Assembly: GCA_036491125.1 (NCBI GenBank)
Contig: DASXCO010000116.1
Coordinates: 1-32,423, forward strand
Direction of reading: 5' to 3'
Origin: Acidimicrobiales bacterium
GTDB taxonomy: Bacteria > Actinomycetota > Acidimicrobiia > Acidimicrobiales > AC-9
DNA: 32,423 nucleotides
Positions 1 to 32,423 of the stretch are shown in pieces. The first letter of the stretch is position 1; every line of letters begins with the position of its first letter. A model generated the notes under the pieces. The model was given only the letters and a program-made list of their open reading frames with translations. It did no database searches and was not told the DNA's origin. The position numbers and the translations under genes were made by a program.

Positions 1-389
1 TCGAGCGGGGGTTGCTCGAGTGTGACTTCGGCGACTGGACCGGGGGCGAGCTGAAGGCGCTGCGCAAGCTGCCGGAATGGCGGGACGTGCAGAGCTGGCC
101 CAGCGGCTTCCGGTTCCCGGGCGGCGAGTCGTTCTCGGAGATGCAGTGCCGCATCACGTCCGCCGTGGCCCGCCTGCGAGCCCGGCACGCCGGCACCACG
201 ATCGTGGCCGTCTCGCACGCGGACCCGATCAAGGCCGCGGTCGCCGACGCTCTCGGCACCCACCTCGACCTCTTCCAGCGCATCGCGATCTCACCCTGCT
301 CTGTCACGGCCATCGCCTACGGAGAGAATGGTCCGATGGTCCTCGGCGTGAACACGACCAACGGGCTCGACGAGGTGCAACCGTCATGA
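1..389 (+). CDS. Histidine phosphatase family protein, 5'-truncated
   Basis: The reading frame is open through the left edge (codons from base 3), so the N-terminus and the RHG catalytic motif lie outside the window. The visible part has a phosphoglycerate-mutase-like fold signature: LLECDFGDWTG near the start, a GGESFSEM segment with the conserved glutamate, and a late AVSHADPIKAAV motif carrying the second catalytic histidine. Homologues of this kind (MSMEG_4193-type) are broad phosphatases; the substrate cannot be read from sequence. The stop overlaps the ATG of the next gene (ATGA), implying translational coupling. The trio histidine phosphatase, DUF3090 and SCO1664 family is a conserved actinobacterial neighbourhood (recalled for M. 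tuberculosis Rv2135c-Rv2133c). Family confident, substrate unknown. Confidence 0.85.
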   Translation, partial: ERGLLECDFGDWTGGELKALRKLPEWRDVQSWPSGFRFPGGESFSEMQCRITSAVARLRARHAGTTIVAVSHADPIKAAVADALGTHLDLFQRIAISPCSVTAIAYGENGPMVLGVNTTNGLDEVQPS

Positions 390-913
390 GCGACTCGCAC
401 GATCTCTACGACGCCGAGCGCGTGACGGTGGGCACGATCGGTCCCACTGGCCAGCGGGTCTTCTTGCTCCAGGGCCGACAGGGGTCGCTGGTGATCACCG
501 TGAAGCTGGAGAAACAGCAGGTGGCCGCCCTGGCCCAGTACCTGGCGAAGGTCCTCGAGGAGCTCCCGGATCCCGGGGCTCTGCCCAACGACCTGGAGCT
601 GGAGGAGCCGCTCGACGCCGCCTGGGCTGTCGGCACCCTCGGCCTGTCCTACGACTCCGCCGCCGACCGGATCGTGCTCCTGGCCGAGGAGGCCGTCCCC
701 GAGGAGGATGAGGAGGAGACGGTGGAGACGGTGGACGAGGCGGCATCGATGGCCCGCTTCACGATCACCCGGGAGCAGGCGGCCGCGCTCGCCATCAGGG
801 GGACCGAGCTGGTCGAGGCCGGGAGGCCGGCCTGCCCGCTGTGCGGCAACCCCTTGGACCCCTCAGGACACGTGTGCCCCAGGACGAACGGGCATCGCCC
901 CCCAGTCCTCTGA
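386..913 (+). CDS. DUF3090 family protein
   Basis: A 175-residue protein starting at the ATG that overlaps the previous stop by four bases. It matches the actinobacterial DUF3090 family: an N-terminal beta-rich part around VFLLQGRQGSLVITVKLEKQ (about 25-44), an acidic stretch near residues 101-118 (PEEDEEETVE), and a C-terminal putative zinc knuckle with C150, C153, H162, C164 and H170. The function of the family is not established; the Cys/His cluster suggests metal binding, and the constant linkage to a histidine phosphatase and a SCO1664-family protein suggests a shared role. Length is usual for the family as I recall it. It is probably co-transcribed with both neighbours. Confidence 0.88.
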   Translation: MSDSHDLYDAERVTVGTIGPTGQRVFLLQGRQGSLVITVKLEKQQVAALAQYLAKVLEELPDPGALPNDLELEEPLDAAWAVGTLGLSYDSAADRIVLLAEEAVPEEDEEETVETVDEAASMARFTITREQAAALAIRGTELVEAGRPACPLCGNPLDPSGHVCPRTNGHRPPVL

Positions 914-1596
914 GCTTGCTCTCCGGGGGGGAGATCGAGCTCCAGGGCCGGCTGCCGTGGAGCTCCAACCGCACGTTCCTGGTGAGCTGCGGCGACGACG
1001 GGCGCGATCTGCTGGCGGTGTACAAGCCGCATCGGGGCGAGCGGCCGCTGTGGGACTTCCCGGGCGGCTTGTACCGCAGAGAGGTGGCCGCCTACGAGCT
1101 GTCCCGCGCCCTGGGCTGGGACATCGTGCCCGAGACGCTCATTCGTACCGACGCGCCACTGGGGGTCGGCTCCCTCCAACGTTTCGTGGCCGCCGAGTTT
1201 ACCGAGCACTACTTCACCCTGGTCGAGGATCCCGGGCATCTCGACGCCCTGAGGGTCATCGCCACCTTCGACCTGCTGCTCAACAACGCAGATCGAAAGA
1301 GCGGGCACTGCCTGCTGGGCCTCGACGGCCGCATCTGGGCCATCGACAACGGGCTGTCGTTCCATCCTGAGCCCAAGCTGCGCACGGTGATGTGGGACTT
1401 CAGCGGCGAGTCGGTCCCCGACCCCCTGGTGGCCGACGTCGATCGTGTCGCCCGTGACCTTCCGCCGGCCCTCGGATCGCTGCTGGGTCCCGAGGAGCTC
1501 GAGGGCATCCGCCGACGGGCGACGGAGGTGGTCGCCAGCCCGCAGTTCCCTGCGCCCGCCCCCGAGCGGCGACCCTATCCGTGGCCCCTCGTCTAG
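874..1596 (+). CDS. SCO1664-family protein (TIGR03843-like, kinase-fold)
   Basis: The core from LLSGGEIELQGRLPWSSN onward resembles the SCO1664/TIGR03843 family, distantly related to PI3/PI4-kinase and HipA-like folds. A YKPHRGERPLWDFPGG segment could supply the nucleotide-contacting lysine, LLNNADRKSGHCL looks like a catalytic loop, and IWAIDNGLSFH like a metal-binding DN motif. Start choice is uncertain: GTG at 874 has an AGGA five bases upstream and overlaps DUF3090 by 40 bp; GTG at 841 and TTG at 916 are alternatives, and homology only demands a start before about 916. The 3' end overlaps the convergent oxidase gene at 1593-1596, a shared CTAG. Kinase activity is inference only. Confidence 0.8.
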   Translation: MPQDERASPPSPLSLLSGGEIELQGRLPWSSNRTFLVSCGDDGRDLLAVYKPHRGERPLWDFPGGLYRREVAAYELSRALGWDIVPETLIRTDAPLGVGSLQRFVAAEFTEHYFTLVEDPGHLDALRVIATFDLLLNNADRKSGHCLLGLDGRIWAIDNGLSFHPEPKLRTVMWDFSGESVPDPLVADVDRVARDLPPALGSLLGPEELEGIRRRATEVVASPQFPAPAPERRPYPWPLV

Positions 1597-2903
1597 GGCG
1601 GGCCGAGCACGCGGTCGGTGTAGGGGTTGCCGAACAGTCCGTCGGGGTCCAGACGGGTGCGCACGGCCTGGAACCGTTCCCACCCCGGATACCGGGGCGA
1701 GAGCGTCGCCGCCGTCTGGTAGTGGAGCTTGCCCCAGTGGGGCCGCCCTCTGACGCCGTCCATGATGGCCTCGACACCGCGGAAGTACTGCTCGTAGGGC
1801 ACCCCCTGAGGCATGTGGATGGCCACGTAGCAGCTCTGCCTCCCGCTCGCCGTCGACAGTGGGATGTCGTCGCCCGCCGCGAAGCGGACCTCGACCGGGA
1901 AACCGACGTACAGACCGCTCTCCTCCACGTACCGGCGCACCCGCTCCACCACCTCGACAGCGGCCGCCCGGGGTATGGCGTACTCCATCTCGCAGAAGCG
2001 GACCCAGCGGGGGCTGGTGAAGACCCGGTCGCTGCGGTCGACGTACTCGGTGCGCCCGGAGCTGGGCGCGATGCGAGCAAGTCGTGGGGTCCACCGCGGG
2101 CGCACGCGCCCGAGCCACGTGACCGCTCCGAAGGCGATGTTCTCGAAGAGGATCTTGTCCCGGACGAACCGCCATCCCCGACCCGGTGAGACCGGCTCGT
2201 CGGTGCGATTGTTGCGCTTGGTGAGGGCCCAGCCGGTGTGGGGTACCCAGAAGAACTCGAAGTGGTCGTTGCCCTCGACCAGCTCGTCGATCGACGACAG
2301 CACGTCGTCGAGGCGAATCGGCTCCTCCACGGCGCGCAGGTTGAACGCGGGCTGGCAGCGGATGGTCGCCGTCGAGATGATGCCCAGCGCGCCCAGCCCC
2401 ACCCGGGCGGCGGAGAAGATCTCCGGCTCCTCGTCCGGCGAGCAGGAGACGATCGACCCGTCGGCCGTGACCAGCTGGAGGCCGACCACGTCGGTGGCCA
2501 GGCCGCCGAGCCGCACTCCCGTCCCGTGGGTGCCCGTCGAGATGGCTCCGGCGACCGTCTGGTACCCGATGTCGCCCAGGTTGGCCAGGGCCAGGCCCCG
2601 CCGGGCCAGCTCCTCGGCGAGCGCCGCCATGGTCATGCCGGACTCGACGGTCACTGTCGACTCGTCGGGGTCGTAACGCACGACGTGGGCGTGCTCGTCG
2701 AGGCGCACCTGGACCCCTGAGGTGCAGGCCACGTCGGTGAACGAGTGGCCCGACCCCACCGCCTTCACCCGCAGCCCGTCCTTGGCTGCGGACTTCACCA
2801 CCTCCACCACGTCCTCGACCGAGCGGGGCCGGGCGATCTCGACCGGGGCGCACCGCTGGTTGCCACCCCAGTTCCGCCACTGGCGGGCGGCAGTGTCGGT
2901 CAT
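1593..2903 (-). CDS. FAD-binding sugar-1,4-lactone oxidase (L-gulono/D-arabinono type)
   Basis: 436 residues with a PCMH/VAO-type FAD domain followed by an ALO C-terminal domain. Visible marks are VKAVGSGHSFTD (46-57), where H53 is in the position that carries covalent FAD in aldonolactone oxidases; GYQTVAGAISTGTHGTG, a second FAD-contacting loop; FEFFWVPHT in the substrate domain; and the family's C-terminal HWGK motif followed by a DPDGLFGNPY tail. The expected reaction is oxidation of a sugar lactone or alditol with O2 or another acceptor; the substrate is unknown. No signal peptide, so cytoplasmic. It stands alone: 47 bp separate it from the SGNH gene upstream on the same strand. Confidence 0.88.
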   Translation of the reverse strand: MTDTAARQWRNWGGNQRCAPVEIARPRSVEDVVEVVKSAAKDGLRVKAVGSGHSFTDVACTSGVQVRLDEHAHVVRYDPDESTVTVESGMTMAALAEELARRGLALANLGDIGYQTVAGAISTGTHGTGVRLGGLATDVVGLQLVTADGSIVSCSPDEEPEIFSAARVGLGALGIISTATIRCQPAFNLRAVEEPIRLDDVLSSIDELVEGNDHFEFFWVPHTGWALTKRNNRTDEPVSPGRGWRFVRDKILFENIAFGAVTWLGRVRPRWTPRLARIAPSSGRTEYVDRSDRVFTSPRWVRFCEMEYAIPRAAAVEVVERVRRYVEESGLYVGFPVEVRFAAGDDIPLSTASGRQSCYVAIHMPQGVPYEQYFRGVEAIMDGVRGRPHWGKLHYQTAATLSPRYPGWERFQAVRTRLDPDGLFGNPYTDRVLGPP

Positions 2904-2950
2904 CTCCTGATCGTAGCCACCGACCTCCCACCGTCGTCGGGGTCTCGGGC

Positions 2951-4162
2951 TCAGGAGCTGAGCCGCACCCCGAACTGGCTCTGCATGACCGTGATCGCCA
3001 GATCGGCGAGGCGGTCCGAGCCGCCCCTGGCCAGGTGGATGCCGTCCGGCTCCCGGATCTGTTGCTCGCCCCCCGAGGCGTCGGGCAGGTAGGCGGAGTA
3101 CTTGCCGCTGCTGTCTACGAAGACGTGCCAGGAGTCCAGATACGAGACGCCCGGATGGACCGCGGCCTGACCCGCGACGACGCTGTTCACCAGCTGCATC
3201 TGCTGCGAGACGCCGCCCGAGGGCATGATCGGCATCCCCACCCAGAGCATGCGCTGGCCCTGGGCCGTGGCCTCGCTCATCATGGTGGCCACGCGCTGGG
3301 TGTAGGCGGCGATCCAGTCCGGCGAGCCGAACCCGACCGCCCTGCCCCCGACGAGGAACGACTGGTTGTCGTTGGCACCGATCATGGCCACCACGACGTC
3401 CGGTTGGAAGCGGGAGACGTCGGTGCGGAGCTCACCAGGCCAGTCGAAGTAGTCGGGTCGGGCCAGGCCGGTGTCGATCTTGCCGTCCAAGGTGGGCTGC
3501 ACCACGCCGGTGGCCCCCAGCTTTGCGACCAGGCTCTGTCCGAAGTCCTCTCCGATCGAGTCCCCCACGGCGAGGACCCGCAGCGGGCTGGCGGCCGTCG
3601 GCTGGGGCAGGGGTGGCAGCGCCGGCGGGGCCGGGCTCGGGGCGCCGGCCGGCTGAGGCGCCGCGGGTGGCGCCGCCGCGGTGTGCCGCGCTCGCGGCGA
3701 CGCCAGCGGAACGGGAGGAGTCGACTTGACCACCGGGCCACCGGTGGGCCGACCGAGCGCGTCCTTGACGAGGTCGCCAAGGTAGGCGAGACCAGTGCCG
3801 TTGCCGACCCACACCATCGGACGAAGGACCGTGAGCGCCGCCGTCCGCCGGGCGCCGAGCGGAGACGACTCGGCCGAGCGCTGGAGGGAATGAGAGTCCA
3901 ACAGCAGCCACAGCCCCAGGCAGACGAAGCCGATGACCAGGACTCTCCCGGCCGCCAGGAGCCGAGGGCCCTCCGGGCCCGGCGCCGTGGTGGGAGGCGG
4001 TCGGAGCTCGGGCGTGGCGGGATCAGCTGATCGGGGATCCGCTGTCTGCGAGCGGGCGTCCCGGGTGGCGGAGATGCGCCCGAGGCTCGACAAGGCGTCA
4101 ACATGAAGCGAGCGGGAGCGGCGATGCCGAGGGGCGGCGGCGATACGGACTCGGGTGCGCAT
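2951..4162 (-). CDS. SGNH/GDSL hydrolase, DUF459 type, membrane-anchored
   Basis: 403 residues: a basic cytoplasmic N-terminus, one membrane helix (about 70-90), a Pro/Ala-rich spacer (about 148-192), then an extracytoplasmic SGNH domain. Block I is AVGDSIGEDFG (catalytic S202), block III is IGANDNQ (N264), and block V is EPDGIHLARGG with the D373/H376 pair. The start is fixed by a TGATG overlap with the MBOAT gene upstream, so the two are coupled. In AlgI/AlgJ- and PatA/PatB-like pairs, the MBOAT protein moves acyl groups across the membrane and the SGNH partner places them on, or removes them from, a polysaccharide or wall polymer. That role is inferred here; the polymer is unknown. Confidence 0.87.
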   Translation of the reverse strand: MRTRVRIAAAPRHRRSRSLHVDALSSLGRISATRDARSQTADPRSADPATPELRPPPTTAPGPEGPRLLAAGRVLVIGFVCLGLWLLLDSHSLQRSAESSPLGARRTAALTVLRPMVWVGNGTGLAYLGDLVKDALGRPTGGPVVKSTPPVPLASPRARHTAAAPPAAPQPAGAPSPAPPALPPLPQPTAASPLRVLAVGDSIGEDFGQSLVAKLGATGVVQPTLDGKIDTGLARPDYFDWPGELRTDVSRFQPDVVVAMIGANDNQSFLVGGRAVGFGSPDWIAAYTQRVATMMSEATAQGQRMLWVGMPIMPSGGVSQQMQLVNSVVAGQAAVHPGVSYLDSWHVFVDSSGKYSAYLPDASGGEQQIREPDGIHLARGGSDRLADLAITVMQSQFGVRLSS

Positions 4163-5586
4163 CAGAACCGGTAGTAGATGAACGGGGCGACACCCTGGGG
4201 CCCGAGGGTGGTGATGCCGAACAAGGTGATGGCGAGCAGCACTCCCTGCCCCGCCGGGCGAAGCCGGGAGAACGCGGCGCGGGCTCGTTCCACGACGTCA
4301 TGAGGCACGTACTGGGCGCCGATGCCGACGGCGATGGCCAGCAGGACGAGGGGTGTGACCTCGGGCGCCGGTCCCCACGCCGTGAACAGCCGCCGCAGCA
4401 GGGTGAGCGCCGTCGAGAACGAGTCCGATCGAAAGAACACCCAAGCCAGGCACACCACGTTGAACGTGACCACCCTCTGGGCGATGCGGTCCCATCGTGA
4501 GCCGGGCAGGGGGTCGAGACCCCGCGCCTCCCGGCGGGAGCGACGCCAGTGGCCGGTCACCTGCCCGATGCCGTGGATGGTCCCCCACATGACGAACGTC
4601 CACGCCGCGCCGTGCCACAGGCCACCGAGCACCATGGTGATCATGACGTTGCGATACGTCGACAGCCGCGACCCCCGGTTGCCCCCCAGGGGGATGTAGA
4701 GGTAGTCGCGCAACCAGCGGGACAGCGTCATGTGCCACCGTCGCCAGAAGTCCTGGAGGGTGCGGGCGGCGTACGGGCTGTCGAAGTTGGCGGGGAACTT
4801 GAACCCGAGCAGCAGCGCCACACCGATGGCGATGTCGGTATACCCGCTGAAGTCGGCATAGATCTGCACCGCGTAGCCGTAGATGGCGACGGCGATCTCG
4901 AGCGAGCTGTGCTGGCCCGGGCTGTTGAACACGGGATCGACGATGGCCGTGGCCAGGAAGCTCGAGAGCACCACCTTCTTGAACAGGCCGGCGAAGATGA
5001 GGTAGGCCGCCCTCGAGAAGTCGACCTTGCGCGGGTCCCGCCGGGTGCGGATCTGCGGCAGGAGCTCGGAGCCTCGCACGATGGGCCCGGCGACCAGGTG
5101 GGGGAAGAACGAGAGGTAGGTGGCGAAGTCGAGCCAGCTGGCCGGCTCCAGGGAACGCCGGTAGATGTCGATCACGTAGCTGAGGGCCATGAACGTGAAG
5201 AACGAGATCCCCACCGGCAGGGTGACCTGGAGCAGCGGCAGCGGGGCTCCGATGCCCATGCCGTGCAGGACGTTCGCCACGTTGACGGCGAAGAAGCCGT
5301 AGTACTTGAACCAGCCGAGGAGGCCCAGCTCGACGGCGACGGTGGCCCACAGGGCGGCTTTGCGCGAGGCGGGCGAATCCGTGCGGTGGATCGCCAGCGC
5401 ACCGAGTTGGGCGAAGGCGGTGGACGCCCCGAGCAGGAAGACGAAGTGCCAGTCCCACCAGCCGTAGAAGACGTAGCTGGCGAGGATCATGAACGGCTTC
5501 CAGCGCCGGGGGAAGGGCGCGAGCAGCCAGCTCACCAGGAAGACGATGGCGAAGAAGACGGCGAAGTCGATGGTGGGAAAGAGCAT
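4162..5586 (-). CDS. MBOAT family membrane-bound O-acyltransferase (AlgI-like)
   Basis: 474 residues with about ten hydrophobic segments. MBOAT hallmarks are clear: [19 protein letters not shown] (about 125-143), [10 protein letters not shown], the [15 protein letters not shown] block, [17 protein letters not shown] (about 279-295), IPLGGNR, and [15 protein letters not shown] with the catalytic histidine H325. The length is normal for AlgI-like proteins. It should use a cytoplasmic acyl donor to O-acylate an exported polymer with the SGNH partner directly downstream (one-base TGATG overlap). It is the first gene of the pair; the 112 bp upstream, to the end of etfA, probably hold the promoter and show no clear motif. 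Confidence 0.93.
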
Positions 5587-5698
5587 CAGTCTCGACGCAG
5601 CTCCCCGTGTATGCGCCCGCGTCTCAGCGACGAAAGCATTCCCCCGCCCGCCACGAGGCCGATATTAGGCGACGCGGTGGGGAAAGTCCGACTCTGCC

Positions 5699-6670
5699 CT
5701 ACCCTCGGGCTTTGAGCGCCTCGATCAGCTTCGGGACGACCTTGTGCACGTCCCCGACGATGCCCAGGTCGGCGATGGAGAAGATGGGGGCCTCCTGGTC
5801 CTTGTTGATGGCGATGATGTTCTTGGCCCCCTTCATACCGACCATGTGCTGGGTGGCGCCCGAGATCCCCACGGCGAGGTAGACGGTCGGCTTCACGGTC
5901 TTGCCCGTCTGGCCCACCTGGTAGGCGTATGGCACCCAGCCGGCATCGACGATCGCTCGAGACGCGCCTGGCGCCGCCTTGAGCAGCTTGGCCAGCTCCT
6001 CGATCATCTCGTACTTGTCGGCCTGGCCCAGGCCCCGGCCACCGGAGACGACGATCTCGGCCTCGTCGAGCTGCGGTCCGCTGCGCTCCTCGACGTGACG
6101 CTCGAGCACCCGGGCGGCGTCGGTGGCACCGGTGTCAGGCACCTCGACGGGCACCACCTCGGCCGCCGATCCACCGTCGGGTTCGGCCGCGAACGACTTG
6201 GCCCGCACCACGAAGATGCCGGGGCCGTCGCCCGTGAAACGGCTCTTGGCCATCTGCACCCCGCCGAAGATGGCGTGGTGGGCGACCGGGACTCCGTCCT
6301 CGACGGTCAGGTCCACCAGGTTGGTGAGCACGGGCCGGTCGATGCGGGCCGAGAGCCGCCCGGCGATGTCCCGGCCGTCGTAGGTGGTCCCGATCAGGAT
6401 CACGTCGGGCGCGTTGCCCGCCGCGATCTGGGCGGCGATCGCCGCCGCGACCCGGCTGCCGGGAAGCGCGTTGCCGAGATCGCCCACGTCGTAGGCCTTG
6501 CTGGCGCCGTGGCTGCCGAGCGCTCCGGCCGTCGAGGCCACGTCGTCGCCCCACGCCACCGCCTCGACGACCGAGCCCAGCGAGCGGGCCTTGGTCAGCA
6601 GCTCGAGGGTGAGGCTGGTCGGGGCTCCACCCGACGACTCAGCGACGACCCATACCTTGTCGGTTGCCAT
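5699..6670 (-). CDS. etfA: Electron transfer flavoprotein subunit alpha
   Basis: 323 residues, normal for EtfA. The N-terminal domain begins [20 protein letters not shown]; the C-terminal FAD-binding domain carries [12 protein letters not shown], a [19 protein letters not shown] segment, the [23 protein letters not shown] loop, and [19 protein letters not shown]. With EtfB it forms the soluble FAD/AMP heterodimer that takes electrons from acyl-CoA and related dehydrogenases and passes them to ETF:quinone oxidoreductase. It lies 30 bp downstream of etfB on the same strand, with a GGGAGGAT ribosome-binding site upstream of its ATG. The motifs look intact, as in conventional (non-bifurcating-specific) ETF. 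Confidence 0.96.
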
Positions 6671-6700
6671 CAGTTTCAGGATCCTCCCGGCTGCGGTGGG

Positions 6701-7489
6701 CTACAGAAGCTTCAGTTGCTCGAGGAAGGCGATGATGCGCTCGTAGGCATCACCCTCGTCGACCACGACCTCGCCCGCCTTGCGCTCCTCGGCGGCGGCC
6801 ACGTCGAAGACCTCCTCGCGGGCTCCGGCGACGCCCACCTGGTCGGGCGTCAGGCCGAGGTCGGCCACCTTCAGCTGCTCGACGGGCTTGCCCTTCGCCG
6901 CCATGATGCCCTTGAAGGACGGGTACCGGGGCTCGACGACCCCGGCGGTCACGGTGACCACCGCCGGCAGCGGACACTCCACCTCGTCGAAGCCCGCCTC
7001 GGTCTGGCGTTCCACCCGGACCTTGCCGTCGCTCACGTCGATCTTCTTCGCGAAGGTCACCGAGGGCAGGCCGAGGAGCTCGGCCACCTGGGCCGGCGTG
7101 GTGCCCGTGTACCCGTCGGTCGATTCCGTCGCCGCCACGACCAGGTCGGGCTCGGCCCGCTTGATGGCGGCGGCCAGCACCTTGGCGGTGCCGAGGGCGT
7201 CGGTGCCCGCCAGGACGTCGTCGCTGACGAGGATGGCCTTGGCCGCGCCCATGGCGAGCGCCGTGCGCAGGCCGCTCGTCTCCTCGTGGGGTGCCATGGA
7301 CACCAGCGTCACCTCACCGCCACCGGCGCGCTCCGCCAGCTGGAGGGACATCTCGACGCCGTAGGAGTCGGAGTCGTCGAGGATGAGCTTCCCCTCGCGG
7401 ACGAGGTTCTTGGTGTCGGGCTGCAGCGACCCCGGGGCGGCGGGGTCGGGGATCTGCTTGACACAGACGGCGACGTTCATGCCTGTCAT
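6701..7489 (-). CDS. etfB: Electron transfer flavoprotein subunit beta
   Basis: Up to 262 residues. It starts with MNVAVCVKQIPDP after an optional MTG extension; the ATG at 7480 is an equally plausible start, and neither start has a strong Shine-Dalgarno. EtfB features are present: LDDSDSYGVEMSLQLAE, an adenine-nucleotide loop around LATAMGAAKAILVSD-like residues, VVAATESTDGYTGTTPAQVAELLG, and a C-terminal recognition-loop region with PLPAVVTVTAGVVEPRYPSFKGIMAAKGK. It is the first gene of the etfBA pair and is divergent from the anti-sigma/sigma pair. The 230 bp in between must hold promoters in both directions. Confidence 0.95.
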   Translation of the reverse strand: MTGMNVAVCVKQIPDPAAPGSLQPDTKNLVREGKLILDDSDSYGVEMSLQLAERAGGGEVTLVSMAPHEETSGLRTALAMGAAKAILVSDDVLAGTDALGTAKVLAAAIKRAEPDLVVAATESTDGYTGTTPAQVAELLGLPSVTFAKKIDVSDGKVRVERQTEAGFDEVECPLPAVVTVTAGVVEPRYPSFKGIMAAKGKPVEQLKVADLGLTPDQVGVAGAREEVFDVAAAEERKAGEVVVDEGDAYERIIAFLEQLKLL

Positions 7490-7719
7490 TGTTCACGACA
7501 GCCCCGCCGCTCGACCAACCGGGTCCCCGCGGGCCCCCGCCCAGGCGGCTGCTGGCGGCCCCTGGCGGCCCCGGCGTGGGCCCGAGCGCAGATCGCCAGC
7601 AGGCCGTTTGCTAGCGTCGATGGAGAGACGCTGTGGCGAGCGCGCGAGCCCGAACCCCCGCCGGTACGCCGGCGACACAACTGGCAACCACCACTGCCAC
7701 TGAGGAGGACCCGAACGGA
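7490..7719. other. Divergent intergenic region, etfB / anti-sigma gene
   Basis: This 230-bp region is the longest non-coding stretch in the window and separates two divergent transcription units. It is GC-rich. I see no convincing -10/-35 pair or palindrome. The only clear element is the GAGGAGGA ribosome-binding site at 7702-7709 serving the GTG at 7720. A longer reading of the anti-sigma gene from GTG 7633 would enter this region, but its extra 29 residues are low-complexity Ala/Thr. Confidence 0.5.
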
Positions 7720-8109
7720 GTGCCCGGAAGCGACGAGGTGCGGCTGTCATCTCCGGCCACCACCGAGCTCCCCCGCCTGGCCCGGCTGACCGCCAGCGGG
7801 CTGGCCTGCCGCCTGGGTTTCAGCTACGACGAGGTGGAGGACCTGCGGCTCGCCATCGACGAGCTGTGCTTCTCCCTCATCGGCACCCAGGGCCGTCCCG
7901 GCGTGGTCCACCTGATGTTCTCCCTCGACGACGAGACGCTCGAGGTGGAGGGCACGCTCGAGAGCGGCGAGCGGGGTCCCGACCCGGTGCAGAGCGGCCT
8001 GTCGCGCAAGATCCTCGAGGCGCTGGTGGACGAGCACGAGGTCCGCCGGAACGGTCACGATCAACTGACGTTCTGGATGCGGAAGCGGCGGCTCCCGATC
8101 GCCGGCTGA
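7720..8109 (+). CDS. RsbW-like anti-sigma factor, degenerate GHKL ATPase fold
   Basis: 129 residues, the usual RsbW size, from a GTG ten bases after GAGGAGGA; an in-frame GTG at 7633 is less likely. The fold matches HATPase_c_2 anti-sigma factors: an N-terminal VRLSSPATTELPRLARL segment, the N-box helix DLRLAIDELCFSLI, and a late SGLSRKILEALVDEHEV helix. Two ATP-site features are off: the Mg-binding Asn expected four residues after E48 is Ser (S52), and a DxGxG loop is not evident. It overlaps the sigma gene (TGATG), so it is almost certainly that sigma factor's antagonist. It may bind without phosphorylating an anti-anti-sigma, or bind ATP weakly; this is inference. Confidence 0.85.
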   Translation: MPGSDEVRLSSPATTELPRLARLTASGLACRLGFSYDEVEDLRLAIDELCFSLIGTQGRPGVVHLMFSLDDETLEVEGTLESGERGPDPVQSGLSRKILEALVDEHEVRRNGHDQLTFWMRKRRLPIAG

Positions 8110-8861
8110 TGGGCGTGGACAACGCGCAACGGGAGGAGCTGCGACAGAAGTTCGTCGCTCTGGCCGAGACCGGCGATCCGACGATCCGGCGCGAGCTGGT
8201 GGAGGCCCACCTGGGCCTGGCCGAGTACCTCGCCCGGCGGTTCAGCCATCGCGGCGAGCCCGTCGACGACCTTGTCCAGGTCAGCTCGATGGCCCTGCTC
8301 AAGGCCGTCGACCGCTTCGACCCCGGACGCGGCGTCGAGTTCTCGACCTACGCCACCCACACGATCGCCGGGGAGCTCAAGCGCCACTTCCGGGACAAGG
8401 GCTGGGCGGTGCGGGCGCCCCGCCGCATGCAGGAGCTCTACCTGACCCTGGGCGACAGCATCGGGCGACTGTCCCAGGAGCTCGGCCGCTCACCGACCAT
8501 CGCCGAGCTGGCCGCCGAGACCCGAGTCTCGGAGGAAGAGGTGCTCGAGGCCCTCGAGGCCGGGCAGGCCTACCGGCTGGCGTCCCTCGACGCCCCGGCG
8601 CCCGGCGACGATGAAGGCGAGAGCCTCGCCTCCCACCTGGGCGACGAGGATCCACGCATGTCGGCGGCGGAGGAACGGGCGACGCTCTCACCGATCATCC
8701 AGTCCCTGCCCCCTCGCCAGCAGCTCATTCTCCACCTGCGCTTCTTCGAGGGGCTGACCCAGCTGGAGATCGCCGGGCAACTCGGCATCAGCCAGATGCA
8801 CGTGTCACGTCTGCTCGCCCGCAGCCTGGCCGAGCTCAGGACGGCCGCCGAGCAGAGCTGA
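8109..8861 (+). CDS. RNA polymerase sigma factor, SigB/SigF/SigG group
   Basis: 250 residues starting at the ATG that overlaps the anti-sigma stop (TGATG). Region 2 is clear: HLGLAEYLARRFSHRGEPVDD, LVQVSSMALLKAVDRFDPGRG, and EFSTYATHTIAGELKRHFRD, which reads the -10. Region 3 carries LSQELGRSPTIAELAAET, and region 4 carries LPPRQQLILHLRFFEGLTQLEIA then ISQMHVSRLLARSLAELR, the -35-recognising helix-turn-helix. This is the group 3 (stress/sporulation-type) class, normally held by an RsbW-like protein, here its immediate upstream neighbour. The target regulon cannot be read from the window. Confidence 0.94.
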   Translation: MGVDNAQREELRQKFVALAETGDPTIRRELVEAHLGLAEYLARRFSHRGEPVDDLVQVSSMALLKAVDRFDPGRGVEFSTYATHTIAGELKRHFRDKGWAVRAPRRMQELYLTLGDSIGRLSQELGRSPTIAELAAETRVSEEEVLEALEAGQAYRLASLDAPAPGDDEGESLASHLGDEDPRMSAAEERATLSPIIQSLPPRQQLILHLRFFEGLTQLEIAGQLGISQMHVSRLLARSLAELRTAAEQS

Positions 8862-8950
8862 GGACTGCGCTGCGGCGGCGTCGCCACCCGAGACCATCTT
8901 GCCGCAGGCTGGCACTTCCGGGTAGGCTCGCGGCCAATCCGGGTGTTCCG

Positions 8951-8966
8951 CGCTAGGGTTCTAGCG
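8951..8966. promoter_or_regulatory. Short inverted repeat upstream of whiB1-like gene
   Basis: CGCTAG-GGTT-CTAGCG is a perfect 6-bp inverted repeat eight bases before the CRP-type palindrome. It also contains TAGGGT, a loose -10-like hexamer, so it could be part of the promoter or a second operator. There is no independent support. Confidence 0.35.
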
Positions 8967-8973
8967 AGGAGCA

Positions 8974-8989
8974 TGTGAATTGATTCACA
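8974..8989. promoter_or_regulatory. CRP/FNR-type operator upstream of whiB1-like gene
   Basis: TGTGAATTGATTCACA is a perfect palindrome matching the CRP consensus TGTGA-N6-TCACA in all ten defined bases. It ends 30 bp before the GTG of the WhiB1-like gene. From memory, M. tuberculosis whiB1 is a direct target of the cAMP receptor protein Rv3676, which makes the placement meaningful. Whether it activates or represses depends on the unseen transcription start. Confidence 0.75.
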
Positions 8990-9019
8990 AGGCCCCCGAC
9001 ACCCGCCCGAGGAGGCGTC

Positions 9020-9310
9020 GTGGCCCTCACATGGAACCGGTCGATCGAATGGGACACCGACGACTGGAGGAGGTACGCCGCCTGCAGGGACACCGATCCC
9101 GATCTCTTCTTTCCCGTCGGCACCACCGGGCCGGCCGTCGATCAGATCGCCGCGGCCAAACGCGTGTGCAGCGGGTGCGAAGCGCAGACCGCATGCCTGG
9201 AGTTCGCGCTGATCACCAACCAGGAGGCTGGTGTATGGGGCGGCACCGCGGAGGAGGAGCGCCGCAAGCTGCGCAAGACGTGGTTGAGCCAGCGCCGCCG
9301 GGCCTCCTGA
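9020..9310 (+). CDS. whiB1: WhiB family iron-sulfur transcriptional regulator, WhiB1-like
   Basis: 96 residues from a GTG four bases after GAGGAGG. It has four cluster-ligand cysteines, C22, C50, C53 and C59, in the Wbl pattern, the GVWGG turn, and a basic C-terminal tail EEERRKLRKTW for DNA contact. The segment CRDTDPDLFFPVG with GPAVDQIAAAK matches WhiB1 better than other Wbl classes, from memory. WhiB1 is a 4Fe-4S, nitric-oxide-sensitive regulator that binds the primary sigma factor. The tail-to-tail neighbour is a PdtaS-like kinase, the same arrangement I recall for Rv3219/Rv3220c in M. tuberculosis, supporting orthology. A CRP-type palindrome lies just upstream. Confidence 0.9.
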   Translation: MALTWNRSIEWDTDDWRRYAACRDTDPDLFFPVGTTGPAVDQIAAAKRVCSGCEAQTACLEFALITNQEAGVWGGTAEEERRKLRKTWLSQRRRAS

Positions 9311-9320
9311 GGACCGCCCG

Positions 9321-11960
9321 CTAGATCTCGTCCTCCGGCGCCCCGTCGTCGATGCCGACGACAGGGATCCGCAGCTCCACGACCGTGCCGCCGTCACGGC
9401 GCATCACGATGTCGCCGCTCAGCTGACTGCGCACCAGGTCCCGCACGATCGAGAGTCCGAGGCTGGACGTGTTGTCGATCGAGAAGCCGTCGGGCAGGCC
9501 CTGGCCGTCGTCGCGCACCTGCACCAGCAGGCGCCGCCCGTCGTTCTCGAGCAACAGGTCGACCCGGCCGGCGCCGTCGGCGGTCCGGTCGCCGTCGCCC
9601 CGGTCAGCGGACTCCCCGCCCTCGAAGGCGTGCTCGATGGCGTTCTGGAGGAGCTCGGCGAGGACGACGGCGAGCGGAGTGGCGAGATCGGCGCTGAGAT
9701 CACCCGCATCTCCCGCGACGCACAGCTTGATCGGCCGACCCGAGACCACGGCGTCCTCGGTCATGCGGACCAGGGAACGCACGATCTCGTCGAACGGGAC
9801 CTGGTCTCCGGCTTCCCGGGAGAGGATCTCGTGCACGATGGCGATCGAGCGGATCCGGCGTTCCGACTCCCGCAGGGCGCTGCGGCCCTCGCCGGGCGGC
9901 AGCCGCCGGCCCTGGAGGCGCAGCAGCGAGGAGATCGTCTGCAGGTTGTTCTTCACCCGGTGATGGATCTCGCGGATCGTGGCGTCCTTCGACACGAGCA
10001 GTCGGTCCCGACGGCGAAGATCGGTGACGTCCCGGAGCAGGACGACGGCGCCGGTCAGCTCTCCCATGCTGAGCAGTGGGATGCAGCGCACGAGCACGAT
10101 GACGTCGGGCCTGCGCTCGACCTCCTCGATCACGGGCAGGCGGGTGGCGTAGGCCCGCTGCACGGCGGTCTCCTCGACCCCGAGCTCGCCGAAGCGCATG
10201 CCCTCCACGTTGGAGAACACGCCCATCCGGTGGAGAGCGTTGATGGCGTTGGGCGAGCCGTATGAGACCCGACCTCCCTCGTCGAGCACGACGACGCCGT
10301 CGCCGACCCGGGGCGACTCCTCGGTGACCGCGGCCTCGTCGCTGGCGAAGGGGAACAGCCCGTCGGCGATCATCCTCGCGAAACGGTCGAACAGCTCGAC
10401 GTACTCGCGCTCGAGGAGGCCCGGCCGTCGACCGACGGTGAGCGGCGACTCCCGGGTCATGACCGCGATGAGGTCACCTTCCCAACGCACCGGGATGCAC
10501 TGCATCCGGGCCCGCTCGCCTCGCGTCGTGACGAGCTCGCCTTCGACCATCTCCCCCAGTCGCCAGGCCCGGCCCAGGAGGGGGCGCTCGGCGTCGTCGA
10601 CCAGTCGGCCGACGAGGTCCTCCTGGTGCAGGGTCTGGCCCGTGCTGGGCCGCATCTGCCCGAGGACGACGAACCGGCTGCCCTCGTCGAGGGCCGCGGC
10701 GACCGGCACGAACAGCACCAGGTCGCCGAAGCACAGGTCGGCCAGCATGCCCCAGGAGCCCATGAGGCGCTGCAGGTGCCCCAGGGGACTCGTCTCCAGC
10801 CTGGTGTGGCGGCGGGCCACGTCGGCCGGCGTCGCCACCTCCATCGCGAGCTCCGCCGCTTCCCCTCCTCCGGAGGGCGTCGCGCCTGGACCGCCCGGGC
10901 CACCGACGGCCACGGCGCCGCGGCCGCCGCCGCTCGTCGCAGGCGATGTCGCGCCACCGTCTCCCCAGCCACTGTCTCCCCCGCCACCGTCCGTTCCCTC
11001 GCTGTTTGCTCCGGCGCCGTTTCCCACGCCGCGGATCGGGACCGGGACTCCGGCGCCGCCAGCCTGGCCGGTCGACCTCGTGGCCGCTGACGGTGTCACC
11101 GGGATGAGGCGGGGCTGGCGCTTGCGGAAGGCGCACAGCGAGTCGTAGCCCACCGCCGTCAGCAGCTGGCGGATCTCATCCGAGCGATCGGCGACGTCGG
11201 GTAGACCGTGGGCGTCCGAGGCGGTGGTGATCGGCACGCCGCGGGCCCGAAGGCGCGCCAACAGCGCCGGCGCGGGATAGGCCTCACCGACCGGCTTGCG
11301 CCAGCCGGCCGACGACACCTCGGCCGCCATGCCCGACCGGGCTGCCGCCTCGGCCATGCGGTCGTAGAGCTCGTCCGGAGCGCCCGACCGATGGCCGGCC
11401 ACCTTGATCAGGTCGGGATGGGCGAGCACGTCGCACGCGCCCGACTCCGCCAGCTCCTCGAGCGCCTCGGTGTAGGCGGTCCAGGTCTGCTCCACGCCTC
11501 GGCGGCGCCATTCGGCCAGCGATGCCGCGTCCTCGAGATCGTCGAACCGCCAGGCACCGAGCCAGTGGACCGAGCCCAGCAGCACGTCGAATGGATAGCC
11601 CTCCAGCAGATTGGCCACGTCGTCCATGCGGCCGGGGTAGTAGTCGACCTCGAGCCCGAGCGCGATCGGGAGGCCAGCTCCCTTCGCTTCCAACACCGAG
11701 TGGACGTAGGCGTCCAGGTCGGCCCGGGCGTGGTCGCCCCAGTAGGCCGCCATGCTCCTTCGCAGGGCGGGATCAGGGTCGGCATCCCAGAACCGGCCCA
11801 GCAGGGCGTCGGCCTGGACGAAGCGGAAGAGGTGCTCGGTGACGGCGATCTCGGTGATCCCAGCGGCCCCCGCGCGCCGGCAGTACGCCGCCAGCTGCTC
11901 GACCGTGACGTCGCTATCGCGCTCGCCGTGAGGCCATAGGTGGAGGTGATAGTCGAGCAC
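9321..11960 (-). CDS. PHP-domain phosphatase fused to PdtaS-like sensor histidine kinase
   Basis: One open frame of 879 residues. Residues 1-290 form a PHP (histinol-phosphatase-like) domain with metal ligands in YHLHLW (H5, H7), TEH (42-43), GLEVDYY (E104, D106), GSVHW (H132), AHPDLIK (H181) and ASDAHG (D249, H251). Residues 291-366 are a Gly/Ser/Pro-rich linker. From M373 there is a PdtaS-like kinase: an N-terminal GAF-like sensor (about 375-540), a PAS domain (about 550-650), a HisKA_2 helix with EIHHRVKNN (H666/H667), and an HATPase domain with the N-box LLQNAIEHA and RDDGQGLPDG. ATG 10844 has GGAG six bases upstream and could start a separate kinase of 507 residues, close to the roughly 500 of mycobacterial PdtaS. 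PdtaS signals to the RNA-binding antiterminator PdtaR, which is not in this window. Confidence 0.88.
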   Translation of the reverse strand: MLDYHLHLWPHGERDSDVTVEQLAAYCRRAGAAGITEIAVTEHLFRFVQADALLGRFWDADPDPALRRSMAAYWGDHARADLDAYVHSVLEAKGAGLPIALGLEVDYYPGRMDDVANLLEGYPFDVLLGSVHWLGAWRFDDLEDAASLAEWRRRGVEQTWTAYTEALEELAESGACDVLAHPDLIKVAGHRSGAPDELYDRMAEAAARSGMAAEVSSAGWRKPVGEAYPAPALLARLRARGVPITTASDAHGLPDVADRSDEIRQLLTAVGYDSLCAFRKRQPRLIPVTPSAATRSTGQAGGAGVPVPIRGVGNGAGANSEGTDGGGGDSGWGDGGATSPATSGGGRGAVAVGGPGGPGATPSGGGEAAELAMEVATPADVARRHTRLETSPLGHLQRLMGSWGMLADLCFGDLVLFVPVAAALDEGSRFVVLGQMRPSTGQTLHQEDLVGRLVDDAERPLLGRAWRLGEMVEGELVTTRGERARMQCIPVRWEGDLIAVMTRESPLTVGRRPGLLEREYVELFDRFARMIADGLFPFASDEAAVTEESPRVGDGVVVLDEGGRVSYGSPNAINALHRMGVFSNVEGMRFGELGVEETAVQRAYATRLPVIEEVERRPDVIVLVRCIPLLSMGELTGAVVLLRDVTDLRRRDRLLVSKDATIREIHHRVKNNLQTISSLLRLQGRRLPPGEGRSALRESERRIRSIAIVHEILSREAGDQVPFDEIVRSLVRMTEDAVVSGRPIKLCVAGDAGDLSADLATPLAVVLAELLQNAIEHAFEGGESADRGDGDRTADGAGRVDLLLENDGRRLLVQVRDDGQGLPDGFSIDNTSSLGLSIVRDLVRSQLSGDIVMRRDGGTVVELRIPVVGIDDGAPEDEI

Positions 11961-11999
11961 GGGCCAATGGTACGGGGCGCCGGGGACCGGGGCGCCTGG

Positions 12000-12644
12000 T
12001 CAGCCGGCCCGGCGTATGAGGGTCATCCCGTCTCGAACGGTCATCTGGACGCAGACGACCCTCGGGTCGTTGGCGACGTGGTCGTTGAAGGCCCGCACCT
12101 CCTTGGTGCGCGCACCCGTGTCAGATGGGTCGGCGACCGCTCCGCCCCACAGCGTGTTGTCGGCGACGATCACTCCTCGGGGCGCCAGCTTGGGGAGGAC
12201 GGCCTCGTAATAGTCGATATAGCCCGATTTGTCGGCGTCGATGAAGACGAGGTCGAAAGGTCCGTCGAGGCCGAGGACGGTGTCCAGCGCCGGGCCCAGC
12301 CGCACCTCTATGCGATCGGCGAACGCGCTGTCGGCGATGTGGCGGCGGGCCAGCTCCGCGTGCCGGGGGTCGAGCTCGCAGGTGACGATGTGACCGTCGT
12401 CGGGAAGGCCAGCCGCCATCGAGAGGGCCGAATAGCCGCTGAAGGTACCGATCTCGAGGACCCGGCGGGCCGAGGACATGAAGACGAGCGTCTGCAAGAC
12501 CCGCCCCTCGACGGGGCCGACCATCATGCCCGGGGCCGACAACGTGCGGCGGGTCTCCTCCGCCAGCTCTTCGAGGTACGGAGGGTGTGGGGTGGTGTGG
12601 TTCTCGGCGTAGCGCTCGATCTCGGCAGCCACGATGTCGGCCAC
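12000..12644 (-). CDS. Class I SAM-dependent O-methyltransferase (COMT/CCoAOMT type)
   Basis: 214 residues from a GTG with AAGGAG six bases upstream. It has SAM motif I VLEIGTFSGYSALSMA (about 62-77), TCELDPRH for the ribose-binding acidic residue, FIDADKSGYIDYYE (134-147) with metal-binding aspartate D138, and ADNTLWGGAV with the D162/N163 pair. These are the Mg-dependent catechol or caffeoyl-CoA O-methyltransferase family features at normal length. Many bacterial members methylate catechol-like or small phenolic substrates; this one's substrate is unknown. It lies 48 bp downstream of the ArsA pair on the same strand and may be read through from it. Confidence 0.92.
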   Translation of the reverse strand: MADIVAAEIERYAENHTTPHPPYLEELAEETRRTLSAPGMMVGPVEGRVLQTLVFMSSARRVLEIGTFSGYSALSMAAGLPDDGHIVTCELDPRHAELARRHIADSAFADRIEVRLGPALDTVLGLDGPFDLVFIDADKSGYIDYYEAVLPKLAPRGVIVADNTLWGGAVADPSDTGARTKEVRAFNDHVANDPRVVCVQMTVRDGMTLIRRAG

Positions 12645-12692
12645 GATGCGCTCCTTTCTGTTTCCTGTCGGCCGGCCTCCCGGGCCCGCCTC

Positions 12693-13865
12693 TCAACTCC
12701 AGATGCGTTCGCCGAGCCGCACCAGGCCGGCCAGGTCGTAGATGTCGGTGTCGAAGTACGGCACGCTCGCCACCACCTCGGGAGTCACTGCCAGCTCCGC
12801 TTGTTGCTCGGCCTCCCGGCACGCCACGACCTGGAAGTTGAGGAAGCTCTCGGCCAGCTCGTCGAGGACCCGGTGGATCTGGGCGGGCGCGGCCAGCCCC
12901 GGCGCCAGCGCCTCGGACAGCTCATCGCTCCGAGCCCGCAGCCGACCGGCCACCTCCGCAGAACGGTCGCTGCGCATGTAGTCGGGCAGGACCTTGTTGA
13001 GGACCACGGCGCCGAGGTGAAACCCCTTCGCCGACATCACCTCGATGAACTGCTCCGCCTCCCGCAGCGGGGCGGCCTCGAGGGTGCTCACGACCATGAA
13101 GGTGGTGCGCCGCTCGTGGAGCAGGCGCTCGACGGCGTTGGCCCGCTTGACGAACCCGTCGTACATGGTCTGGAAGAGCATGAAGAACTCGGCGATGTCC
13201 TGGAGGAACTGCGTCCCGAGTATGCGGTCGGCCACCTGGTAGAAGGGCCGCGAGGCGAAGTTCACGACCCGGGAGCGGTAGGGGACGATCAGCCATCGCA
13301 ACAACCGGCTCGAGAAGAAGTCCGCCATGCGCTCGGGGGCTTCGAGGAAGTCGATGGCGTTGCGCGACGGTGGCGTGTCCACCACGATCAGGTCGTAGAT
13401 CCCCTTGTTGTGGATCTCGTACAGCCGTTCCATGGCGATGTAGTCGTGGCTCTGTACGAAACGGCCCGACACGTTCTGGTAAAGCGGGTTGGCCAGGATC
13501 TCGCTGGCGGTGCGGTCATTCGGAGCGTGGCGACGGACCAGGGCATCCCAGGACTGCTTGGTGTCGAGCATCGCCGCCCACAGCTCACCGCGGGGTGTGA
13601 TCCCGGCATCCGAGAAGGCCGCCGTCGGCACCCGCGTCTCCTCGTTGCCGATCCCCTCGACGCCGAGGGCGTTGGCGAGTCGCTTGGCGGGATCGACGGT
13701 GACGACGAGCACCTTGCCCCCTTGCCGCACGGCCGCCATGGTGGCTGCGGCGGCGGCAAGGGTGGTCTTTCCCACCCCGCCGGATCCGCACGAGACGACG
13801 ATCTCCTTGGCCGCCAACAGCTGGTCCAAGGAACCGGAGCGGACGGGCGCCGCGGTGGTCGGCAT
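12693..13865 (-). CDS. ArsA/Get3-family ATPase, second subunit (variant P-loop)
   Basis: 390 residues. The P-loop is GSGGVGKTT (27-35): the GK-type lysine of the deviant Walker A (GKGGVGKT) is replaced by Ser28, while the ordinary Walker lysine K33 is kept. TVDPAKRLANALG follows, then YDLIVVDTPPSRNAIDFLEAP (switch II/Walker B with the DTPP signature) and an A-loop-like C-terminus. It starts in a TGATG overlap with its paralogue upstream, implying co-translation and probably a heterodimer. It resembles the paired mycobacterial Rv3679/Rv3680 (Get3-like BagA/BagB, from memory). There is no arsB or arsR nearby, so arsenite export is unlikely. The client or substrate is unknown. Confidence 0.87.
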   Translation of the reverse strand: MPTTAAPVRSGSLDQLLAAKEIVVSCGSGGVGKTTLAAAAATMAAVRQGGKVLVVTVDPAKRLANALGVEGIGNEETRVPTAAFSDAGITPRGELWAAMLDTKQSWDALVRRHAPNDRTASEILANPLYQNVSGRFVQSHDYIAMERLYEIHNKGIYDLIVVDTPPSRNAIDFLEAPERMADFFSSRLLRWLIVPYRSRVVNFASRPFYQVADRILGTQFLQDIAEFFMLFQTMYDGFVKRANAVERLLHERRTTFMVVSTLEAAPLREAEQFIEVMSAKGFHLGAVVLNKVLPDYMRSDRSAEVAGRLRARSDELSEALAPGLAAPAQIHRVLDELAESFLNFQVVACREAEQQAELAVTPEVVASVPYFDTDIYDLAGLVRLGERIWS

Positions 13866-14938
13866 CAGTAGCCCAGCTCGGCCGACAGCGCCTCAGCCAC
13901 CTGACGTGTGGCCCGCAGGCCGTGCGACCGGGCGAAGAGGTACGGGACGTAGAGCAGGGGCACAGCCGAGTCGACCTGGGCCCGTAGGCGCTCGAGGTGG
14001 GTGGCTCCGGTCCGGCGCAGGGTGACGGCCAGCCCGGCGCCGTCGAGCACGGGCTGCACATCGCCGTCGACGGCCTTGGCCAGCGCCGCCGCTCGGTCCG
14101 GCTCGGCGAGCGCGTCGAAGACCGCTTCCTCGCCCCGTCCGAACAGCTCGGGGAGCACCCGATTGACCACGATGGCGGCCAGCGAGACGCTCGTCTCCGA
14201 TCTGACCCTGGCGGCCAGCTCGATGGTCTCGTTGACCGGCATCTCCTCCGGCGTGGCGACGATGCACAGCCCGGTCAGGAAGGGATCCGAGAGGATGTCG
14301 AGCATCCAGCCCGTCTGCTGTCGCACCGGACCGATGCTGACGAGATCGTTGATGGCCTGCGGGGCGGCCAACTCGCCGATGACATGCCCGGTGGGCGGGG
14401 CGTCCACGACCACCAGGTCCCAGTTGCGCTCGCGCACCTCGTAGCAGAGCTTGCCCACGACGAGGATCTCCCTGACACCGGGGGCGGCGGTGGCCACGAA
14501 CTCGAATGCTCTGGCGATCGGGCCGATGCGACCCACGACGGGCACCCGGAGGTTGAGGCGCAGGTACTCCCGAAGCGACGCCTCGGTGTCCATCGACATG
14601 GCCCACAGCCGTGGATGCACCTCGGTGGGCTGGAACCTGGTACGTCCCGTCTCGAGAGCGTCGGCGATGGCGCCCTTGGCGTCGATCTCGCACAGCAGTG
14701 TGCGCTTGCCCCGATTGGCGGCCAGGAGGGCCAGTGACGAGGCCACGGTCGTCTTGCCCACACCGCCCTTGCCTGTCACGAAGAGCAGCTTCCGCTCCAG
14801 GATGTCGGCCGGCACCCTCCGTCGAGCTGTGTCTTCGGACCGGCCTCCCGGGCCGGCTGTGTCTTCGGGCCGGCCTCCCGGGCCGGCTGTGTCCTCCGGT
14901 CGGCCTCCTGGGCCGGCCGGCGCGCCCTCAGGGGGCAC
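13865..14938 (-). CDS. ArsA/Get3-family ATPase, first subunit (canonical deviant Walker A)
   Basis: 357 residues from GTG 14938, which overlaps the DUF3107 stop by 11 bp. A longer start at 15007 and a shorter GTG at 14815 are possible, but the latter has no spaced ribosome-binding site. After an N-terminal tail of three GPGGR-EDTA decapeptides (9-38), the ATPase domain begins LLFVTGKGGVGKTTVAS (P-loop 56-63, signature Lys57). LLCEIDAKGAIADAL and WDLVVVDAPPTGHVIGEL (Walker B and switch II) follow, then a C-terminal helical part ending AEALSAELGY. It overlaps its paralogue downstream (TGATG). It probably pairs with it as an asymmetric Get3-like dimer, since only this subunit keeps the signature lysine. 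Confidence 0.86.
   Translation of the reverse strand: MPPEGAPAGPGGRPEDTAGPGGRPEDTAGPGGRSEDTARRRVPADILERKLLFVTGKGGVGKTTVASSLALLAANRGKRTLLCEIDAKGAIADALETGRTRFQPTEVHPRLWAMSMDTEASLREYLRLNLRVPVVGRIGPIARAFEFVATAAPGVREILVVGKLCYEVRERNWDLVVVDAPPTGHVIGELAAPQAINDLVSIGPVRQQTGWMLDILSDPFLTGLCIVATPEEMPVNETIELAARVRSETSVSLAAIVVNRVLPELFGRGEEAVFDALAEPDRAAALAKAVDGDVQPVLDGAGLAVTLRRTGATHLERLRAQVDSAVPLLYVPYLFARSHGLRATRQVAEALSAELGY
14829..14918. repeat. Three 30-bp in-frame tandem repeats
   Basis: Copies lie at 14829-14858, 14859-14888 and 14889-14918, with a unit beginning GTGTCTTCGG. The first two differ by one base; the third is more diverged. On the minus strand each unit encodes GPGGR(P/S)EDTA in the N-terminal tail of the first ArsA-family ATPase. 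The 30-bp unit keeps frame, so copy number could change without breaking the gene. Confidence 0.9.
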
Positions 14939-15164
14939 CGAAGCCGACCCTGCGATCCTCGCTCGCCGCGCCCACCTCGACATAGGCCACCCGGGCCACC
15001 GGCACACCGACTCGCCGGCCCCGGCGGTCGGTCAGCCACAGCACGCTGTCGGGGCGAGCCAGGGTCGCGTCGATGTCGTCCATGAGCTTGTCGCGGTTGG
15101 AGTCGTCGGCCAACTCGACCTCGATCTCCTTCGTTGTGTGGATGACACCGATGCGGATGTCCAC
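14928..15164 (-). CDS. DUF3107 (TB9.4-like) small protein
   Basis: 78 residues from GTG 15164 with GGGAG seven bases upstream. It begins MDIRIGVIHTTKEIEVELAD and ends with the family's hallmark WLTDRRGRRVGVPVARVAYVEVG, matching DUF3107 (mycobacterial TB9.4/Rv3208A, from memory). It is a short alpha/beta protein of unknown role. Its stop overlaps the first ArsA-family ATPase, making a three-gene unit DUF3107-ATPase-ATPase. A much longer frame upstream is open only because of high GC and runs antisense to the dGTPase gene, so the start chosen here is much better. The link to the Get3-like ATPases is only by position. Confidence 0.85.
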   Translation of the reverse strand: MDIRIGVIHTTKEIEVELADDSNRDKLMDDIDATLARPDSVLWLTDRRGRRVGVPVARVAYVEVGAASEDRRVGFGAP

Positions 15165-15335
15165 CAGCGTGCTCCCTCTGGTCGGCGGTGTCCGGCGATG
15201 GGACGGGCCTCGGACATCGTATGCCCGAGCCGGCCGCGTCCTGGCCCGAGCGCTCACGGCCGACGGCGGGGACGGCCCCCCCGAGGCGGCAACGTCGCCC
15301 GGGACGCTGTCACAGCCAGCGTGCAAACTGGACCC
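15165..15335. other. Divergent intergenic region, DUF3107 / dGTPase
   Basis: 171 bp between divergent starts. The minus-strand ribosome-binding site of DUF3107 (GGGAG in reverse complement) lies at the left end. I see no clear palindrome or promoter hexamer pair; the base composition resembles coding sequence. Confidence 0.4.
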
Positions 15336-16466
15336 ATGGTCTCCACCGAGCCGACCCCGACCGCGCGAACCCAGCGCTGGGCCTCGACGATGGACGGGTA
15401 TTCGGGCGGGGCAGCCGTCCGCCGGGCCCACCGCGACAGTTGCGCCGGCGTCGGCACCGTCGGAACGCTTCGGCGAGAGGCACGCGAGCACGCCGAGGAC
15501 CTCACGCTCGCCCCCGGGGCGACCCGAGCCCGTGAGGCCGGCCGGCGCGCCAGCCCGGAGGAGCCGGACCAGCTGCGCACCTGCTTCGAACGGGACCGGG
15601 ACCGCATCCTCCACGCCACGGCCTTCCGCCGGCTGGCGGGCAAGACGCAGGTGTTCATCTTTCCCCAGGACCATCAGCGGACCCGGCTCACGCATGCCAT
15701 CGAGGTGGCCCAGGTGGCGGTGAGCCTGGCCCGGGCGGCGCGGCTCAACGTGGCCCTCACCGAGGCCATCGCCCTCGGACATGACTGTGGCCACGGTCCA
15801 GGTGGGCACGCCAGCGAGGACGCCCTCTCGCCGTACGTGGAGTCCGGCTTCGACCATGCCGTGTGGGGGGCCGACGTCGTGCTGGCGCCGCTCAACCTGT
15901 GCGCCGAGACGCTGGACGGCATTCGCAACCACTCGTGGTCCCGCCCAGCGCCGGTCACCCCCGAGGGAGAGGTGGTGAGCTGGGCGGATCGCATCGCCTA
16001 CGTCTGTCACGACTTCGAAGACGCCGTGCGGGCGGGGATCGTGACCTCGGCGATGCTGCCGGAGCGGGTGCGCCAGCGCTGCGGGCAAGGCCGAGGTGAG
16101 CAGCTGGGCGCATTCATCGGCGGCGTGCTCGAGGCGGTGACGGCGACCGGCGAGGTCGGGATGACCGAGGAGCTGGCCGAGGCCCTGGCCGAGTTCCGGG
16201 CCACCAACTACGAGCGCATCTACCTCCGACCGGCGTCGGTCGCCCAGGGCGAGGGAGTTGCCCGGGTGCTCCGCGCCCTCGTCGAGCACTTCGCCGATCG
16301 ACCCAACCTCATCCACGGCACCGCCGAGCGCGGAGGAGTGGGCGCCGGCAGCGACGAGGCGCTGGCGACCGCCGTGACCTACGTCGCCGGGATGACCGAC
16401 CGCTACGTCATGCAGTCGGCGGCCGCCCACCTGGGTTGGGACGCCGATCGGCTCCCCGGCGCCTGA
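15336..16466 (+). CDS. dgt: Deoxyguanosinetriphosphate triphosphohydrolase-like protein
   Basis: 376 residues from ATG 15336; an ATG at about 15390 is also possible because the first 70 residues are poorly conserved. The HD-domain core is clear: RTCFERDRDRILHATAFRRL, AGKTQVFIFP, RTRLTHAIEVAQVA (H120), LGHDCGHGPGGHASE (H149, D150), and VVSWADRIAYVCHDFEDA with the fourth metal ligand D218. Family members cleave dGTP or other dNTPs to the deoxynucleoside and tripolyphosphate, limiting dNTP pools. The usual motif is GHDLGHPPFGHAGE; here it reads GHDCGHGPGGHASE, with the metal ligands kept. In many actinobacteria this gene sits near dnaG; dnaG is not seen here. Confidence 0.92.
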   Translation: MVSTEPTPTARTQRWASTMDGYSGGAAVRRAHRDSCAGVGTVGTLRREAREHAEDLTLAPGATRAREAGRRASPEEPDQLRTCFERDRDRILHATAFRRLAGKTQVFIFPQDHQRTRLTHAIEVAQVAVSLARAARLNVALTEAIALGHDCGHGPGGHASEDALSPYVESGFDHAVWGADVVLAPLNLCAETLDGIRNHSWSRPAPVTPEGEVVSWADRIAYVCHDFEDAVRAGIVTSAMLPERVRQRCGQGRGEQLGAFIGGVLEAVTATGEVGMTEELAEALAEFRATNYERIYLRPASVAQGEGVARVLRALVEHFADRPNLIHGTAERGGVGAGSDEALATAVTYVAGMTDRYVMQSAAAHLGWDADRLPGA

Positions 16467-16502
16467 CCGGTCCAGGCGACCGGTCTCGAGGGTGGAGCGC
16501 CG

Positions 16503-16859
16503 TCAGCGGTCGAGACGGCGGCCGTGCCACACGCCGAGGCGCCAGCCGAGCCAGCCTGCGGCCGCGGCGACCAGGGCCAGCTCGACCACCCTGAAGGTGG
16601 TCCACAGGGCGGCGATCACGACCCAGGCGACCACGACCGTCGCCAGCACCAGGGCCAAGGCGCCAGCGACGCTGAAGCGTCGAGCGGGGCGGTCAGGGCC
16701 GCGGTCCTGGGGGCCGAGGGCAGGCAGGCTGCGTGGGCTGCGATCGCCCCGATCGCGCTTGGGCGCCCGCGCCGGCGCCGACGCTGGCTTGGTGGCCAGG
16801 GTCTGACAGATCAGACAGGTATCGGGCTGGAGCCCGTGCAGACAGGTGGCCGGTGCCAC
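16503..16859 (-). CDS. Small membrane protein with N-terminal zinc-binding motif, unknown function
   Basis: 118 residues from a GTG. The N-terminus holds CLHGLQPDTCLIC (C6, H8, C15, C18), a likely zinc knuckle. A basic Arg/Pro-rich linker (about 25-62) follows, then one or two hydrophobic helices (about 65-87 and 92-110) and a basic end WHGRRLDR. I do not recognise a named family, but small CxH-CxxC plus transmembrane proteins occur in actinobacteria. Support for being real: defined motifs, codon use like its neighbours, and a tight fit between the dgt end and the mrp end. The ribosome-binding site is weak (GGAG two bases from the GTG). Confidence 0.6.
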   Translation of the reverse strand: MAPATCLHGLQPDTCLICQTLATKPASAPARAPKRDRGDRSPRSLPALGPQDRGPDRPARRFSVAGALALVLATVVVAWVVIAALWTTFRVVELALVAAAAGWLGWRLGVWHGRRLDR

Positions 16860-16908
16860 GGCTCCATGGTCGCGCAGTCGACGGCCAATCTTCGGGGCGG
16901 TCCTGCCG

Positions 16909-18015
16909 TCACTGAACGGCGAGCTCCCGGCGATAGATGCGGGCCGGTCCCAGGGCCTCGATGCGCTTGGCCGTCTCCTCGAAGGCGCGCGACACCTCCC
17001 CGGTGGGCTCGGTCACCGTCACGGGACGGCCCTCGTCGCCGCCGGCGCGGAGGGCTGGCACGAGGGGCAGCTGGCCGACCAGGGGCACTCCGAGCTCCTC
17101 GCCGAGCAACCGGCCCCCGCCGGCGCCGAAGATCTCGTAGCGCTTGCCGTCGTCGCCGGTGAACCATGACATGTTCTCGATCACGCCCCGCACGGCAAGC
17201 TTGAGCTTCTTGGCCATCAGGGCGCTGCGCTGGGCCACCCGCTGGGCGGCCGGCTGCGGGGTGGTGACCACGAAGATCTCCGTCCTGGGCAGGTACTGGG
17301 CCATCGACATGGCCACGTCACCGGTGCCAGGTGGCATGTCGACGACGAGAAAGTCAGGGTCGTCCCAGTGCACGTCCGTGAGGAACTGCTCGAGCGCCTT
17401 GTGCAACATCGGTCCCCGCCACATGACCGGCTGGTCGTCCCCGACGAAGAAGCCGATCGACATGCAGCCCACCCCGTGGGCCACGGGGGGGATGAGCAGG
17501 TCGTCGATCACCATCGGATCGTGATCGATGCCGAGCATCTTGGGCAGGGAGAACCCGTACACGTCGGCGTCGAGCACCGACACCTTGTGTCCGAGCCGGG
17601 CCAGGGTGACCGCCGTGTTGACCGTGACCGAGGACTTCCCGACGCCTCCCTTGCCCGACGAGATCCCCAGCACCCGCGTCGGCGAACCCGGCCGGGCGAA
17701 GGGGTTGGTCTCGGCGCCGGCCGCCCGCTCTCCCCGCAGGTGCCGACGAAGTCGGGTCCGCTCCTCCTCGCTCATCATCGTGAGCTCGACCTCGATGGAC
17801 CGGACCCCGGGGAGGGCCTCGAGCGCGCTCCTCACCCGGAGAAGCAGCTCATCGCGTCCCGGGTGGGTGGCCACGGGCAACGCCAGCGCAACGGTCACCC
17901 GACCCCGCCTGACCCGGGTCGAGCGCACCATGCCGAGCTCGTCGATCCCGCGGCGCAGCTGGGGGTCGGCCACCCCGGCCAACGCCTGCCGGACCTCGGA
18001 ATCTCCTACTGACAT
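16909..18015 (-). CDS. mrp: Mrp/NBP35-family P-loop ATPase, iron-sulfur cluster carrier
   Basis: 368 residues. An N-terminal MIP18/DUF59-like domain (about 1-85, with VADPQLRRGIDELGMV) is followed by the ParA-like ATPase domain: ISSGKGGVGKSSVTVNTAVT (deviant Walker A), DADVYGFSLPKMLG, FLVVDMPPGTGDVAMS, and IENMSWFTGDDGKRYEIFG. The CxxC that binds the Fe-S cluster in many homologues, just after ENMS, is absent here, as I recall for other actinobacterial Mrp proteins. Mrp carries Fe-S clusters to target apoproteins. It is divergent from a SufR-like regulator and a cysteine desulfurase, so the locus looks like an Fe-S assembly unit. The operator-like palindrome at 18069 may control it too. Confidence 0.93.
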   Translation of the reverse strand: MSVGDSEVRQALAGVADPQLRRGIDELGMVRSTRVRRGRVTVALALPVATHPGRDELLLRVRSALEALPGVRSIEVELTMMSEEERTRLRRHLRGERAAGAETNPFARPGSPTRVLGISSGKGGVGKSSVTVNTAVTLARLGHKVSVLDADVYGFSLPKMLGIDHDPMVIDDLLIPPVAHGVGCMSIGFFVGDDQPVMWRGPMLHKALEQFLTDVHWDDPDFLVVDMPPGTGDVAMSMAQYLPRTEIFVVTTPQPAAQRVAQRSALMAKKLKLAVRGVIENMSWFTGDDGKRYEIFGAGGGRLLGEELGVPLVGQLPLVPALRAGGDEGRPVTVTEPTGEVSRAFEETAKRIEALGPARIYRRELAVQ

Positions 18016-18062
18016 CGGCCGCCTCCCGGGCGGCTGCGGGCGGCTTCCTTGCAGCCGGCGGA

Positions 18063-18068
18063 ATTATC
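18063..18068 (-). promoter_or_regulatory. Possible -10 of mrp (GATAAT on the minus strand)
   Basis: Reading the minus strand, GATAAT lies about 50 bp upstream of the mrp ATG, immediately downstream of the CCTAC-GTAGG palindrome. No good -35 hexamer is found at 17 bp. Suggestive only. Confidence 0.4.
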
Positions 18069-18082
18069 CCTACAGCCGTAGG
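18069..18082. promoter_or_regulatory. Operator-like palindrome between mrp and the SufR-like gene
   Basis: CCTAC-AGCC-GTAGG is a perfect 5-bp inverted repeat (14 bp total). It sits directly between two opposed -10-like hexamers, GATAAT for mrp and TACAAT for the regulator. The placement suits autoregulation by the adjacent helix-turn-helix protein and co-regulation of mrp. The binding protein is inferred. Confidence 0.55.
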
Positions 18083-18088
18083 TACAAT
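18083..18088 (+). promoter_or_regulatory. Likely -10 of the SufR-like gene (TACAAT)
   Basis: TACAAT ends six bases before the GTG at 18095, so transcription would begin at about the start codon itself. That predicts a leaderless mRNA, a common arrangement in actinobacteria. No Shine-Dalgarno is present in front of this GTG, which agrees. Confidence 0.55.
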
Positions 18089-18094
18089 ACCGTC

Positions 18095-18889
18095 GTGCAG
18101 GCCAGCCCAGAACGCCCGGCCGGTCGAGAGAGCGGTCGAGCGAAGACCTCCGACCGGGCCGCCTCCGAGGCACCGGCTCCCGCCGATTCCCGGCCTCTGG
18201 GCGACGAGGAGTTCTCCGCCGCCGTGGCCGCGGTCACCTCGGCGTTCGGCGACCCAACCCGGCGCGACATCTACTTGTTCACCCGGGAGAGCGAGGGCGC
18301 GACGGCCGGGCAGGTGGCCTCTCATTTCGACCTTCACCCCAACGTGGCTCGCCATCACCTCGACAAGCTGGCGGCGGGGGGCTACCTGGAGGTGTTCGTG
18401 GAGCGGTCGGGCTCGGGCGGGGCGGGCCGCCCGTCGAAGCGCTACCGGGCGTCGGCCAAGGACATGGGCCTCGAGTTCCCTGCTCGTCGGGACGACCTGC
18501 TCGTCCTACTGCTGGGGCGGGCGCTCTCCCTGCTGTCCTCCGAGGAGGCCGAGTGCATGGCCGAGACGGTCGGCGAGGAGTACGGGGCCGCCTTGGCCGC
18601 CCAGATGGCGCCCGGAGAGGGGCAACGCTCGCTGCGTGCCGCCATCCGCACGGTGGCCGACACCCTGACCGCCCACGGGTTCGCCGCCCACGCCGAGGCC
18701 CGGGGAACCTCGGTGGCCGTCGTCGCCGAGCACTGTCCGTTCGGGGAGACCGCCGCCCAGCACCCGATCATCTGCGCCGTGGACCGGGGCATGGTCCGGG
18801 GCCTGCTCGCCGGTCTGTACGGCGACAGCACGCCGGTCGTCATCTCGTCCCGCGCCCGGGGCGACGACACCTGCGTCACCGCCATCTAG
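18095..18889 (+). CDS. SufR-like helix-turn-helix regulator, putative Fe-S sensor
   Basis: 264 residues from GTG 18095. Residues 1-37 are a charged, disordered tail. A winged helix-turn-helix follows (about 40-120) with AFGDPTRRDIYLFTRESEGA, VASHFDLHPNVARHHLDKLA and a GAGRPSKRYR wing. The C-terminal domain carries HCPFGETAAQHPIICAVDRG, where C214 and C227 are spaced C-x12-C as in SufR, plus C260 near the end; C154 is further away. SufR uses cysteines to bind an Fe-S cluster and represses suf genes when the cluster is loaded. The next gene is a cysteine desulfurase nine bases away, and mrp is divergent. The fourth ligand is not obvious, so a three-Cys or mixed-ligand cluster is possible. Confidence 0.82.
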   Translation: MQASPERPAGRESGRAKTSDRAASEAPAPADSRPLGDEEFSAAVAAVTSAFGDPTRRDIYLFTRESEGATAGQVASHFDLHPNVARHHLDKLAAGGYLEVFVERSGSGGAGRPSKRYRASAKDMGLEFPARRDDLLVLLLGRALSLLSSEEAECMAETVGEEYGAALAAQMAPGEGQRSLRAAIRTVADTLTAHGFAAHAEARGTSVAVVAEHCPFGETAAQHPIICAVDRGMVRGLLAGLYGDSTPVVISSRARGDDTCVTAI

Positions 18890-18897
18890 CTGCGGCG

Positions 18898-20040
18898 ATG
18901 AGTCGTCACTACCTCGATCACGCCTCTTCCTCGCCCGCCCGCCCCGAGGTCGTCGAGGCGATGGTCCCCTGGCTCGCCGGCGAGGGGGCCGCCGACCCCG
19001 GTCGGGTGCACACCGAGGGCCGCATCGCCCGGGCCGCACTGGAGGACTCGCGGGCCCGGGTCGCCGAGCTGCTGGGTGCCCGCCCCCGCCAGATCGTCTT
19101 CACCAGCGGGGGGACCGAGGCCATCAACACCGCCGTGTGGGGCGCGGTCCAGGCTCGTCCTGGCGGTGCCGTCGTCAGCACGGCCGTCGAGCACTCCGCC
19201 GTCCGGGATGCCTCATCCCGACACGCCCAGGTCATCGAGGCTGGCGTCGACGAGCTCGGTCGCGTCGACGTCGAGTCCTTCGGCGCGGCCCTGGAGCGCC
19301 TGGCCGACACGGGCACGGCCGTTGCGCTGGCTCACTGCCAGGTGGGCAACCACGAGGTCGCCACCCTGCAGCCGGTCGCCGAGACGGTTGCCCTGTGCCG
19401 GGAACGGGGGATCCTGGTCCACGTCGACGCCGCCGCCGGTGCAGGCCACGTCCCCCTCGACCTTTCGAGCTTGGAGGCCGATCTCGTCTCGGTCAGCGCC
19501 CACAAGCTCGGCGGGCCGAAAGGCGTCGGGGCGCTCGTGGTCGGCAGAGGCCTCCGGCTCGATCCGATGATCCTGGGGGGCGAGCAGGAGCGGGCTCGGC
19601 GAGGCGGCATCGAGAACACCCCGGCCATCGTCGGCTTCGCTACCGCGGCCCAGTTGCTGGCCGACGGCCAGCTGGCCGAGGAGGCGGCGCGTGCGCGGTC
19701 CCAAACCGACCGCGTGCTCGATCTGGCCCGCGACCTCGACGGGGTGACGATCTACGGCGACCCGGTCCGCCGCCTTCCGCACATCGCCTGCCTGGGCGTC
19801 GCCGGCGTCGAGGCGGAGGCCGTGCTCCTGGGCCTGGACCAGGAGGGCATCGCCGTCCACTCGGGCTCGGCGTGCTCGTCCGAATCGCTCGCTCCCTCCC
19901 CCGTCCTCGAGGCGATGGGCGCCGATGCCGAACGCTCACTGCGCGTGTCAGTCGGCTGGCCGACGAGCGACGCCGACATCGAGGCCCTCGTTGACGCCCT
20001 CCCCGCGGTCGTCGACCGGCTCCGGGCGCTGCGGGTCTGA
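18898..20040 (+). CDS. Cysteine desulfurase, NifS/IscS-type class V aminotransferase
   Basis: 380 residues from ATG 18898, eight bases after the regulator stop. YLDHASSSPARPEVVEAM is the N-terminal signature. TSGGTEAINTAVWG binds PLP phosphate, TAVEHSAV carries the ring-stacking H99, HVDAAAGAGHVPLDL has the PLP-pyridine Asp, SVSAHKLGGPKGVG the Schiff-base K203, and HSGSACSSESLAPS the sulfur-accepting C326. The usual GNPSSxH segment reads ADPGRVH here. It removes sulfur from cysteine to give alanine and a persulfide for Fe-S assembly or thio-modification. Co-transcription with the SufR-like regulator argues for Fe-S assembly; no scaffold (IscU/SufU) or mnmA is in the window. Confidence 0.93.
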   Translation: MSRHYLDHASSSPARPEVVEAMVPWLAGEGAADPGRVHTEGRIARAALEDSRARVAELLGARPRQIVFTSGGTEAINTAVWGAVQARPGGAVVSTAVEHSAVRDASSRHAQVIEAGVDELGRVDVESFGAALERLADTGTAVALAHCQVGNHEVATLQPVAETVALCRERGILVHVDAAAGAGHVPLDLSSLEADLVSVSAHKLGGPKGVGALVVGRGLRLDPMILGGEQERARRGGIENTPAIVGFATAAQLLADGQLAEEAARARSQTDRVLDLARDLDGVTIYGDPVRRLPHIACLGVAGVEAEAVLLGLDQEGIAVHSGSACSSESLAPSPVLEAMGADAERSLRVSVGWPTSDADIEALVDALPAVVDRLRALRV

Positions 20041-20060
20041 GCTGGGGGTCTCAGTACCTG

Positions 20061-20828
20061 TCAGGCCGGGTTCGGCCCGAGGAGCTGACTCACCGTCACC
20101 GGCCGGAGGTTCCTTGCCCTGATGGCGGCCACGATGGCCGGGAACGCCTGCACGGTCCCGGCGTGACCCGTGTGCAGGCTCACGATCGATCCCGGTTGGA
20201 GACCCTGCTCGACGCGGGAGATGACCTTCGCTGCCCCGGGATCCTCGTAGTCGAGCGGGTCGATGTCGTAGCCGACGGACACCGGGTAGCCGGCGAGTCC
20301 CGACTGCTGAAGGATCAGCGCCGTCGGCCGGTCGAGCCCAGAGGGGCGGAACCAGCGGCCGTTGTTGCCCTGGACCTGGGTCAGGACGTCAGCGCAGCGC
20401 GAGATCTCGCTGGCCACGGCGCTGGCCCCGAGACTGCCCAGGTCAGGGTGGGTGAAGGTGTGATTGGCGAGCTCGTTTCCGTCGGTGAGGATGCGGTGCC
20501 CGATCGACGGATCCGCTGCCAGCCAGGTGCCGACGGCAAAGACGGTGACGGGAGCCCGGAGGGATCTAGCCTGGTCGAGGAGTGCGTTGGTCAGGCCGAG
20601 GTCACCCGACCCGTGGAACGTGAGGGCCACCGCCGTGCCCGTCCGTGACCCGTTGGCGAGGTAGGTGGCCGGGCGACCGGGCGGGCTGGTGGAGGGCGGC
20701 GCCGGGGCGCCGGTGGTGGGGGTCGTGCTGGGCGGCGCCGATCGGCGCACTGCTTGGCTGCAGCCGGCGAGCGCCACCGCGGCGCCGGCACCAGCAAGGA
20801 ATAGTCTTCGCGGGATTCGGGGGGGCAT
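20061..20828 (-). CDS. Lipoprotein polysaccharide deacetylase (NodB-fold), variant motif 1
   Basis: 255 residues from ATG 20828; longer frames upstream would collide with the divergent gene. The N-terminus RRLFLAGAGAAVALAGCS has twin arginines and a lipobox (LAGC, lipidated C23), followed by a Ser/Thr/Pro tether to about residue 50. The NodB-like domain has ALTFHGSGD (68-76) where TFDDG is usual, so the catalytic-base and first metal Asp positions are altered. NHTFTH (H123, H127) gives the metal histidines, WFRPSG is motif 3, and IVSLHTGHAG is motif 5. Exported and membrane-tethered, it could act on peptidoglycan or another glycan, or bind without catalysis. It is divergent from the propeller gene with 37 bp between starts. 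Confidence 0.85.
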   Translation of the reverse strand: MPPRIPRRLFLAGAGAAVALAGCSQAVRRSAPPSTTPTTGAPAPPSTSPPGRPATYLANGSRTGTAVALTFHGSGDLGLTNALLDQARSLRAPVTVFAVGTWLAADPSIGHRILTDGNELANHTFTHPDLGSLGASAVASEISRCADVLTQVQGNNGRWFRPSGLDRPTALILQQSGLAGYPVSVGYDIDPLDYEDPGAAKVISRVEQGLQPGSIVSLHTGHAGTVQAFPAIVAAIRARNLRPVTVSQLLGPNPA

Positions 20829-20865
20829 GGCGTGAGCAACGCTAGCGAAGGGAAGGACGGGAACC

Positions 20866-22125
20866 GTGACACGCGTTGATGAGCAATCCCGCGCCGGCAG
20901 GCGGGCCGGGAAGGCGCGTCGGCGGCCACCTCCCGCCGTGCTCGTCCGGCGGTGGGCGCTCGTGCTGGTCGGGATCGCCACCATCGTGGTGCTCTTCGTG
21001 TTCGCCAGCGATCCGGGCGGCCGCTCGTCTCCATCGTCGGTGCCGAGCTCGGGCACCGGCACCACCTCCACCGTCGGCCAGGGTCCCTCGACCACGCTCG
21101 CCGCCCTGCCGGGAATGCCCCCGGTCCTCAATCCCAACGACATCTACGCGGCCGACCGGCCGGGCGCCCTGAGCCCGGTGGTGAAGAACTTCCCGCCGCT
21201 CGTCTACGTCCCCAACTCCGAGTCCGACAGCGTCAGCGTGATCGATCCCACCACGTACAAGGTGGTGAACACCTTTCCGGTGGGCGGCCTCCCCCAGCAC
21301 GTCGTGCCGTCCTGGGACCTGCGCACCCTGTGGGTGACCAACGACCAGGGCAACAGCCTCACCCCGATCGACCCGGCCACCGGCAAGCCTGGGCCGCCGG
21401 TTCCCGTCGCGGACCCGTACAACATGTACTTCACGCCCGACGGCCGCTACGCCATCGTGGTCGCCGAGGCGCTGAATCGACTGGACTTTCGCGACGCCCA
21501 CTCCATGCAGCTGGTCCACTCGCTGCCGGTCCCCTGCGAGGGCGCCGACCACGCCGACTTCTCGGCCGACGGGACGTACATGATCGTGAGCTGCGAGTTC
21601 TCCGGCCAGATGCTCAAAATCGATGTGGCCCACCAGCAGCTCGTGGGCGTGCTCGACATCAAGGGCAGCGAGCCCCAGGACGTCAAGACCTCGCCTGACG
21701 GCAGGGTCTTCTACGAGGCCGATCTCAAGGCCAACGGCCTCTACGAGATCGACGGCAACTCGTTCAAGGTCATCGGGTTCATCCCCACGGGCAAGGGGGC
21801 CCACGGCCTGTATGTGAGCCGGGACTCGAGATACCTCTACGTCTCGAATCGGACCGAGGGATCGGTCTCGGTCGTCGACCTGGCCACCCGGTCGGTCGCC
21901 ACCACATGGCGCATCCCCGGCGGGGGGAGCCCGGACATGGGAGGTGTGTCGAGCGACGGCAAGGTCCTGTGGCTGACGGGCCGCTACAACTCCGAGGTCT
22001 ACGCCATCGACACGACCACTGGTCAGCTGCTGGCCCGCATACCCGTGGGCCACGGCCCCCACGGCCTGAGCGTCTACCCCCAGCCGGGGCGGTACTCGCT
22101 GGGGCACACGGGGGTCTTCCGGTAG
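20866..22125 (+). CDS. YncE/YVTN-type beta-propeller protein, membrane-anchored
   Basis: 419 residues from a GTG preceded by GAAGGGAAGGA. A basic cytoplasmic start and one membrane helix (about 29-47, WALVLVGIATIVVLFVF) are followed by a Ser/Thr spacer and six or seven propeller repeats, such as VYVPNSESDSVSVIDPTTYK, LWVTNDQGNSLTPIDPATG, RYLYVSNRTEGSVSVVDL and GLSVYPQPGRYSLG. Such repeats usually form extracellular binding or enzyme-like propellers (YncE, PQQ-like and surface-layer proteins). No catalytic residues are evident, so the role is unknown. The start region is shared with the divergent deacetylase, so they may be co-expressed surface proteins. Confidence 0.85.
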   Translation: MTRVDEQSRAGRRAGKARRRPPPAVLVRRWALVLVGIATIVVLFVFASDPGGRSSPSSVPSSGTGTTSTVGQGPSTTLAALPGMPPVLNPNDIYAADRPGALSPVVKNFPPLVYVPNSESDSVSVIDPTTYKVVNTFPVGGLPQHVVPSWDLRTLWVTNDQGNSLTPIDPATGKPGPPVPVADPYNMYFTPDGRYAIVVAEALNRLDFRDAHSMQLVHSLPVPCEGADHADFSADGTYMIVSCEFSGQMLKIDVAHQQLVGVLDIKGSEPQDVKTSPDGRVFYEADLKANGLYEIDGNSFKVIGFIPTGKGAHGLYVSRDSRYLYVSNRTEGSVSVVDLATRSVATTWRIPGGGSPDMGGVSSDGKVLWLTGRYNSEVYAIDTTTGQLLARIPVGHGPHGLSVYPQPGRYSLGHTGVFR

Positions 22126-22138
22126 CGCTGCGGCGCGG

Positions 22139-23050
22139 TCAGGAGCTGGACGGCGAGGACGCGGGCGGCACCGGCTGGCCGATGGCGGCGAACGCCTGGG
22201 CGACGACATCGCTGGTGAGCGACACCATCTGGGCCTGCGGATGGTCGGCCAGGAAGGCTCGGAACTGTGCCGCCGCCCCGGCCGGGTCGCGGGCGTCCTG
22301 GAAGAGGATGTAGCCGAGGAACACCCGGGCGTCGGGGTAGCTCGGGTCCTGCGCCACGGCGGCTTCGACCGACGCCCGCCCCTGGGCCAGCAGGGCCTGG
22401 TCGTGCCCCGCCACCCCTGAGAGCCGGAGGAGCCATCCCCGATAGGCCAGGGCCTCGGGCTGGCGGGGCGAGACCGCGAGCACCTTGTCGTACAGCTTGA
22501 TGGCGTCCAGGTCATTTCCCTGGGTGGACAGGACCCGGGCCTGGACCAGCTCCTGGGCCAGCCGCTGGGCATCGGTGAGGGTCACCGACCCGCTCGCCGT
22601 CTGACCAGGGAGACGCTGATTGGCCCGGGTGACCACCAGTCCGACAGCGGCGCCGACGAAGCAGAAGATGATGGCAAGGGCGACGATGCCGCGTCGCCTG
22701 CGACCTCGAGCGCGGCCGGCCTTGTGCTCGTCGACCCGCGCCGCCACCTGGACGGCGACGCCAGCAGGTGTCTCCGAGTCGTGCCCGGCAGGCGGCTCGC
22801 CCGGCTGGCCCGGCTCTGGCGGCTCTTGCGCCGCGGGCGTTCGAGCCGTGCCGCCGTCCCCGCCAACAGCTCCGAAGGCGTCGAGGCGACGCATGACGTC
22901 GGCCGCCCGGGCCGTGTACCCGTCCCGAAGCCGTCGGTAGTCGGCCTCGGCGAGGTCGTTCGCCGCCCGCTCGCGGTCGAGGTCCGAGATCGACCGCAGC
23001 AGGAAGTCGCGCTCTTCCTCCAGGTCCCGGGGTGACGCGGTGCGGGCCAC
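22139..23050 (-). CDS. ccmI: CcmI-like TPR protein of cytochrome c maturation
   Basis: 303 residues from GTG 23050, two bases after the ccmH stop. The N-terminal part is a coiled-coil-like LEEERDFLLRSISDLDRERA with ADYRRLRDGYTARAADVMRR, typical of the cytoplasmic loop of CcmI-type proteins. One membrane helix follows (about 124-145, GIVALAIIFCFVGAAVGLVV), then TPR-like repeats (DLDAIKLYDKVLAVSPRQPEA, YPDARVFLGYILFQDARDPA). CcmI presents apocytochrome c to the CcmF/H haem ligation complex. A normal first N-terminal CcmI helix is not evident, so this is a single-helix form. It is the last gene of the ccm operon. The function rests mainly on position and TPR content. Confidence 0.82.
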   Translation of the reverse strand: MARTASPRDLEEERDFLLRSISDLDRERAANDLAEADYRRLRDGYTARAADVMRRLDAFGAVGGDGGTARTPAAQEPPEPGQPGEPPAGHDSETPAGVAVQVAARVDEHKAGRARGRRRRGIVALAIIFCFVGAAVGLVVTRANQRLPGQTASGSVTLTDAQRLAQELVQARVLSTQGNDLDAIKLYDKVLAVSPRQPEALAYRGWLLRLSGVAGHDQALLAQGRASVEAAVAQDPSYPDARVFLGYILFQDARDPAGAAAQFRAFLADHPQAQMVSLTSDVVAQAFAAIGQPVPPASSPSSS

Positions 23051-23052
23051 GC

Positions 23053-23517
23053 TCAGCGCAGCGCCTGCTCGACGAGGGCCCGGTCCTCGGCGCTCGGCGT
23101 CGACCCTCGGTCGCCGCCCAGTCGACGGCGGCGGAAGACCACCAGTAGGGCGATCACACCGACAGCCCCGGCGACGGCGGGCAGGACCCACACCACGGCC
23201 GCCACCCCGCTCGCCGGCGGTCGCAGCAGGATCCCCGACCCGTAGCTGTGGACCAGATCGGTCTCGATGCTGCCGTCGCTGCGCCCCGCCTTCACCTGGT
23301 CGGTGATGAGCTGGCGGACGGCCACCGCCGTAGGGGCGTCCGACTCGGCCACCGACAGGCCGGAGCAGCTGGGGCAGCGCACGTCCTTGGCGATGCGGTC
23401 GACCCGCTGGCTGACGGTCTCGGAGCCCGATCGGGCGCTGGACCCGATGACCAGGGCGACGGCCAGGACGAGGGCCATCATGATCCACGGGAGCCACCGC
23501 CGGCCCTGGGCGCCCAC
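23053..23517 (-). CDS. ccmH: CcmH/CycL thiol oxidoreductase subunit
   Basis: 154 residues from GTG 23517, one base after the ccmG stop (ATG 23481 is an alternative). A membrane helix (WIMMALVLAVALVIGSSA) is followed by the CcmH domain with VRCPSCSGLSVAESDAP, the RCxxC active site that reduces apocytochrome CxxCH, then VRQLITDQVKAGRSDGSIETDLVHSYGSGILL, a three-helix bundle. A second membrane helix (VWVLPAVAGAVGVIALLVVF) and a basic cytoplasmic tail complete the usual topology. The length fits stand-alone CcmH. It should hand reduced apocytochrome to CcmF. Confidence 0.93.
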   Translation of the reverse strand: MGAQGRRWLPWIMMALVLAVALVIGSSARSGSETVSQRVDRIAKDVRCPSCSGLSVAESDAPTAVAVRQLITDQVKAGRSDGSIETDLVHSYGSGILLRPPASGVAAVVWVLPAVAGAVGVIALLVVFRRRRLGGDRGSTPSAEDRALVEQALR

Positions 23518-23518
23518 C

Positions 23519-24145
23519 TCAGGCCCCCTCGGCCCGGGCGCGCGACAGCACCTGGTCGAGATCGGTGGCCTTGACGGCCCCGACGAGCCGGGCCACCACC
23601 AGACCGTCGGGCGCCACCACGAAGGTCTCGGGCGGGCCCCGCACGCCGTAGGCGAGCGCGACCTGGCCGCCGGGGTCCGCCACCGCCGGCCAAGCGGCGC
23701 CGGTGCTGGAGAGGAAGTGCGCGGCGCTGGTGCTGCGGTCGGCGAAGACGACACCAAGCACCTGGGCGTCACCGACGGCCCGATGCTGGTAGGCGAACTG
23801 CACCAGCTCGCTCTCCTCGACCTGGCACGGCGGGCACCAGCTGGCGAAGAAGTTCACCACGACGAAGCGACCGCGCATGGCGGACAGGTCGACCGAGCCT
23901 CCGGTCAACGCCGGACCACCGACATCGGGCGCCGGCTTGCCCAGCAGCGGGCTGGCGGCCGCCGTGGAGCTGGCGGATGGACGGGTCGCCAACACGCCAA
24001 CCAGCACACCGACCACCACCGCCACGGCGAGCGCGGCGGCCAGCACCGCCCGAGGACGGCGACGACGGGGGAGGTGGTCGGGCGACGCATCGGGCGACGG
24101 CGCATCGGGCGACGGCGCATCGGGCGACGTCACCGGCGGTGTCAC
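23519..24145 (-). CDS. ccmG: CcmG/DsbE/ResA-type membrane thioredoxin
   Basis: 208 residues from GTG 24145, overlapping the ccmF stop (GTGA). The N-terminus has a SPDAP pentapeptide repeat (from 15-bp DNA repeats), then a membrane helix (about 32-52, AVLAAALAVAVVVGVLVGVL). An extracytoplasmic thioredoxin domain follows, with GKPAPDVGGPAL, VVVNFFASWCPPCQVEESEL (active site CPPC) and a late GPPETFVVAPDG with the cis-Pro. It feeds reductant to CcmH/apocytochrome. It is positioned between ccmF and ccmH as in System I operons. Confidence 0.94.
   Translation of the reverse strand: MTPPVTSPDAPSPDAPSPDASPDHLPRRRRPRAVLAAALAVAVVVGVLVGVLATRPSASSTAAASPLLGKPAPDVGGPALTGGSVDLSAMRGRFVVVNFFASWCPPCQVEESELVQFAYQHRAVGDAQVLGVVFADRSTSAAHFLSSTGAAWPAVADPGGQVALAYGVRGPPETFVVAPDGLVVARLVGAVKATDLDQVLSRARAEGA
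24086..24129. repeat. 15-bp tandem repeats in ccmG
   Basis: Three near-identical units of CGCATCGGGCGACGG in tandem (the last 14 bases long) encode the SPDAP pentapeptides of the CcmG cytoplasmic N-terminus. The unit is a multiple of three, so copy number can vary in frame. Confidence 0.85.
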
Positions 24146-26232
24146 GACCCACCGCCTGACCCGGCGACGACCGGCTCGGGGTCGGGTTGGGACGCCTCGG
24201 GGGCGACCATCGCCGGCTCCGGCTCAGCCCCCCCGGCGGCGCGGCGACGACGCTCGGGCAGCGCCGCCATGACGGCTCCGAGGCCCATGACGGCTCCGCC
24301 GATCCAGAGCCAGGCCACCATCGGCTGGACGACGACCCCCACGACCGCGGTCCCGGCCTGCGCCGGCCCGAGGTTGGTGCCGGACTCCCCGCTCACCGCT
24401 GACGGTGCGGGCCCGCCCCCGATGGTGGCGCCGTCCGGGGGGTTGTCGAGGGTGAGGTACACGTCGCTGGTGAGGCTGCTGGCCACCGACGGCGTGCCGA
24501 TCCCCTCGGCGTCCGAACCGAACTGGCTGACCGCCGGGCGGTACACGGCGCCGTCGTCGACGCGCACCGCCGCCTCCAGCTCGCGGCGGTTCGGGTGTAC
24601 CACGCCGCGGGTGCCGAGATAGGTGAGCGTGTGGCCGGCAAACTGCGTCGACTGGCCGGGAGCCAGCCGTAGCTGGCCGCGGTGGCCGAAGGAGAGGCTG
24701 GCCGACAGGGCCACCGCGATCAGCACGACTCCGAGGTGGACGACCATCCCTCCGTTGGTCCGACCGACCAGCCCGCTCCACAGCGGCACACCCCGGCGAC
24801 GGGCTGCTCGCGTCGACACCAGGAGCTGGCGAAGCGCCGACGTGCCGGCGAACGCACCCAGGCCGAAGGCCAGCAGCACGGCGAAGCCCCGTATCCCGGC
24901 GACGACACACCCGACCACCACCAGCGTGCCCGCCCACGCTGGCCACTGGAGGCGGCTGCGGAGCAGCTCGCCGTTCGCCTTTCGCCACGGCAGCACCGGA
25001 GCCACCGCCATGAAGAACAGCAACGCCAACCCGATGGGCCTCGACATGGTGTCGAAGTACGGCCTCCCGACCGAGATCTGCTGGCCCTGCACCGCTTCGG
25101 ATAGGAGCGGGAAGACCGTCCCGAGCAGCACCACGAGGGCGAAGCCGGCGAAGAGCAGGTTGTTCACGAGGAATGCGCCTTCGCGCGACACCGGCGCGTC
25201 GATGCTTCCCGGCGCCCGCAGACGGTCCCCCCGCCAGGCGATGAGACCGAGCGCCGTCGCCACGACGAGGCCGAAGAAGCCCAGGATGATCGGGCCGATG
25301 GTGGACTGCGAGAACGAGTGCACCGACTCGAGGACGCCCGAACGGGTGAGGAAGGTGCCGAGGATGGTGAGGCTGAACGCGGCCATGAGCAACGACAGGT
25401 TCCACACCCGGAGCAGCCCGCGCCGCTCCTGGGCCATGACCGAATGGAGGTATGCCGTTCCACACAGCCAGGGGAGGAACGAGGCGTTCTCGACCGGGTC
25501 CCACGCCCAGAAGCCTCCCCACCCGAGGACCTGGTAGGACCACCATGCGCCCAGCACGATGCCGATGGTGAGGAACCCCCAGGCGAAGAGCGTCCACCGC
25601 CGCGTCTCGACGAGCCACCCCTCGTCAAGACGACCGGTGACGAGGGCAGCCACGGCGAACGCGAACGGGATGGTGAAGCCCACGAAGCCCAGGTACAGCA
25701 ACGGCGGGTGAAAGGCGACCAACGGGTGGTCCTGGAGCAGCGGGTTGGGACCCACGCCGTCGAGCGGTATCGCACCGGAAGCGGTGTGGAAGGGGCTCGC
25801 CGGTCCGAGCATCAGCCCGAAGAAGAAGGCAGCCACGACGAAGCACGTGAGCGTGGCCCATCCCACGATCGGGTCCTCCGCCCGACGCCGGAAGCGCCAC
25901 GCCATGGCCGCGATGTAGCCCGCGAGGACCAGCGCCCACAGCAGGATCGATCCCTCCAGCGCCGACCACATGCCGGTCACGGTGAACAGCAGCGGCGTCT
26001 CCCGGCTGTTGTTCTGGGCTACATAGGTCAGGGAGAAGTCGTGGCTGATCAGTGCGTGCTCCATGGCCCCGGTCGCCACCAGGGCGGCGACCAGCAGCAG
26101 CCCGGCATAGACGACACCGTTGCGCAGGGCACCGGGACGCCGGCGAACGAGCCCCACGGCGAGCGTCACCGCCCCGACCACGGCGGCCAGAAAGCCGAGC
26201 AGTACGGCGTCTCGCCCGATGGCGGCGTTCAT
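24142..26232 (-). CDS. ccmF: Haem lyase CcmF
   Basis: 696 residues with about 14-15 hydrophobic segments. The family haem-binding tryptophan-rich motif is intact: WGGFWAWDPVENASFLPW (238-255), with FHPPLLYLGFVGFTIPF before it, and TRSGVLESVHSF after it. A long C-terminal extracytoplasmic region contains RGQLRLAPGQSTQFAGHTL, then a final helix and a basic Pro-rich tail. CcmF with CcmH/I attaches haem from holo-CcmE to apocytochrome CxxCH. The start ATG overlaps the ccmE stop (ATGA); the stop overlaps the ccmG start. The length is normal for System I CcmF/NrfE. Confidence 0.96.
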   Translation of the reverse strand: MNAAIGRDAVLLGFLAAVVGAVTLAVGLVRRRPGALRNGVVYAGLLLVAALVATGAMEHALISHDFSLTYVAQNNSRETPLLFTVTGMWSALEGSILLWALVLAGYIAAMAWRFRRRAEDPIVGWATLTCFVVAAFFFGLMLGPASPFHTASGAIPLDGVGPNPLLQDHPLVAFHPPLLYLGFVGFTIPFAFAVAALVTGRLDEGWLVETRRWTLFAWGFLTIGIVLGAWWSYQVLGWGGFWAWDPVENASFLPWLCGTAYLHSVMAQERRGLLRVWNLSLLMAAFSLTILGTFLTRSGVLESVHSFSQSTIGPIILGFFGLVVATALGLIAWRGDRLRAPGSIDAPVSREGAFLVNNLLFAGFALVVLLGTVFPLLSEAVQGQQISVGRPYFDTMSRPIGLALLFFMAVAPVLPWRKANGELLRSRLQWPAWAGTLVVVGCVVAGIRGFAVLLAFGLGAFAGTSALRQLLVSTRAARRRGVPLWSGLVGRTNGGMVVHLGVVLIAVALSASLSFGHRGQLRLAPGQSTQFAGHTLTYLGTRGVVHPNRRELEAAVRVDDGAVYRPAVSQFGSDAEGIGTPSVASSLTSDVYLTLDNPPDGATIGGGPAPSAVSGESGTNLGPAQAGTAVVGVVVQPMVAWLWIGGAVMGLGAVMAALPERRRRAAGGAEPEPAMVAPEASQPDPEPVVAGSGGGS

Positions 26233-26672
26233 CGAGCGCTGCCGTCAGGCGCAGTCACCCGGCCGGGATGCTGCGCGATGTAGACGGCGGAGTGCTTGAC
26301 CATGATCTGGTCGCTGACGAACTGCTGGCCCGCGAAGTGGCCCTCGAGGACGACGGGGACATTCGGCTGGAACAGCTGGGGCGCTGACCCCTGGTTGACC
26401 ACCGGGACCTGGACGTCCTTGCTGGCGATGGCGAAGGCGACGTCGTTCCCTGTGGGTCGCACGGAACCGGGCACGACCACACCCTCGATCCGAAAGTCGC
26501 GACTGCCCAGCTGGGCGCGGGACGCCACCGCCTCGTCCGCCGTCTTGAAGTAGACGATGGAGTTGCCGAGACCCCGGTAGACCAGGAAGCCGATGGCACC
26601 GAGCACGACGATCCCGGCCAACCACAGCCGCCGGGAGCTGTGGATCCGGGGCCGCGCCCTCGTCAGCGCCAC
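26229..26672 (-). CDS. ccmE: Haem chaperone CcmE
   Basis: 147 residues from a GTG overlapping the ccmD stop by 10 bp. One N-terminal membrane helix (about 16-34, LWLAGIVVLGAIGFLVYRG) leads into the OB-fold domain with RIEGVVVPGSVRPTGNDVAF and FQPNVPVVLEGHF. The haem-binding motif is HxxxY: H127 and Y131 in VKHSAVYIAQHPG. The covalent haem attachment His is therefore conserved; this is not the CxxxY variant known from archaea and some Desulfovibrio. CcmE ferries haem from CcmC to CcmF. Confidence 0.95.
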   Translation of the reverse strand: MALTRARPRIHSSRRLWLAGIVVLGAIGFLVYRGLGNSIVYFKTADEAVASRAQLGSRDFRIEGVVVPGSVRPTGNDVAFAIASKDVQVPVVNQGSAPQLFQPNVPVVLEGHFAGQQFVSDQIMVKHSAVYIAQHPGRVTAPDGSAR

Positions 26673-26827
26673 CCGCGGGACTCCCGTGTCGCCGCCTCGC
26701 CGGCGTCACGATGGCGGGCTGGTCCGACGGCTCGCTTGATCGATCGCGCTCGCAGCGACATCCACACCGTGTAGGCCGTCAGGGTGACACCGACGACGGT
26801 GTAACCCGACTCCACGTAGCCGCTCAC
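26663..26827 (-). CDS. ccmD: CcmD-like small membrane protein
   Basis: 54 residues from GTG 26827, overlapping the ccmC stop (GTGA). A single membrane helix (about 7-25, SGYTVVGVTLTAYTVWMSL) ends in a basic cytoplasmic tail RARSIKRAVG, the CcmD pattern: very short, one helix, positive-inside C-terminus. CcmD helps release holo-CcmE from the CcmABC complex. It lies exactly between ccmC and ccmE, as in classic System I operons. Small-gene status rests on position, overlap and topology rather than sequence identity. Confidence 0.85.
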   Translation of the reverse strand: MSGYVESGYTVVGVTLTAYTVWMSLRARSIKRAVGPARHRDAGEAATRESRGWR

Positions 26828-27612
26828 CGGCTCGCCACCGGTTCGTCGATGACCACGTCGGCGTCGTCCGGGGAAACCAGCACCCCCTCTGCCGCCTCGG
26901 CCCGGCGTTCGGCCAGAGCCAGGGACAGACCCTCGGTCTCGAGCCGCTCCTCCAAGGTCTCGAGGCGGTACCGGTGCACGAGCAGCCAGGCGTAGACAAG
27001 GGTGAACGCACAGAACCCCAGGAGCATCGTCCACGCCATCGATCCGTGGACTGTCGGCTGGAGGCTCGGTGTGAGCACCGTGGCCGACTGGTGCAGCGTC
27101 CGCCACCACACCACGGAGAGATGGACGATGGGCACGTCGACCACTGCCACCAGCGCGGCGATCGCCGAGCGCTTCGCCCGCGTCTCCAGCTCACCCCCCA
27201 CCCGCCGCAGGGCCAGGTAGCCGAGGTAGAGGACCAGCAGCAGGGCTGTGGTGGTCAGCCGGGCGTCCCACGTCCACCACACACCCCAAGCGGGTCGACC
27301 CCAGATGGACCCGGTGACCAGCGTCAGCGCCGTGAAGACCACTCCGATCTCGGCCGACGCGCCGGCGAGGCGGTCCCAGGCCAGCGATCGGGTCCTCGGC
27401 CACAGGTAGAGCACGCTGGCCAGGGCGGTCACGGCGAACGCGAGATAGGCAACCCAGGCCACGGGAGGATGCACGTAGATCAGCCGGACGAGGTCACCCT
27501 GCACGACGTCGGGAGGCGTGACCCACAGGCCGAGGGCCACGGTGGCGGCCACCGCCGCCAGGGTGGCGATACCCAGAGCCCGCGTGGCGCGCACGGACGT
27601 GATCGACATCAT
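26824..27612 (-). CDS. ccmC: Haem transporter/handling protein CcmC
   Basis: 262 residues; the start overlaps the ccmB stop (ATGATG, so 27612 or 27609). Six membrane helices carry the haem-handling WWD motif [12 protein letters not shown] (109-120), an upstream [10 protein letters not shown] with H48, and [18 protein letters not shown] with the other conserved His, so the two haem-ligand histidines flank the WWD motif. The acidic C-terminal tail (about 229-262) looks like a lineage extension. CcmC loads haem onto CcmE with the CcmAB ABC transporter. Confidence 0.95.
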
Positions 27613-28277
27613 CCATCCTCCAGGAGCGGACCGAAGGCGATCACACCGACGGTCACGTAGATCACAGCGAAGACACCGAGCAGCTGGAGCCAGGCATTGC
27701 CATCGGCGGGAGTGCCCGAGAGCGCCGCCTCCCAGGCCCGGGTGGCGCCCAGCAGCACCGGCGCCACCACGGGAAGCAGCAGGAGCGGCAACAACGTCTC
27801 ACGGACTCGAAGGCCGGCTGCCAGCACTCCGTACACGGTGCCGGCAGCAGCCAGGCCCACCGTGGCAGTCGAGGTCGAGCCCAGGAGCAACAGCGCCCCG
27901 TGCAGGTGCGAGCCGTAGAGCACCACGATGCCGGCGGCCAGGAGGGCCTCGAGCACCAGCAGCTGGACGACGACGGCAGCCGCCTTGCCGAGAAAGATCC
28001 CGGCCGGATCGAGACCCGAGAGACGGAGGCCGTCGCGCGCCGAGTCGGCCGCTTCCATCGCAAAGCTGCGTTGCACCGCCAGCAACGAGCACAACAGCAC
28101 CGCCACCCAGAAGAGCCCGGCGGTCGCCCTGGTCAACACGCCCCGGCTCGGGTCCAGTGCGAAGGCGAACAGCACGAGCACCACCAGGGCGAACGGCGCG
28201 ACCTGGTTCGTGGCGACGCGCGAGCGGAGCTCGACTCTGAGGTCCTTGCCGGCCACGAGCAGCGCGTCACGCCACAT
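27609..28277 (-). CDS. ccmB: ABC transporter permease CcmB
   Basis: 222 residues from ATG 28277, overlapping the ccmA stop by 11 bp. It has six hydrophobic segments with the CcmB pattern: an N-terminal DLRVELRSRVATNQVAPF, VLLCSLLAVQRSFAMEAADSA with the SARDGLRLSGLDP segment, LHGALLLLGSTSTATVGLAAAG, and RVRETLLPLLLLPVVAPVLLG, a typical CcmB helix pair. It is the permease of the CcmAB(C) complex needed to release haem-loaded CcmE. A frame extending further upstream overlaps ccmA in another phase and is not used. Confidence 0.93.
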   Translation of the reverse strand: MWRDALLVAGKDLRVELRSRVATNQVAPFALVVLVLFAFALDPSRGVLTRATAGLFWVAVLLCSLLAVQRSFAMEAADSARDGLRLSGLDPAGIFLGKAAAVVVQLLVLEALLAAGIVVLYGSHLHGALLLLGSTSTATVGLAAAGTVYGVLAAGLRVRETLLPLLLLPVVAPVLLGATRAWEAALSGTPADGNAWLQLLGVFAVIYVTVGVIAFGPLLEDG

Positions 28278-29007
28278 GGACCGGCTCCCCGGTCGGCGAC
28301 TCGGCCGGGACGTCGACGCGGCCGCGACCGGTGCCCTGCTCGACATCGGTCGCCGCGGCCAACGACTCCTCCCCCACGACCTGACCACCGGCCATCCTCG
28401 CCACCCTCCCGGCGATGGCCCCGGCGCGGTCGGTCTCGTGGGAAGCCAGGATGACCGTGGCACCGGTGCCCGACGCCGCCAGCACCGCCTCGTCGAGAAT
28501 GTCGCGCCCGGCGGCGTCCAAGCCGGCGTGGGGTTCGTCGAGCAGCCAGAGCCGCGGGGCCCGAGCGACCACGGAGGCGATGGCGACGCGCCGCCGCTGT
28601 CCAGCCGACAGCTTGCCGACGACCGTGTGGCGGAGGCGCCCGTCGAGGCCGAGGCGGGACAGGGCCTGGTCGACCGCGCCCTGATCGCCCCGCGCCGCCC
28701 GCACGATGAACCGGAGGTTGTCCGCCACGGTCAGGTCGTCGTAGAGGAAGCTGGCGTGCCCCAGCAGGGCCAACGAGCGCCGCACCGAGCGCCGGTCCTG
28801 ACGCAGGTCGTGCCCGAGGACGTGGGCCTCGCCGGCGGATACGGCCAAGAGTCCTGCGCACGCCCGCAGCAGGCTCGTCTTCCCGGCTCCGTTCGGACCG
28901 GTGACGAGCAGGATCTCACCGGAGGCTACGTCGAGATCGACGCCGGCCAGGGCCGGAAAGCGCCCCACGAGGGCGACGGCAGCACGGAAGCGGACAGCAG
29001 CGGCCAT
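28267..29007 (-). CDS. ccmA: ABC transporter ATP-binding protein CcmA
   Basis: 246 residues with a complete ATPase: Walker A GPNGAGKTSL (37-46), ABC signature KLSAGQRRRVAIAS (with LSAGQ at 133-137), Walker B LWLLDEPHAGLD (153-164) and a switch His in ILASHETDRA. The signature LSAGQ rather than LSGGQ is typical of CcmA. It is the first gene of the minus-strand ccm operon, with the promoter presumably in 29008-29067. A short acidic C-terminal tail follows the ATPase core. It powers CcmB. Confidence 0.94.
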   Translation of the reverse strand: MAAAVRFRAAVALVGRFPALAGVDLDVASGEILLVTGPNGAGKTSLLRACAGLLAVSAGEAHVLGHDLRQDRRSVRRSLALLGHASFLYDDLTVADNLRFIVRAARGDQGAVDQALSRLGLDGRLRHTVVGKLSAGQRRRVAIASVVARAPRLWLLDEPHAGLDAAGRDILDEAVLAASGTGATVILASHETDRAGAIAGRVARMAGGQVVGEESLAAATDVEQGTGRGRVDVPAESPTGEPVHVA

Positions 29008-29067
29008 GAAGTACGGGACGACATGCTACGGGTGAGGCCCGCCGCGCTTCCAAAGCGCCCCCGAGCA

Positions 29068-29107
29068 TGCTCGCGGCCCCCGGCGGGTCTCCGGGGGGCC
29101 GCGAGCA
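29068..29107 (-). terminator. Strong hairpin between the 29122-29625 gene and ccmA
   Basis: Left arm 29068-29083 (TGCTCGCGGCCCCCGG) pairs with right arm 29091-29107 over a 7-nt loop, with one extra G. No T-run follows on either strand. It lies 15 bp past the stop of the minus-strand secreted-protein gene, so it probably ends that transcript and insulates the ccm operon. Confidence 0.65.
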
Positions 29108-29121
29108 ATGGGGGAGTTGGC

Positions 29122-29625
29122 TCAGCCGGCCTTGAAGCCGCTGTCGATGATCCGGCGCGCCGCGACGCCGCCCTGCCGGTTCACCAGCCCGGCCTCGATG
29201 ACCTCGCTGGTCGCGATGGAGGTCGGAGCCTCCTTGGTCACCTTCTGGCCCTGGCCCTGGTACTTCGCGGCCTTGGTGGAGCCGGTCAGGCTGAACGTCG
29301 TCGAGTGCCCGTCGGGCTCGACCACGGTCATCGTGCCCTGGTTCGACAGCCCGCCGGTCGAGCTCACGTTGGTGACCTTGCCGATGACGTGAGTGCGGCG
29401 CTGCTTCGCCGGCTTCGCGGTCGGCGCGGGCGCAGCGGCGCCCGGGGTGGCCGGGGTCGCCGAGGGCGTGCTCGACGGAGTGTCGGCAAAGGCGACGGCC
29501 CCGCCGAGCACGCCGCCGGCGAGGATGGCCGAGGCCACCCCGACGCGTAGGGGGTGGTTGAAGAGCAGCTGCTTCACAGTTTGGTCCCAGGTCCTTTCCT
29601 GATCGGGTACGGGGGACATGCTCAC
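29122..29625 (-). CDS. Secreted or membrane-anchored protein of unknown function
   Basis: 167 residues; GTG 29625 or ATG 29619 could start it, both with weak ribosome-binding sites. A short cytoplasmic part precedes a hydrophobic segment (about 29-47, VGVASAILAGGVLGGAVAFA) ending at an AFA-like signal-peptidase site. A Thr/Pro/Ala spacer (about 49-75) follows, then a small beta-rich domain THVIGKVTNVSSTGGLSNQG, TMTVVEPDGHSTTFSLTGST and GQKVTKEAPTSIATSEVIEAG. The repeated short beta motifs resemble DUF5666-like domains, from memory. No catalytic motif is evident. It is probably exported, with no clear operon partner. Confidence 0.75.
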   Translation of the reverse strand: MSMSPVPDQERTWDQTVKQLLFNHPLRVGVASAILAGGVLGGAVAFADTPSSTPSATPATPGAAAPAPTAKPAKQRRTHVIGKVTNVSSTGGLSNQGTMTVVEPDGHSTTFSLTGSTKAAKYQGQGQKVTKEAPTSIATSEVIEAGLVNRQGGVAARRIIDSGFKAG

Positions 29626-29698
29626 CGAGCGATGTGTGGGACCCGCAAGGAGGATGTGAGCAGCGTGTGAGGGACCGTCCGGAGCCTGCTGGCCGCCG

Positions 29699-29911
29699 TC
29701 ACTGGATGACGGCGATCACGTCCCCCTCCTGGACCTGATCGTCGGGGCGCACCCGCACCTCGGCGATGGTGCCGCCGGCCGGGGACTCGACAGGGATCTC
29801 CATCTTCATCGACTCGAGGATCGCGATCGTGTCGCCCACGGCAACGGCCTGGCCGACCTCGACGTGCACCTGCCAGACGTTGGCCGTGATCTCGGCCCTG
29901 ACCTCTGCCAC
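29699..29911 (-). CDS. Biotinyl/lipoyl carrier protein, TB7.3-like
   Basis: 70 residues from GTG 29911, preceded by GGGAGGAGC; a longer start (29941) adds a poorly conserved tail. The fold is a biotinyl domain: VRAEITANVWQVHVEVGQAV, the attachment site ILESMKMEIPVE (K36 modified), then AGGTIAEVRVRPDDQVQEGDVIAV. MKM is the biotin-type signature, and the size matches stand-alone TB7.3 (Rv3221c, recalled). No carboxylase subunit is nearby, so its partner enzyme is unknown. Rv3221c sits beside pdtaS in M. tuberculosis as I recall; here it is about 18 kb away. Confidence 0.92.
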   Translation of the reverse strand: MAEVRAEITANVWQVHVEVGQAVAVGDTIAILESMKMEIPVESPAGGTIAEVRVRPDDQVQEGDVIAVIQ

Positions 29912-29973
29912 TCCCGCTCCTCCCGGCTCCTCGGCGGTCACGCACAGTACCCGGGCCGGCGGATGACACCATC

Positions 29974-30405
29974 ATGAGCACCATGGATGCCGACGAGATC
30001 ATCGAGCACTTGCAGCTGACGCCGCATCCCGAGGGCGGGTCGTACCGGCAGACGTGGCGCGCTCCCACCGAGACGAACGAGCGTGCCGCAGGGAGCGCCA
30101 TCTACTTCCTGCTCCGCCGGGGTGAGGTCTCCCGGTGGCACCGGGTCGACGCCGCCGAGGTCTGGCACTACTACGAGGGAGCCCCGCTGGAGGTCGCGAT
30201 CTCCACCGATGGAGCAACCGTGCGGCTGGTCGCTCTCGGACCCGATCTGGCTGCGGGTCAGCGACCCCAGTTCGTCGTGCCCGCCGACGCCTGGCAGCGC
30301 GCCCGCAGCCTGGGGGACCACACGCTGGTTGGGTGCACGGTCTCGCCCGCGTTCGAGTTCGCCGGTTTCGAGGTCGCCGACCCCGACTGGCAGCCTGGCC
30401 GCTAA
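29974..30405 (+). CDS. DUF985 (cupin_5) family protein
   Basis: 143 residues (or 140 from ATG 29983). The DUF985 signature is clear: IIEHLQLTPHPEGGSYRQTW at the N-terminus, AIYFLLRRGEVSRWHRVDAAEVWHYY giving cupin metal histidines, then a VVPADAWQRARSLGDHTLVGCTVSPAFEF segment. Some DUF985 members bind sugar nucleotides or small carbohydrates, but the function is not established. Cytoplasmic, single gene, divergent from the biotin carrier (62 bp between starts) and convergent with the sortase. Confidence 0.92.
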   Translation: MSTMDADEIIEHLQLTPHPEGGSYRQTWRAPTETNERAAGSAIYFLLRRGEVSRWHRVDAAEVWHYYEGAPLEVAISTDGATVRLVALGPDLAAGQRPQFVVPADAWQRARSLGDHTLVGCTVSPAFEFAGFEVADPDWQPGR

Positions 30406-30461
30406 CCAGCACCTTCGAACTACCGCCCGGCGATAGGAGACGTCGGCCCGTCACAACCTTC

Positions 30462-31337
30462 TCAGATGCTGGCAGGCAGCACCCTGCTGATGGCGGCGAA
30501 CAAGAAGAACAGGGCAGCGAGGAAGGCCGGAGCACCCAAAATGTAGACGAGCCAGCGGCGACGTCTGAGGCGGGTCGCAAGCCAGATTCCGACAGCCACA
30601 GCCGCGGTCGCCAGCCCCCAGGCGACCACCGGCAACGACGAACCGGTGTCGCCGGCCAGGGTGGGTGTCGCTCGACTCGGGCCGGCGGGCACCGTAGCGG
30701 TGGGCGTGGGAGGTCCGACCAGCGAGGCCTGGACGATGAGGCGGTGACTCGCGCTGTAGCGGGGAGTGCATGTCGTCAGCGTGAGCTCGTCGGTCCCAGT
30801 TGGCGCGACGACGGAGACGTCGGATGGCTCCACCACGAGCGATCGGCTGACGTCGTACCGAAAGGTGCCCTGAGAAGTGGTGACCATGACCGGGTCCCCC
30901 GGCACGAGGTCATTCAAACGAGAGAACGGGGCACCATAGGTGGTGCGGTGCCCGGCGATGCTGGCGTTGCCCGGTTGACCCGGTAAGGGAGTGCCCCGGT
31001 AATGACCAGGTCCTTGCCGAAGGTCGGCCGTGCCTGTGCCCTCGACGATTGCCTTGTCCAAACCCAGTTTTGGGATCGTGATGATTCCGACGGCACTCCC
31101 CTCGGGTGGCGGGCTCGGTGGAGCGCGGCCTCCGGTCACCGGTGGGAGACCCTCCGGCACTGACGTCGTGGCCGGACGTGTCGACTGCCGGCCTGAGAGC
31201 TGGTGCCGGAGAACATCCTGGCTGTGGGATTCCGACAGCCCGGTGCCCCACAGTTGGTAGGCGACGAATGCCAGCACCAAGGCGCCGAGGCCGATCATCA
31301 CGCGGCCGATCCCAGCTATCACCCTCCCCATTGCCAC
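30462..31337 (-). CDS. srtE: Class E sortase
   Basis: 291 residues: an N-terminal membrane helix (about 8-28), a Ser/Pro-rich linker (about 45-80) and the sortase barrel starting VGIITIPKLGLDKAIVEG. The catalytic triad is H130 (IAGHRTTYGAPF), C190 (LTLTTCTPRYS) and R199 (SHRLIV). The Y134 after HRTT and the TLTTC block are class E features, and two further helices (about 236-255, 262-287) form the unusual C-terminal anchor. Class E enzymes, such as streptomycete SrtE, prefer LAxTG signals; the neighbouring upstream gene ends in LAFTG. Its natural job is therefore anchoring that chaplin/collagen-like protein to the wall. Confidence 0.94.
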   Translation of the reverse strand: MAMGRVIAGIGRVMIGLGALVLAFVAYQLWGTGLSESHSQDVLRHQLSGRQSTRPATTSVPEGLPPVTGGRAPPSPPPEGSAVGIITIPKLGLDKAIVEGTGTADLRQGPGHYRGTPLPGQPGNASIAGHRTTYGAPFSRLNDLVPGDPVMVTTSQGTFRYDVSRSLVVEPSDVSVVAPTGTDELTLTTCTPRYSASHRLIVQASLVGPPTPTATVPAGPSRATPTLAGDTGSSLPVVAWGLATAAVAVGIWLATRLRRRRWLVYILGAPAFLAALFFLFAAISRVLPASI

Positions 31338-31492
31338 CTGGTCAAGCTAGGAGCGGCCCAACGGGTAGCGCCGGGGTCAGCCACGGTCGTAGTCGTCGTC
31401 GAATCCTCCCGAGTGATATTGGGGCGTCGCGGATGTGCCGCCTATTTGAGGCAATCGTCACTCGATCGAGGTGCTGTAGGGGCGGGCGGCCA
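31338..31492. other. Intergenic region upstream of the sortase
   Basis: Non-coding between the sortase start and the terminator hairpin of the repeat protein. It should hold the sortase promoter on the minus strand. The base composition is less GC-biased around 31410-31445 (AT-rich TATTGG and TATTTG), but I see no convincing hexamer pair. Confidence 0.4.
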
Positions 31493-31536
31493 CCGAGCCC
31501 GCCGGCCAACCAAATCGGTTCGACCGGCGGGCTCGG
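31493..31536 (-). terminator. Terminator hairpin after the LAFTG repeat protein
   Basis: Perfect 13-bp stem CCGAGCCCGCCGG (31493-31505) with CCGGCGGGCTCGG (31524-31536) and an 18-nt loop that can pair internally (AACC/GGTT). It lies 13 bp past the minus-strand stop at 31550. No T-run is obvious, so termination may be hairpin-only or rho-assisted. Confidence 0.7.
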
Positions 31537-31549
31537 ATGGCTGACTCGC

Positions 31550-32423
31550 CTAACTGGTCTGGACCGAGCTGAGGCGCTGTCGCCGCCTCGACCAGAAGAT
31601 GAGGAGGCCGCCAACCCCGAAGAGCGCCAGGGCCAACAGGACAAGACTCGAAGCGGCGATACCGGTAAAGGCCAGCTGACCAGTCGTCGGCTGATTCACC
31701 GTCGACGGGCTCGCGCCCGCGGCGACGGGAGTCTGGCTGCCCGACACTGTGGCGCCACCGAGGAGCGCGGCTTCGGGCGAGGTCACGAAGGCGACCAGGA
31801 GTGCGCCAGACGATGGTGCCCCCGAAAGTGTGGGAACACCTGGGCCACCTGGGCCACCTGGGCTGCCTGGGCCACCTGGGCTGCCTGGGCTACCTGGGCC
31901 GCCGGGACCACCTGGCCCGCCGGGACCACCTGGGCCGCCGGGACCACCTGGGCCGGTCGTCCCACAATCTCCGCTCGCGCTGCCGCCGAGGGCCGTGACG
32001 CTGTTGCCGCAGACGGTCACCGGGGCGGTGATGGGGAGCGTGGTGCCGTTGCCGGACACCGGTCCGCTGTTGTCACCTGACCCGTTCGACCCGGTCGTGC
32101 CACCGGGGCCCCCCGGCGAGCCAGGTCCACCTGGGCCCGTCGAGTTTCCACAGGTGCCGCTCGAGGTCCCGCTGGCCGCGGTGACCGAGTTGCCGCAGAC
32201 GGTCACCGGGGCGGTGATGGGGAGCGTGGTGCCGTTGCCGGACACCGGTCCGCTGTTGTCACCTGACCCGTTCGACCCGGTGGTGCCACCGGGGCCTCCC
32301 GGCGAGCCAGGCCCACCTGGGCCCGTCGAGTTTCCACAGGTGCCGCTCGAGGTCCCGCTGGCCGCGGTGACCGAGTTGCCGCACACCGTCACCGGGGCGG
32401 TGATGGGGAGCGTGGTGCCGTTG
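31550..32423 (-). CDS. Chaplin-like/collagen-like repeat surface protein with LAFTG sorting signal, N-terminus outside window
   Basis: The frame is open through the right edge; at least 290 residues are visible. It has near-identical 62-residue units, each with a chaplin-like core [16 protein letters not shown], then [11 protein letters not shown] (two cysteines, the chaplin signature CGNxV...CxN), followed by a Gly-Pro-rich stretch [13 protein letters not shown] and a Ser/Asn/Gly linker. The most C-terminal core reads [18 protein letters not shown] longer Gly-X-Y collagen-like block (about 12 triplets) follows, then a spacer and QLAFTG (31661-31675), a membrane helix and an RRRQR tail. This is an LAxTG-type cell-wall sorting signal; the partner is the class E sortase gene next door. 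Chaplin cores self-assemble into amyloid-like surface fibrils in Streptomyces; that role here is inference. Confidence 0.9.
31661..31675 (-). other. LAFTG sortase recognition motif
   Basis: CTGGCCTTTACCGGT on the minus strand encodes LAFTG, followed by a hydrophobic stretch and a basic tail: a complete sortase sorting signal of the LAxTG type favoured by class E sortases. The sortase gene adjoins. Confidence 0.9.
31830..31960. repeat. Collagen-like Gly-Pro-X coding repeats
   Basis: The minus strand encodes about 12 Gly-Pro-Gly/Gly-Ser-Pro triplets through 9- and 18-bp sub-repeats such as GGGCCACCT and GGGACCACCT. This is a slippage-prone sequence; in other phases and on the plus strand it yields spurious repetitive frames. 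Confidence 0.85.
31993..32423. repeat. 186-bp tandem repeats (62-residue chaplin/collagen units)
   Basis: Period 186 bp, shown by the recurrence of GGTCACCGGGGCGGTGATGG in the 3' part of each unit: the AGAC/ACAC before it falls at 32011, 32197 and 32383. Neighbouring copies differ at only a few bases, so the array is either recently expanded or gene-converted. Copies continue beyond the right edge. Confidence 0.9.

Follow-up and report, generated by a model that had tools for sequence, protein, structure and literature searches.

A long-chaplin-like surface protein with Gly-Pro-rich spacers lies beside a class E sortase gene in an Acidimicrobiales draft genome

At one end of an Acidimicrobiales contig we identified the 3′ part of a gene whose product, hereafter the LAFTG protein, is a distinct yet recognisable relative of the long chaplins, real and mildly unusual. 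Chaplin-like cores, Gly-Pro-rich spacers and a C-terminal sorting signal follow one another in this product, and a class E sortase gene lies next to it. We consider it probable that the product is a long-chaplin-like wall protein with flexible Gly-Pro spacers, anchored through LAFTG by a class E sortase and acting as a scaffold for a surface coat, for attachment or for hydrophobicity, a role that we prefer to that of a free amyloid fibre. A previous sequence-only reading had picked out the locus, the cores, the anchor and the sortase, all of which stand. Its collagen label and its dedicated pairing of sortase and substrate hold up poorly, and the fibre that it proposed is not favoured.

The window, that is the whole stretch of DNA analysed, is one entire contig (C116, 32,423 bp) of a draft genome that totals 3.83 Mb across 251 contigs. 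The visible part of the LAFTG-protein gene (31,550–32,422, minus strand) encodes 290 residues, its 5′ end being beyond the contig, and the reading frame runs off the contig end inside a repeat array. The sortase gene (30,462–31,337, minus strand, 291 aa) lies downstream on the same strand across a gap of 212 bp. Within this gap a GC-rich hairpin of 44 nt (31,493–31,536, minus strand) is found 13 nt past the LAFTG-protein stop; it has no U-tract and may be a terminator. RNA folding of 31,335–31,560, between both genes, gave a z-score of −3.44, with 0/200 shuffles equally stable, and a terminator scan based on U-tracts between the two genes identified no terminator; the two genes may thus be co-transcribed or transcribed apart.

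The sequence supports a chaplin-like nature of the cores, with a predicted LAxTG-type anchor, as had been read from the letters alone. Pfam ChpA-C (PF03777) matches the LAFTG protein in three stretches, at 50.2 bits against a cut-off of 21 (E 2.3e-13). The three corresponding cores, all on the minus strand, recur at a spacing of 62 residues (186 bp), the first being truncated by the contig end. Taken singly, core 1, a 5′-partial unit (32,327–32,422), scores 20.4 bits, slightly below the cut-off; core 2 (32,141–32,275), with three GN motifs and two Cys, and core 3 (31,982–32,089), with two GN motifs and two Cys, score 22.6 and 24.5 bits and exceed it. The order of motifs within a core is GN-12 residues-CGN-12 residues-CGN. 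Each 62-residue unit consists of a core and a Gly-Pro-rich spacer, and the units are followed by a Gly-Pro tract, LAFTG, a helix and a tail. We also trained a reference HMM on 40 distinct chaplin domains, taken from genomes that are probably Streptomyces-like. Against it, one unit of the LAFTG protein scored 21.8 bits, compared with 10.1 for the top shuffle (1991/2000 shuffles reported), and the whole protein 41.7 bits, where no shuffle exceeded 8.8 (1658/2000 reported). The C-terminal sorting signal (31,553–31,675, minus strand) was delimited by sequence, hydropathy and motif position and comprises the last 41 residues: the LAFTG motif lies 41 residues from the protein end and is succeeded by a hydrophobic, membrane-spanning helix and the basic tail RRRQR. 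Single-sequence AlphaFold, at a low mean pLDDT of 48.3, placed strands at residues 11–21, 73–83 and 135–145 and a helix at 250–287, the remainder having no regular structure. Strands at each core with little between them are weakly in keeping with a picture of beta cores and spacers.

The cores sit largely within a 186-bp tandem repeat (32,003–32,423, no strand assigned), in which Tandem Repeats Finder resolved 2.3 copies with 97% matches, continuing past the contig end. The two full copies are identical at 183/186 bases. To speak of a long array overstates the 2.3 copies visible before the contig end. We searched the contigs of the same genome with the LAFTG protein, PF03777 and the repeat DNA and found no chaplin or repeat match beyond C116, so that the missing end, towards which the sequence-only reading had proposed to extend the contig, was not found on the other contigs. 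Two side matches were dropped, C193 (locus L008), which has no repeat array, and C232 (locus L002), a short Gly-Pro-rich stretch containing an internal stop.

The Gly-Pro tracts are less collagen-like than their first description suggests. Between the cores, the spacers contain runs of just four uninterrupted G-X-Y triplets, and the stalk tract before the anchor (31,832–31,955, minus strand), which appears as an 18-bp repeat in the DNA, contains 13, mostly GGP. Pfam Collagen gave no match to the LAFTG protein at a limit of E 10. Thus, of the two families against which the repeat unit was to be compared, ChpA-C is matched above its cut-off and Collagen is not, and what stands of the “collagen-like stretches” is Gly-Pro-rich spacers and a stalk of 13 triplets. 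A sequence search of solved structures with the LAFTG protein returned five chains, all via the Gly-Pro tract: 8zxl, two collagen peptides and two proteases. For 8zxl, a fibril chain of collagen-like repeats, the whole-sequence E was 5e-32 and the best single stretch a weak 13.6 bits (E 0.32). We read these matches as low complexity.

The union of chaplin domains, a collagen-like stretch and LAxTG in one protein has precedent, because two long chaplins (L079 and L075, probably Streptomyces-like) match both ChpA-C (L079 158.4 bits, L075 159 bits) and Collagen (L079 38.4 bits, L075 38.3 bits, above its cut-off of 27.2) and have stalked relatives. In a set of 10 long chaplins chosen from a survey of the phylum, 2/10 have at least 10 triplets (18 and 22) and one more has six. 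Among the best 30 relatives of L079 from 121 genomes of its genus, which are the top scorers against a collagen-stalked query and therefore a biased set that overlaps the previous ten and gives no genus frequency, at least 10 triplets are present in 22/30 and at least 14 in 19/30, and all 30 have an L[AP]x[TS]G motif close to the end. Collagen-like stalks before LAxTG are therefore seen in a number of Streptomyces-like long chaplins. An inter-domain linker reaches four triplets in 4/30 of these relatives, and these linkers are of a Gly/Ser/His type, not Gly-Pro. The sequence-only reading knew of no protein that interleaves the two elements; this is contradicted for the combination and less so for the interleaving. 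What sets the LAFTG protein apart is the unusual position of its Gly-Pro tracts, which separate three or more cores; no second example of this was found among the surveyed genomes.

Hydropathy bears on whether the cores might self-assemble, as had been supposed. Whole-core values for the LAFTG protein are 0.15 and 0.27, at the low end of the 40 reference domains but within their range (0.10–0.86, mean 0.51). In its first half the core is preserved as a chaplin domain (N-half 0.40, reference mean 0.38). The second half averages 0.38 in the reference, compared with −0.24 in core 2, which is under the reference minimum of −0.22, and 0.03 in core 3, which is within range; here Gly/Ser/Thr residues take the place of the hydrophobic stretch. 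Self-assembly is thus a weakened proposition for these cores relative to typical chaplins, kept possible because their whole-core hydropathy lies inside the reference range. An excerpt of PMC7766987 states of ChpH that aerial hyphae depend on both of its amyloid domains and that, of the two, just the domain closer to the C-terminus participates in the rodlet surface.

The neighbouring gene encodes a class E sortase, whose catalytic residues are H130, C190 and R199, exactly as first read. NF033747 matches its product at 174.6 bits (cut-off 160) and Pfam Sortase at 125.8 bits, and hydropathy gives one N-terminal and two C-terminal hydrophobic segments. Tyr113 lies within a GHY motif, and in an alignment with the solved sortase 5go5 the HY residues of both coincide; the solved relatives of this sortase include SrtE1 (5cuw). 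The Tyr of a class E sortase has been reported as a site linked to LAXTG preference (PMC5148588, excerpt). The sortase of C116 may cleave LAXTG peptides. Among 25 sortase relatives in named genomes, 9 have names at the level of Acidimicrobiia and 11 are named only to Actinomycetota or Actinomycetes; the most identical (L021, 65% over the best segment) has an Acidimicrobiia-level name. These names make Acidimicrobiia the likely source of the contig.

PF03777 matched 3/99 relatives, own genome included, and one of these (G046) was judged false, the frame being antisense to a longer ORF. Across the phylum it matched 15/396 genomes including our own, 11 of them in one genus taken as Streptomyces. 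A profile of the divergent cores matched 9/397 genomes of the order, again including our own, and one match (G186) was rejected as a protein that reads as dehydrogenase-like. The seven other genomes of the order encode multi-core chaplin-like proteins, in which the number of CGxxV cores ranges from 2 to 14. An L[A/P]xTG end is present in five of the seven (LARTG, LPATG, LASTG, LPMTG and LPLTG), and none was seen in the other two. Their longest G-X-Y runs are 2 to 5 triplets, but 10 in G686, where they are Gly-Leu/Asp repeats. Three more chaplin-like proteins elsewhere in the phylum end in LASTG, LALTG and LASTG and have one or no Cys. Within our own draft genome there is no further PF03777 match. 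A tblastn search of plasmids with the LAFTG protein found no match, which weighs little as a Streptomyces-like long chaplin likewise found none. Among the open-licence PMC papers listed by literature searches, one of which showed 10 of 4,931, no title or abstract start described such a protein.

The adjacency of the LAFTG protein and the sortase in one genome is suggestive, and the sortase had been taken as dedicated to its neighbour. To survey other loci, we carried out tblastn with two sortases (E 0.001) around 12 other chaplin or chaplin-like loci, seven of the order, three from other actinobacteria and two Streptomyces-like, over up to ~10 kb on each side and less at contig ends. A class E sortase was found at 0/12; both positive controls were recovered, distant sortases could escape such a search, and at one locus (L129) the sequence runs out 2.4 kb away from the chaplin gene. 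At the loci of the 25 sortase relatives there was no protein with at least two CGN motifs, where several contigs are short (L018, L019, L021 and L031 are among the loci that end near the sortase) and cores lacking Cys would escape the regular expression. The two nearest relatives of the sortase within the genus, 63% and 55% identical, are both in genus-mate G001. Neither has an anchored neighbour, the sortase is the only C116 gene with a counterpart around them, and no chaplin match was found in the two other genomes of the genus, G001 included.

Our own genome contains two Pfam sortases (C116 and C153). For the one on C153, class E is the best model for its 132-aa catalytic part; it lies directly downstream of an LPFTG protein, and this pair is also present in G002. 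A sortase was seen beside an LAFTG or LPRTG protein in G062 and G004 and beside an APHTG protein at L038. At five loci (L038, L061, L062, L066 and L068) a related sortase is directly preceded, on its own strand, by a sorting-signal protein; related sortases thus often follow an anchored protein of a different type. In searches for a second LAxTG substrate, TIGR01167 gave 18 weak matches in the own genome, one over the cut-off, with the LAFTG protein below it at 11.8 bits, and gave matches in 14/14 control genomes. A DNA pattern for LAxTG substrates gave 10 matches in the own genome yet missed its own LAFTG, because the Gly codon there is GGT. Taken together, the absence of class E sortases from the 12 chaplin loci, the G001 sortases with no anchored neighbour, the second sortase on C153 and the intergenic hairpin do not support a dedicated enzyme, and the sortase/substrate pairing was absent in the relatives tested. 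The sequence-only reading had named such an absence as a refutation of its proposal; the lack of a chaplin match, which it had also named, did not come about. Any link between the two would rest on adjacency in a single genome, the pairing not being conserved.

We considered several alternative explanations. Were the chaplin match a product of low-complexity convergence in a Gly/Ser/Thr/Pro-rich wall protein, with no homology, one might expect the high HMMER bias term of the whole protein (24.0), and PF03777 matches of ~20 bits can indeed be spurious, as the antisense frame of G046 illustrates. However, the scores far exceed those of shuffles of identical composition, the GN-12-CGN-12-CGN pattern is ordered and Pfam ChpA-C recurs in three stretches; this origin is disfavoured and we regard it as very improbable. 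A pseudogene, or a misassembly with a collapsed or chimeric contig end, might be suspected where a contig breaks amid near-identical repeats, which are a common break point of assemblies. It is hard to reconcile with 290 codons free of stops, an intact sorting signal and a sortase gene on the same contig, and we give it scarcely any credence.

The remaining alternatives concern what the locus does. In a dedicated surface-fibre system, as envisaged by the sequence-only reading, self-assembling chaplin modules would be rigidly spaced by collagen-like segments and anchored by their own sortase. The cores, Gly-Pro tracts, LAFTG and class E sortase are all present and adjoining, and with one chaplin-like gene and two sortases in the genome chance adjacency would be unlikely; moreover, whole-core hydropathy is within the reference range, and the stalk is weakly similar to 8zxl and to collagen peptides. 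Such a system nevertheless has to contend with the lack of a Pfam Collagen match, runs of only four triplets per spacer, the weakened second half of the cores and the absence of class E sortases at 12/12 other chaplin loci, so that it is possible but not favoured, and in our judgement unlikely. We are similarly doubtful of Cys-pinned beta cores strung on Gly-Pro spacers, anchored by the neighbouring sortase and varying in array length through recombination of the 186-bp repeat; if true, this would be a variable-length surface fibre of interleaved chaplin and Gly-Pro segments in a lineage not known for aerial hyphae. There is a real, if minority, chance that the adjacency is incidental, any active class E sortase anchoring the LAFTG protein while the neighbouring one, a general enzyme, acts on other substrates. 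The 63%-identical G001 sortase with neither a chaplin gene nor common flanking genes, the chaplin arrays elsewhere with no class E sortase nearby and the hairpin that separates both genes would all fit this, as would Actinoplanes missouriensis, whose sortase genes and substrate genes lie at separate loci (PMC13251363, excerpt). On the other hand, the C153 sortase has its own LPFTG neighbour in a pair shared with G002, which suggests a division of labour, and the five related loci have an anchored protein upstream of the sortase.

We therefore return to a long-chaplin-like wall scaffold, which we prefer to a free amyloid fibre in view of the weakened hydrophobic second half of the core. The LAFTG protein, whose N-terminus lies beyond the contig, would be secreted. 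A class E sortase, in the simplest case the adjoining one, would then cleave it at LAFTG and attach it to the wall. Several chaplin-derived beta cores with two Cys each would be kept apart by short Gly-Pro spacers, presumably extended or flexible, and the Gly-Pro stalk would carry them away from the wall. The protein may then serve in the surface coat, in attachment or in hydrophobicity, as a scaffold in the manner of long chaplins. PMC7766987 (excerpt) relates the proposal that long chaplins scaffold the short ones; as PF03777 has no other match in this draft genome, the LAFTG protein more likely acts independently of short chaplins. For a hydrophobicity role there is a precedent in Actinoplanes missouriensis, where proteins anchored by SrtE but devoid of chaplin domains are proposed to render the surface hydrophobic (PMC13251363, excerpt). 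Chaplin-like genes have already been named in Arthrobacter, and a review suggests for chaplins that attachment may have been the earlier role (PMC4255298, excerpt). The LAFTG protein adds to the chaplin-like proteins outside the formers of aerial hyphae, and the multi-core set in this order makes the attachment-first suggestion, as worded in that excerpt, more testable.

In comparison with known systems, the sortase resembles Streptomyces coelicolor SrtE1 (5cuw) and class E in its catalytic domain, its His, Cys and Arg and the Tyr of its GHY motif. It ends in two C-terminal hydrophobic segments, an ending shared with L058 and, to our knowledge, not with SrtE1. As in the collagen-like PclA of pneumococcus (PMC8968730, excerpt), a wall protein combines G-X-Y stretches and a sorting signal; unlike collagen-like surface proteins, the LAFTG protein has no more than 13 triplets in a continuous row, mostly GGP, and is not matched by Pfam Collagen. 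It shares repeated CGxxV...C cores, spacers and a C-terminal L[A/P]xTG with the proteins of G004, G635, G652, G008 and G686 of its own order, whose spacers differ in being mostly rich in Asp/Thr/Ala/Gly/Pro with no runs of Gly-Pro triplets, whose stalks are built, for example, of TDP, VDP or DDPDNPG, and which have no class E sortase in reach. It parallels the Streptomyces long chaplins ChpA-C in the two-Cys cores with GN motifs, the spacer and the LAxTG anchor, and the proposed use of a class E sortase is common to both (for Streptomyces, PMC5148588, excerpt). A Gly-X-Y stalk is likewise borne by some Streptomyces-like long chaplins, among which L079 and L075 differ in matching Pfam Collagen. 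Unlike reference chaplins, the cores of the LAFTG protein are weakened in their hydrophobic second half, and unlike ChpA-C, it has at least three cores, not two, with Gly-Pro tracts between them.

A second sortase, for which class E was the best-scoring model, is found on another contig of the window's genome (G000:C153), directly preceded by an LPFTG protein (443-aa frame; L062:5813-7795). This pair recurs in genome G002 (locus L061), and similar pairs of an anchored protein and a sortase were identified in G062 (L066) and G004 (L068), where the motifs are LAFTG and LPRTG, respectively. In G046, a small LAFTG protein of ~105 aa (L063:12757-13086), which appears to be secreted, lies ~3 kb from a window-type sortase.

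The class E sortases of the window (30465-31337) and of L058 (9131-10015) have hydrophobic segments C-terminal to the catalytic domain, hydropathy having been computed for the window protein only, and terminate in VLPASI or LLPASI. The window also carries a System I cytochrome c maturation cluster (24145-29007, minus strand) comprising CcmF, CcmE, CcmB and an ABC ATPase, which by position is CcmA.

Relatives of the order encode chaplin-like proteins with ~14 CGxxV cores (L127:8736-11549 and L128:8034-10193) and stalks of TDP or VDP type. Pfam Collagen was tested on two long chaplins from Streptomyces-like genomes, L079:793-1737 and L075:444-1475, and matched both. At least 10 Gly-X-Y triplets were present in 22/30 long chaplins (L161-L190), a biased sample consisting of the best-scoring relatives of the collagen-stalked L079 query. 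A collagen-like stalk before LAxTG is often found in the long chaplins of Streptomyces-like genomes.
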